NCBI RefSeq assembly: GCF_037996825.1 | Contig: NZ_JBBNAC010000001.1 | Coordinates: 1,116,001 to 1,180,000, forward strand | Direction of reading: 5' to 3' | Source of the DNA: Bdellovibrio sp. BCCA | Lineage (GTDB): Bacteria; Bdellovibrionota; Bdellovibrionia; Bdellovibrionales; Bdellovibrionaceae | Length of the DNA stretch: 64,000 nucleotides | Shown here: positions 1-64,000 of the stretch, in pieces | Layout of the letters: each line of letters starts with the position of its first letter | Position numbering within the stretch: the stretch's first letter is position 1 | Program-made: the position numbers and the translations under genes | Notes under the pieces: generated by a model | What the model saw: the letters and a program-made list of their open reading frames with translations, nothing else | Databases searched by the model: none | What the model was told of the DNA's origin: nothing

Positions 1-126
1 TCATTGACTCAAATCCCCTTAGCAAGAAGCGTGACAGAGGTCTTTGGTACGGTATTTTTTTATTTGGCCAATTTTCCCGTCAAATTCTTATTCAATGACG
101 CCCAAAAGGGGCAACAAGGAGGTTTC

Positions 127-1752
127 ATGAAGAAATTATTGGCGGCTCTACTGATATTTCTCCCGTGTCTGTCATATGCGCAGGGAAGCACGCGCTGGCG
201 GATCACAAAACCACAATGGACCGATCAAGATGAAAATAAATTTGGTGAGTTTATCTCAAAAATCGGTGCAGCGGTGGAACGCAGAGAATGTCTTCAAGTC
301 GACACGTGCTTAAAAAGCACGGCGAATCCCTACGCAGGAACAGATCCTTCCAGTCTGCGCTTGTTTGCCGACTGTGCGGATCTTCCGTATTTCTTACGAG
401 CTTACTTTGCGTGGAAAAATGGACTTCCGCTCTCTGTACAGAGCGATGTAAGTCCACGCCAATCCGGAGACAATCCTGATGTGCGCTACACAAAATACGG
501 AAACTACGTTACAGGTCGCTACAGTGTTATTCCGACCCGATTCAGCAGTCCCAACGCCATTGAAATTCTCAATAAAACAGTGGTCGATATGGTGTGGTCC
601 GCTTCGTTCCGTTTAATCGGAGAAGAAGACACGGGATACTTCACGGATTTTTATCCTGTAAAACTATCTCGTGAGGGCATTCGTCCAGGCACTGTGATCT
701 ATGATCCTAACGGTCACGTCGCTATCATCTACAAAGTCACAGATGACGGACGTATTTTTTATATCGATTCACATCCTGACAATACTTTAACGTCAGGAAT
801 GTACACTCCTAAATTCACACGTAGTTTCCCTCAGCAAGGTGCGGGTTTTAAAAATTTCCGTCCGTTGGCTTTGGTGGGGGCAAATCGAAACGTAGCTGGT
901 GAATACATCGGCGGCAGAATCGTCGGTGCTCGCAACTCTGCACTTCCTAACTACAGTCTTGAACAGTTCTATGGAAATCGCCCTGATCCAAGTGGTGATT
1001 GGCAAAAAGGTCAATTCATCTATCGTGGAGCCGCTTTCCCATACTACGAATATCTTCGTATCATGATGGCCAGTGGTGATTTGAAAATCGATCCTCTTCG
1101 CGACATGCAACAAAACTTAGCCGATATCTGCACAAGCTTAAAAGACCGCGTGGTCGCAGTGAGCCTAGGCAACAAAGCCGGCATTGATAAAAAACCCCAT
1201 CCGGAACGTTTGCCGCAAAATATTTACGGAACTGACGGAGAATGGGAAGCCTATGCGTCGCCGGCACGGGATGCGCGTTTGAAAGTGTCCTACATGGATT
1301 TGCTTTCTCAAGCTCGCATTTTGATTCAACGTCACCGCACGGGAGATCCGAGCATTGTGTACAGTGGAGCAAATCTCGCTGCAGATATGCTCGCGGTTTA
1401 CGATCGCGAAACTCGTGGTTGTCAGTTCACTTACACGAACTCCAGTGGAGGTGCTGTCACTCTGAATTCAGAAGATGCTCGTCAGCGTTTGTTTGACTTA
1501 AGCTTTGACCCTTATCACTGTGTCGAACTTCGCTGGGGAGCGAAATCTCCACAGGAGCTCGCTTCTTGTATGGACGATGCGAATAAGCGTGAGTGGTACA
1601 GTCGTGAAAGATGGTTGCGTAATCAATGGGAACGCCGCTATGACGCCCGCATGGATTTCTCTTTGGATGAACTCACAGGTCCTAAACCGGGCGCTGGAAT
1701 CGCACAACCGCCGGATGTGGATATCATTCGCTATTTGAATTCACAGAAGTAA
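127..1752 (+). CDS. Secreted protein with NlpC/P60-like Cys-His-Asp residues
   Basis: The ATG at 127 follows a strong AAGGAGG site and opens a clear Sec signal peptide (MKKLLAALLIFLPCLSYAQG), so the mature 520-residue protein should be exported. The upstream in-frame extension has neither feature. Around residues 81-101 there is a Cys in ADCADLPYFLRAYFAWKNG. Further on, GHVAIIYKV (His197) and FYIDSHPD (Asp214/218) follow. A Cys at the head of a helix, then GHV and a strand ending in Asp, is the layout of NlpC/P60- and CHAP-type cysteine peptidases that cut peptidoglycan stems. I infer such a fold but cannot prove it. Residues 220-541 have no motif I recognise. An L,D-transpeptidase gene lies downstream on the same strand, which fits a wall-active role. 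It is separated by a terminator, so it is probably its own transcript. Confidence 0.8.
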   Translation: MKKLLAALLIFLPCLSYAQGSTRWRITKPQWTDQDENKFGEFISKIGAAVERRECLQVDTCLKSTANPYAGTDPSSLRLFADCADLPYFLRAYFAWKNGLPLSVQSDVSPRQSGDNPDVRYTKYGNYVTGRYSVIPTRFSSPNAIEILNKTVVDMVWSASFRLIGEEDTGYFTDFYPVKLSREGIRPGTVIYDPNGHVAIIYKVTDDGRIFYIDSHPDNTLTSGMYTPKFTRSFPQQGAGFKNFRPLALVGANRNVAGEYIGGRIVGARNSALPNYSLEQFYGNRPDPSGDWQKGQFIYRGAAFPYYEYLRIMMASGDLKIDPLRDMQQNLADICTSLKDRVVAVSLGNKAGIDKKPHPERLPQNIYGTDGEWEAYASPARDARLKVSYMDLLSQARILIQRHRTGDPSIVYSGANLAADMLAVYDRETRGCQFTYTNSSGGAVTLNSEDARQRLFDLSFDPYHCVELRWGAKSPQELASCMDDANKREWYSRERWLRNQWERRYDARMDFSLDELTGPKPGAGIAQPPDVDIIRYLNSQK

Positions 1753-1754
1753 AA

Positions 1755-1825
1755 AAAAGGTACCAGTTACCTTTTCCTGAAACCTCTGAAAAGGCTGTCT
1801 CATTTTGAGACGGCCTTTGTTTTTG
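1755..1825 (+). terminator. Tandem terminator hairpins
   Basis: Two hairpins follow the stop codon. The first is AAAAGGTA-ccagt-TACCTTTT (1755-1775). The second is an 11-bp stem, AAGGCTGTCTC/GAGACGGCCTT (1791-1817), followed by TGTTTTTG, a typical rho-independent terminator. The first hairpin resembles the one at 61637-61663. Confidence 0.75.
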
Positions 1826-1952
1826 AAAAATATGTGAGCCAAATCAAGACGACAATTTTCGGCGCTTGTATAAGAAATTTTTCACGAAAGCCAAGGCAGG
1901 TCCAATAGGGCTGGCACTTTACTTGATAGTAACACCGTTGGAAGAGGGTGTT

Positions 1953-3641
1953 ATGAAGATGAAGAGTTTAGTACAAAAGTCGTTTATCGTGGGTATGAGT
2001 TTAATTGTATTAGCTCCCCAATTTTCTTTGGCTCAAAGCAAACCTCAGATCATTCAAGATCAGGTGACGAGAGCGAGAACCAATCCTATCATCAATCCAC
2101 GTTGGGGAAGTTTCCTTCTGCGCACGGATCGCCTTGCCAAGCTTTATTCTTTAAGAAACTACGAAGCTATTTGGGTTGACGCCAACGGAACTCCGAATGC
2201 GATGGCTGCACGCCTTAAATCTATTTTCGCTGAAGCAGATAAACACGGACTTAACAGTGCTGACTACTGGGATGAGCAAATTGAAAAAGGCTATCAAGCC
2301 ACTCTTAAAAACCCCGGAGTACAGTGGATTACTTTTGAACTCTTAGTTTCTGAAGCGCTCATTCGTTACGTTTCGCATCTTTCTGCGGGCCGTTTTGATC
2401 CTGAGCAAATTGATACTGATATTAAGTTTAAGAAAAAAGATTTCGCTGAATTTACACAGTTAAATGCGGCGGTCTCTTATGGTCCCGAATCTTTGGCTTC
2501 TTCTTTGGAAGGTTTTGCGCCGACTCATCCTCGTTATCGCGAGTTGATGGGCGTTCTTGCGCAGCTTAAAGACATGAAAGCCAAAGGTGGCTGGGCCACG
2601 ATCAATTCTCCAGGTTTTATTTTGAAGCTCGGAGTGAAAGACCCTGTGATCAATCAAATCAGAGAACGCTTCAACCAATTGGGTTATCGTATCTCTTATA
2701 ATGGTGGAAACACATTCGATAACGAATTCGATCAAGTTTTAAGACAATATCAATCCATGAACGGCTTAACAGCGGACGGAATTATCGGAACTCGTTCCGA
2801 GGTTTTGCGTGCGTTGAATTTCACCGTGAACCAAAGAATCGCGCAAGTGGAAGTGACGATGGAAAAACTTCGTTGGTTGCCAGCCAACGTTGAGCAACGT
2901 CATATCTTTGTGAACTTAGCGACAACAGAATTCCGTCTTTATGATGAAGGTGGCAAAGTATTCCACTTTAAAACAGTGAACGGCCAACCCTTCCGCAGAA
3001 CTCCTTCGATGAGAGACTCGATCACTTTCGTGAACTTGAATCCTTATTGGACAGTGCCTCGCAGTATCGCGATCAAAGATAAATTGCCAATGTTAAAACA
3101 AGATCCGCGCTATCTTGAAAAGCACAACATGCTTTTGATCGACGAAGGAACAGATCAAGTTGTCGATTCATCATCAATTGACTGGCGCAGTATGACGGCA
3201 AGAAATTTCACTTATTACATCCGTCAATTGCCGGGACCTGATAATGCGTTGGGCGTAGTGAAGTTCCCGCTTCAAAATCCGTGGGCGATTTACATGCACG
3301 ACACAAATGAAAAACAACTTTTCGGCGAAAGCAAACGTCACCGCAGCTCTGGCTGTGTCCGCTTGGAACAACCGTTGGAACTTGCCGCATATCTTTTAAG
3401 AGATCAAGCAGGTTGGGGACTGGAAGATATCAAGTCTTACGTTCCTCTTTATGACAACAACATTCCTGGCGAAATTGATAAAAAAGTATTTTTGAAAAAG
3501 GCCATGCCGGTTTACTTCCTCTATCTCACTGTTGAAAAAACAGAAGATGGAGCGTTCCGATTCGTCGACGACGTGTATGGGCAAGACACTCGCGTGAGCA
3601 AAGCCTTGCAGAACAAGAAAAACTCTAGCGAGTTGTTTTAA
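1953..3641 (+). CDS. L,D-transpeptidase (YkuD family, YcbB/LdtD-like)
   Basis: Exported 562-residue protein with a signal peptide ending near LAPQFSLAQS. The ATG at 1953 is chosen because it starts that peptide and follows GAAGAGGGTG. The domain order matches the large YcbB-type enzymes. There is an N-terminal helical region, a peptidoglycan-binding repeat around residues 235-290 (FDQVLRQYQSMNGLTADGI), then the YkuD catalytic domain with the His of YMHDTN and the SSGCVR signature. The catalytic Cys is residue 468. Such enzymes make 3-3 crosslinks or exchange D-amino acids on meso-DAP stems in the periplasm. In Bdellovibrio, L,D-transpeptidases are known to modify both predator and prey wall. 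Whether this one is self-directed or prey-directed cannot be read from sequence. The next gene starts 11 nt downstream, so they are probably co-transcribed. Confidence 0.93.
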   Translation: MKMKSLVQKSFIVGMSLIVLAPQFSLAQSKPQIIQDQVTRARTNPIINPRWGSFLLRTDRLAKLYSLRNYEAIWVDANGTPNAMAARLKSIFAEADKHGLNSADYWDEQIEKGYQATLKNPGVQWITFELLVSEALIRYVSHLSAGRFDPEQIDTDIKFKKKDFAEFTQLNAAVSYGPESLASSLEGFAPTHPRYRELMGVLAQLKDMKAKGGWATINSPGFILKLGVKDPVINQIRERFNQLGYRISYNGGNTFDNEFDQVLRQYQSMNGLTADGIIGTRSEVLRALNFTVNQRIAQVEVTMEKLRWLPANVEQRHIFVNLATTEFRLYDEGGKVFHFKTVNGQPFRRTPSMRDSITFVNLNPYWTVPRSIAIKDKLPMLKQDPRYLEKHNMLLIDEGTDQVVDSSSIDWRSMTARNFTYYIRQLPGPDNALGVVKFPLQNPWAIYMHDTNEKQLFGESKRHRSSGCVRLEQPLELAAYLLRDQAGWGLEDIKSYVPLYDNNIPGEIDKKVFLKKAMPVYFLYLTVEKTEDGAFRFVDDVYGQDTRVSKALQNKKNSSELF

Positions 3642-3652
3642 GGAGTTGAGCT

Positions 3653-4624
3653 ATGAAAAAATGGTGGATGGCAGTATCGACATTGTTGTTTGCAGGTTTA
3701 GCTCAAGCTCAATCTCTGGGCGCCTTGCAGGTGAACGGACAAGCGGGCAGTCAGCAGCTTTTCCAAAAAGTGAAAGCGGTTCGCTGCGTGGTCGGCCAAC
3801 GTGGAACTTGTGATGCTCCCGTATTTTTTGATTTGAATGCTCCGGCTTCTGTGCCGGCCGGAACTTACATCGTGGGTTTTGAAAACTCTGTTTATCCGGA
3901 AATGGTGAAGGTGAACGGCGGTTATACAACGACTCTGAATTTGGAAAGAATCAGTGTTCCTTCGCAAGTGCGCGGCCAAAAGATCCGCGTTTATCGTGAT
4001 TTCTCTTCTTTGATTGAACAAAAGAAAATCTATATGACGATGTTTGCGATGAACCGTCATCTTTTCCGTTTGGATAAAGATAACTTCGGCGATCTTTATA
4101 TCGCGGGTCTTTGGGAGCGCGACTACGTTCAACGTTTCACTTATGAAGTGTGCCCTCGCATTGATGCTTACGGTGAAGTTTCCAGCGGCGCTCGCTCTGT
4201 GTGCAACGCTTGGAATACGGCCAAAGATCCGATGGGACTTCGTGAGCTTTATAACTTTTCTAACGATGGAACATTTCAAGAAATGTGGGTCACTTTCCCG
4301 GGCGACGTGATTCCTTCAAAACATCCTCGTTATTTAGTGTCAGCTCCTATGACAGAACAGGACTTTGTGGCTGTGTTCCCTGGTGCTTATAAAGTGCAAG
4401 CTGACGGAAAAAACATGCCGTCCGTCTCTGTCAAAGTAGGGAACGTGTCCCAGAATGCATCGACCTTTGGATTTTCATTGAACGCGGTGAAGTCCTTCAT
4501 TAACCTAGATGGAGAGGACTGCTCATCTGCACGTACATGGAAAACAGAGTCCCGCGCGTACTGCACGAGCGACCAGCAAGAAGGTTGCGACCGCTCCAAT
4601 GCGGAGAGTTGCGAACCCATGTAA
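3653..4624 (+). CDS. Secreted protein of unknown function
   Basis: The product has 323 residues and a signal peptide MKKWWMAVSTLLFAGLAQAQS. A GGAG site lies 8 nt before the ATG. It follows the L,D-transpeptidase by 11 nt and precedes another exported gene by 13 nt, so the three probably form one transcript. The mature part has an early beta-rich segment (residues 40-110, with paired Cys at RCVVGQRGTC) that looks like a small sandwich domain. The C-terminal tail is Cys-rich (CSSARTWKTESRAYC, then CDRSNAESC), suggesting periplasmic disulfides. I do not recognise the family. The context suggests a role with wall remodelling or the outer membrane, but this is inference. Confidence 0.8.
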   Translation: MKKWWMAVSTLLFAGLAQAQSLGALQVNGQAGSQQLFQKVKAVRCVVGQRGTCDAPVFFDLNAPASVPAGTYIVGFENSVYPEMVKVNGGYTTTLNLERISVPSQVRGQKIRVYRDFSSLIEQKKIYMTMFAMNRHLFRLDKDNFGDLYIAGLWERDYVQRFTYEVCPRIDAYGEVSSGARSVCNAWNTAKDPMGLRELYNFSNDGTFQEMWVTFPGDVIPSKHPRYLVSAPMTEQDFVAVFPGAYKVQADGKNMPSVSVKVGNVSQNASTFGFSLNAVKSFINLDGEDCSSARTWKTESRAYCTSDQQEGCDRSNAESCEPM

Positions 4625-4637
4625 TGGGAAAGGTTCA

Positions 4638-5228
4638 ATGCGAAAGATTGTTGTTAGTTTAATTATAGGACTTGGGCCTCACTTTGTGTGGGCTCAAGGT
4701 GTTAAGCCTGTTTCTGTTTCCTATGAAAATCTCATGCGCTGTTTCCCTGAACTTCAGGATGAAAAGCTCTCTTTCAAAGTAGATCTCAATCGTCTTAAAG
4801 ATATTATCGACGAAAAATTCGTGACGTCCCAATCGCAACTGCGTCAAAGAAAGATCCACTATTTGGATGCTGAAAAGCAAGGCATGAATTTGATCTTGCG
4901 CACAAAATTTCGCGGCGAAAAGAAAATGGAAACGGAGTTGATTTTGCAGCAGGTGGATGCCAAAGGTGTTGTGACCGACATCAAGCTCACTGAGAATCAG
5001 CGCATCAATCCCAAGCAAGATATCATCAATAACTTTCTTTTGAATTCGACGATCAAATCGGACGAATACTCCTATAATGACACGAAGCTCAATGACGTGG
5101 TCTCGACCTACCGCCGGAACTTTAAAGACATCGAAGAGATTGAACTGGCCGATAAGCCCAATAAGCGTTCGATTCTCTGCGAAAATAAGAGTGATCTCGG
5201 CATTATATGCACGTGTTCCAAAAAATAA
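4638..5228 (+). CDS. Small secreted protein of unknown function
   Basis: The product has 196 residues and a signal peptide MRKIVVSLIIGLGPHFVWAQG. The ATG at 4638 follows GGGAAAGG. Longer in-frame starts overlap the preceding gene and place no signal peptide at the N-terminus. The mature chain is charged, with predicted alternating strands and helices. Three Cys occur, one near the N-terminus (LMRCFPEL) and two at the end (CENKSDLGIICTCSKK has more than one). It is the third gene after the L,D-transpeptidase and probably ends that operon. No family recognised. Confidence 0.75.
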   Translation: MRKIVVSLIIGLGPHFVWAQGVKPVSVSYENLMRCFPELQDEKLSFKVDLNRLKDIIDEKFVTSQSQLRQRKIHYLDAEKQGMNLILRTKFRGEKKMETELILQQVDAKGVVTDIKLTENQRINPKQDIINNFLLNSTIKSDEYSYNDTKLNDVVSTYRRNFKDIEEIELADKPNKRSILCENKSDLGIICTCSKK

Positions 5229-5330
5229 TCTGTTGAATATCGACCTTTTAGAGATATACTTTTAGCAGTGTTGTTCTAGGATTTTTTCTAGAGTTTTAAA
5301 AGGTTTAGGCGATCTGCAACTGAGGTGCTA

Positions 5331-5639
5331 GTGACATCTGATAAAAAAACCTACGATTTTCTAATTGCGGGTGTCCCTTACAAACTAAAAACCTCTCATG
5401 ACGATGCCACTGTGCAAGAGCTCGTCGATTTTGTTAATAGCAAAATGAATCAAGCCATGTCCCTTACTAAAAACGGTTCTTTCCAAAACGCTGCAGTTTT
5501 GACAGCGATGAATTTGGCGGAAGAGTTGATCCTTTTAAAACGCAAGGCCCATCGCGAGCTAGAGAAGCTCGAAGAAAAAGCGATGCAGCTTTCACTTGAT
5601 CTAGAAAATTCCAAGAGCAACAAGGTTTTGAACAACTAA
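5331..5639 (+). CDS. zapA: Cell division protein ZapA
   Basis: The product has 102 residues. The GTG at 5331 sits 5 nt after CTGAGG. A second GTG at 5325 would overlap that site and is less likely. The N-terminal half (YDFLIAGVPYKLKTSHDD, then VQELVDFVNSKMNQAM) is the ZapA globular domain. The C-terminal half is a coiled coil (EELILLKRKAHRELEKLEEK) like the one that tetramerises ZapA. ZapA crosslinks FtsZ filaments in the cytoplasmic Z-ring. The next gene is 5-formyl-THF cyclo-ligase, the same order as zapA-ygfA in Enterobacteria, but the 26-nt gap leaves no room for 6S RNA between them. Confidence 0.88.
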   Translation: MTSDKKTYDFLIAGVPYKLKTSHDDATVQELVDFVNSKMNQAMSLTKNGSFQNAAVLTAMNLAEELILLKRKAHRELEKLEEKAMQLSLDLENSKSNKVLNN

Positions 5640-5665
5640 CTTTGTTTTGATTTCTTGGGGATCCA

Positions 5666-6229
5666 TTGTCTGTTTCTTGGAGCTCTAAAAAGGAATGTCG
5701 TTCCTTCTTTAAATCTCTTTGCGCTCAAGAGTTCGCGCAAGGTCTTGTTCAAAATCAACAGCAGCTCAATGCTCAATTGCGAGAGTTTTTAAAATCGCAA
5801 TCGGGCCGCTGGGGAGCCTATCGGGCTTTGCCAGAGGAAGCTCAAGTCGAAGAGGTCTTTCAGATCTCTCACTTGAATTGGGTGTTTCCGCGAATGCGGG
5901 AAGGCCATTTGGAATTCTTTGAAGCACAACATTTTGTGCTAGGTCTTTACGGAGTTCAGGAACCAGCCCCTGACTCTGTCGCGCGAGATCTCAAGGACAT
6001 CCAAGGTCTGCTGATTCCAGGTTTAGTGTTTAATAAGAATGGCAATCGCCTGGGGAAGGGCAAAGGGTTTTATGACAAAACCTTGATGAACTACCAGGGG
6101 ATTAAAGTGGGGATCGGTTTTGATTTTCAAGTTACCAAGGACCCACTGCCTACCGAAGCCCACGATGTCGTGATGGATTATCTAGTCACCGAATCAGGCT
6201 TGGTCGATTGCAGGAAGTATCAGGAGTAA
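5666..6229 (+). CDS. 5-formyltetrahydrofolate cyclo-ligase
   Basis: A 187-residue cytoplasmic enzyme that converts 5-formyl-THF to 5,10-methenyl-THF with ATP. The signature near residues 112-135 is clear: LIPGLVFNKNGNRLGKGKGF followed by YD, matching the family pattern PG.aFd..G.RlGrG.GyYD. The start is TTG at 5666 after CTTGGGGATCCA. There is no better ATG before the conserved N-terminal helix with the substrate-binding Arg/Lys residues (KKECRSFFKSL). It lies 26 nt after zapA and 5 nt before rny, so it is in the same transcript. It corresponds to ygfA/fau of E. coli and fthC of other bacteria. Confidence 0.88.
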   Translation: MSVSWSSKKECRSFFKSLCAQEFAQGLVQNQQQLNAQLREFLKSQSGRWGAYRALPEEAQVEEVFQISHLNWVFPRMREGHLEFFEAQHFVLGLYGVQEPAPDSVARDLKDIQGLLIPGLVFNKNGNRLGKGKGFYDKTLMNYQGIKVGIGFDFQVTKDPLPTEAHDVVMDYLVTESGLVDCRKYQE

Positions 6230-6234
6230 GGATC

Positions 6235-7800
6235 ATGGAGTTAGTTATCACCGCAATTATCGGTGTGTTGTTGGGCGGAGCAGTTGTATTCATCATCAAG
6301 CGTCTTCAAGACGAGAACAAAAAGAAATCAGCACGTATCGAAGCTGAAAGAATCGTAAACAAGGCAAAATCAGAAGCTGCGAAAATCAAAAAAGATTCGG
6401 AAACGAAAGCCAAAGATTTTGAAGCCCGCGCCCGTAAAAACGTGGAAGCGGATATTCACAAGCAAAAGTCCACAGTCAAAAACAAAGAATCTCAACTCGA
6501 GCGTCGTTTGAAAGAGATCGACGATCAATTCAAGCACAAGATGGAAGAAAACGATCGTTATCTGAATTCTTTGAAAGACCGTGAAGAAAAAATCGCGATC
6601 TCTGAAAATCGTATCAAAGATCTAGAGAAAAAAGGCGAAGCTCATATTGGTGAGCTCAAACAAAAATTAGAATCTGTGGCAGCAATGTCGCAAGAAGAAG
6701 CTCGTCGTCAACTTTTGAACGCTCTGGAAGACGAAGCAAAACAAGAGGCCGCAAAAAAGATCGCGCAAATTGAAGAAGAAGCAAACAAAGAAGCCGATAA
6801 AAAAGCAAAACGCATTTTGGCAACAGCACTTTCTCGCTTCGCTTCTGAATACACATCTGAGCGCACGGTGAGTGTTTTGGCCCTTCCGAACGATGAAATG
6901 AAAGGGAAAATCATCGGCCGTGAAGGTCGTAATATTCGTACACTGGAAGCTCTTTGCGGTGTCGACTTGATTGTCGATGACACTCCGGAAGCCGTGGTGA
7001 TTTCAGGATTTGATCCTGTTCGCCGTGAGCTGGCTCGTCGTACAATTGAAAAATTGATGGAAGACGGTCGCGTGCATCCAGCGCGTATCGAAGAAGTTGT
7101 TGAGAAACAACGTAATGAATTGATGAAGTCCATCAAAGAAGAGGGTGAACGTCATGTGATGGAATTGGGTATTCCAAACATGCACCCTGAGTTGGTTAAA
7201 ATTATCGGCGGTTTGAAATACCGTTCTTACCAAGGTCAAAACGCTTTGAACCAAGCTTTGGAAGTTGCACAAATCGCAGGACTTCTTGCTGGTGAAATGG
7301 GTGTGAATGTGAAGCTCGCTCGTCGCGCGGGTCTTTTGCACAATATCGGTAAAGCGATTGATCACACAGCCGAAGGCAGCTATGCCTTTGTCGGCGCTGA
7401 AGCGGCGAAAAAATACAACGAGTCTGAAGACGTCTGCCACGCGATCCGTGCCCATGATGAAGAAGAAAAACCACATTCGATCCTTGCTTGGATCGTGCAT
7501 GCGGCGTTCATCCTTTCTAGCTCTCGTCCAGGCGCTCGTCGTCCACAAATGGATTCTTTCATCCACCGTTTGGAAGATCTTGAAAGCATCGGTAACAGCT
7601 TTGACGGCGTTCTTAAAACATTGGCTCTGCAAGCCGGTAAAGACGTGCGCGTGCTTGTAGAAAGCAGTAAAGTGACAGACGACCAAGCTGTGATGCTATC
7701 TCGTGATATCGCTCGTAAGATCGAAAGAGAGATGCCACAAGCAGGCCAAGTGAAGGTCACTGTGGTTCGTGAAACACGCAGCGTGGAGCATGCACGATGA
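6235..7800 (+). CDS. rny: RNase Y homologue with degenerate HD domain
   Basis: The product has 521 residues, the usual RNase Y length. The ATG follows GGAGTAAGGATC. The domains in order are an N-terminal membrane anchor (residues 3-22), a long charged coiled coil (25-205), a KH domain ([10 protein letters not shown] near 224), an HD-type domain (335-430) and the conserved C-terminal region ending [10 protein letters not shown]. In the family the HD domain holds His, His-Asp, His, His and Asp metal ligands. Here the corresponding positions appear as Gln340 (LNQALEVA), His369-Asn370 ([10 protein letters not shown]), Tyr383 (EGSY), His407-Asp408 (RAHDEEE) and Phe425 (HAAFILSS). All but the leading His of HN and one His of the HH pair are replaced. 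The surrounding sequence is well conserved, so this is not frame damage. I infer loss of phosphodiesterase activity, with a possible scaffold or RNA-binding role. It overlaps tyrS by 4 nt. Confidence 0.9.
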
Positions 7801-9002
7801 TGCGTCCTGAAGAGCAGTTAGAAAGAATCAAGTTCGGTGTCGCTGAGTTTATCAACGACGAGGACATGCTGAAGAAACTAAAAAAAGGTCAGCCATTGAA
7901 TATCAAGCTGGGAGCAGATCCTACGCGTCCTGATATTCATATTGGTCACACAGTCGTGATCAATAAGCTTAGAACGTTTCAAGAACTGGGACATAAAGTT
8001 TATTTCTTGATTGGCGACTTCACAGCGATGATCGGCGACCCTTCAGGAAAAAACACAACTCGTCCGATGCTCACTCGTGAAGAGATCGAAGAAAACGGTC
8101 GTACTTACGCAAAACAGATTTTTAAAATCTTAGATCCCGAAAAAACCGAAATCGTTTACAACTCCTCTTGGATTGGCAAAATGACTCCGGTGGATTTTAT
8201 CCGCATGTCAGCGCAGTACACAGTGGCGCAAATGCTAGAGCGTGATGATTTCACGAAGCGCTATAAGTCAGGCACTCCGATTGGTATTCATGAATTCTTG
8301 TATCCGTTGACTCAAGGTTATGACTCTGTGGCTTTAAAGGCCGATGTCGAGTTGGGCGGTACGGATCAAAAATTCAACTTGCTTGTAGGGCGCGCCATGC
8401 AGTCCGCTTACGGGCAAGAAGCGCAATGTGTTTTAACGATGCCAATTCTTGAAGGCATTGATGGTGTTAATAAAATGTCCAAGTCTTTGGACAATTATAT
8501 TTCCGTTGTTGATACTCCGAAAGATATGTTCGGTAAGACGATGCGTATCTCTGATGATTTGATGTACCGTTGGTACGAACTTTTGACGGACATCACAGCG
8601 AATCAGTTGTCGCAGCTTAAAACGGATGTGGCCGAAAAACGCAAACATCCTCGTGAAGTAAAAGTGAATTTGGCGAAGTTCTTAATCAAACGTTTCCACT
8701 CTGAAACAGCAGCTCAGGCGGCGGAAGATGAGTTTAATCGTATCTTCGTAGAAAAAGGTCTTCCTGACGATGTACCTGAATTTGAAGTCGAAGCCGAAGC
8801 TCAAGTGGGCTTGCCTGCTTTGATGGTGAAGGCGGGGCTTGTCGCTTCGAACGGCGAAGGTTCCAGACTTATCCAGGGTGGCGGCGTGCAAATTGACAGC
8901 GAAAAAATCTCTGATCCAAAACTCAAAATGGATTTAAAATCAGGTCAGAGCTTCGTTGTAAAAGCGGGAAAGAAGAAGTTCGTTAAGATAAAGGTTAAGT
9001 AA
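7797..9002 (+). CDS. tyrS: Tyrosyl-tRNA synthetase
   Basis: The class I aminoacyl-tRNA synthetase for tyrosine, 401 residues. The HIGH motif is at 48-51 (DIHIGHTVV) and KMSKS at 226-230 ([10 protein letters not shown]). The catalytic core includes [14 protein letters not shown], which is the tyrosine/ATP pocket of the TyrZ-like bacterial branch. The C-terminal S4-type RNA-binding domain (residues 335-400) contains [16 protein letters not shown]. The start overlaps the rny stop as ATGA (7797-7800). A second ATG directly follows at 7800 and is in the other frame, so 7797 is used. Translational coupling with rny is likely. Confidence 0.96.
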
Positions 9003-9538
9003 TGAAAATTAAATTTCTTCCGCAAAATCTTGAAGTCGAGGCGACTCCGGATAAGAGTCTCCTGCAAATTGCGACGGAAAATCATTTGGAAATCCGCTCG
9101 ATCTGCAAAGGAGTTCCTTCCTGTGCAGAATGCCGTGTGCGTATTGCGGAAGGCGAATCAAATATTCTTCCGCCGACGAAAGCGGAGTTGAGCCTTATCG
9201 GTACGAATTATTTTATCGATGGTAGAAGGCTTAGCTGCCAAGTGCGCTGCTTTGGCAACGTGACAGTTGATTTGACGGAACAAGTGGAGCGCGCAGAAAA
9301 CCAAACGAAGAAGATTCGTGGTTTCCGTACGAACAAACAAGTTGAGTCGAAGGCTGTGAACGACACAATGCTTTTAGCTGAAAAAATTGAAGGCAGTGGT
9401 GGCGATAATCGACCAAGTGGGGGACAACAAAACCCGAAAGCTGAAGCTAACGAGGGACATCGCCAGCATCAACATCAGCATCAAAAATCTCATCAACAAG
9501 GTTCAAGATCCGAAGCATCGAAAAAAGATAAGAAGTAG
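9002..9538 (+). CDS. 2Fe-2S ferredoxin-domain protein with disordered tail
   Basis: The product has 178 residues and overlaps the tyrS stop by one base (TAATG). Residues 1-95 are a plant-type [2Fe-2S] ferredoxin fold with Cys35-x5-Cys41-x2-Cys44 and Cys79 (CKGVPSCAEC, LSCQVRCFG). These are the four cluster ligands, and Cys83 is extra. It is therefore a small cytoplasmic electron carrier. From about residue 100 the chain becomes low-complexity, rich in Lys, Gln, Gly and His (GHRQHQHQHQKSHQQG), and is probably disordered. The His-rich part could bind metals, but nothing shows this. The redox partner is unknown, and its place behind tyrS gives no hint. Confidence 0.87.
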   Translation: MKIKFLPQNLEVEATPDKSLLQIATENHLEIRSICKGVPSCAECRVRIAEGESNILPPTKAELSLIGTNYFIDGRRLSCQVRCFGNVTVDLTEQVERAENQTKKIRGFRTNKQVESKAVNDTMLLAEKIEGSGGDNRPSGGQQNPKAEANEGHRQHQHQHQKSHQQGSRSEASKKDKK

Positions 9539-9588
9539 GTCCTTAGTCTAGTGCAATGTTAAGATGCCTTTACCGATAAGTAATGTGA

Positions 9589-10398
9589 ATGTCACACAAG
9601 ATTACTTACCGGGAACGAGGTCAGGGACCGCTGCTTATTTTACTCCATGGTTATGGAGGCAGCGTCCATCATTGGGAGGCGATTGCAGATCGTCTCTCTT
9701 CTCAGTACCGCGTGGTCATTCCTAATCTCACGCATCTTTATATGAGCACGGATAAATTGTTTTTCTCTGTACAAATTGAAGTGCTGGCGAAATTTATTCG
9801 TGAAACATTTCCTGGTGAAAAAGTCAGCGTGGCGGGACTCAGTTATGGCGGCGCTCTTTCTTGGGGACTCGCGACTCAACATCCAGATCTGGTTAAGAAA
9901 ACTGTTTTGATCAATCCAATGGTCACAGATCCGGTGCGTTTCTTTTTACCTAAAGAACTGAAATTCTTTTTCTCAATTCCCTTAAATCTAAAAAGCGTCT
10001 ACGTGATGCTGGCCACGCCAATGGGAAAGGCTTTTCTTAAAAGAGCTGCGCAAATTTTCCGCGATGAAAGAAGTGAAGGGGCCACAGCCGTTGAACATCT
10101 CAAAGGCCGAAAGCTTTTGTTTGTCGCTCACATGATTCATCACTTCTCTTGGATTTTACGTTCTGAAGATTGGCGTGTTTGGAATCAGAAGCTCTACACG
10201 TATCGTGGTGAATGCCGTTTGATTTTTGATAAAGAAGATTTGCTCTTTAACCACGAAGCCTACACGAAATTCGCAAAGCACATTGGTTGTGAAGATTTGA
10301 TTCCGATTGAAGGAGCCGGGCACCTGGCGATTAAAACTTGCCCTGATGCGATTGCTGATTTGATGTCGGAGTTTTTAAAAGGTTCAAAGGCGGCTTAG
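9589..10398 (+). CDS. Alpha/beta hydrolase
   Basis: A 269-residue cytoplasmic alpha/beta-hydrolase fold protein. It has the oxyanion-loop HGYGGS (LILLHGYGGSVHHWEAI), the nucleophile elbow GLSYGG (Ser near residue 86), an acid in the strand LIFDKEDLLF and the C-terminal His in EGAGHLAIK. A lid of helices follows residue 120. The substrate cannot be inferred, since esterases, lipases and C-C hydrolases share this pattern. The start at 9589 has only a weak ribosome site (GATAAG). The gene ends exactly where the dispersed repeat at 10398 begins. Confidence 0.85.
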   Translation: MSHKITYRERGQGPLLILLHGYGGSVHHWEAIADRLSSQYRVVIPNLTHLYMSTDKLFFSVQIEVLAKFIRETFPGEKVSVAGLSYGGALSWGLATQHPDLVKKTVLINPMVTDPVRFFLPKELKFFFSIPLNLKSVYVMLATPMGKAFLKRAAQIFRDERSEGATAVEHLKGRKLLFVAHMIHHFSWILRSEDWRVWNQKLYTYRGECRLIFDKEDLLFNHEAYTKFAKHIGCEDLIPIEGAGHLAIKTCPDAIADLMSEFLKGSKAA

Positions 10399-10481
10399 CT
10401 GCTTCAGCTCCCGGGCCATGCGGCCCTCCGCTCTGCCGGCTTCCGCCGGAGCTGCTTCAGCTTGCGTGCCCGCTACCGCGG
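10398..10481 (+). repeat. Dispersed intergenic hairpin repeat, copy A (with partial second copy)
   Basis: It starts at the last base of the TAG stop of the hydrolase gene. GCTGCTTCAGCT is followed by the hairpin GGGCC-atgc-GGCCC, then CTCTGCCGGC. A second GCTGCTTCAGCT at 10451 runs into GCCCGCTACCGCGG. Related copies are at 16130, 20257, 27868 and 35839. Confidence 0.75.
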
Positions 10482-10482
10482 A

Positions 10483-10809
10483 TTACACATTAAAACTAGA
10501 GCCGCAGCCGCAATGTTTAGATGCGTTTGGATTATTAAAGACAAAACCTTTGCCGTTTAATCCGCCGGAATATTCCAAAGTCATTCCTAAAATGTAGAGC
10601 ATGCTTTGCGGATCAACGGCGACTTTTTGTCCGTTGGATTCAAAAAGTTTATCGCCGTCTCTTTGAGCGGTATCGAAATTCATTTTATAAGAAAGGCCCG
10701 AGCATCCGCCTTTTTTCACCTCAACGCGCAGAAAAGCAGATTCTTCTTTTCCTTCTTCTTTTTTCAAAGCGGCTAGTTTTTGAGCTGCTTCAGGTGAAAT
10801 TTGAATCAT
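10483..10809 (-). CDS. A-type iron-sulfur carrier protein (IscA/ErpA family)
   Basis: A 108-residue HesB/IscA-family protein that receives Fe-S clusters and passes them to apoproteins in the cytoplasm. The three ligand cysteines are Cys36 (KKGGCSGLSY), Cys100 and Cys102 (KHCGCG). The Gly-rich FNNPNA strand and EYSGGLNGKGF loop are typical. The start has an AAGGAG site. It lies 118 nt downstream of the cysteine desulfurase gene on the same strand, so the two may share a transcript. No iscU, iscR, hscA or fdx gene stands next to it. Sequence alone does not separate IscA from ErpA. Confidence 0.93.
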   Translation of the reverse strand: MIQISPEAAQKLAALKKEEGKEESAFLRVEVKKGGCSGLSYKMNFDTAQRDGDKLFESNGQKVAVDPQSMLYILGMTLEYSGGLNGKGFVFNNPNASKHCGCGSSFNV

Positions 10810-10927
10810 TTGCGGGCTCCTTGTCAGAGATAAATACCTAGGCAGTATAACATAGCTGTCAAGCCTTGAGGAGGCCGAAAACTCGGCCCAGGGTTGATCT
10901 TTAAGTATCTGGAAATACTGGATTATT

Positions 10928-12118
10928 CTAGCGTAGAGAATTCTTCAGGATTTCCACCGCACGCAGAAGTTCTTCTTCCGTTGTCCAGCGGCCGACGCTG
11001 ATTCTTAAAGAACACTGCACCTCATCCACACTGATTCCAAGCCCCGTCAAAACGTGACTGATCACCATAGCGCCAGTGCCACAGGCTGAGCCCGTGCTCA
11101 CACCGATTTTTTGTAAGCGAGGTAAAATCTGTTCAGTTTTAAAACCAGGAAGAGTGATGTTGAGATTGTTTGGAGCGCGCTCCGTAGGATGACCATTCAA
11201 ACGAACTCCAGGAATAGCATCTTGCAATTTCGTCCATAAAAATTCACGAAGGTTTGTAAGCTTCGCAAATTCCTCTGGAAGATTTTGTTCGCAAATTTCA
11301 GCCGCCACACCAAAGCCCACGATCGCAGGAACATTTAAAGTTCCAGAGCGAAGCCCGCGTTCTTGGCCGCCACCATAGATGAGTGGATTGAGTTGAACTT
11401 TGGGATCTTTAGAGCGAATGAAAAGAGCGCCGACACCTTTCGGTCCGTAAATTTTGTGAGCTGAAAAAGACATCAGATCAATTCCCATCTCTGTGGCATC
11501 TACCGGAATTTTTCCCGCAGCTTGAGTCGCATCCGTGTGCAAATAAATTCTATGTTCTTTTGCCAGGCGCGCGATCTCAGGGATCGGATTGATCGTGCCG
11601 ATTTCGTTATTCACCCAAATAAAACTCATGAGTTTTGTGTGAGGCTTGATTGCTTTACGAATCGTTTCAATTTCTACTTGGCCAAATGAATTCACAGGAA
11701 GGAAATCGACTTCGACACCCATTTTTTGAGCCGCGGCCATCGCTTTCATGATGGAACTGTGTTCAACAGTGCTTGTGATAAAGTGAATAGGCTCGTGGGG
11801 ATTTTCTTCGCGCAGTTTTGAAATCAAACCGAAGATAACCCAATTGTTGGATTCCGTAGCGCCACCAGTGAAAATGATTTCAGTGGATTTTGCGCCAATC
11901 AAAGAAGCGACTTGAGCGCGCGCTTTGGTCACGGCATTTTCAGCAAGCCAACCCCAATGATGTCCGGCACTGGCAGGATTTCCAAAGAATTCTTTGAAAT
12001 AAGGTTCCATCGCTTGAAAAACTTTTGGATCCACGGGAGTCGTGGCGTTGTAGTCGAGATAGATGCCTTTGTCTTGTTGCACTTTAGTGTCCATCGGGCG
12101 CTCAGAGTTTAAGTCCAT
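10928..12118 (-). CDS. iscS: Cysteine desulfurase (IscS/NifS family)
   Basis: A 396-residue PLP enzyme that takes sulfur from cysteine for Fe-S clusters and tRNA thiolation. The PLP lysine is Lys222 (FSAHKIYGPKG). The cofactor contacts HTDATQAAG and the persulfide Cys346 on the mobile loop (STGSACGTGA) are present. The N-terminal IYLDYNATTPVD is the family signature. The first ATG (12118) is used. An internal ATG 8 codons later (MDTKVQQ) is also possible, and neither has a strong ribosome site. Symbol given by family. A NifS-like role cannot be excluded. Confidence 0.92.
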   Translation of the reverse strand: MDLNSERPMDTKVQQDKGIYLDYNATTPVDPKVFQAMEPYFKEFFGNPASAGHHWGWLAENAVTKARAQVASLIGAKSTEIIFTGGATESNNWVIFGLISKLREENPHEPIHFITSTVEHSSIMKAMAAAQKMGVEVDFLPVNSFGQVEIETIRKAIKPHTKLMSFIWVNNEIGTINPIPEIARLAKEHRIYLHTDATQAAGKIPVDATEMGIDLMSFSAHKIYGPKGVGALFIRSKDPKVQLNPLIYGGGQERGLRSGTLNVPAIVGFGVAAEICEQNLPEEFAKLTNLREFLWTKLQDAIPGVRLNGHPTERAPNNLNITLPGFKTEQILPRLQKIGVSTGSACGTGAMVISHVLTGLGISVDEVQCSLRISVGRWTTEEELLRAVEILKNSLR

Positions 12119-12174
12119 GGCTAGGAGCTAATCCCGACAAAGCCTTCGCGTCAACAGCAAAAATGCCTGCTGCA

Positions 12175-13620
12175 TTAAGCTGTTACTTTGGCGCGTTCCT
12201 TTTCCTCATATTCCTGGATTTTTTCATTGAGGAAGTTCTGGGCGCGGTACTTATCGAGGTCCTTGATGTCGCCCTTTAAAATGTGAAGCTGAGAAATTCC
12301 CTGGCTTTGCAGGCGCTCTTTTTGAGTATGATAAAAAACACCTCCCCGAGGAGTATACAGAACGTACTTATTGTTCCTGGGGAGATGTATATAAACATTA
12401 AATTCCACGGCCACGTCACCTGTGAGTTCGTCGACATGGATCGACGCCATTTCTTCGGCGGCGGAGTCTCCGCAATTTGACTTGATGTCGGCGCGGGGAA
12501 AAAAAGCCATCGCGACTTCGTTGCCGTTGTGAATGGATTTTCTTAAAAACTCTGCGTATTGCAACGCCCAGTCTTCAAAAGGCACTTCGCGAATTTCCAA
12601 ATCCATCGAGTCACCATCGCGAATGTCCTCGCCGTTATTTCTTAAAAAACGAAACAGACGTTCGCGGATTTTTCCAATGAACTCGGCATCCAAAGATTTG
12701 TCTTTTCCCATGGCGGTCACGAGGTAGCCTGAGAAACGACTGGATTCAATGACGATGCAGGAAACATTAGTGGAGGCTTCAATTCCTTGCGCGGTTTCAG
12801 ACGTCGTCTTGAGGCAAGAGTTTTCTAGAGCCTCTTTGGTTCCGCGCAAAATAATCGAATCTTTTTTTGTCGCTTGAGGATCATTTTCAACTTGTTCTGG
12901 AGTCAGGCGATTCTTTTTGTGCGTATTTGTTTCCGGCAGAGGCGCCCAACCAGGAAGATTTCCTTGGGGTTTTTGCGGAGTTGATGAGAGCGGCGTTGTC
13001 GCATCTGTATCAAACATCCGCGAATGCAAAGTGCCAGCACCGATGCCGTGTCCAACAGGACCTGAATTGTTCGTGCTTGTTCCGGGAATCATTCCGAGTC
13101 CTTGAGCATCGTCACTAAACATTTGCGCCAACACACTTTGCGCATTTTGTGCGGAAAATCCGCCTTCGCCTTTAATCGCAATAACACTGGCTTCTTCAGA
13201 AGAAAGACCCGTACGCATTTGCTGTGGAGAAACTCCCTTGGTCTGCAAATCCTTGTAGTATTTATTCACCGTTCTTTCAACAGCCGGACCCGTGACAGGG
13301 GGATACAGCAAATATTCCGTCGCGCAGGTGCTGAGCAAATTGTAAGAAGCCGCCGAATTTTCTTCGGCAAAAGCAATCACGCAAACGGGAAAGGCTTGGG
13401 TTAAAATTTTCGGAAGATTGCGCACTTTGCGGTTGGGATGATCAATGCTCACCATCACAAACTGCGGCTGTTCTTGAACCAAAAAAATCAAAGCCTCTTT
13501 GAGATTTGTCGTGGCTTTAACTTTCCATTCCCGATTTCTCAGAAACCCCTCAACAGCTCCGAGGCCGCCGGGTTGAGACTTAATAATAAGCAGCGATTTT
13601 TTAATAGTCTCTTGATTCAT
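12175..13620 (-). CDS. Receiver-like domain protein of unknown function
   Basis: The product has 481 residues and no signal peptide. Residues 8-125 look like a divergent response-regulator receiver. There is a strand LLIIKSQPGG, a second strand VMVSIDHPNRK that ends in a candidate phospho-Asp, then VCVIAFAEE and EYLLYPPV. The middle (150-260) is low-complexity with many Ser, Thr, Gly, Pro and Asn residues. The C-terminal 200 residues (LKTTSETAQGIEASTNV to the end) form a second alpha/beta domain I do not recognise. It contains hydrophobic strands such as VSCIVIESSRFSGYLVTAMG. The inverted repeat ACGGTT-tgtt-AACCGT (13634-13649) lies just upstream of the start and could be an operator. The gene diverges from nrdJ. 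Confidence 0.75.
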   Translation of the reverse strand: MNQETIKKSLLIIKSQPGGLGAVEGFLRNREWKVKATTNLKEALIFLVQEQPQFVMVSIDHPNRKVRNLPKILTQAFPVCVIAFAEENSAASYNLLSTCATEYLLYPPVTGPAVERTVNKYYKDLQTKGVSPQQMRTGLSSEEASVIAIKGEGGFSAQNAQSVLAQMFSDDAQGLGMIPGTSTNNSGPVGHGIGAGTLHSRMFDTDATTPLSSTPQKPQGNLPGWAPLPETNTHKKNRLTPEQVENDPQATKKDSIILRGTKEALENSCLKTTSETAQGIEASTNVSCIVIESSRFSGYLVTAMGKDKSLDAEFIGKIRERLFRFLRNNGEDIRDGDSMDLEIREVPFEDWALQYAEFLRKSIHNGNEVAMAFFPRADIKSNCGDSAAEEMASIHVDELTGDVAVEFNVYIHLPRNNKYVLYTPRGGVFYHTQKERLQSQGISQLHILKGDIKDLDKYRAQNFLNEKIQEYEEKERAKVTA

Positions 13621-13793
13621 AGGTACATCTTTAACGGTTTGTTAACCGTAATAAGCGAGTGTTTCTACAGTATCTTAATCAAGATTACGAAGGCTTAATC
13701 GGATGACTAGTCTTTAGGCGGTGTGGTCTCGAACATCCATGCTATGCAGAGCCTTGCTTGGCGGAACCAGAGAGAACCATTACAATATTCTTC

Positions 13794-16085
13794 ATGAAAA
13801 AACATTCTCTGCACAGTCCGACTTATTTTGTTCCTGCCGGCAAAAATCCTGAGTCCATGTTTGAATGGAAAAAAGTAGATTCTGAAATTCGCAACCGCAA
13901 AGGCGAAGTGTTTTTCGAGATGAAAAATGTAGAAGCCCCGGCAGGTTGGTCGCAACTTGCCATTGATATCGCGGCCAGCAAATACTTCCGCAAAGTCGGT
14001 GTGCCAAGAACGAAACATGAAAACTCCGTCAGACAACTTGTCAGTCGTGTGGTGAAGGCCGTGGCAGGCTCCGCAGTGAAACAAGGCGGTTATTTCGCGA
14101 ACAAAAAAGACGTCGATGTTTTTGCCAAAGAACTTCAATACATTCTTCTTTCACAACGAGGCGCCTTTAATAGCCCCGTATGGTTTAATGCGGGTCTTTG
14201 GGAATCTTATAAAATTGAATCTCCGAGTGAGCACTTTGCGTGGGATGAAAAAAAGAAGCAGATCGTTGCGACAGCGAATGCTTACGAACGCCCGCAGTGT
14301 TCTGCGTGCTTTATTCAAAGTGTTGACGATTCTATCGAGGGCATTTTTGAACTCGCAAAAACGGAAGCAAAACTTTTTAAATACGGATCAGGCACAGGCA
14401 GTAATTTTTCAAAAATCCGCAGCCGTTACGAAATGACGGGGGCCGGTGGAAAAAGCTCAGGCCTTTTGTCATTCCTGGAAGTTTTGGATAAAGGCGCGGG
14501 AGCTATCAAATCCGGCGGAACCACTCGACGAGCAGCTAAAATGGTCGTTGTTGATATCGATCACCCTGAAGTTCTTGATTTCATCGATTGGAAAATGAAA
14601 GAGGAACGAAAAGCGCACATGCTTATCGCCGCAGGATTAAGTCCTGAGTTTGAAGGGGAAGCTTATCGCACCGTCTCTGGCCAGAATGCCAACAACTCGG
14701 TTCGTGTCAGTGACGCTTTCATGAAAGCGGTTGAAGATGGAAAACATTGGAAATTAAAATCCCGTGTTTCGGGAAAAGCCCTCAACGAACTTCCGGCGGT
14801 CGATGTGTGGCGCAGGATCACTCATGCTGCGTGGATGTGTGCAGATCCTGGCGTTCAGTTTCACGACACGATCAACAAATGGCACACATGCCCTAACACA
14901 GATGAAATTCACTCTAGCAATCCTTGTTCTGAATACATGTTCTTGGACGACTCGGCCTGCAACTTGGCTTCGATCAATCTTGTGAAGTTTTTAAATGAAG
15001 ACGGCAGTTTTGATTTTGAAGCTTTCATTCACACGGCTCGCACACTTTTTGTCGCGCAAGAAATCTTAGTGGATTATTCAAGTTATCCAACCGAAAAAAT
15101 TGCGCAGAACTCTCATGACTATCGTCCTTTGGGATTGGGCTTTGCGAATTTAGGAAGTCTCTTGATGCGTAAAGGAATCGCCTACGACAGCGATGAAGGA
15201 CGTGCGTGGGCGGGGGCCATCACGGCGTTGATGAATGGTGTCGCTTATTTAACAAGTTCAGAAGTGGCGCGCGCGAAAGGAGCTTTCGCAGGCTTTAGGA
15301 AAAACCGCGCGGCGATGCTGAAAGTGATGAAAAAGCATGAAAAGGCCGTCAAAGATATTCAATGGTCTTTCTTGCCTCAAGGCTTAGACAAGGCCGTTAA
15401 AAATCTTTGGAAAGGTGTTTTGTATAACGGCACGAAACACGGTTATCGAAACTCTCAAGCGACCGTGATTGCGCCAACTGGAACCATTGGTCTTTTGATG
15501 GACTGTGATACCACGGGAATTGAGCCTGATTTCTCGTTGATTAAATTTAAAAAACTTTCTGGTGGTGGAGAAATTCAAATCGTCAATCAATCCGTTGAGC
15601 AAGCTCTGCGCACTTTGGATTATACGCCCGAAGAAATCACGGGGATTCTAAAATACGTCGCGGATCACAACACGGTTGAAAAATGTCCTCAGATGCATCC
15701 TGAAGATATTCCGATTTTTGATTGTGCGACGGGAGCGGCAGGGCACCGGGTTCTTTCTACGGAAAGCCACGTGAAGATGATGGCCGCAGTGCAGCCTTTT
15801 ATCAGCGGTGCAATTTCTAAGACGGTGAACCTTCCTAATAGCGCTACCGAAGAAGACATCAGCAATATTTATTTCCTGGCTTGGAAGTTGGGAATCAAGG
15901 CGGTCGCCGTTTATCGCGACGGCAGCAAACAGAGCCAACCTCTGAATGTCCATAAGCCTAAAGGCGTGGCAGAGCCGGTTATCCCGAGTTTTACCATGAA
16001 ATGTCCTGAATGTGGCAGCGACACAGTGCTTACGAGCGGTTGTTATCGTTGCCCTAACTGTGGCACCACGGTGGGCTGCGCTTAG
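13794..16085 (+). CDS. nrdJ: Adenosylcobalamin-dependent (class II) ribonucleotide reductase
   Basis: A 763-residue class II reductase that makes deoxyribonucleotides with a B12-derived thiyl radical and needs no oxygen. Diagnostic segments are [12 protein letters not shown] near residue 170, [10 protein letters not shown], the substrate loop [26 protein letters not shown] and the late [11 protein letters not shown]. The C-terminal zinc-ribbon-like [10 protein letters not shown] and [12 protein letters not shown] carry the redox-active cysteines typical of NrdJ. The ATG at 13794 begins MKKHSLHSP. An upstream TTG at 13758 has a worse context. The 170-nt upstream region shows no cobalamin riboswitch that I can recognise. 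A predator that builds its genome from prey nucleotides inside a low-oxygen bdelloplast could use this enzyme well, but that is inference. Confidence 0.95.
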
Positions 16086-16129
16086 AGCAAAATCGGCTCT
16101 AGATATTCAGAATTAATTAAGGTAAGGTC

Positions 16130-16180
16130 GTACCGCGGCAGCGGGCAGAGTGTAGGGCCAGAGGCCCGAAACTGAAGCAG
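16130..16180 (-). repeat. Dispersed intergenic hairpin repeat, copy B
   Basis: Inverted relative to copy A. Read on the - strand it is CTGCTTCAGTTT, the hairpin GGGCC-tct-GGCCC, then ACTCTGCCCGCTGCCGCGG. It ends 12 nt before the start of the S1-domain gene, so it lies in that gene's 5' leader. Confidence 0.75.
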
Positions 16181-16191
16181 TAAAGGTTTAT

Positions 16192-17385
16192 ATGAGCAAA
16201 AAAGATATTTTCGGTGATGAAATTGAAGAAACAAAAGACATGGCGAGTTTTGAGCAGCTTTTTGCTCAATCCGAACAAGGATTGAAAACTCGTGTTTCTG
16301 TCGGCGATCAAATTCGTGGAGAGATTCTTTCTATCGGAAAAGAAGAATCCTTTGTTTCTACAGGAACTCCTGTTGATGGATTGATTTTTACTAAAGACCT
16401 TATGGATGAAAACAAAGAAGTGAAATATCACGTGGGTGATATGATCGACGTTGTTGTGATTTCTGCGAAGGGCGGCGAGATTCGTTTGGCGAAAAAAGGT
16501 TCTAAGAATGCTTCGACAGATTCTTTGGAAGACGCCTTCGATATGGAATTGCCAGTGACTGGAACCGTGACAGAGGCTGTGAATGGTGGTCTGCGCGTGA
16601 ACATCCAGGGGAAAACGGCGTTCTGTCCTATTTCACAAATTGACTCTAAATTTGTGCAAGACACGGCGGAATACGTAGGTCGCAAGTTTGATTTCTTAAT
16701 CACACAGATGGACAAACGCAACATGGTGGTCTCTCGTCGTAAGCTTTTGGATTTGCAAAAAGCTGAAAACGAAGGCGTCTTCATGGAAAAACGCAAAGCG
16801 GGTGACATCCTTGAAGGTCGTATCACACGTTTGGAAAAATTCGGTGCTTTTGTTGAGCTAGAAGCGGGCGTTGAAGGTATGGTTCACTTGTCAGAACTGA
16901 CTTGGTCTCGCGTGCACAGCCCACAAGAAGTTGTTTCGGCTGGTCAAACTGTGACTGTGAAAATTCTTAAGATTGAAGATGTCGACGGACGCTTGAAAAT
17001 TTCTTTATCGATGAAACAAGCGGACGGCGATGGCAATCCTTGGAATTCAGTTCCGGCAAAATTCCCTGTGGGAACTGTCGTGAATGGTAAAGTAGAGAAG
17101 AAAGAAACTTACGGTTTGTTTGTGAATATCGCTCCAGGCATCACAGGTCTTTTGCCAAAATCGAAATGGCGTGATCATATTGATGGCGCGCAATTTGAAA
17201 ACAAAAAACGCGGTGATGAAATTGTCGTTCAAATCGATGAAATCAAATTTGAAGAGAAAAAGATTTCTTTGGGCGTTCCGGGCGCAGGTGAAGATCACTC
17301 TTGGAGATCTCATCAACCGGCTTCCGGCACTGGTTTTGGTTCTTTGGGTGATGCTTTGAAGAATCTAAATATCAAACCGAAGTAG
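16192..17385 (+). CDS. S1 RNA-binding domain protein (ribosomal protein S1-like)
   Basis: The product has 397 residues and four S1 repeats at about 42-110, 118-185, 200-275 and 290-362. The third is the most canonical (ILEGRITRLEKFGAFVELEA, then GMVHLSELTW). The fourth contains NGKVEKKETYGLFVNIAPG. A classical RpsA has six repeats and about 550 residues, so this is either a short S1 paralogue or a separate mRNA/rRNA-binding factor. The N-terminal 40 residues (MSKKDIFGDEIEE) are acidic and probably disordered. The leader contains repeat copy B. The gene converges with the histidine kinase with no gap, and I see no strong terminator between them. Confidence 0.85.
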   Translation: MSKKDIFGDEIEETKDMASFEQLFAQSEQGLKTRVSVGDQIRGEILSIGKEESFVSTGTPVDGLIFTKDLMDENKEVKYHVGDMIDVVVISAKGGEIRLAKKGSKNASTDSLEDAFDMELPVTGTVTEAVNGGLRVNIQGKTAFCPISQIDSKFVQDTAEYVGRKFDFLITQMDKRNMVVSRRKLLDLQKAENEGVFMEKRKAGDILEGRITRLEKFGAFVELEAGVEGMVHLSELTWSRVHSPQEVVSAGQTVTVKILKIEDVDGRLKISLSMKQADGDGNPWNSVPAKFPVGTVVNGKVEKKETYGLFVNIAPGITGLLPKSKWRDHIDGAQFENKKRGDEIVVQIDEIKFEEKKISLGVPGAGEDHSWRSHQPASGTGFGSLGDALKNLNIKPK

Positions 17386-18645
17386 TTAACTTAAATACTT
17401 TTCTTTATTTGGACTGGTGTCTGCCAACCCAGTCCAAATCATCTTTTGCGGTATAGAAAAATGCACGGTCGTACCATGATCTAAAGTGCTTTCTACCCAG
17501 ATTTTTCCTCCATGACTTGTGACAATGCCTTTTGCGATGGCTAAGCCGAGACCTGAACCGTATTTGGCAGTTTCTTTTGCTTGCCAGTAGCGGTCAAAAA
17601 GATGCGGCAAATGTTCCGGCGCGATCCCCTTGCCTTCATCTTTAATCGAAAAATGAATGTCGTCTTGCTCTTCGCGAGCAGAAAGAGTGACAAGTCTTCC
17701 TGGTGGAGAAAACTTAATGGCATTGCTTAGAATATTAGAGAGAACTTCCGTGATGCGATCATGGTCGCAGAGAATATCTTCTTTACTTACTTCAATGTTT
17801 GTCTTGATATGTATTTTCGTTTTAACAACGTGGTGGTGGACCGAATGAAGACCTTCTTCCACGAGTTTTTTTAAATTGGTGGGTTTTAATTCCACGGTGA
17901 AATTTCCCGATTGGATTTTTGCGAAACATAAGAGGTCATCAATAAGGCGTTTCATGTAGCGCACGGATCTTTCAATAATTTGAACAAGTTCCAGTTGCTC
18001 CTTGTGTCCGCTCTCGGTGAGGCTGTCTTTAAGAAGTTCGGCGCTCATTTGAATAGATCCCAAGGGATTATTCAAATCATGGGAAACAATAGCTAGAACA
18101 TCTTCACGTAATTGAATAGCGTCACGCAATTTTTCGTTGGCAAGTTGCAAATCTTTTCCGCGCTTGACGATGTCTCTCTCCATGCGCTCTATACACTCTT
18201 TAAATTCTTGATTGGGATCTTTTGACGGGAAATGATTGTTTAAAACAAAATCGGTAACATCGACGACGTGGTGATAGATGTACTTCAACACTCCGTTTTC
18301 GAAAAGCGGAGTGTTGGAGGGGCTCCAATAACGGACTTGATAGTTACCTGTGACGGGGGGCAGGCGGATGTCATACTTCTGCACGGCCATGGCATCGGGA
18401 CCTTGTTTCGCAATAACACGGTTTAATGACATTCGAAGATTACGCATTCCATCGGCGTTGGATTCGTTGGGATTCTCCGGAAAAGCTTCAAAAAGACTTT
18501 TTCCTATAATGTCTTCGCGTTTTGTCATTGTGATTTCGAGAACGGCGTCCGTCGCGGCTACGATGGTGAATCGAGGAGAGTCGGGAAGAAGAATAAGGTC
18601 AATGCCTGGTGATGACTCGAATATAAATTGAAAGTTGGGGCCCAT
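17386..18645 (-). CDS. PAS-domain sensor histidine kinase (cytoplasmic)
   Basis: The product has 419 residues and no membrane segment, so it is a soluble kinase. The ATG at 18645 follows AAGGAAGTTTTCC. The N-terminal PAS domain (residues 1-125) begins MGPNFQFIFESSPGIDLIL. The H-box is VLAIVSHDLNNPLGSIQMSA with the phospho-acceptor His. The HATPase_c domain has the N-box ILSNILSNAIKFS, the G1 box KDEGKGIAP and the G2 box YGSGLGLAIAKG. The short PAS-to-H-box linker is coiled coil (ERDIVKRGKDLQLANEKL). No response-regulator gene is adjacent, so it is an orphan kinase. The signal and partner are unknown. Confidence 0.92.
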   Translation of the reverse strand: MGPNFQFIFESSPGIDLILLPDSPRFTIVAATDAVLEITMTKREDIIGKSLFEAFPENPNESNADGMRNLRMSLNRVIAKQGPDAMAVQKYDIRLPPVTGNYQVRYWSPSNTPLFENGVLKYIYHHVVDVTDFVLNNHFPSKDPNQEFKECIERMERDIVKRGKDLQLANEKLRDAIQLREDVLAIVSHDLNNPLGSIQMSAELLKDSLTESGHKEQLELVQIIERSVRYMKRLIDDLLCFAKIQSGNFTVELKPTNLKKLVEEGLHSVHHHVVKTKIHIKTNIEVSKEDILCDHDRITEVLSNILSNAIKFSPPGRLVTLSAREEQDDIHFSIKDEGKGIAPEHLPHLFDRYWQAKETAKYGSGLGLAIAKGIVTSHGGKIWVESTLDHGTTVHFSIPQKMIWTGLADTSPNKEKYLS

Positions 18646-18734
18646 GGAAAACTTCCTTGTCACCCCTCTTTTAGCTCCTAAGTGATAAGGTCTCAATAGC
18701 TCCTTGACCTTTTCTTGATTACACTTTTGTAAAA

Positions 18735-18890
18735 CTAACCTCCGCGATGTTTAAAATATTGGATGGCTTTTTCATGCTTTTGGGCGGCAGCTAAAGTTGA
18801 AAAAGTTCCGAGATTTCTCCGTTTGCCTGTCTTTGGATTTTTCTTACGAGAGTAAATTCTATATCCACCTGATTTAAGTTTGCGAATCAT
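18735..18890 (-). CDS. Conserved small basic protein, 51 residues
   Basis: The ATG at 18890 follows a perfect GGAGG site 6 nt upstream. The 51-residue product starts MIRKLKSGGYRIYSRKKN and continues KTGKRRNLGTFSTLAAAQKH. It is very basic, with a beta-strand pair followed by a helix ending AIQYFKHRGG. Similar small proteins with the GKRRNLGTF segment occur in many proteobacteria, in my recollection, and have no assigned function. The strong ribosome site, the codon use and this resemblance make it a real gene. It may bind nucleic acid, judging only by its charge. It stands alone between cinA and the histidine kinase. Confidence 0.8.
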   Translation of the reverse strand: MIRKLKSGGYRIYSRKKNPKTGKRRNLGTFSTLAAAQKHEKAIQYFKHRGG

Positions 18891-18968
18891 AGAGTCCTCC
18901 TTTGTCTTAAGAAAAATTGAATCATTTTCCTTCGAAAAAATGGAGAATCCAGTGTCTATTTACAAATT

Positions 18969-20072
18969 CTAAGAAAGATTCTTAAGCCAAAAGATCAATG
19001 CCATTTCCGCGAAGTACTGATGACGGCGCTCTCGCATGTTCGCTGTTTTGTAGGGAGCTTCGATAATATCTTTAAGAACGCGCCCTTTGTATTGCAGACT
19101 CACTTCGCAACTGTGCTCATCTTTCGGTAGCACATGCAGATGTAAATCCGCGGAATTCTTTACTGCGCGAGACTTTGAGAAACTCCACGATTGATCCGTC
19201 ATGAAGTCTCGTAATACGGGCATTAAACGGTTCATTAAAAATTGCCCTGTCACTTCGTCGATCAAGCAGACAGATTTTATTTGCTTTAAATTCTCCGCAA
19301 AAAGTTCAGCGGCATCGTTGCCATCGCGAGCAATCGTACAGAACTGCAAGGCCTCCGTGAGTTTTTCAAGAGCGTCGGCCATTTCTTTTTCTTGTGATTT
19401 AAAGAAAGACAGTTTTACTTCCACATACGGAAGATGCACGCGGTATCCTTTTTCGATTTTCACATCTTTTAAAACGTCTTCCACAATCACGGCGACATCG
19501 GATTCACCGACACCCATCGTGTCCCAGATGCGTGTGATATAGGGATCAAGATTTTTAGTATTTTCTGTGAGCCACTCAGCAATAGAATCTTCCCAAACGG
19601 CTTCGATTTCTCGTGGGGGTCCCGGTAAGACAAAAACTTTTTTACCATGAGCTTCAAGGTAAAAAGCATTCGCCGTCCCTTGAGAATTCAGCAGAATTTT
19701 GGAACCTTGGGGGAAGTAACATTGCTGTCTTTGGATGTCCTTCACGGCGTAACCGCGAGAGCTTAAGCGATCATTCACATGCTTCCAGGAAGTTTCATCA
19801 AACTCCAAAGGAACTCCCACCCATTCCGTCACAATATCGCGAGTGAAGTCATCGGACGTAGGCCCCAGTCCGCCGGTAATAAATAAAAGATCTCCATGAG
19901 AAGCGCAAAATTCCAAACCCTCGCGCATCAACTTTCGTTCATCGGGCACCACAAGATGCGCTGTCGTCGTCAGGCCCGCCGCTTTTAATTTTTTAGAAAT
20001 CCACGAAGCGTTTTTATTGACGATTTGTCCGTCGGTGAGTTCTGTGCCAATGCCTAAAATTGCGGCTTTCAT
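18969..20072 (-). CDS. CinA-like molybdopterin-binding domain protein
   Basis: The product has 367 residues. The ATG at 20072 follows AGGAGAATTCTCGCA. In-frame codons further upstream encode a basic, unlikely extension. Residues 1-170 are the MoaB/Mog-like domain of CinA (AAILGIGTELTDGQIVNKNA, then FITGGLGPTSDDFTRDIVTE and FVLPGPPREIEAVWE). The central domain (175-250) follows the CinA pattern. The C-terminal 110 residues do not show the usual PncC-type nicotinamide-nucleotide deamidase motifs, so this is probably a CinA with a divergent or lost amidase domain. In other bacteria CinA takes part in NAD by-product recycling. The N-terminal half alone would be an ADP-ribose pyrophosphatase-type enzyme. 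Confidence 0.83.
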   Translation of the reverse strand: MKAAILGIGTELTDGQIVNKNASWISKKLKAAGLTTTAHLVVPDERKLMREGLEFCASHGDLLFITGGLGPTSDDFTRDIVTEWVGVPLEFDETSWKHVNDRLSSRGYAVKDIQRQQCYFPQGSKILLNSQGTANAFYLEAHGKKVFVLPGPPREIEAVWEDSIAEWLTENTKNLDPYITRIWDTMGVGESDVAVIVEDVLKDVKIEKGYRVHLPYVEVKLSFFKSQEKEMADALEKLTEALQFCTIARDGNDAAELFAENLKQIKSVCLIDEVTGQFLMNRLMPVLRDFMTDQSWSFSKSRAVKNSADLHLHVLPKDEHSCEVSLQYKGRVLKDIIEAPYKTANMRERRHQYFAEMALIFWLKNLS

Positions 20073-20256
20073 TGCGAGAATTCTCCTAAATCTTTCTCTC
20101 ACTTTGCCCGCCAAACGATCCAATCTCAAGATCTGCGTCCAGATTCTTCCGAATAGGCTCTGCCAATGGCGTATATGCATCGCATTATCGTGGTCAAAAC
20201 CTTGCCCCGGTGTCACTCTCTCAATAGATTCACGCAGTTAAATTAGATAATAAGAC

Positions 20257-20304
20257 GCTGCTTCAGTTCCGGGCCTGTGGCCCTGCACTCTGCCGGCGTC
20301 CGCC
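20257..20304 (+). repeat. Dispersed intergenic hairpin repeat, copy C
   Basis: GCTGCTTCAGTT, the hairpin GGGCC-tgt-GGCCC, then CACTCTGCCGGCGTCCGCC. It ends 15 nt before the acyl-CoA dehydrogenase start, so it sits in the leader of that gene next to its ribosome site. Confidence 0.75.
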
Positions 20305-20318
20305 GAAGGAGTCCCGTT

Positions 20319-21527
20319 ATGTCTTTTAATTGGAAAGAGTTTGATCTTTACAATCCAACACCTGAACACGCGATGCTTCGTGAAACTGTGAAGGCATTCA
20401 CAGAAGCTGAAATCGAACCGCAGGCTCATGAGTTTGATCGTTCTGAAAAATTCAATCTCGCTCTTTTCAAAAAAGTCGGTGAGTTGGGACTTCTTGGTAT
20501 CACAGTTCCTGAACAATTCGGTGGTGCGGGAATGGATGCGACAGCGGCTGCGATCGTGCATGAAGAGTTGTCGGCATCAGATCCAGGATTCTGCTTGGCT
20601 TACCTTGCGCACTCCATGCTTTGCGTGAACAACATTGCCGTGAACGGAAGTGATGAACAACGTCACAGAGTTTTGCCAAAACTTTGCTCTGGCGAATGGG
20701 TTGGTTCCATGGCGATGTCTGAGCCTGCCGTGGGAACAGACGTTTTGGGTATGCAATCAAAAGCTGTGAAAACAGGAAACGACTATATTTTGAACGGTCG
20801 TAAAATGTGGATCACCAACGGCACAATCGATGAAAATAACACTCCTTGCGATCTTGTTTTGGTTTACGCAAAAACAGGCGAGAAACACGGACGCGCTCTG
20901 GTTTCGACATTCATCGTTGAAAAAGATCACAAGGGTTTTGAAGTCGGACAAAAAATCAAAGACAAGCTTGGCATGCGTGGTTCCAACACCGCGGAACTTG
21001 TTTTCCAAGACTGCCATATTCCTGCAGCGAACTTGATCGGTCATGAAGGGGATTCTATGCTCCACATGATGCGCAATCTTGAGATCGAGCGTCTGACTTT
21101 GGCTGCGATGAGCTTGGGTATTGCCCGTCGTTCTATTGAAATCATGAACCGTTACGCGACAGAGCGTGAGGCTTTCGGAAAATCTTTAAATCACTTCGGT
21201 CAAATTCAACGCTACATCGCTGACAGCTATGCAGAATACAAAGCGGCACGTGCTTACGTTTACGAAACAGCTCGTCGCATGGATTTGAATAAAGAAGGAA
21301 ACCGTTTGGATTCTGACGGTGTAAAACTTGTTGCAACAACAATGGGTAAAAACGTCGCAGACCGCGCGATCCAAGTTTTGGGTGGCTACGGTTACGTGGG
21401 CGAGTACGTTGTTGAAAGACTTTGGAGAGACGCAAAGTTATTAGAAATTGGCGGCGGAACTTTGGAAGCGCACCAAAAGAATATCACTCGTGACTTGGCG
21501 AAGAGCCCTGAGTCTCTTTACAAGTAG
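20319..21527 (+). CDS. Acyl-CoA dehydrogenase (isovaleryl-CoA dehydrogenase-like)
   Basis: A 402-residue FAD enzyme that oxidises acyl-CoA to 2-enoyl-CoA. The ATG at 20319 follows CGAAGGAGTCCCGTT. Signatures include MAMSEPAVGTDVLGMQ, KMWITNGT (FAD/substrate loop) and VLGGYGYVGEYVVERLWRDA. At the usual late catalytic-Glu position (YEGT in most family members) this protein has EIGGGTLEA, with Gly instead of Glu. An alternative Glu is available in LEIERLTLAAMS, where isovaleryl-CoA and some long-chain dehydrogenases carry their base. This favours a branched-chain role such as leucine breakdown. The first enzyme acts in the cytoplasm with an electron-transfer flavoprotein that is not encoded here. 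Confidence 0.9.
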   Translation: MSFNWKEFDLYNPTPEHAMLRETVKAFTEAEIEPQAHEFDRSEKFNLALFKKVGELGLLGITVPEQFGGAGMDATAAAIVHEELSASDPGFCLAYLAHSMLCVNNIAVNGSDEQRHRVLPKLCSGEWVGSMAMSEPAVGTDVLGMQSKAVKTGNDYILNGRKMWITNGTIDENNTPCDLVLVYAKTGEKHGRALVSTFIVEKDHKGFEVGQKIKDKLGMRGSNTAELVFQDCHIPAANLIGHEGDSMLHMMRNLEIERLTLAAMSLGIARRSIEIMNRYATEREAFGKSLNHFGQIQRYIADSYAEYKAARAYVYETARRMDLNKEGNRLDSDGVKLVATTMGKNVADRAIQVLGGYGYVGEYVVERLWRDAKLLEIGGGTLEAHQKNITRDLAKSPESLYK

Positions 21528-21532
21528 GTATC

Positions 21533-22249
21533 ATGTTTCCATACGGGCCCGAGCTTGAGATCAACGCCAATTTAAAAGTTCACTATCAATTGATTCTTGA
21601 GAAGATCGGGCCTTTGCTCACAGACGAGCGCCGACAAAAAATCGAGCGTGTTGTCTCTTTAAGAAATTTCGACACGGCCGTTGTTCTTGAAGGCATTTAT
21701 GATCGCGGGAATATTTCTGCGGTGATGAGAAGTGCCGAGGGCTTGGGTTTTGGAAATTTCCACGTCATTGAAACTCAAGAAAAATTCAAAGAAGCCAATC
21801 GTGTCACTCAAGGTGCCGACAAATGGGTGGAAGTGCAGAAGTGGAAAAAGACCGCTGATTGCGTAAAGACTTTAAAATCCCAAGGCTACAAAATCTGTGT
21901 CACACACTTGGATGCCAAAGCCAAACCTCTGCACGAAATTGATTTTTCCGGCAAAGTCGCCCTTGTCTTAGGAAATGAAAAAGATGGTGTGAGCCCTGAG
22001 ATGATTGCTGCTGCCGATGAAACCATCATCATTCCAATGACGGGCTTCGTGCAAAGTTTTAACATCTCTGTGGCGGGGGCTTTAAGTCTTTACCATATCT
22101 CTCAAGATCGTTTGAAGCGCTTAGGATCAAATGCGTCTTTATCTCAAGAAGAGCAGGGGATCTTGCAGGCTTATTACTACATGCGCACACAAGACTCGGC
22201 AGCTCAATACCTAGAAGAAATGTTTTCTCGCGGAATCCTTAAAGCCTAA
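21533..22249 (+). CDS. trmH: tRNA/rRNA 2'-O-methyltransferase, SpoU/TrmH family
   Basis: A 238-residue SPOUT-class methyltransferase with the deep trefoil knot. Motif 1 has Asn and Arg (DRGNISAVMRSAEGLG), motif 2 is VLGNEKDGVSPE and motif 3 is IPMTGFVQSFNISVAGAL. This is the set seen in TrmH, which methylates Gm18 of tRNAs, and the long C-terminal helix also fits TrmH. It begins 5 nt after the acyl-CoA dehydrogenase stop, so they are co-transcribed. An rRNA-modifying paralogue is possible. Confidence 0.88.
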   Translation: MFPYGPELEINANLKVHYQLILEKIGPLLTDERRQKIERVVSLRNFDTAVVLEGIYDRGNISAVMRSAEGLGFGNFHVIETQEKFKEANRVTQGADKWVEVQKWKKTADCVKTLKSQGYKICVTHLDAKAKPLHEIDFSGKVALVLGNEKDGVSPEMIAAADETIIIPMTGFVQSFNISVAGALSLYHISQDRLKRLGSNASLSQEEQGILQAYYYMRTQDSAAQYLEEMFSRGILKA

Positions 22250-22265
22250 ACGCGTGGCTCTCGGG

Positions 22266-22403
22266 CGCTTTTACTGGGGAAGAATCCTGGCAGGTCCGCT
22301 CCGTCAGACACGGCATCGTGCCTCACCGCGCTTTGGTACGACTTCGTGTCGGCGCGGAGGTCTGACTGCGCAGAACTGCCAGGATTCTTCCCCAGCAAAA
22401 GCG
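22266..22403. repeat. Long inverted-repeat element, 138 bp, 28-nt arms
   Basis: The terminal arms 22266-22293 (begins CGCTTTTACTGGGGAAG) and 22376-22403 (ends CTTCCCCAGCAAAAGCG) are complementary at 27 of 28 positions. The 82-bp interior is GC-rich and also self-complementary in parts (CGTCAGAC with GTCTGACTG, CACCGCGC with GCGCGGAG). It lies 16 nt after trmH. A second element of the same size and design is at 26397-26529. Confidence 0.85.
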
Positions 22404-22486
22404 ATGATGTCCTGTGTTTAGCATTAAGATTTAGCTCGGCGTACTTTTGCGAATGACTCTGTTTTTAGAGTTTGTAGAATTGGTCT

Positions 22487-22736
22487 ATGGAAAATATTAT
22501 TTTTCGTCCCGCGCAGATTGAAGATGTTTCCGAATTGGTGAAGCTTCGCTTCATGATGATTTGTGAAGATGGTGGTGATTTGTCTCAGAAGACGCCTGAG
22601 TTTGAGAGGCTTGCTGCATGCCAAAAAATCAGGTGCTTCTAAAATTCACTTGGGGACTTCTAAAGAGGGTCGACACCTTTATGAAAAATTGGGTTTTAAA
22701 GATGTCGCCGTTCCTGCTTTGGAACTCAGATTTTAA
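22487..22736 (+). pseudogene. GNAT acetyltransferase remnant (internal deletion plus frameshift)
   Basis: The ATG at 22487 opens a typical GNAT N-terminus (MENIIFRPAQIEDVSELVKL) that continues for 51 codons to a stop at 22642. From about 22610 another frame encodes the end of a GNAT domain: LLHAKKSGASKIHLGTSKE, then GRHLYEKLGFKDVAVPALEL, stopping at 22736. The G-R-x-LYEKLGF segment is the classic last motif of the family. About 70-80 middle residues, including the acetyl-CoA loop, are missing and the two ends are out of frame. This is a decayed gene, not a small protein. Confidence 0.85.
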
Positions 22737-22737
22737 T

Positions 22738-23361
22738 TTATTTCGTTCCTGAAGATTTGTTTTGATACGAACCTTTGCCGCCGTTTTTGCGCACGAGTTT
22801 TTCATAGAATGCGATTTGTTTGTCGATGCTCTTTTGCATTTCTGGTGAGTCGACTTTGCGGCAGACATTCAGCGATTCAATTGTGCCTGCTGGGTCGTAC
22901 TTGTTTTGATATTCGGATGTGACGCTGTTCATTTGGCGGATCAATTCTTTTTTTAATAGATCCAATAAAGATTTATCCAATTGCGCACTTGGAGTTTCAG
23001 CATGCGCTTTTTGTTCTTTGGTTGGTTCTTGAAAAGACACATTTCCTAGCGTTCCATTTTTTTGGAAGTTCAACACACGATAAAACGGTTGTTTCTTTTC
23101 ATCTAAACGGATGACTAAAGATTTATCGGCGTATTTGTTTTCAAGAACTCCGATGGATTCGTCTGTTACGAAATATAATTTCTTGCCGGAAGAAAACTCA
23201 AATGGTGTTGCAGAATCGGTTGTGAGCTTAAAAGTGCGAGCATCCGCTTTGCCATCCAAAGCTTCATGGCAACGGATCAAGTTTGTAAGCTCTTGAGAAG
23301 CTAAAGCCGGAAGAGTTGAAAGAACACCTAAACACGCTAAAAAGAGAGACGCTTTTTTCAT
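22738..23361 (-). CDS. Secreted protein of unknown function
   Basis: A 207-residue exported protein. The ATG at 23361 starts the signal peptide MKKASLFLACLGVLSTLPALAS. The mature part begins QELTNLIRCHEALDGKADA. It has a beta-rich first half, including FSSGKKLYFVTDE, and a helical, Lys- and Gln-rich second half. Two Cys (RCHEALD and NVCRKVD) could form a disulfide. No family recognised. Its stop lies 2 nt from the end of the GNAT remnant on the other strand. Confidence 0.75.
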   Translation of the reverse strand: MKKASLFLACLGVLSTLPALASQELTNLIRCHEALDGKADARTFKLTTDSATPFEFSSGKKLYFVTDESIGVLENKYADKSLVIRLDEKKQPFYRVLNFQKNGTLGNVSFQEPTKEQKAHAETPSAQLDKSLLDLLKKELIRQMNSVTSEYQNKYDPAGTIESLNVCRKVDSPEMQKSIDKQIAFYEKLVRKNGGKGSYQNKSSGTK

Positions 23362-23492
23362 AGTATTCCAGTTCCGCGAGCTCACATGCCGCTCTTTGAG
23401 GATAAACGGAATTTTGTCCAGCTTCGAGTCTAGATTGAAGGGTTGTCCTTGGGCTCAAATTCCACTAGGATTTTTCTATGGAAGGAGCCTCT

Positions 23493-24374
23493 ATGAAAAA
23501 GACAGCTTTGATAATCTCCCTTGCGGTTCTTGCCGGTTGCGCCGAGAAAGTAGTGACGGATCATAGTGATAAGCCGGCACCCATCGCCGCAAAATCCTCG
23601 TTTTTTATGACAAAACCTCAGCCGACCGAACCTGTCGAGTTGGTCTTTGATACAAAGTACGCAGGGAAAAAGGCGGTGAACTATCGAAAAAATCCCGATA
23701 TCAAAATGTCGGGGAGCGCGACTTTAGACCCGAAAGCTCTAAAGGAAGTCGCTAAGCCTGTTAAAAAGAACAAAGCCCCTTTTTACGTGTTTGATCTTCG
23801 TCAAGAATCTCACGGTCTTATCAATGACATTCCGGTGACGTGGCAAGCAGAGCACGATTGGGCCAACGCCGATTTGAATCATGACGAAGCTGTTCGCCGC
23901 GAACGCCGTCAACTTGGTGATTTGCGTGTCGGGGAAAAAATCAATGGTGTAGAAATCAAAAGTATCGAAACGGAAGAGAGCATGGTTCGAAGTGCCGGCT
24001 ATCAATACGTGCGCTTAACCGTGACGGACCACGTTCGTCCGGTGGATTCAGAAGTAGATCGCTTCATTGAGGCGGTTCGCGAGCTTCCGGAAAATGCGTG
24101 GATTCATTTTCACTGCCGTGCGGGCAAAGGTCGTACAACGACGTTTATGGTTTTGTACGATATGCTGATCAACGCAAAGTATGTTCCGTTTGACGACATC
24201 ATCAATAGAAATGCGAAACTCAGCGAAGACTACGACGTGATGGCTGTTGTTGATGCCAAAGACTGGAGAGCGCCTTACCAAAAAGAACGCGCTGATTTCG
24301 TTCGTGCCTTTTACGAATACGCTAAAGAAAATCCACGTGGTGAGAAAAAACTTTGGTCGGAGTGGGTGAAATAA
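23493..24374 (+). CDS. PTP-like phosphatase lipoprotein (cysteine phytase type)
   Basis: The product has 293 residues. The ATG at 23493 follows GAAGGAGCCTCT. The signal peptide ends in a lipobox (LAVLAGC), so the mature protein is anchored by Cys near residue 17. The catalytic P-loop HCRAGKGRTTTF (His-Cys-x5-Arg-Thr) is near residue 210. A general-acid Asp in TVTDHVRP lies before it. This layout, with an N-terminal strand domain (VFDLRQESHG) and the loop DIPVTW.AEHDW, resembles the bacterial protein-tyrosine-phosphatase-like inositol polyphosphatases (cysteine phytases). The likely substrate is a phosphorylated inositol or a phosphoprotein in the periplasm, or from prey. The next gene overlaps its stop codon. 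Confidence 0.85.
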   Translation: MKKTALIISLAVLAGCAEKVVTDHSDKPAPIAAKSSFFMTKPQPTEPVELVFDTKYAGKKAVNYRKNPDIKMSGSATLDPKALKEVAKPVKKNKAPFYVFDLRQESHGLINDIPVTWQAEHDWANADLNHDEAVRRERRQLGDLRVGEKINGVEIKSIETEESMVRSAGYQYVRLTVTDHVRPVDSEVDRFIEAVRELPENAWIHFHCRAGKGRTTTFMVLYDMLINAKYVPFDDIINRNAKLSEDYDVMAVVDAKDWRAPYQKERADFVRAFYEYAKENPRGEKKLWSEWVK

Positions 24375-24793
24375 TGAAAAAGAATTTAAGTATCGTTTTG
24401 GTCATGTTGTTTCTAGGAGCCTGTGCGACAAAACCAAAATCCCATGACTCTGGTTTTGAAGATTTAAAAGAAACAAAACATGCAACAACTGTAAAGAAAG
24501 CAGAAAAAGCTCCCGCAGAACCGGCGAAGGCTTCAAGTATCGTCGTCGATTCCAAGGATTTACAAGTTCTAGAAAAAATGACGAAAGCTGTGGAGTTGTA
24601 TGTTTTAAAAAATGATAAGAAGCAGTTCACAGCACTTTGTAAAGACAAACGCTTTGATTGTTTCGTAGACGATAAAGCTTACCCGAAAACAAAAAAGAAA
24701 ATCGCACGTGCGGTGCCTCCTTATGCCAGCGGCTCAAAAATGGGCTTGCAAGGAGAGCAACGCGTGCACGTGAAATACGATTTTTATCCTTAG
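24374..24793 (+). CDS. Small lipoprotein of unknown function
   Basis: The product has 139 residues. The ATG overlaps the preceding stop (TAATG), which implies translational coupling with the phosphatase. The signal peptide ends in the lipobox FLGACATK. The mature N-terminal third is Lys/Ala/Pro-rich and probably a flexible linker. The C-terminal part (residues 60-139) has two cysteines (LCKDKRFDCF) and ends VHVKYDFYP. The family is unknown. It probably works with the phosphatase at the same membrane. It overlaps the convergent pseudouridine synthase gene by 4 nt. Confidence 0.78.
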   Translation: MKKNLSIVLVMLFLGACATKPKSHDSGFEDLKETKHATTVKKAEKAPAEPAKASSIVVDSKDLQVLEKMTKAVELYVLKNDKKQFTALCKDKRFDCFVDDKAYPKTKKKIARAVPPYASGSKMGLQGEQRVHVKYDFYP

Positions 24794-26355
24794 TTTTTAC
24801 GAAGGATGATGGATTTCATCAAGGGCTCCTGATCTGGGAGCTCAAAGTCCAAACCTTGCGCCGGAGCGGGCAAGATCTTAAACGAAAATTCTCTTTTTAG
24901 TTTGTTCAATCTTAAATGCAAATCACCGGTCGTCCATTTTTCGTAGTTCGTGCAGAAAAGCAGAAGGCCGTTTTTTTCTAAGCAGTACATGCAATTGATC
25001 ATCAGCTCATCAAAGTTTTTGCTGATTGAAAACACACCACTCTTCGAACGACCAAAAGAAGGAGGATCACAGATGATCAACCCAAATTTTCTTTTGCGAC
25101 GGATAGTGCCCTTTAAGAACAACAAACAGTCTTGCACCCAAAACTCGTAATTATCTTGTTCTGGGTTCAAACTGTTCAGTTCGAAATTGCGTTTACTCCA
25201 ATCAATGAAGTTTTGCGAAACGTCGACGGTGCAAACTTCCTGGGCTCCCGCTAACGCTGACACCACACTGAAACCACTCGTGTAAGAGAAAAGATTTAAA
25301 ACACGGCGATCTTCAGCATGTTCTTTCACCCACAGACGGTTTTCACGCTGATCCAGGAAAAGTCCCGGAGACAATCCCGTGTCACTGCGAAGTTCGTAGT
25401 TCACGCCATTTTCTTTCGCCGTCCAACGTGTCGAAGTATTGCCGATATTCCAAAGAATCTCAGCATTGGGATCTTCACCACGGTTGAGCATTTTGCGCAC
25501 CAGGATTTTCTTTTGATGTTTTTTAGCAAGCTTTTCAAAGCGAAGCAGATCTTGAACCGTTGGATCGGATTCTTTGTACCAATAAACCCAAAGGTACTCA
25601 CCGTATTGATCGATACGGTAAGTGTCCAACTCACGATGACTAAGACGCAATGATTCTTCTTTAAGTTCCGAAAACTTATACATGCGTTCACGGCGCTGGA
25701 ACGCTTCCGCTAAAATCAGCTCTTCCGTTTGAGATTGTTCATTGTGCTCGGCCCACTCTGGAAGATCCGTTTCAAAGTGGATTTTTTCACCACGAAGTTC
25801 AAAAGAAAGCGAAAGCGAGTGAAGGCACAAACGGAAATAAGGAGTTCCGTTGTGATCATTATCACCTAAGATTGCAATGCCGTTAGCTTCGGCGTGCAAA
25901 CGAATTTGATGAGGTTTTCCCGAGTGGGGAACTGCTTCCCAAAGACCGTAATCGCCAACACTCTTCAGCCATTTAAAACTGGTTTTAGAGTTCGGCTCTT
26001 TGCTCACCGAGCTGACGAAAGCATTTCTTTCTTTCGTGATTAAAGATTCGTAAGTGAACTCTTTCTGTGAAGATTTTTTGTCCGTGAGAAAAAGATATTT
26101 TTTAGCGACCTTGTGTTGTTCAAAAAGATGCGTGATCTCGGCGGCTAATTCCTGCGAAGTCGGGAAGACCATGGCTCCTGATGTTGCTTTGTCCAGGCGA
26201 TGCACGACGTAGAGTTTGCGATCCAGTTCCTCTTCATACACTTCCACGCAACCACGCTGCCCGAACTCGGGAGTATGGGTGTTGAGGCCTGCGATCTTGT
26301 CAATAAAGATGCAGCCGGCTAATTCGGTGTATCGGAGCTTAATCACACGTGTCAT
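24790..26355 (-). CDS. Pseudouridine synthase (RluA-like) fused to an RlmI-like methyltransferase
   Basis: The product has 521 residues and two enzyme halves. Residues 1-230 are an RluA-family synthase with the catalytic Asp motif HRLDKATSGAMVF (Asp near residue 53), the KKYLFLTD strand and PHSGKPHQIRLHAEA. Residues 250-521 are a class I SAM-dependent methyltransferase of the RlmI/RlmK type. The SAM loop is VLNLFSYTSGFSVVSALAGA. The acidic residue is in CTVDVSQNF, and the base-flipping motif is CDPPSFGRSK. RlmI/RlmK methylate 23S rRNA cytosine or guanine. The N-terminal PUA-like part of RlmI is replaced by the synthase. The fusion suggests two modifications placed near one another in rRNA, but the target is inference. 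Confidence 0.88.
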   Translation of the reverse strand: MTRVIKLRYTELAGCIFIDKIAGLNTHTPEFGQRGCVEVYEEELDRKLYVVHRLDKATSGAMVFPTSQELAAEITHLFEQHKVAKKYLFLTDKKSSQKEFTYESLITKERNAFVSSVSKEPNSKTSFKWLKSVGDYGLWEAVPHSGKPHQIRLHAEANGIAILGDNDHNGTPYFRLCLHSLSLSFELRGEKIHFETDLPEWAEHNEQSQTEELILAEAFQRRERMYKFSELKEESLRLSHRELDTYRIDQYGEYLWVYWYKESDPTVQDLLRFEKLAKKHQKKILVRKMLNRGEDPNAEILWNIGNTSTRWTAKENGVNYELRSDTGLSPGLFLDQRENRLWVKEHAEDRRVLNLFSYTSGFSVVSALAGAQEVCTVDVSQNFIDWSKRNFELNSLNPEQDNYEFWVQDCLLFLKGTIRRKRKFGLIICDPPSFGRSKSGVFSISKNFDELMINCMYCLEKNGLLLFCTNYEKWTTGDLHLRLNKLKREFSFKILPAPAQGLDFELPDQEPLMKSIILRKN

Positions 26356-26396
26356 CTGGCTACTATAATCCGGTTTTCATTGAGGGTCATCGGTAT

Positions 26397-26529
26397 ATTC
26401 GCTAGAAAGTATAGCTGGACCTTGCCGCTTCGGACAGTCCTCACTCGAATGGTTTGGTGATGGCTCCGCCGTTGTTTTTCGCCTCGTTGCGGAACTTGCG
26501 TCAAGATCCAGCTATACTTTCTAGCGAAT
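26397..26529. repeat. Long inverted-repeat element, 133 bp, 28-nt arms
   Basis: The arms 26397-26424 (begins ATTCGCTAGAAAGTATAGC) and 26502-26529 (ends GCTATACTTTCTAGCGAAT) are complementary at 27 of 28 positions. The arm sequence has nothing in common with the element at 22266, but the size and layout are the same. Both interiors contain a CCTCAC-CG stretch followed by GTTTGGT or CTTTGGT. The right arm ends 4 nt before the ribosome site of lemA. Confidence 0.85.
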
Positions 26530-26543
26530 AACGGAGGTCTCTC

Positions 26544-27131
26544 TTGAAAAACCTGATTATAGTAGTTCTGCTTGCGTTTCCATTTCTTGCGGGTTGTGGG
26601 ATTCAATCTCTTCCTCAAGGTAAGAATAGTACTGAGGCGGCTTTGGCTGAGGTTACTAACCAGTACAAACGTCGGGCTGATTTGATTCCTAATCTTGTGA
26701 ATGTTGTTAAAGGGTATGCGAAGCATGAGCAGGAGACTTTGACGGCTGTGACGGAAGCTCGTGCTAAGGCGACTTCGACGCAGATTGATCCTTCGAAGGT
26801 GACTCCTGAGCAGTTGGCTAAGTTTCAACAAGCTCAATCTGGATTGTCTCAAGCTTTGGGGCGTTTGATGGTTGTGACTGAAAAATATCCTGATTTGAAA
26901 GCCGATCAAAACTTCCGTGATCTTCAAGCGCAGTTGGAAGGCACTGAGAATCGTATTACGATTGCTCGTCAGCGCTATATTGAATCTATTCGTGATTTCA
27001 ATAATCTTATCACGGTTCCGCCAACAAGCTGGACGAACTCTGTGATGTATCACTTCGAAAAAATGCCTCAGTGGGATTTGACTCCAGAGGAAAAAGCAAC
27101 GGCTGAGAAAGCTCCAGAAGTTAAATTCTAA
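26544..27131 (+). CDS. lemA: LemA family lipoprotein
   Basis: A 195-residue LemA-fold protein of four long helices. The start is TTG at 26544 behind CGGAGGTCTCTC. The signal region ends in the lipobox FPFLAGCGIQ. The family core is visible: YKRRADLIPNLVNVVKGYAKHEQ, shortened here to motifs RRADLIPNLV and GYAKHEQETL, then LMVVTEKYPDLKADQNF and ENRITIARQRYIESI. LemA proteins sit in the membrane with a cytoplasmic or periplasmic bundle. Their function is poorly known. The gene is the first of a lemA-TPM-TPM cluster, and its promoter region contains the inverted repeat at 26397. Confidence 0.92.
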   Translation: MKNLIIVVLLAFPFLAGCGIQSLPQGKNSTEAALAEVTNQYKRRADLIPNLVNVVKGYAKHEQETLTAVTEARAKATSTQIDPSKVTPEQLAKFQQAQSGLSQALGRLMVVTEKYPDLKADQNFRDLQAQLEGTENRITIARQRYIESIRDFNNLITVPPTSWTNSVMYHFEKMPQWDLTPEEKATAEKAPEVKF

Positions 27132-27868
27132 TGCGCTTTTTGGCCCTTTCCTTCTTTTTATTTTTTACCAGTCTGAGTGGTTTCGCTCAGACTGAATTTA
27201 AAGTTCCCGCTCTCACGGGGCCCGTGATGGATGAGGTGGGATTTTTAAATCGTTCGGATCGCCAAGATCTGATGCAGCTTCTTTACGACTTCAATCGTCG
27301 TGGCAAAGCGCAGGTGCAAGTTTTGATTGTGCCTGACCTGCAAGGTCTTCCGATTGAGCAAGCTTCCATTCAAATCACTGACAAGTGGCAATTAGGCGAT
27401 AAGAAAAAAGACAATGGCGTTTTGTTTTTGATCTCCGCCCAAGAACGAGCGATGCGCATCGAAGTCGGACAAGGCCTTGAGGGTGCGATTCCTGATATCA
27501 CGGCGAAACGTATTATCAGCGATCAAGTCATTCCGCTTTTCCGCGCTAAAAGATATTCTTCGGGCATCGTTGTCGGTGTTCATGAAATTCTTCGTTTGGC
27601 GGATAAAGAATTTGCTGACGAAAATAATCTGCAAGACTCTGAATCCAAAGGCGGCGACATTCCCGTTTTTGTGATCATCGCTCTGTTAATCATCATCTCT
27701 ATCCTCGGCCGATTCGGTGGCGGAAGAGGACGCTTCTATCGCGGCGGCGGAGGCTGGGGCGGTGGTGGCGGCTTCGGTGGAGGAGGATGGTCCTCTGGCG
27801 GAGGCGGCGGCGGTTGGTCCGGCGGTGGCGGAGGATTCAGCGGCGGCGGCGCCTCGGGAAATTGGTAG
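27131..27868 (+). CDS. TPM-domain membrane protein with Gly-rich tail
   Basis: The product has 245 residues and overlaps lemA by one base. It has a signal peptide (MRFLALSFFLFFTSLSGFAQ), then a TPM domain (TLP18.3/Psb32/MOLO-1), residues 30-165 (VMDEVGFLNRSDRQDLMQLL, then GVLFLISAQERAMRIEVGQG). One transmembrane helix follows (VFVIIALLIIISILG). The tail of about 60 residues is almost only Gly, Ser and Trp (GGGGGWSGGGGGFSGGGA). This is the YgcG type commonly found next to lemA. The Gly-rich tail should lie in the cytoplasm if the TPM domain is periplasmic. Confidence 0.9.
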   Translation: MRFLALSFFLFFTSLSGFAQTEFKVPALTGPVMDEVGFLNRSDRQDLMQLLYDFNRRGKAQVQVLIVPDLQGLPIEQASIQITDKWQLGDKKKDNGVLFLISAQERAMRIEVGQGLEGAIPDITAKRIISDQVIPLFRAKRYSSGIVVGVHEILRLADKEFADENNLQDSESKGGDIPVFVIIALLIIISILGRFGGGRGRFYRGGGGWGGGGGFGGGGWSSGGGGGGWSGGGGGFSGGGASGNW

Positions 27869-27918
27869 GGCCGTGAGGCCGCAGAGTGGAGCGACCTCGG
27901 GTCGCGTAACTGAAGCAG
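27868..27918 (-). repeat. Dispersed intergenic hairpin repeat, copy D
   Basis: It starts at the last base of the TAG stop of the TPM gene. Read on the - strand: CTGCTTCAGTTAC, the hairpin GCGACC-cga-GGTCGC, then CACTCTGCGGCC. The hairpin core differs from copies A-C but equals copy E. Confidence 0.75.
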
Positions 27919-27932
27919 CTCTTGGAGTTTTA

Positions 27933-28577
27933 ATGGCGTGGATTAATAAGTATCTTTCAAATGAGGATCTTAAAAAAATTGAAGACACGATTTCTCGTGT
28001 TGAAGAATCCACTTCAGGTGAGATCGTTCCTGTTATTGTGAAACGCTCTTCGACCGTGGGTCATGTGCCTTTGACCTTAACTTTGCTGATCACGCTTTTG
28101 ATTGTGATCGTTGAATTTCCATTCAGTGATTGGTTGTGGGTAAGGCCTTGGGTTTATTTATGGCCCGTTCTTTTAATCGTGATTTATTATATTTCACACG
28201 TTCTCGGGAAAGTTCCCTGGATTCAAAAAATCCTGGTTCCTGAAAAAGATGAAGTGGAGCAAGTTCATCAACGCGCGCACTTGGAATTCTACACAAACCG
28301 TGTGAATCGCACCGAAGGCGGTACGGGCATTTTGATCTTCGTCTCTGTGATGGAGAAAAAGGCCGTCGTCCTCGCGGACGAAGGCATTTCCGCAAAACTT
28401 CCTAAAGAAACCTGGGACAAAATTTTAGGACAACTCGGCCAAAACCTCAGAGCCGATGAGTGGTCCAAAGGTTTCACCAGTGCCATCGAAAACTGCGGTG
28501 AGCACTTGAAACTTCACTTCCCAGTAACGTCAGAACGACAAAATCAGCTTAAGAATCACCTCGTTGTTAAAGAATAA
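27933..28577 (+). CDS. Second TPM-domain membrane protein
   Basis: The product has 214 residues. The ATG at 27933 follows CTTGGAGTTTTA. It is a shorter, two-helix relative of the previous gene, without signal peptide and without the Gly tail. The N-terminal part is LKKIEDTISRVEESTSGEIV. Hydrophobic segments are at residues 47-65 and 70-90. The TPM remainder is GTGILIFVSVMEKKAVVLAD and ISAKLPKETWDKILGQ. It belongs to the lemA cluster, separated from the first TPM gene only by repeat copy D. The stop overlaps the convergent gene at 28567 by 11 nt. Confidence 0.85.
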   Translation: MAWINKYLSNEDLKKIEDTISRVEESTSGEIVPVIVKRSSTVGHVPLTLTLLITLLIVIVEFPFSDWLWVRPWVYLWPVLLIVIYYISHVLGKVPWIQKILVPEKDEVEQVHQRAHLEFYTNRVNRTEGGTGILIFVSVMEKKAVVLADEGISAKLPKETWDKILGQLGQNLRADEWSKGFTSAIENCGEHLKLHFPVTSERQNQLKNHLVVKE

Positions 28578-29166
28578 ATGAAAGTTCATCAATAAAGAAA
28601 GCGGATTTCTCGAATCTTACTTTTGAGAGATCACAGTTCAGTACTAGAGTTATGTAAAAGTCGCTGGCTTCCTGCTTGAATGAATGTGAAAGACCATACT
28701 TTATATCTCCTTCAAGGCCGACAACTCCAAAAACTTCATTCTGTCTAAGGGCGGATGTTTTAGTGAAACTTCTGTAATCTCCGGAAAATTTGTGAACAAA
28801 CTCATTGGCGAAGATCGTAATTCTAGGCGAAGCCAAGTAGTCGTGAATAGAATTGAAATTAAGTGAAAGGCCATTGTTCTCAAAACATCTGGTGTAGACG
28901 CGTTCTACATTTCTTGATTGAACATATTTTAGAAAAGCTGTATCGAGCTCTTTTAGTGCATGCTTAAAAGACTCTTCTTGAAAAAGAAACGATATATCTT
29001 CGTTCTCGTCGAGATCCGTAAATTTAAAGTTAAACTCTTGACGAAGTCCTCTGGCATTGAGATCTGACAGCGTCCTAAGACCCGAGCGGAAAAGAGCAGA
29101 AGAAGCCATAACTTCCGATTCGAGTACTTGAGGATTTTGATTCTTAAAAAAGTCCTTTAATTTCAT
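28567..29166 (-). CDS. Hypothetical cytoplasmic protein
   Basis: The product has 199 residues and no signal peptide or membrane segment. The ATG at 29166 follows CAAAGGAGTCGTCTTT, the best site in the region. Longer in-frame readings run through the tRNA gene and are excluded. The protein has a helical N-terminal half and a strand-rich C-terminal half (YITLVLNCDLSKVRFEKSAF). No motif recognised. The tRNA lies 67 nt upstream on the same strand. Confidence 0.7.
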   Translation of the reverse strand: MKLKDFFKNQNPQVLESEVMASSALFRSGLRTLSDLNARGLRQEFNFKFTDLDENEDISFLFQEESFKHALKELDTAFLKYVQSRNVERVYTRCFENNGLSLNFNSIHDYLASPRITIFANEFVHKFSGDYRSFTKTSALRQNEVFGVVGLEGDIKYGLSHSFKQEASDFYITLVLNCDLSKVRFEKSAFFIDELSFIL

Positions 29167-29233
29167 AAAGACGACTCCTTTGAGTTGACTGACTTTTAGC
29201 GATGGTACTGCGAGAAAAGCAAGGATGTAGAAC

Positions 29234-29309
29234 TGGTGCAGTCGGCAGGACTCGAACCTGCAACCCCTTGGTTCGAAGCCAAGTGCTCTATCCATTGAAC
29301 TACGACTGC
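29234..29309 (-). tRNA. tRNA-Arg (anticodon UCG)
   Basis: A complete cloverleaf on the - strand. The acceptor stem is GCAGTCG/CGACTGC. The D-arm contains AGTTCAATGGATAGAGC. The anticodon arm is CTTGG-CTTCGAA-CCAAG with anticodon TCG. The T-arm is GCAGG-TTCGAGT-CCTGC. The discriminator A and CCA end are encoded. It reads CGA, and by wobble other CGN codons, as arginine. Confidence 0.96.
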
Positions 29310-29369
29310 ACAATGAGCCTTAACACTACCAAGCAAGGGTAGAGAAAGGCAAGAGAGGGGCTGTCGCCT

Positions 29370-30173
29370 TTAGTTCTGTAATGGGAGCGCGCGTCGGAGA
29401 AATCCCTGTCTCTCCAGGCAATTAAAGACTGTCTCAGAGTATATTTCGTGCGACTCGCGGGTGTATTTTAGTTTTGTGTATACTTGTGCTAGATTCTTTA
29501 CGCCGCTTTCCTCAATGGCTTTTCTGAGATCTGGGTGGTTCATGTAGCGTTTCCAGCCTGCTATTTCTCGATCGCTGTAAGATTCAAGAATTTCGTCATC
29601 GGTTTTCATCTGGTATTGTTCTCGATGAACTAGGGCTGTTGTTGGAAGTCTGTCGCGAGTTTTGGGTTGTTCGTCAGGATAACCTAAAGAAAACCCGACG
29701 ACAGGCACGACGCCCTCCGGGCAGTTTAAAATCTTAGCAATTCGATCGCAGCTTGCCAGTGTCGTTCCCATATAGCAAATTCCTAGGCCCTCCGCTTCGG
29801 CCGCCAGTGCGGCATTTTGGCTGGCTAACACGGCGTCGATGGCTGCAATCATAAAGCTCATAAAGTTATCGAAGTTTTCAGGGGCCTCGCGCAACTTAAT
29901 CCATCTTTTCATGCGATGAAAATCCGCACAAAAAGTCAGAAGCAAGGGAGCGTCGAGCACCATGTTTTGTTTAAAATGGGGTTCATACAATTCTTCCTTT
30001 ATTCTTTGATCACTCGTCACAATAACCGAGTACGCCTGCATATTTCCCGAAGATGAAGCCCGCGTTGCTGCATGCAAAATTTTATTAAGAGTCTCCTCAG
30101 GCACAGGTGTGTTTTTGTAAGATCGAATGGACGTGTGATTATGAATCACACCAAAGATCTCGTTTGAGCCCAT
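29370..30173 (-). CDS. Nitroreductase family protein
   Basis: A 267-residue FMN-dependent NfsA/Frp-type oxidoreductase. The start follows GGAGAGGCAAA. FMN-binding segments are HTSIRSYKNTPVP at the N-terminus, ATRASSSGNMQAY near residue 38 and GLGICYMGTTLA near 150, followed by VVPVVGFSLGYPDE. This arrangement belongs to the NADPH:FMN nitroreductase branch with a C-terminal arm (residues 200-267). The natural substrate is usually a quinone or flavin. The gene downstream of the LysR regulator on the opposite strand is separated from it by a small secreted protein. LysR-regulated redox enzymes are common, so the regulator may act here. Confidence 0.88.
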   Translation of the reverse strand: MGSNEIFGVIHNHTSIRSYKNTPVPEETLNKILHAATRASSSGNMQAYSVIVTSDQRIKEELYEPHFKQNMVLDAPLLLTFCADFHRMKRWIKLREAPENFDNFMSFMIAAIDAVLASQNAALAAEAEGLGICYMGTTLASCDRIAKILNCPEGVVPVVGFSLGYPDEQPKTRDRLPTTALVHREQYQMKTDDEILESYSDREIAGWKRYMNHPDLRKAIEESGVKNLAQVYTKLKYTRESHEIYSETVFNCLERQGFLRRALPLQN

Positions 30174-30186
30174 TTTGCCTCTCCAA

Positions 30187-30630
30187 TTATTGTCTTGTTG
30201 CAGTGAAATTTCCCAAAAGTTCGCCGGACTCTAAGTACGCACTTCCAGTTAACACTGGAGCATCACCGTGACGGACCTTATTGAAATTTTCCGGTGTCAG
30301 TTGCGCTTTATAGATGACTTTGTAGGAGCGGCCCGCTTCCACGGCGACAATTTCAAATCGCAGTTCACAAGATGAAGTCCTGCTCGAACATTGAGCTTCG
30401 CCAACCAATGGAGAACTAAAAATACCTGGAACAGTGATGGTCCCCTCAATGTTTCCGTCAAAGCAATTCAGATGTAAAGGACTCTGCTGACCTTTGAGCT
30501 CCATTTGATCGAGGAACAGATGTTCTCCGATTAAAAGCTGCATTTGATAGTTTCCATCCAGCTGTGGCAATACGTGGGCTGAAGCGATGCCAGGCAAAAG
30601 AGACATAAGGGAGTAAAGAAGATATTTCAT
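30187..30630 (-). CDS. Small secreted protein of unknown function
   Basis: A 147-residue exported protein. The ATG at 30630 follows AAAGGAATAAAA and opens MKYLLYSLMSLLPGIASAHV. An upstream ATG adds only five residues. The mature part is a beta-rich domain of about 125 residues with three or four Cys (LNCFDGNIEG, AQCSSRTSSCELRFE). It lies 13 nt upstream of the nitroreductase gene, so the two form one operon, divergent from the LysR gene. No family recognised. Confidence 0.72.
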   Translation of the reverse strand: MKYLLYSLMSLLPGIASAHVLPQLDGNYQMQLLIGEHLFLDQMELKGQQSPLHLNCFDGNIEGTITVPGIFSSPLVGEAQCSSRTSSCELRFEIVAVEAGRSYKVIYKAQLTPENFNKVRHGDAPVLTGSAYLESGELLGNFTATRQ

Positions 30631-30677
30631 TTTTATTCCTTTCATGGTTAAGAACTGAGGGCCAATTTAGGTGAACT

Positions 30678-30705
30678 ATCTATTGAATAAAAGTGTATAA
30701 TAGAT
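30678..30705. promoter_or_regulatory. Candidate LysR operator between divergent genes
   Basis: An inverted repeat ATCTATT-N14-AATAGAT in the 90-bp divergent gap. TATAAT at 30696-30701 lies within it and is a good -10 for the LysR gene, 20 nt before its start. Overlap of a dyad with a -10 fits autorepression. The binding protein is inferred. Confidence 0.45.
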
Positions 30706-30720
30706 GATATTATGTGACTT

Positions 30721-31584
30721 ATGGATACAGATCGTTTGAGGTACTTTTGTCTTATCGCGGAAACGGGAAGCCTGACTAAAGCTTCGGAGCTTTTAAATAT
30801 TTCCCACAGTGGTCTTTCCAAGGCCATGACGCAGTTGCAGGGAGAAGTAAATCAAACACTCTTTCGTCCGCAAGGGCGTGGGTTGGAACTCACCGAAGAA
30901 GGCAAAACTCTTTACATAAAAAGTATAAAAGTTCTCGAGATGGTAGAGGATCTTAAAGCGCGAGAGACCGTCGTTGCCAAACAAGTTTTAAGAATCGGAA
31001 TGACAGAGATCTTTTCAGTGGCTTTGGCCCGCGACATTGTTGAAAGTCTCGAGACGCCTGTGAGCATCTATGACTTCGACTCTGGCGAAATCGAGGTGAA
31101 ACTTCTTGAAGATGAGATTGATTTTGCAATTTCGACGGTTCCATTTCCGCATCAGCATCTGGAGTATTTAAAAATAACAAAAACCTTTATGGGGGTTTTC
31201 CATAAAAATCGGGACTTCAAAAATCTTTCTTTAGAAGAAATCCCTTTCGTAGGCCCCAACTCAGAAATAAAAAACAATCCATTAAGTCTTCGTTCCAGAG
31301 ACGGTTGGCCCGAACAGTTAAAGCGTCGCTTAGTTTATGGAGCGAGCACTTTGCCGACAGCCTTAGGAATTGTCGATGCGGGAGCTGCCGCCATTTTCAT
31401 TCCTCGTTTCTTAGCAGCAGCTATAAATGAGCAGCGAACGCCAGGCCTTCATTTGTTAGAATACGAAACACATCGTGCGGTTTTAAAAAGTGCAGCGAGG
31501 GACATCTATTTGGTAAAAAGAAAAAATAGAGAAGAAACCAAGGAAATGAAAGCCATCGCAAGGATTCTCCGCAAACGTTGTTAA
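30721..31584 (+). CDS. LysR-family transcriptional regulator
   Basis: The product has 287 residues. The N-terminal winged helix-turn-helix (residues 4-62) is canonical: LRYFCLIAETGSLTKASELL, then SHSGLSKAMTQLQ and GLELTEEGKTLY. The periplasmic-binding-like effector domain follows from residue 85. It contains VLRIGMTEIFSVALARDIVE and the GAAAIFIPRF loop. The gene is divergent from the small secreted protein and nitroreductase. LysR proteins typically control the divergent operon and themselves, and the dyad at 30678 supports that. The inducer is unknown. Confidence 0.92.
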   Translation: MDTDRLRYFCLIAETGSLTKASELLNISHSGLSKAMTQLQGEVNQTLFRPQGRGLELTEEGKTLYIKSIKVLEMVEDLKARETVVAKQVLRIGMTEIFSVALARDIVESLETPVSIYDFDSGEIEVKLLEDEIDFAISTVPFPHQHLEYLKITKTFMGVFHKNRDFKNLSLEEIPFVGPNSEIKNNPLSLRSRDGWPEQLKRRLVYGASTLPTALGIVDAGAAAIFIPRFLAAAINEQRTPGLHLLEYETHRAVLKSAARDIYLVKRKNREETKEMKAIARILRKRC

Positions 31585-31616
31585 AAAACGACCGAAGGCC
31601 AACGGCTTTCGGTCGT
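31583..31616 (-). terminator. Terminator of the M23 peptidase gene
   Basis: A 13-bp stem ACGACCGAAGGCC-aac-GGCTTTCGGTCGT. Read on the - strand it is followed by TTTTTT, so it ends transcription of the M23 gene and overlaps the LysR stop codon. Confidence 0.85.
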
Positions 31617-31624
31617 AGTATCAA

Positions 31625-32704
31625 CTAAACGTTAAAGTGAAATGATTGAAAGAAGGAAGCTACGATTTGTAGCATGGAACCAATAAAGTTTCTTGGGTTC
31701 ACGGCTGTATAGCCGCGTTTGTTTTGCACGTGAGTTTCAAAGTGCAAATGAGGAGCGGTACCAATTCCCGTGTTGCCTGAAAGAGCAATCAAATCACCTT
31801 GATTTACACTCGCTCCCGCTTTTGTCTTAAATGCAGAAAGATGCGCATACAAAGTTTCAAGTTTTGCATTGGGATGAACCACGATCACGTAGTTGCCATA
31901 ACCAGAAATTTTCTTGGTAAGGCGGTTTCTTTCTGTACGAGTCGCCAAAACTTTCCCTGAATAAACGCTCACAACCTGAGTGCCAATACCAGCGCGAAGG
32001 TCGATACCCTTATGCAGGCGGTTGATTTTTAAAACAGGGTGACGGCGCATTCCGAATTCACTTGTCGCTACGATGCAGCCCTTGCCGCAATTTTTAATCG
32101 GACTGAGGATCGTCTCTGTAGATCCTGCTTTATCGACAATACCAAACTCTTCGCGGTCTTTACGAAGAAGGTCAATTTCCTTAGCCAAAGAGTTCATCTT
32201 GCCAAGAGTGTTTGCAATTTTATATTCAAAGAACGATTGTCTGATTGCGCTGCCGTTACTTTCTAAAGACGATGTTTGGCGAAGATCCGGAAGAGAGATA
32301 CAGAAATCCGTGCGATCAATCACGTCAGAAGAGCGAATGTCTTCGTCAAGCACGTCGACGACGCGAATCCCGCAAGCCCAGCCATGGCGTGACTTCTGAA
32401 TATTTTTTTGTCCTGGAATAATATAAGGATAGTTCACGCGCTCAGGGCTGCTTTGGGCAAGGCTCAAAGAATCATTAATGTCTTTAATGTCGATAGCAAG
32501 AATGGTTTCTTCAGGAACTTCCAGTTGCGAGGTCAAGGCGCGATCGCCGTCTGACATTTGCGTAGCAAGAAAAAGATGAATGGAGTTGTTTGTCTTTAAA
32601 TAGAGAGTTCCATCCATCTCATCTGCGGCATGGGCAAAGCTAAAAGGAGCCACGGCGAGGAATAAAACGCTACTAATTAGCTGAGATATAAATTTTCTTT
32701 GCAT
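31625..32704 (-). CDS. M23-family (LytM-type) endopeptidase, exported
   Basis: The product has 359 residues. The ATG at 32704 follows GGAGGAACGTGT and starts a signal peptide (MQRKFISQLISSVLFLAVAP). The catalytic domain (residues 225-335) has the zinc-binding His and Asp in HKGIDLRAG and the pair in APHLHFETHV. The preceding GMRRHPVLKINR strand is typical of LytM and lysostaphin-like enzymes. It probably cleaves peptide crosslinks in peptidoglycan, its own during septation or prey wall during invasion. The N-terminal 150 residues are a separate domain with paired Cys (RHGWACGIRVV, RTDFCISLPD) that I do not recognise. Confidence 0.92.
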   Translation of the reverse strand: MQRKFISQLISSVLFLAVAPFSFAHAADEMDGTLYLKTNNSIHLFLATQMSDGDRALTSQLEVPEETILAIDIKDINDSLSLAQSSPERVNYPYIIPGQKNIQKSRHGWACGIRVVDVLDEDIRSSDVIDRTDFCISLPDLRQTSSLESNGSAIRQSFFEYKIANTLGKMNSLAKEIDLLRKDREEFGIVDKAGSTETILSPIKNCGKGCIVATSEFGMRRHPVLKINRLHKGIDLRAGIGTQVVSVYSGKVLATRTERNRLTKKISGYGNYVIVVHPNAKLETLYAHLSAFKTKAGASVNQGDLIALSGNTGIGTAPHLHFETHVQNKRGYTAVNPRNFIGSMLQIVASFFQSFHFNV

Positions 32705-32832
32705 ACACGTTCCTCCAGACTGCTTCGCGGAATTGCGAAGAACAGGCCGAAAAGGAAACAGCAGGGAGCTCATTAAATTCGATCTCACCCAAAAAGAGTG
32801 TCAAACTCTTAGTGAAGTGACTACAAAAGTTG

Positions 32833-33714
32833 TCACTCTGCTGGCAACGGAATGATGTCGGTCTCTCCAGGAACTTGCGGAAAGCTTCCGTCGCGCCACT
32901 GTTGTTTCGCGCTTTCGATTTTTTCTTTGGATGACGAAACATAGTTCCAATAAATGTGCCGAGGTTCGGGGAAAGCTTCTCCACCTAAAACAACAAAGCG
33001 AGTGTCTTCGGTTGCAGTGACTTTCAATGACGAATCTTTTTCGAGCACAACGAAATCATCCGGATTGATTTTCTTCTCACCGACAGACAGTTGTCCTTTG
33101 ATGATATAAAAAGCCAACTCGTGTGTTCCCGGATCATATTCGAACGTTTGATCTTTCTTTAAGCTCACATCCATAAAGAAAAGCGGGGAGTAAGCATTCA
33201 CCGGAGATTTTTTATCGAACGCACTTCCGGCCACGAGCACCACATCCGCACCGTTCACTTGAAAGCGCGGAATGCTTTCTTGCGGATGATGCGTGAAAGA
33301 AGGTTCTGTGTCTTCGTCTTTCAGGGGCAATGCCACCCAAAACTGCAAGAGATGTAAGCGGTGAGCTTTGTCGCGCAACTCTTCCGGCATGCGCTCTGAA
33401 TGAGAAATGCCTTTTCCTGCCGTCATCCAGTTGACGTCTCCCGGAGAGAGCACTTGTTTGTTCCCAAGGCTGTCATGGTGTAAAACGTGGCCCTCAAGAA
33501 GATAGCTCAGAGTAGACAACCCAATGTGAGGATGAGGACGAACATCGATGCCTTGGCCCGCGGCGAAGTCTGTCGCAGGAAAATAATCGAAAAAGATAAA
33601 AGGCCCCACCATGCGCTTCTTCGCGTAGGGAATCAAACGGTGCACAACAGGGCCACCCACAGAGACTAAGCGCGGTGCAATCTCCATAAGAATATTATTT
33701 TGTGTGGTACTCAT
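32833..33714 (-). CDS. Pirin family protein
   Basis: The product has 293 residues and two cupin halves. The metal-binding residues are in the N-terminal cupin (RPHPHIGLSTLSYLLEG, then HHDSLG and HSERMPEE). The C-terminal half is Pirin_C. Bacterial pirins bind Fe or Ni and many act as quercetin 2,3-dioxygenases. Others act as regulators or moonlight in metabolism, so the activity is not certain. The gene stands alone, diverging from the AMP nucleosidase. Confidence 0.92.
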   Translation of the reverse strand: MSTTQNNILMEIAPRLVSVGGPVVHRLIPYAKKRMVGPFIFFDYFPATDFAAGQGIDVRPHPHIGLSTLSYLLEGHVLHHDSLGNKQVLSPGDVNWMTAGKGISHSERMPEELRDKAHRLHLLQFWVALPLKDEDTEPSFTHHPQESIPRFQVNGADVVLVAGSAFDKKSPVNAYSPLFFMDVSLKKDQTFEYDPGTHELAFYIIKGQLSVGEKKINPDDFVVLEKDSSLKVTATEDTRFVVLGGEAFPEPRHIYWNYVSSSKEKIESAKQQWRDGSFPQVPGETDIIPLPAE

Positions 33715-33759
33715 ATTATGCCCCCTTTTATTCTATCGAAAGTCATGTTAGCTTAGGTC

Positions 33760-34533
33760 ATGAAAACAAAAAAAGAAATAGTTGATAATTGGTTGCCTCG
33801 CTACACCGGCGTCCCCCTCAATGAATTTGGTCAGTACATTTTGCTTACAAACTTCGGCAATTACGTAAAGATGTTTGCCGATCAATTCAATGTTCCCGTG
33901 CGCGGACTTGATAAGCCGATGCAAACAGCAACAGCGGAAAATATCACAATCATGAACTTCGGAATGGGCAGTGCCCTTGCCGCGACATGCATGGATCTTC
34001 TGTCGGCCATCAATCCGAAAGCCGCTTTGTTCCTTGGTAAGTGCGGCGGCATCAAAAAGAAAAACCAGCTTGGTGACTTTGTTCTTCCTATCGCGGCCAT
34101 TCGCGGCGAAGGAACAAGCAATGAATATCTTCCGGCAGAGATCCCGGCTCTTCCGTCGTTCCGTTTGCAAAAAGCGGTTTCCTCGATGATCGCAAAACAT
34201 CAATGCGATTATTGGACAGGCACGGTTTACACAACCAATCGTCGCGTGTGGGAACATGATGATCAATTCAAAGATTATCTGACAAAAACCCGTGCGATGG
34301 CAGTGGATATGGAAACAGCGACGATCTTCGTAACGGGTTTCGTAAATGAAATTCCCCGTGGAGCCTTGTTGCTTGTGTCTGACAACCCAATGATTCCAGA
34401 CGGTGTGAAGACAGAAGAGAGCGATAAAAAAGTCACTGCGAACTATGTCGAAAAGCATTTGAGCATCGGTATTGACGCTCTTCGCGAGCTTCGTGACTCC
34501 GGTGAGTCTGTGAAGCATTTGCGTTGGGATTGA
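33760..34533 (+). CDS. amn: AMP nucleosidase
   Basis: A 257-residue phosphorylase-fold protein of the short Amn type. It hydrolyses AMP to adenine and ribose 5-phosphate. Segments MNFGMGSALAATCMD and LFLGKCGGIKKK carry the phosphate and base contacts. Acidic residues in MAVDMETATIF and the Asp in LLVSDNP are typical of the purine-binding end. The E. coli enzyme has an extra N-terminal domain that is missing here. In a predator that recycles prey nucleotides, this enzyme would balance the AMP pool, but that is inference. Confidence 0.88.
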   Translation: MKTKKEIVDNWLPRYTGVPLNEFGQYILLTNFGNYVKMFADQFNVPVRGLDKPMQTATAENITIMNFGMGSALAATCMDLLSAINPKAALFLGKCGGIKKKNQLGDFVLPIAAIRGEGTSNEYLPAEIPALPSFRLQKAVSSMIAKHQCDYWTGTVYTTNRRVWEHDDQFKDYLTKTRAMAVDMETATIFVTGFVNEIPRGALLLVSDNPMIPDGVKTEESDKKVTANYVEKHLSIGIDALRELRDSGESVKHLRWD

Positions 34534-34612
34534 TTTCGCGCAAATTTTAAACTCTCTAAATTCCAAATTCGTGCAGGTTTTGTAGCATGTGAACCATTGC
34601 GAGGAGGCCTGC

Positions 34613-35098
34613 ATGAAATGGATGATTCTATTTCTTACCGTCTTTTCTTTATCTCAAAGTTTTGCTGCCGATAATTTGCCACGGCCTTTACCGGATGATC
34701 CTTATCCGCAAGAGCCTTATCCTGGAGAACCTCCTCCGTCACGTCCGGAGCCACCTCCACCACGCCAAGAAGTTTTGTATTCGATAGGTAACGGAGATAC
34801 GGGACGTTTCGGATCACGCACGTATCAATTTTTTCCACGACCGGATTTAAATCGCGTCACGAAAATTCGTTTAGTGGGTGCACGAAACAATATTGAGATT
34901 AAAGAGGTCCGAATTATTTACGCTGACAATTCAGGTGAACGATACGAACGTTCACTTCCCGGGGACTTGAATGCGGGAGGCGTCCGCGAAGCTTATTTAG
35001 ATGGACGTCGCATTTATCGTATTGAAATCACGGCCTCGTCTTCCTATTTCTGGAAAAAGCCGGGGAGCTATCGAGTGGACATCACCGCTGTGAGATAA
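34613..35098 (+). CDS. Secreted protein with proline-rich N-terminus
   Basis: The product has 161 residues. The ATG at 34613 follows GAGGAGGCCTGC and opens a signal peptide (MKWMILFLTVFSLSQSFAAD). Residues 20-50 are Pro-rich (DDPYPQEPYPGEPPPSRPEP), a spacer that may cross or fill the periplasm. Residues 60-161 are a small beta domain (VTKIRLVGARNNIEIKEVRI). It resembles other Bdellovibrio exported domains of unknown role, in my recollection. Nothing more specific can be said. Confidence 0.75.
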   Translation: MKWMILFLTVFSLSQSFAADNLPRPLPDDPYPQEPYPGEPPPSRPEPPPPRQEVLYSIGNGDTGRFGSRTYQFFPRPDLNRVTKIRLVGARNNIEIKEVRIIYADNSGERYERSLPGDLNAGGVREAYLDGRRIYRIEITASSSYFWKKPGSYRVDITAVR

Positions 35099-35290
35099 CA
35101 AGTGCACTTTTTTTGAGCATGAAAATTAGATATGAAAATAGAAAAAGCTCTCGCTTTCATCGGGTGCTTTTTCTTATTTTCACCTTTTTTCATGCAATTA
35201 ACATGTTGTGTCATTATGAAAACTGCGATATAACTGGGCCCACTTTGAATCAATACACAATTGAATGATGCACTTTTGGGGAGGCTCGCT

Positions 35291-35839
35291 TTGATCAATC
35301 CAGGCAATAATATGCACGCTGAAGAAATGATCGACTCTGACTTGGACTCGGATCTAGAGAACGAAAAAGAGATGAAGAAAACCTCTGCTTTCGAAGCAGA
35401 TATGGATGATGACCTTGAGAGCGAGATGGCTCTAGCTGGCATTCCCGGCAATTTGTTGATGGAAGGCGAAGAAGACGACCTCAACCTTGATGAAATCGAA
35501 AATATTCTTGAATTGTCTGATACGACGTATCCGAAATTCACATTGGCGAAAAACAAAGCTCGTTTCCTAAGAATGGTGAGCTGGTACCGCGGTAAAGAAG
35601 AGTGGATCGAAGTGGCTCCTCTTTCTGGCGTGACAAAACTTTTCAAGCAACAAACAAAAGAACTAGAAGGCATCCGTTCTTCTAAGTTGGACTATGAAAT
35701 GGAACTTGAAACAGGAACTTTGACTCCGTCACAAAGATCTTATCGCCGTGACGAATTGAAGATGTGCAAAGTTCAAGAGAAAATGGCTGTTCACTTGATC
35801 TCTAAACTTCAAGTAAAGATCAAATCAGGCCGCCGCTAG
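35291..35839 (+). CDS. Acidic cytoplasmic protein of unknown function
   Basis: The product has 182 residues. The start is a TTG at 35291, because GGGGAGG lies 7 nt before it. An ATG further on (35312) would also be in frame. Residues 1-75 are highly acidic (SDLDSDLENEKEMKKTSAFE, EGEEDDLNLDEIENILEL), likely disordered. Residues 85-182 are mostly helical and basic (SQRSYRRDELKMCKVQEKMA). The charge split suggests a binding protein. The TAG stop is the first base of repeat copy E. Confidence 0.7.
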   Translation: MINPGNNMHAEEMIDSDLDSDLENEKEMKKTSAFEADMDDDLESEMALAGIPGNLLMEGEEDDLNLDEIENILELSDTTYPKFTLAKNKARFLRMVSWYRGKEEWIEVAPLSGVTKLFKQQTKELEGIRSSKLDYEMELETGTLTPSQRSYRRDELKMCKVQEKMAVHLISKLQVKIKSGRR

Positions 35840-35881
35840 GCGGGCAGAGCGAAGCGACCTCGGGTCGCGTAGCTGAAGCAG
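35839..35881 (-). repeat. Dispersed intergenic hairpin repeat, copy E
   Basis: It starts at the last base of the upstream TAG stop. On the - strand it reads CTGCTTCAGCTAC, the hairpin GCGACC-cga-GGTCGC, then GCTCTGCCCGCC. The hairpin core equals copy D, while the end matches copy B. Confidence 0.75.
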
Positions 35882-35902
35882 TATAAAATTTAGAACCACT
35901 AG

Positions 35903-35938
35903 AACGCCAAGCCCTCAAAAGCTTGGCGTTTTTCTTTT
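35903..35938 (+). terminator. Rho-independent terminator
   Basis: AACGCCAAGC-N8-GCTTGGCGTT followed by TTTCTTTTC. It ends the transcript of the acidic protein gene, after repeat copy E. Confidence 0.85.
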
Positions 35939-36040
35939 CTGCCCTCGCAGGTCCTAACGCACTGACGTCAATAATTCGAGTTCTACCTCATCATCTACTT
36001 TTGGTTTAGTCTTTGAGTATCCCATTAAGAAAGGTGAGTC

Positions 36041-36547
36041 ATGAAATCATCCAAAAAGAAAAACACAACTGACAAACCAATGATCGACATTGGTATCTCG
36101 ACATCAGATCGCGAAAAAATCGCAGAAGGTCTTTCTCGTCTTCTTGCCGATTCTTACACTCTTTATCTTAAAACACACAACTTCCACTGGAATGTCACAG
36201 GTCCGATGTTTCAAACATTGCACTTGATGTTTGAAGCTCAGTACACGGAGCTTGCATTGGCTGTGGACTTGATTGCAGAACGTATCCGTTCTTTAGGTGT
36301 TCCTGCTCCGGGTACCTACAAAGAATTTTCTAAGCTGACTTCAATTGAAGAACCAGACGGCGTTCCTTCAGCAAAAAAAATGATCCAACAACTTGTTGAA
36401 GGCCAAGAAGCGGTTGTAAAAACAGCGCGCTCTATTTTCCCCCGCGTAGAAAAAGCAGGGGACGAAGTCAGTGCCGATCTTTTGACTCAAAGAATGCAGC
36501 TCCATGAGAAAAACGCCTGGATGCTTCGCAGTCTTTTAGAAGAATAG
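36041..36547 (+). CDS. dps: Dps/ferritin-like DNA-protection protein
   Basis: A 168-residue ferritin-fold protein that forms a 12-mer, oxidises iron and shields DNA from peroxide. Family residues are [18 protein letters not shown] (ferroxidase His), then [19 protein letters not shown] (Asp/Glu ligands) and the conserved [11 protein letters not shown]. The C-terminal helix ends [12 protein letters not shown]. The basic N-terminal tail ([12 protein letters not shown]) may bind DNA. A strong GAAAGGTGAG site precedes the start. The gene is monocistronic, with terminators on both sides. Confidence 0.94.
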
Positions 36548-36574
36548 TTTTAACTTCTGAAATTGTTTAAAATG

Positions 36575-36610
36575 AAAAACGCCGGCGATGAGTCGGCGTT
36601 TTTGTTTTAT
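36575..36610 (+). terminator. Rho-independent terminator of dps
   Basis: AAACGCCGGC-gatga-GTCGGCGTTT followed by TTGTTTTAT. Confidence 0.85.
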
Positions 36611-36750
36611 GGAAGTCTAACTACTTCGTCCGATTTATATAAGGTAAGTCGTAGTTCGGTTCTTAAATCGACGTCATAGCTGTTTTATGTCAGAGCCTCG
36701 TTTGCAAAGGCCTTCAATGATTTTCAATATTTACAAAGAAACAGAAAGGA

Positions 36751-36779
36751 TAGACATACCATTTTTGGTATAGTATATA
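36751..36779 (+). promoter_or_regulatory. Toxin-antitoxin promoter with operator in the spacer
   Basis: A -35-like TAGACA (36751-36756) and a -10 TATATA (36774-36779) are 17 nt apart. The inverted repeat ATACCA-tttt-TGGTAT (36756-36771) fills most of the spacer. A bound Xre-type antitoxin would block RNA polymerase. The predicted start site is near 36786, the toxin ATG. Confidence 0.65.
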
Positions 36780-36785
36780 TTTAGT

Positions 36786-37066
36786 ATGTGGGAGGTTTTT
36801 GAAAAAGGTCTGCCGTTAAAAACATAGATAAACTCCCTCGTCAGATTCAAGAGAAGTATGAGTTCTGGAAAAATGTCATTCAAATATCAGGACCTGATGG
36901 GCTTAGAGCCTTTAAGGGGTTTAAAGATCATTCGCTCAAAGGAGAATGGCAAGGATATCGCTCTTCCTATTTAAGTGAATCGTATCGAGTTATTTATACG
37001 GTGGAACGAGATGAGGTGCGGGTTTACGTTATTGATGTAAACCATCATGATTATCGCCGACGTTAA
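36786..37066 (+). pseudogene. RelE/HigB-type toxin gene interrupted by a -1 frameshift
   Basis: From the ATG at 36786 the frame reads MWEVFEKGLPLK and then stops at 36827. A shift of -1 in the A5 run (36818-36822) continues as NIDKLPRQIQEKYEFWKNVI, then GEWQGYRSSYLSESYRVIY and VIDVNHHDYRRR, ending at 37066. The combined 93-residue product matches the RelE/ParE-like HigB fold, including the basic C-terminal HxDYRR ending. The second frame has no usable start codon of its own. Either a base was lost from A6, which would kill the toxin, or the A-AAA slip is used by the ribosome. The antitoxin gene overlaps the stop as TAATG and is intact. Confidence 0.75.
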
Positions 37067-37077
37067 TGGAGAATAAT

Positions 37078-37392
37078 ATGTCAGATTTTGTAAAATCAAA
37101 AAGCCGAGTAGAATTAACACCAGGTACAAGTGTTCGTATCGCACGTGAAATGCTCAGCTGGTCTCAAAATGAATTAGCGGAAGCCTCAGACATTCCTCAG
37201 TCGACTATTTCTGGAATTGAATCTGGCAGAGTTCCACTTGGAGCTGAACGTGCAGAGCGTTTGGCTATAGCACTTGGAGTTCATCCCGCTGTTTTATTAT
37301 TTCCCAATTGGCCTTTAACGAAGAAAATACAACCTCGTCAGATTGAAGAATTGAAGCAGCTTCGAAATAAAACTACGAAAAAGGCTGTCTAG
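37078..37392 (+). CDS. Xre/HigA-type antitoxin
   Basis: A 104-residue helix-turn-helix protein. The ATG at 37078 follows GGAGAATAAT. An earlier ATG at 37066 overlaps the toxin stop and would add four residues. The HTH_3 domain spans residues 15-75 (SVRIAREMLSWSQNELAEAS, then SGIESGRVPLGAERAERLAI). As in HigA-type pairs, the toxin gene comes first. It likely neutralises the toxin and represses the promoter at 36751, where an inverted repeat fits an Xre dimer. Confidence 0.88.
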   Translation: MSDFVKSKSRVELTPGTSVRIAREMLSWSQNELAEASDIPQSTISGIESGRVPLGAERAERLAIALGVHPAVLLFPNWPLTKKIQPRQIEELKQLRNKTTKKAV

Positions 37393-37590
37393 GTTTGTAC
37401 AAAAAATAGGCGATCGGTCTAGAAACCTCGTCAAGAGGGTATTTTTAGTAGTCCAAAAGTCCAGTGTTTTAGCCCCTTTGAAGTGTCTCAAAAAAAAATT
37501 GCAACTAGCCCTAAATTCTCACGATGAAACGCCGATAGGTACAAAGTGAGTCAATTAGCATTTGTTAATGTTTCAAAAGGGGAGGACTAA

Positions 37591-38022
37591 ATGTCACGCA
37601 CAGTAATGATCGTGGTGAGCGATAACCAGGAAACTATCGAGAATACAAAGAAGTACTGGGAGAACCACGATGTGACAGTTCAAGCATATTCTTCAGCGCA
37701 ATGGCGTGAAGGGCTTGATAACGCATTTTTCAGACAACAACTAGTAGCAGGTGTTCCTGCGTTGATTTCCGGCTCAAGCCCAATCAACTCAGAAGCGGGT
37801 GGAAACGTAATCCAATTCCCGACGGCAACTGCAACTTCTTCCAACGTACAAAAAATGGAAGAACTTGAAGCGCAAGCTATCGAGAACGCGATCGTACAAT
37901 ACAAAGGAAACTTGACTGAAGCTGCAAAAGCTTTGGGTATTGGCCGTGCGACTCTTTACCGTAAAGTGAAGCAATACCACATCGATCCTTCGGCAGCTCG
38001 CAAGAAGAAAGTGGCTGCTTAA
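37591..38022 (+). CDS. Fis-type DNA-binding protein
   Basis: The product has 143 residues. The ribosome site is GGGGAGGAC. Residues 95-135 form the HTH_8 (Fis-type) domain: AIVQYKGNLTEAAKALGIGR, then ATLYRKVKQYHI. The N-terminal 60 residues look like a partial receiver-like fold (TVMIVVSDNQETIENTKKYW). They lack an obvious phospho-Asp and have no sigma-54 ATPase domain after them. The chain from residue 62 to 85 is a flexible linker. The protein may be a stand-alone global regulator, like small NtrC remnants in this phylum. The gene is alone between terminators. Confidence 0.82.
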   Translation: MSRTVMIVVSDNQETIENTKKYWENHDVTVQAYSSAQWREGLDNAFFRQQLVAGVPALISGSSPINSEAGGNVIQFPTATATSSNVQKMEELEAQAIENAIVQYKGNLTEAAKALGIGRATLYRKVKQYHIDPSAARKKKVAA

Positions 38023-38042
38023 TTCCCTTTTGAATTGGAATC

Positions 38043-38080
38043 AAAAGACCGAGTGTACAAACGCTCGGTCTTTTCATTTG
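38043..38080 (+). terminator. Rho-independent terminator
   Basis: AAAAGACCGAG/CTCGGTCTTTT with three further base pairs toward the loop. It is followed by CATTTG and ends the Fis-type gene. Confidence 0.85.
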
Positions 38081-38098
38081 TTCATTTGAAAGATCACC

Positions 38099-39304
38099 AT
38101 GAGCCGACTTCTTGCCATTCTTCTGGCTATCTCTTGTGCCTTCGCGGCCTATCACATCACCGTACAAAGGGGATTCGTCAATCCGTATCCGGTGGTTTGT
38201 GATTTGGTGGCCGAGAAAATTTTTTTAGAAGACGAACAAGTTCGTAAATGGAAACGCACGTGCCATCGTCGCAGCCGTTTGGTGACGCCTTACTCTCCCA
38301 AAAAATTAGTGATCAAAGACATCAATAACGTATTGGGTCTGCTTAACGTTTCTCATCTCGAGGTTTATGACTCTTCGGAAGTGAAGAGCATCTGGAGAGG
38401 AGAAGCTTTAGAAACAGGAATCGAAAGCGAGTTCGTCGATAGCGAACTTGTCATTTTTAAACTCCATCCCAAATCTCCGGCAGCGATGCAAGGTCTTCGT
38501 AAAGGGGACGTGATTAAAAGTATCAACGGCGATCAGCCGAATCCCTGGGAGGCACAGACAGAGTCTGGTACTTACACCATTGAGCGCGGAAAAGAAACGC
38601 ACACCTTTGATATCAAAGCGACAAACATCATACGTTCAGAGAGCGTGACGTTCGAAAAACTAAAAAACAACGCCGCCGTTATTCAGATTCCTTCTTTCCG
38701 TGCGGATTTTTTTAAAGATGAAAAAATCAAAGAACTGGAAATAAAACTGAAAGACGTTCGTCGCCTTGTTGTCGATCTTCGCGGAAACGTCGGTGGAAAC
38801 TTCGTTGCGGGTCTTCGCTTTCTTTCTCTGATAATCTGTACTCCTGAAGAAGTCGGTCGCCTTATCAAACCCCGATTTGCCAAAAACAATTCAGCAGAAC
38901 TTCCCAATGATCTTCGTGATGAAAAACAATTGGAAATTCTTGATCAACATCGCGAAGTGATTCTAAAAACTTTCAAACAAAATGAATGTTATCGCGGCGA
39001 CGTCCGCGTGCTCGTCGATGGAAAAACATCTTCCGTGGCAGAGCTTGTGGCGCAAGCCTTGAAAGAGTTCCGCAAAGCTCCGCTCTTAGGTTCACCCAGC
39101 CGAGGCCAGCTCCTGGTGGGCGTTTGGTATCCGCTCAGTGAAGTAGGTCCAGGTGTGGAGATCTCTATTCCGGAAGCTCTCTATTTGAGTCAAAAGAAAC
39201 ATCGCATCGAGGGAAACGGTGTGGAGCTGGATCGCGTGCTCTATTACAATCTCTCGGAAATGCAGGCGGGGATTGATTCTTGGGTGAAAAAGGCTCTGGA
39301 CTAG
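38099..39304 (+). CDS. S41-family protease-like protein with PDZ domain
   Basis: The product has 401 residues. A signal peptide or anchor starts MSRLLAILLAISCAFAAYHI. A PDZ domain lies around residues 110-185 (LKFK.LHPKSPAAMQGLRKGD in pattern, ending VIKSINGD). The S41 catalytic region follows: VVDLRGNVGGNFVAGLR, then VLVDGKTSSVAELVAQALKE with the candidate nucleophile Ser. The usual Lys partner of CtpA-type enzymes lies in a TFGKG-like loop. Here that loop reads LLGSPSRGQLLVG, with Gln at the Lys position. The protease may be inactive or use another base. The target would be periplasmic tails. Confidence 0.82.
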   Translation: MSRLLAILLAISCAFAAYHITVQRGFVNPYPVVCDLVAEKIFLEDEQVRKWKRTCHRRSRLVTPYSPKKLVIKDINNVLGLLNVSHLEVYDSSEVKSIWRGEALETGIESEFVDSELVIFKLHPKSPAAMQGLRKGDVIKSINGDQPNPWEAQTESGTYTIERGKETHTFDIKATNIIRSESVTFEKLKNNAAVIQIPSFRADFFKDEKIKELEIKLKDVRRLVVDLRGNVGGNFVAGLRFLSLIICTPEEVGRLIKPRFAKNNSAELPNDLRDEKQLEILDQHREVILKTFKQNECYRGDVRVLVDGKTSSVAELVAQALKEFRKAPLLGSPSRGQLLVGVWYPLSEVGPGVEISIPEALYLSQKKHRIEGNGVELDRVLYYNLSEMQAGIDSWVKKALD

Positions 39305-39474
39305 ACTCTCGAAGACAAGATTTTTGTGATTCAAAATGAGATGATCATTTTAATACGTCAAACATCTTTTGTTCGTCTGTTAATCTCTTTTTCAGCAAGA
39401 GAGAATAGGTTAGACTTATAAACGGCACAGCCTTCGCATTGATGAATGACATACAATTGCGAGGGGTAAAAATA

Positions 39475-40092
39475 ATGAGGAACGCACAAGTGATTGAATT
39501 TCCAAAAGCTCAGTCAGTAAGAAAAAGATTGCAGGATAAAGCTCAAGAGCAAAAAGCTATTTTGATTCTTTCTATCGCATCTGTTCTTATCATGACCGTG
39601 TTCCTTAATCAGTGGCTGGTGCAAGGTCCTGACTCTTTGACAAACGGCGGTCGCCGTAATGTCGCAAGCTTTGAACCGGCAGCTTTCGCAAAAGACGTGA
39701 AGTGGGAACACGATCTCGCAAAACGTTTAGCATCAGACAAGGCAGCTCTTTCAGCAAACCTGGCGGAAGCGCCGACTTTGCGTGATGAATTGATTTTTGG
39801 ATATTTAGAAGGCAAGTACGGCATGAAGCTCGCGCAAGGTCGTATCGAAAGCCTGGAGTTCATTGACGCTCAAGCAGGTGAACATCCTATGTCGATCAAT
39901 GACAAAGCCGATTTCTTAATGAAGTATTCCGAAGCCTTCGGTATGAATTACAGCGAAGTCAGCGTTGCCCAAAACGCCGCTGAAAACGAAGAGGTCTATA
40001 CCTTGGTGGGTTCCGGCAAAGAAATCATCGGCAAAGCTCATTTTGTAAAAGACGAGCAAGGTCGCGTTCAAGCCATCAATTTCACACAATAG
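39475..40092 (+). CDS. Single-pass membrane protein of unknown function
   Basis: The product has 205 residues. The ATG at 39475 follows GAGGGGTAAAAATA. A basic N-terminal segment (residues 1-35) precedes one transmembrane helix (AILILSIASVLIMTVFLNQW). About 150 extracytoplasmic residues follow, starting with a helical part (AKDVKWEHDLAKRLASDKAA) and ending in a small alpha/beta module (ENEEVYTLVGSGKEIIGKAH). Not recognised. It lies before the RDD gene, 39 nt apart on the same strand. Confidence 0.72.
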   Translation: MRNAQVIEFPKAQSVRKRLQDKAQEQKAILILSIASVLIMTVFLNQWLVQGPDSLTNGGRRNVASFEPAAFAKDVKWEHDLAKRLASDKAALSANLAEAPTLRDELIFGYLEGKYGMKLAQGRIESLEFIDAQAGEHPMSINDKADFLMKYSEAFGMNYSEVSVAQNAAENEEVYTLVGSGKEIIGKAHFVKDEQGRVQAINFTQ

Positions 40093-40131
40093 TCGCTTTA
40101 GTCTTTTCCGTCCCAAGCCGATACGATCTGT

Positions 40132-41346
40132 ATGGTATTTCCAGATCTATCGGCTCCAGAAGTTAAGCCACAAACAAATAAGCCCGTTGCGACACCAATT
40201 GCATCTATTTCTGATCGCTTTTTAGCGCTCGTTTTGGATTTCCTCATTTTCTCTCCGGTCGTGAGTCTTCTGATCGCGGGATTGGTTCGCCAAACTAAAA
40301 CATTCTTTTTGCTCAATACAAATTCGCAAGAGGGAGCCGTCGCCGCGGGGCTTGTGCTCCTAACGATTGTTTTCTTTACGACACTTCTGCAAACAGTGTT
40401 TTTGTATTATTGGCAGGCGACACCAGGGCAATTCTTTTTGCAATTGCGTGTAGTGTCTTATCCGCAAGAGCAAGCTCGCTTAAGTATCAATCAATGTTTG
40501 ATTCGCGCCTTTATGTTTTGCAGCGGATTCTTTTTGATTGCGGTTCCGTTTTTGGAAATTGCAAGTCATCCACTAAGACGTGCTTTCCATGAAAGAGCTT
40601 CGGACACAATGGTCGTGACCCTTAAAAAAGTTTACGACGACGGACCTCACCCTCTGGAATCACGTTTCATCTCTTCGTGGTTGCGCATGAGTTTTCTGTT
40701 TTTACTACTCTTTGGCGTTTTGGGATTTTTTAGAACTTATCACTCTTTGCAAAGTGGCGCTTTCCGTGAAAAGGATCAAGTCGTTGCAACCTGCAAAGAA
40801 ATCAAAGAGTCAGATCTTGCGGGAACTTCCCGTTTGGATGCCGCGCTTTCTTTATACCTGCTTAACGAAATTTCAGCAGAGTGCCTGGATAAAGAAGCCG
40901 AAGTCTCTTTATGGGGTGATCCGGTGAGTTCTCAGGATATGGCTTATCTTGCGAAGTTCGTAACAGCGGACGGGGAAGCTCAAGAAAAGTATTTTGAAAA
41001 AATCTGCGAAGACTCTTCATCATCAACGTGTGCGATTGCTCGCTACATGCACGAGGACGGAAAGAAAGAGGATCTTGAGGAAGCAAATGGCAAACTCTGG
41101 ATTACGCAGCTTCTTTTGTCTGATGAAAAATACACGAGCCAAGACTATGCTGGCAGTTTAAAAATGGTCGAAGATCTGCAAAAGATTCCGGCGTTGAAAC
41201 CGGCTCTTGAAAAGCGCTATGTACGTTTGGTGTGGGCTTTGAATGAAAACGCAGATAAATACACGCAAAAAGGCGGTCGTTTGCCTGCCAGCGCTACGGA
41301 CGATTCATGGCTTGAGCGCTTTAAGGAAAGGTACGAAGTTCAATGA
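40132..41346 (+). CDS. RDD-domain membrane protein
   Basis: The product has 404 residues. The RDD domain is at residues 22-170. It has the Arg-Asp pair in SISDRFLALVLDFLIFSPVV, a third helix region GLVLLTIVFFTTLLQTVFLY and the third conserved Asp in ERASDTMVV. Another hydrophobic helix lies at 185-205. The C-terminal 190 residues are soluble, helical and TPR-like, with paired Cys (LLNEISAECLDK, KICEDSSSSTCAIARYMHED). This tail may scaffold the next protein, a rhomboid protease whose start overlaps the stop as ATGA. RDD proteins have been linked to Na+(Li+)/H+ antiport in a few cases. The function here is open. Confidence 0.85.
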   Translation: MVFPDLSAPEVKPQTNKPVATPIASISDRFLALVLDFLIFSPVVSLLIAGLVRQTKTFFLLNTNSQEGAVAAGLVLLTIVFFTTLLQTVFLYYWQATPGQFFLQLRVVSYPQEQARLSINQCLIRAFMFCSGFFLIAVPFLEIASHPLRRAFHERASDTMVVTLKKVYDDGPHPLESRFISSWLRMSFLFLLLFGVLGFFRTYHSLQSGAFREKDQVVATCKEIKESDLAGTSRLDAALSLYLLNEISAECLDKEAEVSLWGDPVSSQDMAYLAKFVTADGEAQEKYFEKICEDSSSSTCAIARYMHEDGKKEDLEEANGKLWITQLLLSDEKYTSQDYAGSLKMVEDLQKIPALKPALEKRYVRLVWALNENADKYTQKGGRLPASATDDSWLERFKERYEVQ

Positions 41347-42290
41347 TTCTTCCTTGTCCTGAAGACTTCCGCGATTATACACGCTTTCCATTAACGATTA
41401 CGTTGGTGGTTCTGAATATTTTTATCTTCGTATTAATTTTTAGCGGCGCTTCTTCGACAATTTCTTCTTCTTCCATTTTGCAAAGGGAGGGGCTGACTTT
41501 AACGGGCCGTCTTTATTACCAATATCTGCAAAATCTTTCTTCTGAAGCTCTTTACGAAAAGCCATCCTGGATTCATGAGATCAAATCTCAAAACATCGAA
41601 CAGATGGGGGTGCTGGGGGCTTATGCTCTTCGTGATGCCAGATTCTTAGAAAGTGCTGAGACGCTAAATTATAAAGGCGACGATGTGCAGATCGCCAATT
41701 GGAAAACGGACTTCGTTGAGTTTCGTAAGAAATATCAAGAGCAGTTGTTGTATCGCTTTGGTTTAAGCTCTTCAGAAAAAGGGCCGTTGGCTTGGCTCAC
41801 ATATCAGTTCTCTCATTCCAATTGGATTCATTTGCTATCCAATCTTGCCTTTCTGGCTTTGATTGGTGTCGCTGTCGAAGGCCTTGTTGGTAGTGGAGCG
41901 CTTTTATTTATTTACGTGCTAGGTGGTATTGCCGGAGGCGCGGGATTTCTTTTTTCTGACTCTCACGGAACGGTCCCGATGGTAGGGGCGAGTGCTTCGA
42001 TCAGTGCACTTTTAGCTTTCTATTGTGTTGCCGAAACCCGAATAAGAGTTCGGTTTCTTTATTTTGTGTCTCCTATGCCCGGGCAATACGGTGCTATTTA
42101 TTTGCCGACGCTTTTAATTGTGCCTTTATTTTTGGTCGTAGATTTGGCCAATTTGTGGGCAACCCCTGAGGGCTTGGGGAGTGGCGTGGCTTACGCGGCT
42201 CACCTCGGAGGAACGCTAATAGGCGCTTTGGCAGCCTTTGCTTATAGATGGAAGGCTCCTTCTTCGCTTCCAACAGCTCCGCAGATTTAG
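41343..42290 (+). CDS. Rhomboid family intramembrane serine protease
   Basis: The product has 315 residues and an N-terminal soluble extension of about 140 residues behind a first membrane helix. The catalytic Ser is in MVGASASISALLAF (GxS) and the catalytic His in AAHLGGTLIGALA. The oxyanion His and Asn are in NWIHLLSNLAFLALIG, and the second helix ends in GVAVEGL. The GASG consensus is GASA here. Rhomboids cleave single-pass proteins within the membrane. Co-translation with the RDD protein (4-nt overlap) suggests it acts with it. Confidence 0.9.
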   Translation: MILPCPEDFRDYTRFPLTITLVVLNIFIFVLIFSGASSTISSSSILQREGLTLTGRLYYQYLQNLSSEALYEKPSWIHEIKSQNIEQMGVLGAYALRDARFLESAETLNYKGDDVQIANWKTDFVEFRKKYQEQLLYRFGLSSSEKGPLAWLTYQFSHSNWIHLLSNLAFLALIGVAVEGLVGSGALLFIYVLGGIAGGAGFLFSDSHGTVPMVGASASISALLAFYCVAETRIRVRFLYFVSPMPGQYGAIYLPTLLIVPLFLVVDLANLWATPEGLGSGVAYAAHLGGTLIGALAAFAYRWKAPSSLPTAPQI

Positions 42291-42333
42291 CTCTGTAATT
42301 AATATATACCCGTTGACACGAATATTACCGATA

Positions 42334-42386
42334 GGACACATTGTCCGCCAGAGGCTGAACATCACCCCCAACTAGAAATGGCGGAC
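42334..42386 (+). promoter_or_regulatory. Mutually exclusive hairpins in the endonuclease I leader
   Basis: GTCCGCC (42343-42349) can pair with GGACA upstream (42334-42338) or with GGCGGAC (42380-42386) four nt before the start codon. There is no other ribosome site, and the second pairing would cover this one. A TTGACA at 42313 is a possible -35. Confidence 0.35.
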
Positions 42387-42390
42387 CTGA

Positions 42391-43278
42391 ATGAAGCTAG
42401 CGAAGCTCATTAAGTCAGTGATTGTATTTACATCGTTATCTGTTTGTGTGGCCCAAGCGGCTCAACAACAAACCACTCGTGTCGTTCCCTATTACGGGGA
42501 TGATTTCTACCGCGATTTGAAAGCGGGAGTTTCCAACGAAGATTTAGAAAACAGAATTAAATCTGTCTTGCGCAGTTTCCACGTGAAGCGTGCGAGCGGA
42601 AATGACTTGATCGTGAATTCTTGCATGCAAGCGCAAGGACAAGGTCGTTGTTACGCTCACACAGCGATTGGTTACAATGCTGCGAGAGTTTTTTTGATGG
42701 GGAACTATTACCTCATTAAAGACGGTAACAAAGGTTATGCGATTCGCGATGTTTATTGTGATAAAGACCGTCCCGTGAGTGATTTCCGCAGAGACTTCCC
42801 AGCACCTGGAACTATTCCTGATAATAAAGTGATTAACGTGGAGCATACATGGCCACAAAGTCACTTCACAAGAAGATTCCCGGACGAAGTGCAAAAGTCA
42901 GATCTTCATCACTTGTTTCCAACAGATTCACAAATCAATGCGATTCGCGGCAACAACATGTTCGGTGAAGTTTCTCATGATTTGATGGAGCTAAAATGCC
43001 CGGCGTCTCGTTTCGGTTTGGGTTCCGGTGGCTCTGATGAAGTTTTCGAACCGCCTCAAGATCATAAAGGAAATGTCGCTCGTGCGCTTTTCTATTTCTC
43101 TGTTCGTTACGATATGCCGATCAACCAGCTTGAAGAGGTCATCCTTCGCAAGTGGAACAAAGAAGATCCTGTCGATGCCGAAGAAATGAAAAGAAACGAA
43201 GAGATCTTCAAAGCTCAAGGTAACAGAAATCCATTCATCGATTTCCCAGAGCTTGCGGATCGTATCGCTGATTTCTAA
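42391..43278 (+). CDS. endA: Endonuclease I family nuclease, exported
   Basis: The product has 295 residues with a signal peptide (LIKSVIVFTSLSVCVAQAAQ). The endonuclease I core is at residues 130-270. It contains VEHTWPQSHF (beta-beta-alpha metal His), DLHHLFPTDSQINAIRGNN and FEPPQDHKGNVARALFYFSV. The usual enzyme is a periplasmic, non-specific DNase with internal disulfides. This one keeps several cysteines (NSCMQAQGQGRCYAH). In predatory bacteria, exported nucleases degrade prey DNA to feed the class II reductase pathway. It is monocistronic, with a terminator at 43312. Confidence 0.93.
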   Translation: MKLAKLIKSVIVFTSLSVCVAQAAQQQTTRVVPYYGDDFYRDLKAGVSNEDLENRIKSVLRSFHVKRASGNDLIVNSCMQAQGQGRCYAHTAIGYNAARVFLMGNYYLIKDGNKGYAIRDVYCDKDRPVSDFRRDFPAPGTIPDNKVINVEHTWPQSHFTRRFPDEVQKSDLHHLFPTDSQINAIRGNNMFGEVSHDLMELKCPASRFGLGSGGSDEVFEPPQDHKGNVARALFYFSVRYDMPINQLEEVILRKWNKEDPVDAEEMKRNEEIFKAQGNRNPFIDFPELADRIADF

Positions 43279-43311
43279 TTTCTGTTTTACATAATTAATT
43301 AGTTTTTGTTT

Positions 43312-43342
43312 AAAGCCTGCTGCGTAAGCGGGCTTTTTTTAT
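43312..43342 (+). terminator. Rho-independent terminator of endA
   Basis: AAAGCCTGC-tgcgtaa-GCGGGCTTT followed by TTTT. Confidence 0.9.
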
Positions 43343-43440
43343 CTTGAGTTCGTATTTACGAGTTAAAAACGTGCTTTTCTTGAAAATCTTAAAAAATCTG
43401 TAATAAGCCGCTTGCCATCGTGTTTTTGTTATGCTGCAAT

Positions 43441-43550
43441 CATTTTTACGGGAGGGGTGATACCAAGGAAGGTATAGGGGAGCATGATGTTCTCACCTCT
43501 ATTTTTAGATTATTGAGACCCACAGTGGAAACACTGTGGGTTTTTCTCTT
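43441..43550 (+). ncRNA. Candidate small RNA: three-way junction plus terminator
   Basis: An outer stem AGGGGTGA (43453-43460) pairs with TCACCTCT (43493-43500). Inside it are TACC-N6-GGTA (43461-43474) and GAGC-atgat-GTTC (43480-43492). An AT-rich spacer follows. A perfect terminator CCCACAGTG-gaaa-CACTGTGGG with TTTTTC closes it at 43545. No open frame of useful size fits between the previous terminator and this one. A weak promoter (TTGAAA 43380, TAATAA 43401) is possible. I know no riboswitch class with this sequence. Confidence 0.5.
43518..43550 (+). terminator. Rho-independent terminator with GAAA tetraloop
   Basis: ACCCACAGTG-gaaa-CACTGTGGGT plus TTTTTCTCTTTT on the + strand. The preceding + strand gene already has its own terminator, so this one must end another transcript. 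Confidence 0.88.
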
Positions 43551-43559
43551 TTGGGCGTT

Positions 43560-43937
43560 CTACTTTGCTTTTTCTGTTTTGCAACTAGGGTGGATGGCTT
43601 GGCCTGACCACTTGCCGTCGCTGCATGTGATGGTGTCGGAGATGCAGATTTCTCCCACAGGCACCGTTGGACTAAGATAACCTGTCGCTTTGCCGCCATC
43701 AGGAATAAATCCCAGCGGAGTCTCGCAACCTTTTCTTTCAATTTCAGTCACGGGATTTGTTTCAGCAGGCACAGCTTTGACGGCCGTGGGAGCGGCCCCA
43801 CGATAAACTCTTTCTCCTTCACTCGGAGGCGGGGCTGCTTTAGGCAGAGTAGCTTCATCGGAATTTACGGTTGATGAGGTAGGTTGGCTTGAGCAACCGG
43901 CGATCAAAATCATGGTGATAAACAAGATTTTTTTCAT
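43560..43937 (-). CDS. Small lipoprotein of unknown function
   Basis: The product has 125 residues with the lipobox MILIAGCSSQ. Residues 20-75 are a linker rich in Pro, Ala, Thr and Glu. The C-terminal 50 residues hold four Cys (RKGCETPLG, GEICISDTITCSDGKWSG, HPSCK) and form a small disulfide-bonded domain reminiscent of short sushi-like modules. This comparison is loose. No partner gene is nearby. Confidence 0.78.
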   Translation of the reverse strand: MKKILFITMILIAGCSSQPTSSTVNSDEATLPKAAPPPSEGERVYRGAAPTAVKAVPAETNPVTEIERKGCETPLGFIPDGGKATGYLSPTVPVGEICISDTITCSDGKWSGQAIHPSCKTEKAK

Positions 43938-44097
43938 AACCTTAGTTTCGGAAAACCAACTGTGTATTTCAAGTAAGATCTGGTTTTCCCTGAATTATTC
44001 GGTCTCGGGTCGAGCAATCTGTCTCAGATTGAGGCTCGCTGTTTGTAGTTAATATAAATTGCTTTAAGTTTATAAATGAATTTCCGATTTGTTAGGC

Positions 44098-44639
44098 ATG
44101 AAAAATCTAATATTGTTGATTCTGTCTATGGCGGTCATCGCGTGCTCTAAAGAAGAAATCACTTTGCCATCTGCTGGTCAATTCGAGGGTGGAACTTGGT
44201 ATGCAGATTGTTTTTCCAAAGATGGAGCTTATCAAAAACGCACAGCCAAGTTCGATGGCGGTTCTTACTCTCACTCAATGACAATTTATAGCGACGCTTC
44301 TTGTTCTGTTCAGCAAATAGAGACTGGAGAAACGGGGACTTATGTTATTGGTGGCCCAATATCAGAAGGTTCTCATTCTATAAAGTTGGATCTCACTATT
44401 GGGGCGCTTACCGTTAAACCTCTTAATACAACTGTGGAGGAAGTAACCTTCCTACCGTGGGTACAACTTACTATGATATCTACATGATCTATCCAATCAC
44501 TCTGCCAGATGTGCCTGGTTATCCAGGCACAGGAAGTAAAGAAGGTGAAATGAGTTTTGGATATAACGACGCAACTTATGACGGATCTACACCTGATAAA
44601 CGTCCGACGGCAGTGACTTCTCCGAATTATCATCGGTGA
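44098..44639 (+). pseudogene. Lipoprotein gene split by a -1 frameshift
   Basis: Frame 1 runs from ATG 44098 with the lipobox SMAVIACSKE and gives a beta-rich domain (EGGTWYADCFSKDGAYQKRT), then stops at 44487. Frame 2 is open from 44427 and continues LPTVGTTYYDIYMIYPI to 44639, ending in PTAVTSPNYHR. It has no ribosome site and no start that would make a separate protein likely. A single-base change between 44427 and 44457 would join both into about 180 residues. It may be a damaged gene or a sequencing error. Confidence 0.6.
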
Positions 44640-44656
44640 GGTGAACGATTAAAAAA

Positions 44657-44684
44657 CAAAAGCCAGCTCATCGAGCTGGCTTTT
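44657..44684. terminator. Bidirectional terminator
   Basis: A 12-bp perfect stem AAAAGCCAGCTC-atc-GAGCTGGCTTTT between convergent genes, with T-runs on both strands. Confidence 0.88.
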
Positions 44685-44712
44685 CATTTCGAAAATCGAA
44701 TTTTCTAAAAAA

Positions 44713-47661
44713 CTATTCTTCCGCTGGAGCGAAACCGCGACGAAGAGTATTTTCAGTCACTGCTGCTGGTTCCATGTATTGTTTGATGTAATCAGGGCCG
44801 CCGGTTTTTGAACCGATGCCTGACATTTTAAACCCACCAAATGGATGACGATCGACCATGGCACCTGTGATACCACGGTTGATATACAAATTACCCACTT
44901 CGAATTCTTCTTTCACGCGAGCGATGTTTGCAGGGGAGCGAGAGAACACGCCACCTGTCAATGCATACTCTGTGCTATTCGCGATTTCCAAAGCGTGATC
45001 CAAGTTTTTCGCGCGGATCACAGCTACAACTGGGCCGAAGATTTCTTGTTGAGCCAGTTTTGAATCACCTGGAACATCACCAAAGATTGTTGGCGGAACG
45101 AAGAAGCCGTTTGTTGGCGCTTGGCCTTTGAACAACAGCTTATTCGTTTTTTCTGTCTCAGCAATCGTATTCAGAATACGTTCATAAGCTTCTTTATCAA
45201 CAACCGGTCCCATGTAAGCTTTTGGATTTTCAGCAGACATGACTTCGATAGATCTTGCTGCTTCCACCAAACGATCTGTGAAACGATCGTAAACTTCATC
45301 AAGAACGATCACGCGGCTTGCCGCAGAACATTTCTGGCCAGAGAAACCAAACGCCGAGTAAAGAACTCCATCCACCGCTTCATCAAGATCCGCATCGTTA
45401 TCGATGATCACGGCGTTTTTGCCGCCCATTTCGATAATGCATCTTTTCACGTGTTGTTGTCCTGGTTGAACAACAGAAGCGCGATTTAGGATGTGCAAGC
45501 CGACTGCTTTAGAACCTGTGAAGGCAATTGTTGTCGTGTATTTGTGGTTCACAATGTATTCACCAACTTCTTCGCCGAATCCAGGAAGGAAGTTGATCAC
45601 ACCTGCTGGGAAGCCAGCTTCTTGAACCATCTTCATCAGGCCCCAAGCAACCACGGAAGATTGCTCTGCAGGTTTCATCACAACAGTGTTTCCTGTTACA
45701 GCCGCTGCCGTCACCATGCCTGCAAGGATCGCCAGAGGGAAGTTCCAAGGAGCGATCACCGCCACAACACCGCGAGGTTTGTAGATGTAGTGAGAAAGTT
45801 CACCAGGAAGGCCACCCACGCGAAGTGGTTTTTGAAGATTGCGCATATCGCGAGCGTAGTAACGACAGAAGTCGATCGCTTCACAGATATCACCATCAGC
45901 TTCCGCCCATGGTTTACCCACTTCAAGAACTTGAGTTGCGATTAATTTGAAACGATCACGAACCATGATGTCAGCGAGTTTATCAACAAGAGCTGCGCGT
46001 TCTTCCGCAGGAACATTTTTCCAAGTTTTGAAAGCGGTTTGAGCCGCTTGCATAGCTTGTTCAGCTTGCTCCACATTCGCCATGCTGATCTTACCGACAA
46101 CTTGTGAGCTTTCAGATGGGTTCACGCGGTCAAAGATTTTCTCAGAACGAATTTCTTTGTTGTTGATCATCAAAGGCACATTCACTGGAAGAGCGGCACG
46201 AGCCTCCGCCAATGCTTTCAACATTTTTTCGCGATCCGCTTTCACTGCGAAATCCAAAAGAGGTTCGTTATAGAACTTGCCTGGTTTTTTTGGAATCACA
46301 GGAGACGTTGGAGTCAAACCTTGCGCTGGGTCTTTTAACAGCTCAGCTGTGGTTTTGTTATCCGCGAATTTTCCACGAAGCCAAGATTCATTCGAAGAGT
46401 TTTCAAGCAAACGACGAACAAGATACGCCATGCCTGGGATGAGTTCTCCGACAGGAGCGTATTCACGCATGCGGTAACCCATGTCGACCAAAGTTTTCTT
46501 GATCGGCTCAGCCATTCCGTAAAGCATTTGGAATTCCAAAGCTTCTTTCGGGATGTTTAATTTTTCTGCGTAAACCATGCACGCTGCGATTGTTCTTACG
46601 TTGTGAGACGCAAAAGCAGGGCGGATGTACTTGATATTTTCAAGGAAGTATTTTGCGCACAATTCGTAGTTTGCATCTGATTCTGCTTTGTTTGTGTAAA
46701 CAGGAACAGGCCAGCCACGTTGTTCAGCCTCGATAGTTTCGTAATCCCAGTAGGCTCCTTTTACAAGACGAACCCAGAACGGAGTGCCGCGAGTTTTTGC
46801 AAACTCAGTCAACATCTTGACGTCTTCAAAAGAATCGCGAAGGTAAGCTTGGATCACAACGCCAAAGAATTTATAATTTTTAAATTCAGGTTCGTTGATA
46901 AGTTCTGTGAACACTTCCAAAGTCAAATGTTTGACAGAGTATTGTTCCATATCCAGATTGATGAAGACACCTTTTTGCATTCCAAGACGGAACACAGGAC
47001 GCATACGATCTTTCAGGATTTTCTTAGTTTCATCCCAAGCAAGATCTTTGATTTGCGAGTAAAGCGCTGTCATTTTCACGGACACGTTTACTTTTGGCAG
47101 CGCACCTTCATGATCGCGATCGATTTGCGGAACTTCGTCCCACTTCTCAGCATCTTTAGCGAGCCAGTTTACAAGCTCCACGTATTTGTTTGTGTACTCT
47201 TGAGCTTCTTTCTCTGACAAAATCGCTTCACCCAAAATGTCGACTGTGAAAGTCATTTTGTTTTTGCGCGCTTTTTTCAAAACGGGAAGAGCTTCATCAG
47301 GATTTTCACCTGTGATGAACATTTGCGCCATGCCGACGACATTCTTTTTGATGGCACTCGCCATCAAGCCCGGAGCCAAGGAACCTAAGCCAAGACCGAC
47401 GTTGAAAACCGGAGGAAGTTTTCCACCGTCTTCAGCAAAATATTCTTTCAAGTGACGAGCGACTTCATCACCGGAGTTGATGGAAGGAAGAACGTCCACG
47501 AAGCGGAACATGTTCGTTTTGAATTTTTCGTTTTTCATACTCCATTCCATGATGGAGCCATACCAGAAATCTTTAGAAAAAATGGAAGCCTTTGATTGGC
47601 TTTCCATGCGCTTCATAATCTCTTCGCCACGGGCGACGATTTGCGATTGGATGTCGTTCAT
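44713..47661 (-). CDS. putA: Bifunctional proline dehydrogenase / glutamate-semialdehyde dehydrogenase
   Basis: A 982-residue PutA that oxidises proline to glutamate in two steps. Residues 1-440 are the FAD-dependent proline dehydrogenase barrel (KGAYWDYETIEAEQRGWPVP, then ASHNVRTIAACM). Residues 480-980 are the aldehyde dehydrogenase, with IAPWNFPLAILAGMV, VINFLPGFGEEVGEY, the acid in IEMGGKNAVII and the catalytic Cys in FSGQKCSAASRV. The N-terminus begins directly with MNDIQSQIVARGEEIMKRME. There is no ribbon-helix-helix DNA-binding domain, so it cannot act as its own repressor as in E. coli. The gene is alone. Proline from prey protein would be a carbon and energy source. Confidence 0.97.
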   Translation of the reverse strand: MNDIQSQIVARGEEIMKRMESQSKASIFSKDFWYGSIMEWSMKNEKFKTNMFRFVDVLPSINSGDEVARHLKEYFAEDGGKLPPVFNVGLGLGSLAPGLMASAIKKNVVGMAQMFITGENPDEALPVLKKARKNKMTFTVDILGEAILSEKEAQEYTNKYVELVNWLAKDAEKWDEVPQIDRDHEGALPKVNVSVKMTALYSQIKDLAWDETKKILKDRMRPVFRLGMQKGVFINLDMEQYSVKHLTLEVFTELINEPEFKNYKFFGVVIQAYLRDSFEDVKMLTEFAKTRGTPFWVRLVKGAYWDYETIEAEQRGWPVPVYTNKAESDANYELCAKYFLENIKYIRPAFASHNVRTIAACMVYAEKLNIPKEALEFQMLYGMAEPIKKTLVDMGYRMREYAPVGELIPGMAYLVRRLLENSSNESWLRGKFADNKTTAELLKDPAQGLTPTSPVIPKKPGKFYNEPLLDFAVKADREKMLKALAEARAALPVNVPLMINNKEIRSEKIFDRVNPSESSQVVGKISMANVEQAEQAMQAAQTAFKTWKNVPAEERAALVDKLADIMVRDRFKLIATQVLEVGKPWAEADGDICEAIDFCRYYARDMRNLQKPLRVGGLPGELSHYIYKPRGVVAVIAPWNFPLAILAGMVTAAAVTGNTVVMKPAEQSSVVAWGLMKMVQEAGFPAGVINFLPGFGEEVGEYIVNHKYTTTIAFTGSKAVGLHILNRASVVQPGQQHVKRCIIEMGGKNAVIIDNDADLDEAVDGVLYSAFGFSGQKCSAASRVIVLDEVYDRFTDRLVEAARSIEVMSAENPKAYMGPVVDKEAYERILNTIAETEKTNKLLFKGQAPTNGFFVPPTIFGDVPGDSKLAQQEIFGPVVAVIRAKNLDHALEIANSTEYALTGGVFSRSPANIARVKEEFEVGNLYINRGITGAMVDRHPFGGFKMSGIGSKTGGPDYIKQYMEPAAVTENTLRRGFAPAEE

Positions 47662-47796
47662 ATTTTTACCTCAAATGAGAGGCCGCATATTCGCTCTGCT
47701 AGGGAGAAAACTCAAGGACTTTGCTGGACTAAAGAGGGTGTGTAAAAACGGAATAACGATAAGCGTCAATTGGTGTGATTTAAGCCTAAAAAAGAA

Positions 47797-48384
47797 TTAA
47801 ATCACTTTCCAAGAATGCTTCGCCTTCGAGACGATCTCGGCTTCCAAAACATCGCCCTTTTTAAAAGGGCCGACCCCCGACGGGGTGCCCGTTAAAAGCA
47901 GATCGCCGGGCATCACCGGAAAGTGAAGGCGCACGAAATCCAAAAGCTGCTCCAGAGAGAATATCATTTGGGCGGTGTTGCCATGTTGGCGAACGTCGCC
48001 GTTAATTTTTAAAATAATCTCTAAGTTTTTTAACTCATCCAAGTCGTTCACTGGAAAAAAGCCAGAGAGCGGGCAGGAGTCTTTAAAACTTTTTGCCAAG
48101 GTCCAAGGATGTCCTTTGGACTTCAATTGATTTTGTTTGGCTCTGTCCGTGATATCAATAGCGATGCAGGCTTCATCAATTTGCAAATTGTCGTTAAAGC
48201 GAAGTGCGAGTTCCACTTCGTGATGAAGTTCATTCGTCCATGAGGGCATGTGAATTTCTTTCGCAGCGATGGAAGAAGTGCTTCCGGCTTTTAAAAAGAT
48301 CATGGGTTCAGTCGGAACTTCATTGCCAAGTTCTTTGGCGTGCTCAGCGTAATTGCGGCCCACGGCCCAAATATTTTGAATCAT
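47797..48384 (-). CDS. Fumarylacetoacetate hydrolase family protein
   Basis: A 195-residue single-domain FAH protein. Characteristic elements are WAVGRNYAEHAKELGN, the metal ligands in NELHHEVELALRF and IDITDRAKQNQLK, then GDLLLTGTPSGVGPFKKGD. Relatives such as FAHD1/YcgM decarboxylate oxaloacetate or hydrolyse acylpyruvates. The substrate is not fixed by the motif. The start overlaps the stop of the phosphatase gene by 4 nt (48381-48384), so they form an operon. Confidence 0.88.
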   Translation of the reverse strand: MIQNIWAVGRNYAEHAKELGNEVPTEPMIFLKAGSTSSIAAKEIHMPSWTNELHHEVELALRFNDNLQIDEACIAIDITDRAKQNQLKSKGHPWTLAKSFKDSCPLSGFFPVNDLDELKNLEIILKINGDVRQHGNTAQMIFSLEQLLDFVRLHFPVMPGDLLLTGTPSGVGPFKKGDVLEAEIVSKAKHSWKVI

Positions 48385-48872
48385 AAAAGCACCTTTTTAA
48401 ATTCAATGAATTCGTAAATTCCGTCTTTGTTCACATCAAAGCCGATGTACTGACAAGGACTCCAATGAGAAAATTCTGAATCCGAAAGATCTTTGTCGCT
48501 GGGAACAATGCTCATCGCTTCGACGACAAGATCATAGTGACTGCAAAGAAAAATCACGGCGTCTTTGTGTTCAGCGGCACTCTCAAACAGCTTTTCAATA
48601 CGTGAGCGAAAATCAGTTAGTTTTTCATCGCTTTGTTGTTCAAGCAGGGACGTATTGATTTGCAAAGGCAAACTAAAATGCTGAGAGAGCGGACGAAACG
48701 TGCTGTGCGTGCGCTTTTTCGGAGAAACCCATAATTCTGTCGGCTTCGGCAATTCGTTTTTGAGCACCTTGTCGAGAACCTTCGAGGCCTGAGCGTGGCC
48801 CTCGGCGGTCAAATCAGGATCGCCGGAAAAGTCCATGGCTTTTTGTGCATGTCTAAAGAGATAGATCTTCAT
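48381..48872 (-). CDS. SixA-like histidine phosphatase
   Basis: A 163-residue histidine phosphatase. The catalytic RHG motif reads FRHAQKAMD. The second His is in IFLCSHYDLVVEA and the Arg in SPKKRTHSTF. The size and the absence of a mutase insertion fit SixA, which dephosphorylates histidine in phosphotransfer domains. The first gene of the pair with the FAH protein. The start is close to the divergent Hsp33 gene, 83 nt away. Confidence 0.83.
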   Translation of the reverse strand: MKIYLFRHAQKAMDFSGDPDLTAEGHAQASKVLDKVLKNELPKPTELWVSPKKRTHSTFRPLSQHFSLPLQINTSLLEQQSDEKLTDFRSRIEKLFESAAEHKDAVIFLCSHYDLVVEAMSIVPSDKDLSDSEFSHWSPCQYIGFDVNKDGIYEFIEFKKVLL

Positions 48873-48955
48873 GATTTGGGTTCTCTCTGCTTGAAATTAA
48901 CAGCCTGCTTTGTTACTTTGCGAAAGTAGTTTTCCATAGAGTGCAGGAGTTTGTC

Positions 48956-49855
48956 ATGAGTAAAGAGCGTGTTCATCGTTTTGTTTCCAAAGATTTGACG
49001 GTGCGAATTGCCGCAGTGAACGCGACTGAAGTTGTTAAACATATGCAAGGTCTGCAAAATACATATCCTTTGGCGACGGTGGCCGTAGGACGCAGCATGG
49101 TAGGCGCTTTGCTGATGGCCGCGCAATTGAAAGACGGTCAAATGGTGGGCTTGCTCTTTAGGGGAAACGGCGCTTTGCAAAGCGTTTATGCGGAGGCTTC
49201 TTTCAATGGCCAGGTTCGTGGCTACACTCCGAATCCGCAGTATCAACCACCGAATTACGACAATGGTCTAAGCCTTAAAGAGGCGATCGGAAACGGCACC
49301 TTGAGTGTCGCTCGCCATCAACCTTTCCAAAAGCAACCGTTTCACGGAACGGTGGAGTTGGTGAGTGGTGAAATCGGGCAGGACATTGCTCACTATCTTC
49401 ATCAGTCTCATCAAATCCGTTCGTTGGTGTCTTTAGGTGTTTACCTTGATACCTACGGAAAAGTTCAAGCCGCTGGCGGTGTTTTGATTGAAGTGATGCC
49501 GGGAGTTTCAGAAGCTGTTGTTGAGATGATTCAGCAAAACTATGAAGACTGGAAACCAAACATTTCACAAATGTTGCTCGATGGAGCTCAGCCTGTTGAT
49601 TTGGTAAAACCATTTATGGCGGGCATTGATTTTACGGAAGTGGAACACAATCAAGAGATTGAATACTTCTGCCCATGTACAAAAGAGCGTGTTGTGCGCG
49701 CTCTTGAAACATTAGGCGAAGAAGAACTTCAAGATATGATCAATAAAAACGAAACGGCGGATGTTACTTGCCAAATCTGCGGTCGTCCTTACACAGTGAC
49801 GATCCCTGAAATCCAAGATATCAAAGATCGTTTGCATAAAGAATCGCTTCACTAG
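48956..49855 (+). CDS. hslO: Redox-regulated chaperone Hsp33
   Basis: The product has 299 residues. The ATG at 48956 follows GCAGGAGTTTGTC. The core (residues 1-220) includes GRSMVGALLMAAQLK and YAEASFNGQVRGYTPNPQY. The zinc-binding C-terminal switch has the four Cys in FCPCTKERV and ADVTCQICGRPYTV. On oxidation with heat or bleach it unfolds and holds client proteins. The last 4 nt overlap the end of the convergent PLD-family gene. Confidence 0.95.
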   Translation: MSKERVHRFVSKDLTVRIAAVNATEVVKHMQGLQNTYPLATVAVGRSMVGALLMAAQLKDGQMVGLLFRGNGALQSVYAEASFNGQVRGYTPNPQYQPPNYDNGLSLKEAIGNGTLSVARHQPFQKQPFHGTVELVSGEIGQDIAHYLHQSHQIRSLVSLGVYLDTYGKVQAAGGVLIEVMPGVSEAVVEMIQQNYEDWKPNISQMLLDGAQPVDLVKPFMAGIDFTEVEHNQEIEYFCPCTKERVVRALETLGEEELQDMINKNETADVTCQICGRPYTVTIPEIQDIKDRLHKESLH

Positions 49856-52023
49856 AATTCGCTATCGAACATTCCAATGATGGCTTTTTGCCAGAAATGC
49901 ACCTTTTGCTTTTCCGTGATCGGACGGGAAAGCTTGAGGTAGCTATTATAAATACTCGTCATTTTCTTCGTGAAAGCCGGGCTGTAAATCAAAGCGCCGT
50001 TTTCCATGTCATGAATGAAACTGCGCTTGTTTAAATTCACAGAACCAATGAAAGACATCTCATCATCAATCATCACAAGTTTTGAGTGCAGGATGATTTT
50101 AGGTTCGATGTATTCATAAATCTTGATTGAGTCTTTAAATTTATTCACGCCGTCTTTATTAACGGCACCTAAAATAAAGTCAGCCGTGTCACCTTCTAAA
50201 TCCAAGCGTGTGATCAGCGTGATTTTTACGCCACGGTCAGCAGCGTTCTTTAAAGCTTCACCGACTTTTTTAAGAGGGCGGAAGTACGGCGTTGAAATCA
50301 AAATCTTTTTCGAAGCATGATTGATCAATTCCGCGTAATAGTCTTCAAGGTTGCGATTGTCTTTAAAAGGAATCGAAACATAGTGTCTGATCAGTGGGTG
50401 AGTGTCGGCATCAGCGAAGTATTGCGGATCAGGACGAGCGCTCGATGTGCTTTGTGCTGTTGTGGGACGCACATTGAACGTATCAGAGTCTTGCATCCAA
50501 AGAGCGTAATACTGAACGGCGAGCTTTTCTGCAAACGTCTTTGATTTAATTAAAAATTCAAAGTCGCGCCAGTGAACGAAAGACTCTTCACCTTTAGAGT
50601 AGTTCACTAAAGAAGGAAAACTTGTGAAGTTCGGTGCTGCCCTAAATAAGAAACCATCGTGAATATTACGTCCGCCAAGAACCACGCGGTTGGCCGAAGG
50701 GTCTGTCGAAGAAAGAGTGAGGAAGATTTTCACGTGATTTGTACGGTGAAACTCATGAAGCTTGCCACCACTTCTTGCGGCATTATCATAGCGATATTGA
50801 ACGACCTTGATGTTGCCGTTCTCAGAAGCCATTTTTTCAAACATCGCTTGGTCTTTTTTAAGTGTAATAACATCTGAAATAAGAACACGCACTTGGGCGC
50901 CGTGATCGGCATGGTATTTCAGTAATCGCGCCAAAACGTTGCCGTAGAAATCACTGCGATAAACTAAATAAGAAACGAAAATCGCATCAAGTTTTGGCGC
51001 TTTGGACATATCCAAAGGCAGGAAGGGATTTTTCTCTGTAAGAAACTTCTGCGGCAGTCGTTGTCCCAAAAGCATTTCTACTTTGGCTTGCAATCCCTCT
51101 TCAGGATCTTCCAAAGTTGTTAAAGAGTCTGCGCTCAGAGGACAATTCATACTGGTGAAATTGGAGTTTAAGAAAAACTGCTGCGGTTTTGTAAGGCCTG
51201 CCGCCGAAGGAAACACGCAAGCTTCATAAGTGCGCGCGAGATTTTGCAAATACCCCAGCTTTTCTTTTTCCGTTTTTAGTTGGAATGTGTACTCTTTGCT
51301 TGTATCACCCCAAGGATTTTTGAACATCACATCGCAGCTTTTCACTTCCGCAGAAGGACGGAAGCGAACCTTTTGTCCATTGAGCTTGGCATCGTACCAG
51401 CTAAATTTCGCACTTTGGAAAGCACCATATTGGTCCGCCTTAAAGAGTCCTGTTTTTAGTGCAAAGGGACCATCACAGAGAATGCGTGCTTCAAAATATT
51501 TTTGCGCATCTCTTTGTTCATCATCATTACGTGTAACCGAAGAGCCCGCACGGGAATAAGTCTCATGACGTAAAAGAAGTTCGTAGCTTCCCGCATTGAC
51601 GTTACCCATAGAAAAGAAACGAGGCTGGCCTGTGCCTTTGATGTAATAAGAAAGATCGCCTAAAGTCAGTTCTTCCTCTTTCACGCCCCATGTGGAGTGC
51701 ATAGTGCTTGAGAAAGTGCGGGGAGTATCGCCATGGGCTGATTTTGCTGTGTAAGAGGAGGATTGTTCTTGGAAAACTTTCTTTTGCTCTTGAAGTTTTT
51801 GAACGGATTTAGAAAGAGAATCTTCCTTCTCGCGATCTTGCGCCTTTTGCGCACGCATCAGTTGATCTTCTTGGAGTTGCAGGTTCACTTCAGAGTCATA
51901 AAGTCTTACCAATGAAAGAGGCATGCTGTTGTCGATCAAGGAAGCAGGTTCCCTCTGAAACGTCTGACAAGAGCATAATAGAATCATTGGCAGAATGAGG
52001 GCAAAACCGGAATTTCTAAACAT
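49852..52023 (-). CDS. Phospholipase D-family lipoprotein
   Basis: The product has 723 residues with the lipobox ILLCSCQTF. Residues 20-330 are a separate N-terminal domain with a coiled-coil stretch (KAQDREKEDSLSKSVQKLQE) and beta sheet. Residues 340-720 contain two PLD half-domains. The second has a full HKD motif, ILHSKLVMIDDE, with the following GSVNLNKRSF. The first reads NHVKIFLTLSSTD, with His and Lys but not the Asp four residues later, then VVLGGRNIHDG. It may have reduced activity at that site. Cardiolipin-synthase-like or nuclease activity in the cell envelope is possible. Attack on prey membrane is only a guess. Confidence 0.87.
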   Translation of the reverse strand: MFRNSGFALILPMILLCSCQTFQREPASLIDNSMPLSLVRLYDSEVNLQLQEDQLMRAQKAQDREKEDSLSKSVQKLQEQKKVFQEQSSSYTAKSAHGDTPRTFSSTMHSTWGVKEEELTLGDLSYYIKGTGQPRFFSMGNVNAGSYELLLRHETYSRAGSSVTRNDDEQRDAQKYFEARILCDGPFALKTGLFKADQYGAFQSAKFSWYDAKLNGQKVRFRPSAEVKSCDVMFKNPWGDTSKEYTFQLKTEKEKLGYLQNLARTYEACVFPSAAGLTKPQQFFLNSNFTSMNCPLSADSLTTLEDPEEGLQAKVEMLLGQRLPQKFLTEKNPFLPLDMSKAPKLDAIFVSYLVYRSDFYGNVLARLLKYHADHGAQVRVLISDVITLKKDQAMFEKMASENGNIKVVQYRYDNAARSGGKLHEFHRTNHVKIFLTLSSTDPSANRVVLGGRNIHDGFLFRAAPNFTSFPSLVNYSKGEESFVHWRDFEFLIKSKTFAEKLAVQYYALWMQDSDTFNVRPTTAQSTSSARPDPQYFADADTHPLIRHYVSIPFKDNRNLEDYYAELINHASKKILISTPYFRPLKKVGEALKNAADRGVKITLITRLDLEGDTADFILGAVNKDGVNKFKDSIKIYEYIEPKIILHSKLVMIDDEMSFIGSVNLNKRSFIHDMENGALIYSPAFTKKMTSIYNSYLKLSRPITEKQKVHFWQKAIIGMFDSEF

Positions 52024-52148
52024 ACATTCCTCCAGGAGTTCTCATCGGAATTTGCCCGAACTATTTTAGGCACTGTCAAAACTTTAGACACCCTGGACAG
52101 GGTTGTGGTGTCAATGGGCTAGGAGTGGGGTTTGCTTATTCTAAGGGT

Positions 52149-53324
52149 ATGAATATATTCCGTTTTAAAACCTCTAAATCGATTCCCTTGATGTGGGTGT
52201 CACTCTTTTTAGGAATCAGTGCGATCGTTGCGATCCTAAGCTTTTCCTATGAGGTTTACACGGCGAAGTCTTCTGTTGAGCAATACGTCGGTATTTGGGA
52301 AGACGACATCGCCCAAGCTAAGATTTTTCAAGGCGACCAAACGCTGCAAAATAAAATTTTAAAACAGCTTAAAGAAGTTCATGCGGCTGTGGGAGCTACC
52401 GAAGTTCAAAATCCGGAAAAGCTTCAGTGTGTGTTTTCAACAGATGTTCCGATTACTTACAACTCTTTGCCATCGGGAAGCATGAGAGTTTGCTTTAACA
52501 CTGTAGATTTGGCCGTGAAGGCGTTGCTGTCGCCGCTCTTTATGTTGGGAATTCTTTTAGGAATGATTTTCCTTGGTGTCGGTGTTCGTCGTGAATTCTT
52601 AAATCAATTGCACGAACAAAAACTTGAAGCTGAATTGGCTTTGAATAAAGAAATTGCCACGATCTCTCGCCAAGTGGCGCACGATATTCGCGGCCCGTTG
52701 ATGGCGCTCACAACGCTGAGCCAGCTTTCTCATGAAATGGGTTCTGACAAGAAAGAATTATTGGATCTCGCTGTGGCTCGTATTCGTGGTATTGCGGAAG
52801 ACCTTTTAACCAAAGGTAAAAAAGAAAAGAAAGAAGATGTCGTTGTCGTGAAGGACGCGGGTTCGGATCTTTCTAATTTGATGGAATCGTTGCTCAAAGA
52901 ATATCGTTTTTCTCATCCTAAAGTGGACTTTACTTGGCATAAGCATATTCACTCGGAAAAAGCAGCAGTAAGCTTAGAATCAATTAAAATTCAAAGGGTC
53001 GTCAGTAATTTAATTAATAATTCCCTCGAAGCATTGCCGGAAAAAGAAGCTTCCATCAATATGACTTTGATGGAAAGACAAGAGCATTGGTTGTTGCAAA
53101 TCATGGATAACGGCTGCGGGATTCCCGAAGAGATTTTACCTCGGTTGATGGAAGAGGGAGTCAGTCACGGCAAAGAAAACGGCCACGGCCTAGGCCTTTT
53201 TGACGCTCGTAAAACATTGCAATCCATCGGTGGAGAACTTCAAATCCGTTCCCGCGTCGGTGTCGGAACCCAAGTCGTTCTATTATTCCCGAAAAATTTA
53301 GAATCCGTTGCGCAGATTTCTTAG
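52149..53324 (+). CDS. Membrane-bound sensor histidine kinase
   Basis: The product has 391 residues. The ATG at 52149 is chosen because it precedes the first membrane helix by few residues. Its ribosome site is weak, and a GTG at 52125 is the alternative. Two transmembrane helices (VSLFLGISAIVAILSFSYEV and LLSPLFMLGILLGMIFLGVG) enclose a periplasmic sensor region of about 95 residues. The H-box is SRQVAHDIRGPLMALTTLSQ. The HATPase has VVSNLINNSLEALP, MDNGCGIPEEIL and GHGLGLFDARKTLQSIGG. There is no adjacent response regulator. The DIRGPL H-box type is common in orphan kinases of this phylum. Confidence 0.9.
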   Translation: MNIFRFKTSKSIPLMWVSLFLGISAIVAILSFSYEVYTAKSSVEQYVGIWEDDIAQAKIFQGDQTLQNKILKQLKEVHAAVGATEVQNPEKLQCVFSTDVPITYNSLPSGSMRVCFNTVDLAVKALLSPLFMLGILLGMIFLGVGVRREFLNQLHEQKLEAELALNKEIATISRQVAHDIRGPLMALTTLSQLSHEMGSDKKELLDLAVARIRGIAEDLLTKGKKEKKEDVVVVKDAGSDLSNLMESLLKEYRFSHPKVDFTWHKHIHSEKAAVSLESIKIQRVVSNLINNSLEALPEKEASINMTLMERQEHWLLQIMDNGCGIPEEILPRLMEEGVSHGKENGHGLGLFDARKTLQSIGGELQIRSRVGVGTQVVLLFPKNLESVAQIS

Positions 53325-53348
53325 TTTAGAATTTCGAAGAAATCCAAA

Positions 53349-54269
53349 TTATTGATCAAGCTTAATGCCCAAGACATTCTCAATAGTTTTTTCGTAGACG
53401 TCTTTTTTGCGCGCTTTAGCTGGGGTCGTTTCTTTTTTGCGAATCGTCCCAGATTCTTTCGGGAAAGAGACATAAAGATCGCGCTCATTATTTTTTGCCA
53501 GAAGCTCAAACTTATATTCAGTATCTTTGCAAATAGCCGTGAGGGAAACAGGGAGCTTCAACTCTTTAGAAGGGGTGATTTGAAGTTCACTGACATTCAA
53601 AGTCGTGATTTTGATTTTTAAATCTTTCTCTGCGGGATTTTCAATGTTTTCAATTGCGCAAGGAAACGTGACGAGCGTCGGTGTCTGGGCTTCTACACGA
53701 ATTTGCGGAGTGAACGAAAATACCTGAGGCGAAGAGGAAAAAGTCATCTCTTGCACCAAAAGACCCCAAGGGTTTTCAAGTGTGCGTTCGGCATTTTGTA
53801 GTTTTAATTTTGAGGTGACATAAAGTTCGTTCTTTTGCAGTTCGCCTTTTTGTTGAGTTTCCTGATGAACTTGCAGGTAGGTGCCGGCCTCATAAGAGCC
53901 GTCGTCAAATTTCTTTAAACTTTTAAGCTGTCCTAGTTGAGAAAGATTCTTTTGTTGAATTTTTTCTCTGAGACGACTTACTTCGCGAACCCGCTCTTCG
54001 CTAAGTTTGGGTGCCATCAAGAATGCCAACGATGTTTGTGATTGCCAGAAGTTGTTAGAGTCATAGTTATAAAAACGATCCAAATACTGGCGAAGAAAAG
54101 TCATCTTCTCCATTTCACCAAGCTGGATGTTTTGCAGAGATTCTTTTCCTGCTTCCATGCTGATCGCAACAACACGGGGATTGCTTTTCAGTTTCCAATA
54201 GAGGTAACTGACAACAGATCCCCAGATGATACTAACAATCAGAAGCGCAGAAAGAATCTTAGTTTTCAT
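53349..54269 (-). CDS. Single-pass membrane protein, TraE/VirB8-like architecture
   Basis: The product has 306 residues with one N-terminal membrane helix (ILSALLIVSIIWGSVVSYLY) and a periplasmic domain. Residues 55-110 (FLRQYLDRFYNYDSNNFWQS, then LAFLMAPKLSEERVREVSRL) followed by strand pairs resemble the TraE/VirB8 fold of type IV secretion systems, judged only by pattern. The tail is Lys-rich and probably flexible (SGTIRKKETTPAKARKKDVY). Its start overlaps the stop of the lipoprotein gene by one base. No other T4SS genes are nearby, so a separate envelope role is possible. Confidence 0.7.
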   Translation of the reverse strand: MKTKILSALLIVSIIWGSVVSYLYWKLKSNPRVVAISMEAGKESLQNIQLGEMEKMTFLRQYLDRFYNYDSNNFWQSQTSLAFLMAPKLSEERVREVSRLREKIQQKNLSQLGQLKSLKKFDDGSYEAGTYLQVHQETQQKGELQKNELYVTSKLKLQNAERTLENPWGLLVQEMTFSSSPQVFSFTPQIRVEAQTPTLVTFPCAIENIENPAEKDLKIKITTLNVSELQITPSKELKLPVSLTAICKDTEYKFELLAKNNERDLYVSFPKESGTIRKKETTPAKARKKDVYEKTIENVLGIKLDQ

Positions 54270-54733
54270 CAGTCGTTCTTTTCAATTGGTAATATTTCAA
54301 TCACGCGGTCACGGTGTGATTTTTTATTGGGACCTTCATCAACCCATTGATCCACTTTGTATAGTTTGATGCGGGCTCTGCCTTTTTGGAAATATTTTTT
54401 ATCAGCAGGGCCAATGGTTTCTTTTTCTAAAACAGAAGGGCCGTTTTGGAAGAAATCAAGTTGAGCTTTCATCTTCTCGTTTTCAAGCTTCATCACTTCA
54501 AGATCTTTTTCATCATTAAAATAATAATTCGCAGCCACGGCCGTCACAACGCCGATAATTCCGCCCCAATAAAGGGCATGCAGTTCGGGACGTTCATCGC
54601 TGGGAGCTGTTCCGGCTCCGATCGCAGCACCGACACCGACGCCGACGGCGGTTGCTGCCAAACGGCTTTTTTGGTTGGTCGCACACGCTGAAACAAAGAA
54701 GCACAATCCAAGAAGCAAAATCTGTAATTTCAT
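54269..54733 (-). CDS. Glycine-zipper-like lipoprotein
   Basis: The product has 154 residues. The ATG at 54733 begins MKLQILLLGLCFFVSACATN with a lipobox. A Gly/Ala segment (TAVGVGVGAAIGAGTA) and a second hydrophobic stretch (WGGIIGVVTAVAANYYF) suggest a glycine-zipper hairpin in a membrane. A coiled coil (DLEVMKLENEKMKAQLDFFQ) and a basic C-terminal domain follow. It is translationally coupled to the TraE-like gene (ATGA-type overlap at 54267-54271), so the two products likely form one complex. Confidence 0.75.
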   Translation of the reverse strand: MKLQILLLGLCFFVSACATNQKSRLAATAVGVGVGAAIGAGTAPSDERPELHALYWGGIIGVVTAVAANYYFNDEKDLEVMKLENEKMKAQLDFFQNGPSVLEKETIGPADKKYFQKGRARIKLYKVDQWVDEGPNKKSHRDRVIEILPIEKND

Positions 54734-54773
54734 ATAGACAATTCTAGGTTTAAAACAAGAGTCTTGCAAACTC

Positions 54774-55499
54774 TTACTTCATCATATGTTGGTACATCGG
54801 GAGATACATATCTTCGGAGGGATCGACTTCCAACTCGGAACGTTCAGGAAAATCCGTAAACTCGACAGGAGCATTTTGAATGATCGCCAAAGGACATTTT
54901 TCTGCGGCTTCGCCCATCATTAAAACGGCAGCGGCAGCTAGACTGTCTGTGAGATTGATTTTCGTCATCTTAAGAGGTCTGCCAAAAATATCCTTCTGCC
55001 CAATCATATTGCGCAGAGGATGAAAGCCCGCATAAGACAATGAAACTCCAACGACACCCAAACGCAAAGGTCCAGTGCGAGAGTCTGTTAGAATGATTCC
55101 TAACTCGCTAAGTCCCAAACGTTTCATCAAAGCTTGGCGTATTCTTTCGGCCGAGACATAGGGATCTTTCGGATAAACGATATAGTCCCCACTTTCGGAA
55201 TTCGATTCATCAATTCCTGCAGCGGCAACTAAAAGTCCGTGTTTGATTGTCAGACTCACGCCAAAACCGATTTCACCCAAATAGTGATCGGCTTCACGAC
55301 GGATCAAATCTTTTTTGTCGATACTCGATAGCGGAACTAGGCAGCCCTCGTCGATACTTACGATCTTAGACGTAATAGCTAAGATCGCTTTTTCATGAAG
55401 TAAAGAAACATCCACGTGCTTTAAGATGAACTCCACCAAATCATCACCTTGGCGAAACACAGAAGTTTGAATCGGGGAGATCATCATTGATTTCGTCAC
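54774..55499 (-). CDS. CofE-like gamma-glutamyl ligase family protein
   Basis: A 241-residue member of the family of coenzyme F420-0:L-glutamate ligase, also annotated as putative folate-metabolism gamma-glutamate ligase. Typical segments are KAILAITSKIVSIDEGCLVP, LGLSELGIILTDSRTGPLRL and DSLAAAAVLMMGEAAEKCPL. There is no F420 gene in this window, and this phylum is not known to use F420. A different acceptor is therefore likely. It is 6 nt downstream of the isocitrate dehydrogenase gene, in one operon. Confidence 0.85.
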   Translation of the reverse strand: MTKSMMISPIQTSVFRQGDDLVEFILKHVDVSLLHEKAILAITSKIVSIDEGCLVPLSSIDKKDLIRREADHYLGEIGFGVSLTIKHGLLVAAAGIDESNSESGDYIVYPKDPYVSAERIRQALMKRLGLSELGIILTDSRTGPLRLGVVGVSLSYAGFHPLRNMIGQKDIFGRPLKMTKINLTDSLAAAAVLMMGEAAEKCPLAIIQNAPVEFTDFPERSELEVDPSEDMYLPMYQHMMK

Positions 55500-55505
55500 A
55501 AAAAA

Positions 55506-56504
55506 CTATCCTAACTTTTGAATGATCGCATCTGTGAAAGAAACTGTTGTTCCTTTACCACCCAAGTCACCAGTGCGAGCATTCACATCTGACAACGCTG
55601 CCACTAAAGCTTTCATGATCGCGTCGGCTTTCGCATTTTCACCAATATGTTGAAGCATCATTACAGCAGACTGCAATAACGCTGTTGGATTTGCCTTGTT
55701 TTGGCCTGCGATATCAGGAGCAGATCCGTGAACCGCTTCAAAGATCGCAGCCTTTTCGCCAATGTTAGCGCCAGGAACCACTCCCAAACCACCAACAAGG
55801 CCTGCGCAAAGATCACTTAAAATATCTCCGTAAAGATTTTCAGTCACGATCACGTCAAACTGTTGCGGCCTCGTTACAAGCTGCATGCAAGCGTTATCGA
55901 CGATCACATCTTTTGTTGTGATGTTAGGATATTGCCAACCGACTTCTTGTGCGACTTTCAAAAACAAACCGTCAGACATTTTCATGATATTGGCTTTATG
56001 AACAATCGCCACACGTGGCTTTCCAGTTTTTTGCGCAAGATCAAAAGCATAACGAGCAATGCGCTCAGAACCCTTGCGAGTGATGCGTTTGATACTCTCG
56101 GCCGTATCTTCATCGACCATGCGCTCAATACCTGCATAAAGGTCTTCGGTGTTTTCACGCACGATCGTCAAATCCACGTCGTTACAAACGCATTGCACGC
56201 CTGGCAAAGAACGAACGGGGCGGACGTTGGCGTAAAGATCGAATTTCTGTCTCATTGTAACGTTGATGGATTTGTGACCACCGCCGACGGGAGTTGTTGT
56301 AGGACCTTTGATTGCCAATTTTGTTTTATTGATAGAATCACACGTCGCTTGCGGAAGAAGATCTCCCAAAGTGTGCAGCGCGACTTCGCCGGCTTGATGT
56401 TCTTCGTATTCAAAGGGAGCTTTTACGTGTTTCAGTACGCGGATCACCTGAGTCATGATCTCAGGACCAATTCCATCACCAGGAATTACAGTCAGTTTCG
56501 TCAT
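55506..56504 (-). CDS. Isocitrate/isopropylmalate dehydrogenase family (NAD-type IDH-like)
   Basis: A 332-residue beta-decarboxylating dehydrogenase. Substrate residues are TTPVGGGHKSINVTMRQKFD (Ser and Asn for isocitrate), the Arg in YANVRPVRSLPG and IVRENTEDLYAGIE. The metal Asp are in VIVTENLYGDILSDLCAGL. The cofactor loop EAVHGSAPDIAGQNKANPTA lacks the Lys/Tyr pattern of NADP-dependent Icd, so NAD is likely. GGGHKSIN favours isocitrate over isopropylmalate. It acts in the TCA cycle. The start has AAAGGTCTTTGTA in front. Confidence 0.9.
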   Translation of the reverse strand: MTKLTVIPGDGIGPEIMTQVIRVLKHVKAPFEYEEHQAGEVALHTLGDLLPQATCDSINKTKLAIKGPTTTPVGGGHKSINVTMRQKFDLYANVRPVRSLPGVQCVCNDVDLTIVRENTEDLYAGIERMVDEDTAESIKRITRKGSERIARYAFDLAQKTGKPRVAIVHKANIMKMSDGLFLKVAQEVGWQYPNITTKDVIVDNACMQLVTRPQQFDVIVTENLYGDILSDLCAGLVGGLGVVPGANIGEKAAIFEAVHGSAPDIAGQNKANPTALLQSAVMMLQHIGENAKADAIMKALVAALSDVNARTGDLGGKGTTVSFTDAIIQKLG

Positions 56505-56548
56505 TACAAAGACCTTTCTATTGATGACTTATTTTTAGCACGCGCGCG

Positions 56549-56795
56549 CTGGTAGGGGGAGCTTTTCTTGCTCCTTACCAGGGAAGGTGGGATGTGGTGA
56601 ATGGCTTTAGGGCTCTCTAGGTTTCCCCGAGTGGGGCTGGAGCCGGAGTGTCTCATTTCGAGACTTGCTTATCTCTTAGAGCAAGCGCTGGGCCAGCTCC
56701 TTCGGGTTCCTTTTGCACCACACTTTGCGGCGAGGGGGTGTTGGGATCTTTGACACCTCTAAAGCCTAAAAAAATCCAGCACTTAAGGCTTTTTT
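56549..56795 (+). ncRNA. Structured intergenic region, candidate small RNA
   Basis: This lies in a 460-nt gap without a good open frame. A 6+5-bp hairpin (CTGGTA..GGAGC/GCTCC..TACCAG, 56549-56581) is followed by a rod. TGTGGTG (56593-56599) pairs with CACCACA (56717-56723). CCCGA pairs with TCGGG, and GGGCTGG with CCAGCTCC. At the tip are GTCTC-atttc-GAGAC and CTTGCT/GAGCAAG hairpins. AAAGCCT/AGGCTTT plus TTTTTC at 56761-56795 is a terminator on the + strand. It does not look like tmRNA, RNase P or SRP RNA. A 6S-like function cannot be excluded. Confidence 0.45.
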
Positions 56796-56965
56796 CGGAG
56801 GCTGTCTGTTCTTGAGACACCGACTTTTAAACGAATGCTCTTTTTCAAGCACTCTGACGGCTAACACTAAATGCTTAGTGATTTTGGAGGTTTAGGTGGT
56901 GGTATCGCGACTCCAGCGGATGGCGCTTTCTTTGTATTTGAAGAAAGACAGTGGAGGTCGCTCTC

Positions 56966-57607
56966 ATGTGGAAGTGGCTAGGGACCGCGTTGGTTCTTAT
57001 TATAGCATTAACAATTCAAGCCTGTGCGCCGAAGGCTCAAGACGATTGCGGATTCGTGCAAAACGTCTATGGCGAGCGCATTTCTTGGAAGAGCGATGTC
57101 CCAGTGACAATGCAGATTCACTCCTCTGTTCCTGACTCTATGGTTCCAGCGATTCTTTCTGCGGCAGAGACGTGGGAAAGAACAGCGGGTCGCAAACTTT
57201 TTAATATCGTCCAATACCCTCGTTATTCAGGTCCGATCAATCCACACAAAGACGGTGTGAATGTTATCTATTTAATGAACACGTGGGAAGACAACCGTGG
57301 CTCTGAGCAAGGGCGCACGAGTGTCTATTGGATTGGTGATCTTATTAAGGAAGCGGACATTCGCTTGAATGGCGCTGATTTCGGATTCTACTGGAACAAT
57401 CAAACGCTGACTCGCGCGGCGAAAATGGATCGCGCCAATTCTGCTCCCGTAAACATTGAAGCTTTGGTGCTTCATGAAATGGGACATGTACTAGGTTTAA
57501 AGCATAAAGATGGACAGGGTTCGGTTATGGCGACGTATTTAGCGAGCGGAGACGATCGCGTGCACCTCGCAGGAACCGATCAAACGGCCTTGCAGTGCGA
57601 ATACTAA
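56966..57607 (+). CDS. Matrixin-type zinc metalloprotease, lipoprotein
   Basis: A 213-residue metzincin. The ATG at 56966 follows TGGAGGTCGCTCTC. The signal peptide ends in a lipobox (ALTIQACAPK). The zinc site is LHEMGHVLGLKHKD (HExxHxxGLxH), with the catalytic Glu, and the Met-turn is GSVMATYLA. Upstream, AAETWERTAGRKLF matches the matrixin N-terminal helix. No hemopexin or propeptide domain is present. It is a secreted or surface protease of the M10 type, possibly used on prey envelope or matrix protein. Confidence 0.92.
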   Translation: MWKWLGTALVLIIALTIQACAPKAQDDCGFVQNVYGERISWKSDVPVTMQIHSSVPDSMVPAILSAAETWERTAGRKLFNIVQYPRYSGPINPHKDGVNVIYLMNTWEDNRGSEQGRTSVYWIGDLIKEADIRLNGADFGFYWNNQTLTRAAKMDRANSAPVNIEALVLHEMGHVLGLKHKDGQGSVMATYLASGDDRVHLAGTDQTALQCEY

Positions 57608-57716
57608 GGCGCTCAGCATTGTAAAATGTCCATGTAAGTTTATTTAAGTTGTTGGAATCGAAAAAAGCTAACTAGACTTTTAATTCTGCGCCGACAGAAA
57701 GGCGAAGGAGAACCAA

Positions 57717-57953
57717 ATGAGAGTGATCAATTTAGATAAGAACACACAAGCTGAAGCAACGGTTGAGTCTTATTTGGGTTCTTTTTCCGAAGCGTCTCCT
57801 GTGACTCATAAGTCTTATCATGAACTCGCAGAAACTCCTGTTGTTGAAGTCGATGCGTTGGCGCAACTTCAATCCAATATCGAAATGCTCAGCGATCTTC
57901 AATCACGTCTTTCATTTGTGATGAGAGAAGTGCGCTATCTCATGAAAGTGTAA
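57717..57953 (+). CDS. Small hypothetical protein
   Basis: The product has 78 residues, behind a good GCGAAGGAGAACCAA site. The first half is polar. The second half is an amphipathic helix (ALAQLQSNIEMLSDLQSRLS) that could dimerise. No signal peptide. It lies 40 nt upstream of the LuxR-type gene, so they may share a transcript. Confidence 0.7.
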   Translation: MRVINLDKNTQAEATVESYLGSFSEASPVTHKSYHELAETPVVEVDALAQLQSNIEMLSDLQSRLSFVMREVRYLMKV

Positions 57954-57993
57954 GTCCTTTATCCGAGCAACGCTTTCCACCTCAGGTGGAAAT

Positions 57994-58350
57994 GTGAGTA
58001 ATTCCCTACTTGTGTTAGATGACAGCTCCGTAATATCCCTATTTAATCGGGATATGGGAACAAATCTCGGAGAATTCCGAAAATACATTCAGCTTCACTT
58101 TGAAAAGTGGGGACTTACGAAAGCGGAATGCGAGATTGGCATTCTCATCCTGCGTGGTTACAGTCTTCGCGAAATCGCCGAACAAAGAGGAACATCAGAG
58201 ACGACAACTCGTCAGCAAGCTCTGAGCCTTTATAAAAAAGCCTCGCTAGAGGGGCGTCACCAATTGTCGGCTTTCTTCATTGAACATCTTTTATCTGCAA
58301 GCGGAAGTGAAACTACGCCTTGCGATCAAAACGATTCAGATTCCCTTTAG
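57994..58350 (+). CDS. LuxR-type HTH regulator, single domain
   Basis: The product has 118 residues with a GTG start (57994) behind CAGGTGGAAAT. The GerE/LuxR helix-turn-helix is at residues 38-100: LTKAECEIGILILRGYSLRE, then IAEQRGTSETTTRQQALSLY. The remaining 37 N-terminal residues are too few for a receiver or ligand domain. The stop overlaps the convergent coiled-coil gene by 38 nt. It may be a DNA-binding or anti-activator protein without a signal domain of its own. Confidence 0.85.
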   Translation: MSNSLLVLDDSSVISLFNRDMGTNLGEFRKYIQLHFEKWGLTKAECEIGILILRGYSLREIAEQRGTSETTTRQQALSLYKKASLEGRHQLSAFFIEHLLSASGSETTPCDQNDSDSL

Positions 58351-59596
58351 GGATGTGATACACGACCCAGTCACCATCGCGCTCGCGAGTCATGCCTTCT
58401 GTAATAACAGGTTTTTCAAAAGGAAATTCTTCACGGAAAGTTTGAAAGTTGGAACTGCTTACAATCTTTCCGTCGTCTTCCACTTTATCTTTGAAAGAGC
58501 GTTGGCCCGTGATAGTCGCACGATCTTTTTGGATCGTGACTTTCACATTGTCTTTTTCATGTTCAGGAACAAAAGCTTTTAAAACGTAAAAATCAGGGTT
58601 TTCACGCATGAAGCTGCCGCGATCTTCGACCTTGTAGAAGGGATCGTTGCCTTTGTTGTCGTATTTTTCAGCGGCCTTCACGAAATCCTTACGTGTCTCC
58701 GCAAGCTCACGCACATAACGTTGCTTTTGAATATCTAAAGACTCACGTTGAGCGTCTTCATTTTTTGCATAGAGATTTTGAAAACGTTCATTCTGAGTCT
58801 TCAGCTGGTTTTCATTAGCAACTTTAGAGTGGATCAAACGATCTGCGTACTGCTGATTCAAGCGCTGCTCTTTAGAATCCCACTGCTTCTGTTGTTGTTC
58901 GTAGCGGCGGGCCGAGTTGTCTTGCAGGCGAGTGATTTTGTTTTCTTGGATTTCTTGCTCACGAGTTAGAGCGCCATCACCTTTGGCTTGCAGTTGCGCG
59001 TATTCTTTTTCATTGCGCGCACGAAGACGTTCTTGCGCGTTTCTTCCGCGCTCGACTTCATTTGTGATCGACATGTCGTTTTGTTCGCGCTGGTGTTCTA
59101 AACGTTTCTGACTGAACTCGTTCATCTGAGTCATGTCTTTATTGTATTTTTGTTTGGCGTTGCGAAGGTCTTCCGCACTTTTTTCGCGAACCTGGTCCAC
59201 ACGAGCTTGCGAGCTGTTTTCGATCTCTTGCACTTTTTGACGAGCATCCGCTTGCGCCGCTGCGACTTGTTGTTGGCGTTTATCGCGCGTGCTGATTAAT
59301 TTTTCGTCGTAAGTTTTTTGCATCGCCTGCGTGCGAGCATTGTAGTTGTCGCTGAGGCGCTGTCTTTCGGCAGAAGCTTCTTCAGCCATTTCCCTTTGAC
59401 GGTTGCGAATGTGATTTACGGCGGCTTCGTTTTGTTCCGAGATCGCTGTTTTTTTATCGTCGTAGTATTCTTTAAGATCAGAAATCTCCGCTTCGTTTTT
59501 ACGAGCGATGTCTTTCTTTTTGCGTGAGTATTCGGCTTGAAGGTCATTCAAGTCCGCTTGCTGGGATTTGCGCGTAGAATTGTCTATCGACGACAT
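58313..59596 (-). CDS. Long coiled coil fused to an Hsp20 (alpha-crystallin-like) domain
   Basis: The product has 427 residues. Residues 1-320 are almost entirely charged coiled coil (Gln, Glu, Arg, Lys, Ala), with a repeat of about 11-20 residues, e.g. AEISDLKEYYDDKKTAISEQ and EIQENKITRLQDNSARRYEQ. Residues 325-427 resemble a small heat-shock domain. DPFYKVEDRGSFMRE is followed by FYVLKAFVPEHEKDNVKVTI, DRATITGQRSF, FQTFREEFPFEKPV and the end VVYHIPKGNL, where sHSPs have the beta-8 and I-x-I region. The expected order is kept. There is no signal peptide. A rod-like scaffold carrying a chaperone or p23-like module is the simplest reading. Confidence 0.8.
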   Translation of the reverse strand: MSSIDNSTRKSQQADLNDLQAEYSRKKKDIARKNEAEISDLKEYYDDKKTAISEQNEAAVNHIRNRQREMAEEASAERQRLSDNYNARTQAMQKTYDEKLISTRDKRQQQVAAAQADARQKVQEIENSSQARVDQVREKSAEDLRNAKQKYNKDMTQMNEFSQKRLEHQREQNDMSITNEVERGRNAQERLRARNEKEYAQLQAKGDGALTREQEIQENKITRLQDNSARRYEQQQKQWDSKEQRLNQQYADRLIHSKVANENQLKTQNERFQNLYAKNEDAQRESLDIQKQRYVRELAETRKDFVKAAEKYDNKGNDPFYKVEDRGSFMRENPDFYVLKAFVPEHEKDNVKVTIQKDRATITGQRSFKDKVEDDGKIVSSSNFQTFREEFPFEKPVITEGMTRERDGDWVVYHIPKGNLNRFDRKA

Positions 59597-59627
59597 GAAT
59601 GTAGTGTATCAAAATAATACATCTACA

Positions 59628-59936
59628 TTAAGGGGCCGCGTTTTCACCTTGAGGAATCTGGCCTTTCGGGTTGGGGCAGAGAGTTTGGAAATCGCCTGTG
59701 CGCCCGTAACAGCGCCACGTATCGATGTAAGTAACCTCTTCGTCGGCACCGACGGGATAGTAGTAGTGGTACTGAATATGATCGAGCGTGCTTTCAACCA
59801 GACGGAAGTCCTGGGAAGGATTTTGAGGGTCGGCGGATTTTTTTGTGATCTTCAAAAGAAACACGCGATACTCAGCATGACTGAGTGTCGGGGCCAAGAT
59901 CAAAAAGAAAGCCGATAAGAAAATCCGATATTTCAC
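59628..59936 (-). CDS. Small secreted protein of unknown function
   Basis: A 102-residue exported protein. The GTG at 59936 follows TAGGAAGATTT and opens the signal peptide MKYRIFLSAFFLILAPTLSH. A longer in-frame start exists but has no signal peptide at its head. The mature 80 residues hold a beta-strand pair (AEYRVFLLKITKKS), a Tyr-rich stretch (YHYYYPVGADEE) and two Cys (TWRCYG, QTLCPNP). Lies 31 nt upstream of the coiled-coil/Hsp20 gene on the same strand. Unknown family. Confidence 0.75.
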   Translation of the reverse strand: MKYRIFLSAFFLILAPTLSHAEYRVFLLKITKKSADPQNPSQDFRLVESTLDHIQYHYYYPVGADEEVTYIDTWRCYGRTGDFQTLCPNPKGQIPQGENAAP

Positions 59937-60232
59937 AAATCTTCCTATCGGCTTTGCGGTGGGAAACCTTGATAATCCCGATGAGCTCAGGATAACCAGA
60001 CAGTCAACGCTTCGCATTAAATATCGAAAGTGATGTCGAAATAGAACTCCAGGAGTTCGACAGATTTATGAACTTCGTAGTTTTCCCTCGAAGAAGAAGG
60101 GAAATGTTGAGGGAAATGCATAAATTTTGGACGTTTCGGGAAAATTCAGCAGTGACAATAGCACGAGCTTCCGCCGTCCTTGAGCAGGCTGTTTGTTTCG
60201 GGCTCCTGCCCTCAACCCTGCGGGCTGGCGCG
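59937..60232. other. Intergenic region without a convincing gene
   Basis: Between two - strand genes. A 59-codon frame (60067-60246, +) is open but has a distant AGGAG site, a poor protein sequence and ends inside a terminator hairpin. A possible stem exists in AGGGCAGGAGCCC near 60200. I see no other structure. Confidence 0.5.
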
Positions 60233-60278
60233 AAAAAAATAGCATGATGCTATTTTTTTCCCGACCATCGTGGTCGGG
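60233..60278 (-). terminator. Terminator pair
   Basis: AAAAAAATAGCAT-g-ATGCTATTTTTTT (60233-60259) directly abuts CCCGACCA-tcg-TGGTCGGG (60260-60278). On the - strand the GC stem comes first, then the A/T palindrome, and would end the gene at 60288. Confidence 0.75.
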
Positions 60279-60287
60279 AAAGGGAAG

Positions 60288-60605
60288 TTAGTGTTTGTGT
60301 TCGTTGTTGGCTCTGACTGTGTTTTCTACGATGTGGAAGTAAGCTCTCACTAGCATTTGGTAGGACTCTGGATCGAGAGCCTGTAGGTAAGCCATTTTTT
60401 CGAAATAGCTTTTCTTCGCAATCAGCTCTGTCATGACGTCTTGGACTTTCTTCATTTTGTCGAAGCTGTAAAAGTCCTTGTCGTCTTTCACTTCCTTGAG
60501 AACATCCGCGATAGACTTATTGTCAAAAAGAACATGAACACCCATGGCTGAATGAGAGAGCAAAGCCTCCATTCTTTCCAAACTTGTCTCTTCTATATTG
60601 ACCAA
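60288..60605 (-). CDS. Hypothetical helical protein
   Basis: The product has 105 residues from a TTG at 60605, which lies 6 nt after a perfect AGGAGG. A longer frame from 60707 has a weak ribosome site and an odd Arg-rich N-terminus. The sequence is helical (SIADVLKEVKDDKDFYSFDK, VQDVMTELIAKKSYFEKMAY) and ends in a His-rich tail (NNEHKH). No motif recognised. A divergent gene starts 163 nt away. Confidence 0.7.
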   Translation of the reverse strand: MVNIEETSLERMEALLSHSAMGVHVLFDNKSIADVLKEVKDDKDFYSFDKMKKVQDVMTELIAKKSYFEKMAYLQALDPESYQMLVRAYFHIVENTVRANNEHKH

Positions 60606-60767
60606 GAAGCGCCTCCTGTTGCGACGTCTTAACTCGATGGTGAGTAATAATCTTTCACCTTGCAAGACCAAAAATAGAACTATGACGGGGCTTGTCGTGT
60701 CGTCCATCTTTTCTATTGTTGAGAGTCGAGAATCTCTCGATAATAAATTGTGAAGGATACGAACGAT

Positions 60768-61634
60768 ATGGCGAAAACAAAATCCCGTGCGAAAAAGAAA
60801 ACTCCCAGCTCTCCCTCGGAAAAAGAGTATATTCTTGTCGATGAAGCGGCAGGTCTTATCTTTGAATCAGAGAAGGATCTCTTCGGTTATTTTGAAGACG
60901 CCATCAATAAATTAGAGGGAGAGTATCAATCTTTACGATCTCCTGACGATTTCACTGACGAAGAACAGATTGCCCATGAGCATTATCTAGAAGCGACATT
61001 GGATGAGCCCGATGAAGTCTGGATGGATGAAAAAACCATGGAAGACTATGCAATCTATCACTTCCTCAAAGCTTTTGAAGAAGGCAATGAGATTTTCAAA
61101 TACGTGGCTGTGGCTTACGTATCTTCTGAAGACGAATATCCGACTTTTGTTTTTATTCACTTCCCGACAAAAGACAGTCGTTTGTGGCAAAACTATCAGC
61201 GCGGCGAATTGGTTTACGACAAAACTTTTGAAGAAGTCGCCGGCGGAGCCATTGAAGGTGATGCCCTCGGTGAGGGTGATCCATTGGCGATGGGTCTTTA
61301 CTTGGCGATGCTTAAAGTGCGTGGCGAAAAAGACATTCCTCAAGAGAAGTTTCAAGACTTCGCTCCATTGCGCGAAGACACGATTGAAAATGCCGATGAG
61401 ATTTGGCGTAAGAATGATTTAGACGGAAACGTTTTAGTGAGTTTTATTAAAGAATTCCCAGATCACGAAACCACGAAAGATTTGGTCTATATCGCGGTCA
61501 CTCAGGAAGATGAAGAATCTAACGTTCACTCTCTTTTGTTTTCTTTCCCGACTACGGATCGCACTTTGGTAGATCGCTATCGTCAGGGTGATAATCTGCA
61601 AGCCGATGAGGTCTCTCAGGAATCCGCTCATTAA
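60768..61634 (+). CDS. Acidic protein with a duplicated domain (possible PBECR2-like nuclease fold)
   Basis: The product has 288 residues. The ATG at 60768 follows AAGGATACGAACGAT. After a basic N-terminal tail (MAKTKSRAKKKTPSSPSEKE), the chain is acidic. Two copies of the same module are visible. The first (residues 78-160) contains DEPDEVWMDEKTMEDY, FVFIHFPTKDSRLWQNY and QRGELVYD. The second (207-280) contains ENADEIWRKNDLDGN, LLFSFPTTDRTLVDRY and RQGDNLQAD. Proteins with an EVW start and a strand-rich core are grouped in families such as PBECR2 (phage barnase-EndoU-RelE-like). This assignment is weak. It may bind or cleave RNA. Confidence 0.72.
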   Translation: MAKTKSRAKKKTPSSPSEKEYILVDEAAGLIFESEKDLFGYFEDAINKLEGEYQSLRSPDDFTDEEQIAHEHYLEATLDEPDEVWMDEKTMEDYAIYHFLKAFEEGNEIFKYVAVAYVSSEDEYPTFVFIHFPTKDSRLWQNYQRGELVYDKTFEEVAGGAIEGDALGEGDPLAMGLYLAMLKVRGEKDIPQEKFQDFAPLREDTIENADEIWRKNDLDGNVLVSFIKEFPDHETTKDLVYIAVTQEDEESNVHSLLFSFPTTDRTLVDRYRQGDNLQADEVSQESAH

Positions 61635-61636
61635 AA

Positions 61637-61663
61637 GGAAAAAGGTACCTGGTACCTTTTTCC
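61637..61663. terminator. Bidirectional terminator between convergent genes
   Basis: A near-perfect palindrome GGAAAAAGGTACC-t-GGTACCTTTTTCC. It contains the same GGTACC/TACC theme as the hairpin at 1755. Confidence 0.75.
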
Positions 61664-61668
61664 TCGTC

Positions 61669-62421
61669 TTAGAAGCACAAGCCTTGAGCCATTGATGTGA
61701 ATTGCGCTGCAGAGTAACCTTGGTCCTTGTAGTTTTTGAAAGGATGCAAGTTTTGAAGAACTGTAGCGCGTGTTGCACCTGTTGCTTCGAAAGCGTAGTC
61801 AGCAGGGTTTGCGTAGAACAGTGGAAGCAAGCCATCTACTTGGTTCAACATTTTATTCGTTGAAAGATCGTAGTTAGAGATTCTCAACACATCGTATTCG
61901 CCTTGAGTGTCTTTCAAATCAACCAAGATGTTCACGCTATTAAAGAATGTTTGTGGATCTGTGATACCCATGCCAGAAGCGATCGTAACTACATCACTCC
62001 AGCGAAGAGTCGTTTTCCAAGCTGTCAAAACCTGGCCTGTTGAAGCGTTAGCAACTAGGAATTGAAGTGGAGTAGGATCCAAGTAAGTCGCACCACTTGT
62101 ATTTGTCATCCACTTCCACATAGCGATGTAAGTTTGGTCAGATTTGAACGTCGCAGGCAATGCTGTTAAGCGAGCGTAAGCATAGTCCATGCGAACATTG
62201 TTAGATGAATCAACATAAGCTCTGAGTTTTGCCGTGATATCAGAACCTGATGCTTGGTTGCAGTAAGCAAGAGGCTTTGTAGAAGAAGAAGTGTTTCCAG
62301 TTGGAGTCACGCGGCTTGAAAGATCCGAAGATCCTACTTGGTTGCTAGAGCCGCAAGCTGTAAGGAAAGCGACTGCACTTAGAGTAAGGATTGTTGTGAA
62401 GATTTGTTTCGTATTTTTCAT
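61669..62421 (-). CDS. Lipoprotein of unknown function
   Basis: The product has 250 residues. The ATG at 62421 follows GGGGGCTTT. The lipobox is AVAFLTACGSSN. A Ser/Thr linker (SSDLSSRVTPTGNTSSSTKP) precedes a domain of about 190 residues with a beta-sandwich look (ITAKLRAYVDSSNNVRMDYA), then alternating strands (TAWKTTLRWSDVVTIASGMG). One Cys pair may form between LAYCNQ and the C-terminal LCF. No family recognised. Confidence 0.75.
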   Translation of the reverse strand: MKNTKQIFTTILTLSAVAFLTACGSSNQVGSSDLSSRVTPTGNTSSSTKPLAYCNQASGSDITAKLRAYVDSSNNVRMDYAYARLTALPATFKSDQTYIAMWKWMTNTSGATYLDPTPLQFLVANASTGQVLTAWKTTLRWSDVVTIASGMGITDPQTFFNSVNILVDLKDTQGEYDVLRISNYDLSTNKMLNQVDGLLPLFYANPADYAFEATGATRATVLQNLHPFKNYKDQGYSAAQFTSMAQGLCF

Positions 62422-62603
62422 AAAGCCCCCTGATGCCATACTATAAAGCAATGGCGGTGCCATATTTCACTCTGAAACAAATTGATTTTCGCTGTGTTTT
62501 TGATGACTTACAAGAGGGGCTGTTCTCACTCTGAGGCGTTCTCAGAGTGAGTCGTCAAACTTCTGTGACAGTGCCGCACAAGGAGCGTCACTTTTTGCGC
62601 TTC

Positions 62604-63044
62604 TTAGTGCACGGTCACTGTGATCTGGCCTGTGACATTGAGGCCCTGAATCTCAAGAGCGCCCATTGAAGGGCCATTGCCTGCGCGAACCGAACCGATA
62701 TAAACGTGTTCAATGTGAGACGGAAGTTGCGTTGTTCCAATCACCTGACCGTCTTTGATGAGCGAGACACTCAAGCCACCGTAAGTAGCACCTGAAACGC
62801 GGATGTTTTCAAAGCTGACACCGAAAGCTTTTGAGATCAAAGCGAGGTCTGACATAAGTTCTTCGCCAGAGATGTTTTGTCCTGAGTTGATTTTTTGTTC
62901 GAGGACTTTCACAAGATAAGCTGCGATATTAGAAGCGCCGTACACGGAAGCCAGTTCACTGTCGTTCATTTCCTGAAGCTTGGCTTGAGCCGTTGTGCCT
63001 GCGAAAACAAACAGAGCCGATAAAAGTAAAACCGCTTTTTTCAT
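62604..63044 (-). CDS. Secreted protein with an LQEMNDSELASVYG-type motif
   Basis: The product has 146 residues with a signal peptide (MKKAVLLLSALFVFAGTTAQ), behind AAAGGAGTTCTT. The mature N-terminus AKLQEMNDSELASVYGASN matches a motif shared by small exported proteins near secretion or pilus genes in gammaproteobacteria (LQ.ms/dD.eLs.vtGQ), as I remember it. The rest (residues 50-146) is a Gly-rich beta domain (VSGATYGGLSVSLIKDGQVI) with no Cys. The function is open. Confidence 0.78.
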   Translation of the reverse strand: MKKAVLLLSALFVFAGTTAQAKLQEMNDSELASVYGASNIAAYLVKVLEQKINSGQNISGEELMSDLALISKAFGVSFENIRVSGATYGGLSVSLIKDGQVIGTTQLPSHIEHVYIGSVRAGNGPSMGALEIQGLNVTGQITVTVH

Positions 63045-63182
63045 AAGAACTCCTTTATGGGAGGACTTCTATCATGGGCGTAGAATTCTTTTCTAGAGCG
63101 TGTTTAAAGAACTGCTCGAATTTAGAAATCGAACAAGTATTTGCCGGTAATTGCTGTTCAGGCTTTAGACGCTCGTGAAAAA

Positions 63183-64000
63183 TTAGCTGGCAAGTTTGTC
63201 ATTTGCCGAGTGACGAAGAGATTGTTTGATCTCTTTCTTAAGCAAAAGAAATAGTTTCTCTTCGAGATTCTCGACAAGCGTCGTGAGCTTTTTGTTGTGA
63301 AGTCCGAGCTTCTTACGAACCGGATCACTCATGATCGCTGCGAAAATACTAAAGATGGTCAGCAAAGTCCCGACGGCAAAAGTCGCCATATAAATTTCCG
63401 TGCGAGTCGGAACGGGAGGAAAGATTCCGTAAAAAGTGGAACCTAATTTCTCACCTAAAAAGAAATGCGAGGCTGCTTTATCGCGCGCCATTTTTCTTGC
63501 GATCTTATTGCCTAATCCCAAAAGACTTAAACTTTTATCTCCGAAAAACCACCAGCCCGCAGCGAGGGTCATTAAAGATCCGGCAAGGTCTGCGATAAAG
63601 GCTTGGCTTGCGGTGTACTTTTCAATTTCTTTGATAAATTCTTTTTGAATTTTCGATTCATCAATTTGCAGTTCTTTAGAAAGCATCAGCTTTGCAAACG
63701 TGGGATGTTTGCGAAGGTCAGTGAGCAGGGCTTCGGAGTCTAAAAGTTCCGTGGCGATCAGGCGTTCAATTTCTCGTTGATAACCTGTTTTAATTCCCGA
63801 GGGAACTTTTTCCATTGCGGGGCTGAGCTTTGTCCAACCCATCTTATCTAAGGTTTCGACCGATTTTTTGGCGGAAAGATAGGGGATGGCCCAAAGAGTA
63901 TTTAAGGGGCTATAGAGCAAATCTAATGGAAAGGACTTCTTTTGAATGGCGAAAGTCTCTTGAAGAGAGAAATGACGCTCGATGAAATCGCCGATGCGAC
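63183..64000 (-). CDS. Membrane protein of unknown function, N-terminus outside the window
   Basis: The frame is open from 63183 back to the window edge. The start codon lies beyond 64000, since the codons before 63920 continue without a stop (RIGDFIERHFSLQETFAIQK). The visible part has 272 residues. After an amphipathic N-terminal part (PLDLLYSPLNTLWAIPYLSA) there are two membrane segments (SLMTLAAGWWFFGDKSLSLL and AVGTLLTIFSIFAAIMS) and a Lys-rich C-terminus. It may belong to the group called DUF6635, but I recall this only loosely. It would be the last gene of a - strand transcript. Confidence 0.7.
   Translation of the reverse strand, partial: RIGDFIERHFSLQETFAIQKKSFPLDLLYSPLNTLWAIPYLSAKKSVETLDKMGWTKLSPAMEKVPSGIKTGYQREIERLIATELLDSEALLTDLRKHPTFAKLMLSKELQIDESKIQKEFIKEIEKYTASQAFIADLAGSLMTLAAGWWFFGDKSLSLLGLGNKIARKMARDKAASHFFLGEKLGSTFYGIFPPVPTRTEIYMATFAVGTLLTIFSIFAAIMSDPVRKKLGLHNKKLTTLVENLEEKLFLLLKKEIKQSLRHSANDKLAS

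Follow-up and report, generated by a model that had tools for sequence, protein, structure and literature searches.

Genes and domains at the rny locus

The window, i.e. the whole stretch of 64,000 nt that was analysed, covers positions 1,116,001-1,180,000 of the forward strand of contig NZ_JBBNAC010000001.1 from Bdellovibrio sp. BCCA (GCF_037996825.1). It harboured an rny gene (copy A) with an ATG start codon preceded by an AGGAG motif, whose product matched the RNase Y profile TIGR03319 over its full length (608.8 bits, for an NCBIfam cut-off of 454.35) and possessed the Pfam domains RNase_Y_N, KH_1 and HD. The features of the locus, in window coordinates, were the following.

5325-5639, plus strand: zapA, ancestral neighbour (Pfam ZapA; synteny)
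5666-6229, plus strand: 5-formyltetrahydrofolate cyclo-ligase, ancestral neighbour (Pfam; synteny)
6235-7800, plus strand: rny copy A, RNase Y paralogue with a predicted dead HD site and an intact KH domain, 521 aa (ORF)
6235-6306, plus strand: N-terminal membrane anchor helix, residues 1-24, approximate bounds (Pfam RNase_Y_N, 4-206; hydrophobic by inspection)
6307-6849, plus strand: coiled coil, residues 25-205, of the same length as in copy B (coil-length comparison, model)
6856-7074, plus strand: KH domain, about residues 208-280 (Pfam KH_1, 34.9 bits, residues 216-272)
6916-6927, plus strand: intact GREG loop of the KH domain, residues 228-231 (alignment; both glycines in 108/108 A copies)
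7240-7530, plus strand: HD domain without its metal site, about residues 336-432 (Pfam HD, 48.8 bits, residues 342-424; pLDDT about 90)
7252-7254, plus strand: Gln340 in place of an HD ligand His (alignment)
7339-7344, plus strand: His369-Asn370 at the His-Asp motif, His369 kept and Asp replaced by Asn370 (7342-7344; alignment)
7381-7383, plus strand: Tyr383 in place of His (alignment)
7453-7458, plus strand: His407-Asp408 at the His-His motif, His407 kept and His replaced by Asp408 (7456-7458; alignment)
7507-7509, plus strand: Phe425 where the last HD ligand, Asp, would stand (alignment; Asp missing from all 106 of the order's A copies)
7531-7797, plus strand: C-terminal region, about residues 433-521, counterpart of the proposed second dimer contact of Bacillus subtilis RNase Y (PMC9775385)
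7797-9002, plus strand: tyrS, ancestral neighbour (Pfam; synteny)
9002-9538, plus strand: 2Fe-2S ferredoxin-like gene, neighbour in most relatives within the order (Pfam; synteny)

Elsewhere in the window, a 481-aa ORF (12175-13620, minus strand) had no Pfam match at E 0.001; it adjoined a class-V aminotransferase gene of the cysteine desulfurase-like type (10928-12118).

Pfam matches and AlphaFold2 models showed the RNase Y domain order (anchor, coiled coil, KH, HD, C-terminal region) in copy A as well as in copy B, the second RNase Y described below, and agreed with a first-pass annotation of the window that had described the anchor, coiled coil, KH domain and C-terminal region of copy A as retained. 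In the model of copy A, built from a 48-sequence alignment, the HD region had a pLDDT of about 90, which indicates that the HD fold is kept. A Foldseek search with this model returned matches of moderate significance that included HD hydrolases (2pq7, 3ccg, YqeK) and KH proteins, while a sequence search of the PDB gave no match and no RNase Y among the solved structures.

Loss of the HD metal ligands in copy A

The residues that the first-pass annotation had read at the HD ligand positions (Gln340, His-Asn370, Tyr383, His-Asp408 and Phe425) were recovered by alignment. Its statement that the ligands had been lost was right for five of the seven, which were replaced, and overstated for the other two, His369 and His407 being retained; the site is thus not intact. 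The same pattern was found in every member of the genus for which an A sequence was read, with Phe or Tyr at the last position, so that the lesion does not reflect chance or a sequencing error. All 40 single-copy relatives in the phylum, unlike copy A, possessed the intact H-HD-H-HH-D set. Outside the phylum, this set accompanied a canonical KH domain in RNase Y from 67/67 loci, a scan that relied on an HD-site peptide pattern, was biased towards intact HD sites and is therefore more telling for KH. A displacement of the ligands to other positions of copy A was rejected, as its HD domain aligned with those of canonical relatives without any shift and the residues neighbouring the motifs were kept.

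Across the order, 38 of the 106 A copies still held six of the seven ligands, the last Asp alone being gone. For copy A of the window's genus, the ligand loss argues strongly that the protein would have no catalytic activity; for A copies without the last Asp only, inactivity is less sure and some activity may be retained.

A second RNase Y with the opposite lesion

The search for a second rny gene, which the first-pass annotation had proposed as a check, revealed a paralogue that it had missed. Copy B (527 aa; C1:2046299-2047846, L002:1486-3069, genome G000) was the only further RNase Y homologue found in the genome, and close named relatives were Bdellovibrio sp. records with 91 and 87% identity. 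It possessed all seven HD ligands (H342, H371-D372, H385, H409-H410 and D427), whereas its KH domain scored 13.6 bits against Pfam KH_1, below the gathering score of 21.5. The KH loop read DANG, versus GREG in copy A: the GxxG loop with a basic residue was thus present in A and destroyed in B, a mirror image of the lesion in copy A. Copy B is the predicted active nuclease of the pair.

Against TIGR03319, copy B scored 426.3 bits, below the cut-off, and yet fell within the RNase Y tree. As copy A passes this cut-off and copy B fails it, the name 'ribonuclease Y' goes to the predicted dead copy, and automatic annotation may name the wrong rny (426 bits for the predicted active B and 609 for the predicted dead A, with a cut-off of 454).

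The companion check for rne and rnj genes showed RNase E/G in the window's genome and no RNase J above the cut-off.

Distribution of the complementary split

The TIGR03319 profile was run at three levels, on the family (66 genomes), the order (141) and the phylum (293), and B-profile searches covered 47 genomes from family f9, another 28 from the order and a selected set of 15. Full-length sequences were counted, and scored KH+ when possessing G[RK]xG and HD+ when possessing all seven ligands. Families f1 and f7 and most of f9 had two copies and other genomes one, apart from f16 and from genes broken by contig ends or frameshifts. In every genome of the order with both full-length copies (84/84; f1, f7 and f9), A was KH+HD- and B was KH-HD+, while the enzyme was KH+HD+ in 40/40 single-copy genomes of the phylum. 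Among the B copies of the order, the HD site was intact in 88/88 and G[RK]xG was found in 0/88; six of the 88 possessed both glycines without the basic residue (GPDG, GADG, GAGG, GPNG, GENG).

Within the two-copy families, copy A was found in almost every genome. The genomes of the set with A only were mostly cases in which B was not retrieved or was cut at a contig end (G039, G056, G077). Two exceptions have been noted so far, a real one (G035) and a weaker one (G118). Copy B was not found in G035 (L017), a 99% complete assembly in 10 contigs from the window's family whose A ligands read HHDHHHN; this represents either an assembly gap or a lineage living with A alone.

Two further observations concern other families. 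In f25, three single-copy RNase Y-like frames (L265, L266, L267) were about 350-390 aa long, with profile matches starting at 177-194; they may be without the long coiled coil, and their KH loop and HD ligands were canonical. In the only f8 genome, G090 (L167), RNase Y was split into two frames (profile 12-356 and 358-527) by a frameshift or an assembly error.

No description of such a split was found in a literature search on Bdellovibrio RNase Y and on RNase Y paralogues or heterodimers that covered mainly openly accessible papers.

Origin of the two copies and order of ligand loss

In a 79-row IQ-TREE tree, the A copies formed one clade (100/99) nested among the canonical single-copy enzymes of the order, and the B copies formed one clade (100/100) on a long branch. 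B was also placed inside the clade of the order in a tree built from linker, HD and C-terminal columns with the ligand columns removed. The gene order around copy A (zapA, 5-formyltetrahydrofolate cyclo-ligase, rny, tyrS, ferredoxin) was common to single-copy relatives, which identifies it as the ancestral locus, and none of these neighbours was found beside copy B in the synteny comparison. By descent and synteny, copy A is the ortholog of the single-copy RNase Y of the phylum.

To reconstruct the order of ligand loss, a tree was used that held 106 A sequences and 19 single-copy enzymes. A single loss, in the ancestor common to all A copies, accounts for the missing last HD Asp, whereas at least 11-12 state changes each were counted for the HD-motif Asp and for the first, third and fifth His; the remaining two His positions rarely changed. 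The decay of the site thus began with the last Asp, and its other parts degenerated later, in parallel. The first-pass annotation had considered all sites lost together, a view at odds both with these four independently repeated losses and with the A copies that still have six ligands. Early loss of the Asp followed by parallel erosion is what release from catalysis predicts. The sequences show a solid split: RNase Y was duplicated in Bdellovibrionales, with its two functional sites divided between the copies.

Constraint on the two copies

Sequence constraint was swapped between the copies. Over identical genome pairs of f1, identity in the KH domain was 0.87 for A and 0.53 for B, and in the HD domain 0.64 for A and 0.74 for B. 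The same reversal was seen in f9 (KH 0.74 for A and 0.43 for B; HD 0.54 and 0.73), while in f7 the HD reversal was weak (KH 0.93 and 0.65; HD 0.79 and 0.81). The KH domain of A was the slowest-evolving part of either protein. Within the genus, dN/dS was 0.015 (KH) and 0.042 (HD) for copy A and 0.049 (KH) and 0.025 (HD) for copy B, values that are rough because dS was near saturation. Both copies are under strong purifying selection. A pseudogene or a sequencing error was ruled out for copy A by these ratios and by genus-wide conservation, and the proposal of a protein that is non-catalytic but maintained, with a preserved frame, fits the KH GxxG loop of 108/108 A copies together with an HD domain at a dN/dS of about 0.04 and a pLDDT of about 90.

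A probable second duplication in family f16

Two genomes of f16, a family of another class of the phylum, also possessed two RNase Y copies (A-like L235 and L236; B-like L269 and L270). The copy at the ancestral locus had lost HD ligands (HHDSHEN, HHDHHSN). In the B copies, the HD site was complete and the KH loop normal as well (GKSG, GRMG), so that f16 does not reproduce the complementary split in full. In neither tree did the A copies of f16 join the main A clade, while the f16 B copies grouped with the Bdellovibrionales B on long branches. A transfer of f16 B from Bdellovibrionales is disfavoured: a single clade of f16 copies was not rejected (AU p = 0.16), and a 4-residue coil insertion common to A and B of Bdellovibrionales was absent from both f16 copies, which together favour an independent duplication. 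In f16, apparently, the first step, a putative catalytic loss in the native copy, was taken independently and the second was not.

Coiled coils and oligomeric state

Because RNase Y is at least dimeric through its coiled coil, an assembly of A with B can be envisaged. The B. subtilis enzyme dimerises through a parallel coiled coil, and a second contact is predicted in its C-terminal region (PMC9775385). Single mutations in the HD motif nearly abolish its cleavage, and the overproduced inactive enzyme is dominant negative, for which mixed oligomers were offered as an explanation (PMC10303841).

Measured between fixed anchors, the A and B coils had the same length in 84 of the 86 genomes with two copies (order, 169 aa; f16, 165 aa), despite strong sequence divergence. 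As coil length was also conserved in single-copy enzymes, this equality is not specific to A-B pairing; it could also reflect B-B dimers and is consistent with pairing rather than decisive. A crude coil charge score favoured A-A over A-B, with no clear preference for A-B, and rated the A coil a good homodimer. Opposite coil charge was discarded as a proof of heterodimers, being seen in f1 (A +5, B -10) and absent in f9 and f16.

Proposed function and alternative explanations

The reading that we favour, and consider probable from comparative evidence, is a subfunctionalised hetero-oligomeric RNase Y, in which A would supply the KH domain, anchor and scaffold and B the catalysis. By sequence, copy A, at the ancestral locus, has kept its membrane anchor, coiled coil, KH domain and C-terminal region and lost the HD site that would bind metal. 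Copy B, encoded at another locus, has kept its anchor, a coil of equal length, the C-terminal region and a complete HD site and lost the KH loop. The two would assemble at the membrane as a heterodimer or a higher mixed oligomer, A binding and positioning RNA, and perhaps also other RNA-decay proteins, and B cutting the RNA. The reciprocal lesions, always found together, are most simply explained if both sites act in one assembly; the physical joining of A and B is the most uncertain element of this reading. Several observations speak against it: the coil charge score, the dominant negativity of overproduced dead RNase Y in B. subtilis (PMC10303841), the A-only genome G035, the 38 A copies short of just one ligand, and the prevalence of separate homomers among E. 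coli paralogues of homomers (PMC7480870). On balance, we also lean towards the wider proposition that Bdellovibrionales have an obligate hetero-oligomeric RNase Y acting in trans, of which the HD-loss half evolved again in another class. The RNA-anchoring scaffold role suggested by the first-pass annotation is compatible with the part of A in such a pair and incomplete without B, as a second rny with a mirror lesion would turn a lone scaffold into half of a divided enzyme.

The two proteins might instead form separate homo-oligomers, A being a membrane-anchored KH protein for RNA binding or scaffolding, as the first-pass annotation had proposed, and B an RNase Y that uses other RNA contacts. 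This is possible but rather unlikely. The score of the A coil as a homodimer is in its favour, and most paralogues of homomers in E. coli became separate homomers (PMC7480870). The linker helices, which were more basic in B than in A (f1, +2.4 versus -0.2; f9, +6.4 versus -0.8), could moreover replace the KH contacts. Separate homomers would however leave the reciprocal, always co-occurring lesions unexplained, and give no account of the absence of a working KH loop from every B copy of the order.

A role of A as a regulatory or dominant-negative subunit, tuning B by mixing into its oligomers or by competing for RNA without being a required RNA-binding partner, would match the dominant negativity of dead RNase Y in B. 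subtilis, explained there by mixed oligomers (PMC10303841). We regard it as improbable, since B without a KH loop would need that of A, and since no part of either protein evolves more slowly than the KH domain of A. A decaying relic on its way to a pseudogene would be in line with the repeated ligand losses across the A clade, but is extremely improbable for a gene that is almost always kept in the two-copy families, with an intact frame, an invariant KH loop and a dN/dS far below 1 in all domains.

Significance and comparison with known systems

RNase Y initiates mRNA decay in many bacteria. To our knowledge, there is no settled account of the way in which KH and HD work together, be it inside one subunit of its dimer or across both. 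To judge from these natural, reciprocal knock-outs, an assembly may need no more than one functional KH and one functional HD domain, and the split between A and B allows the two domains to be studied separately. The A/B pair may also bear on predator biology, as two genes of RNA decay, rhlB and pcnB, are repeatedly targeted when obligate predators switch to independent growth (PMC11323537).

The homo-oligomeric RNase Y (rny/ymdA) of, e.g., Bacillus subtilis has the domain order of copy A, but carries KH and HD on one gene, whereas the two functional sites are on two genes in Bdellovibrionales. A comparable case is the archaeal tRNA splicing endonuclease, a duplicated homomeric RNase with catalytic and structural roles divided between paralogues; it differs from A and B in fold and substrate and has no KH/HD split. 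The RNases J1 and J2 of Firmicutes are likewise interacting ribonuclease paralogues whose active sites and metal content now differ, with two metals in J1 and one in J2 of S. epidermidis (PMC7864078). They differ in having the unrelated metallo-beta-lactamase fold, in the retention of some activity by J2 and in the lack of a reciprocal loss of RNA-binding and catalytic sites. The laboratory RNase Y variant H368A/D369A, HD-dead, otherwise complete and thought to enter mixed oligomers (PMC10303841), resembles A; this variant is engineered and inhibitory, whereas A arose in nature long ago and has a KH-less, predicted active copy as its counterpart.
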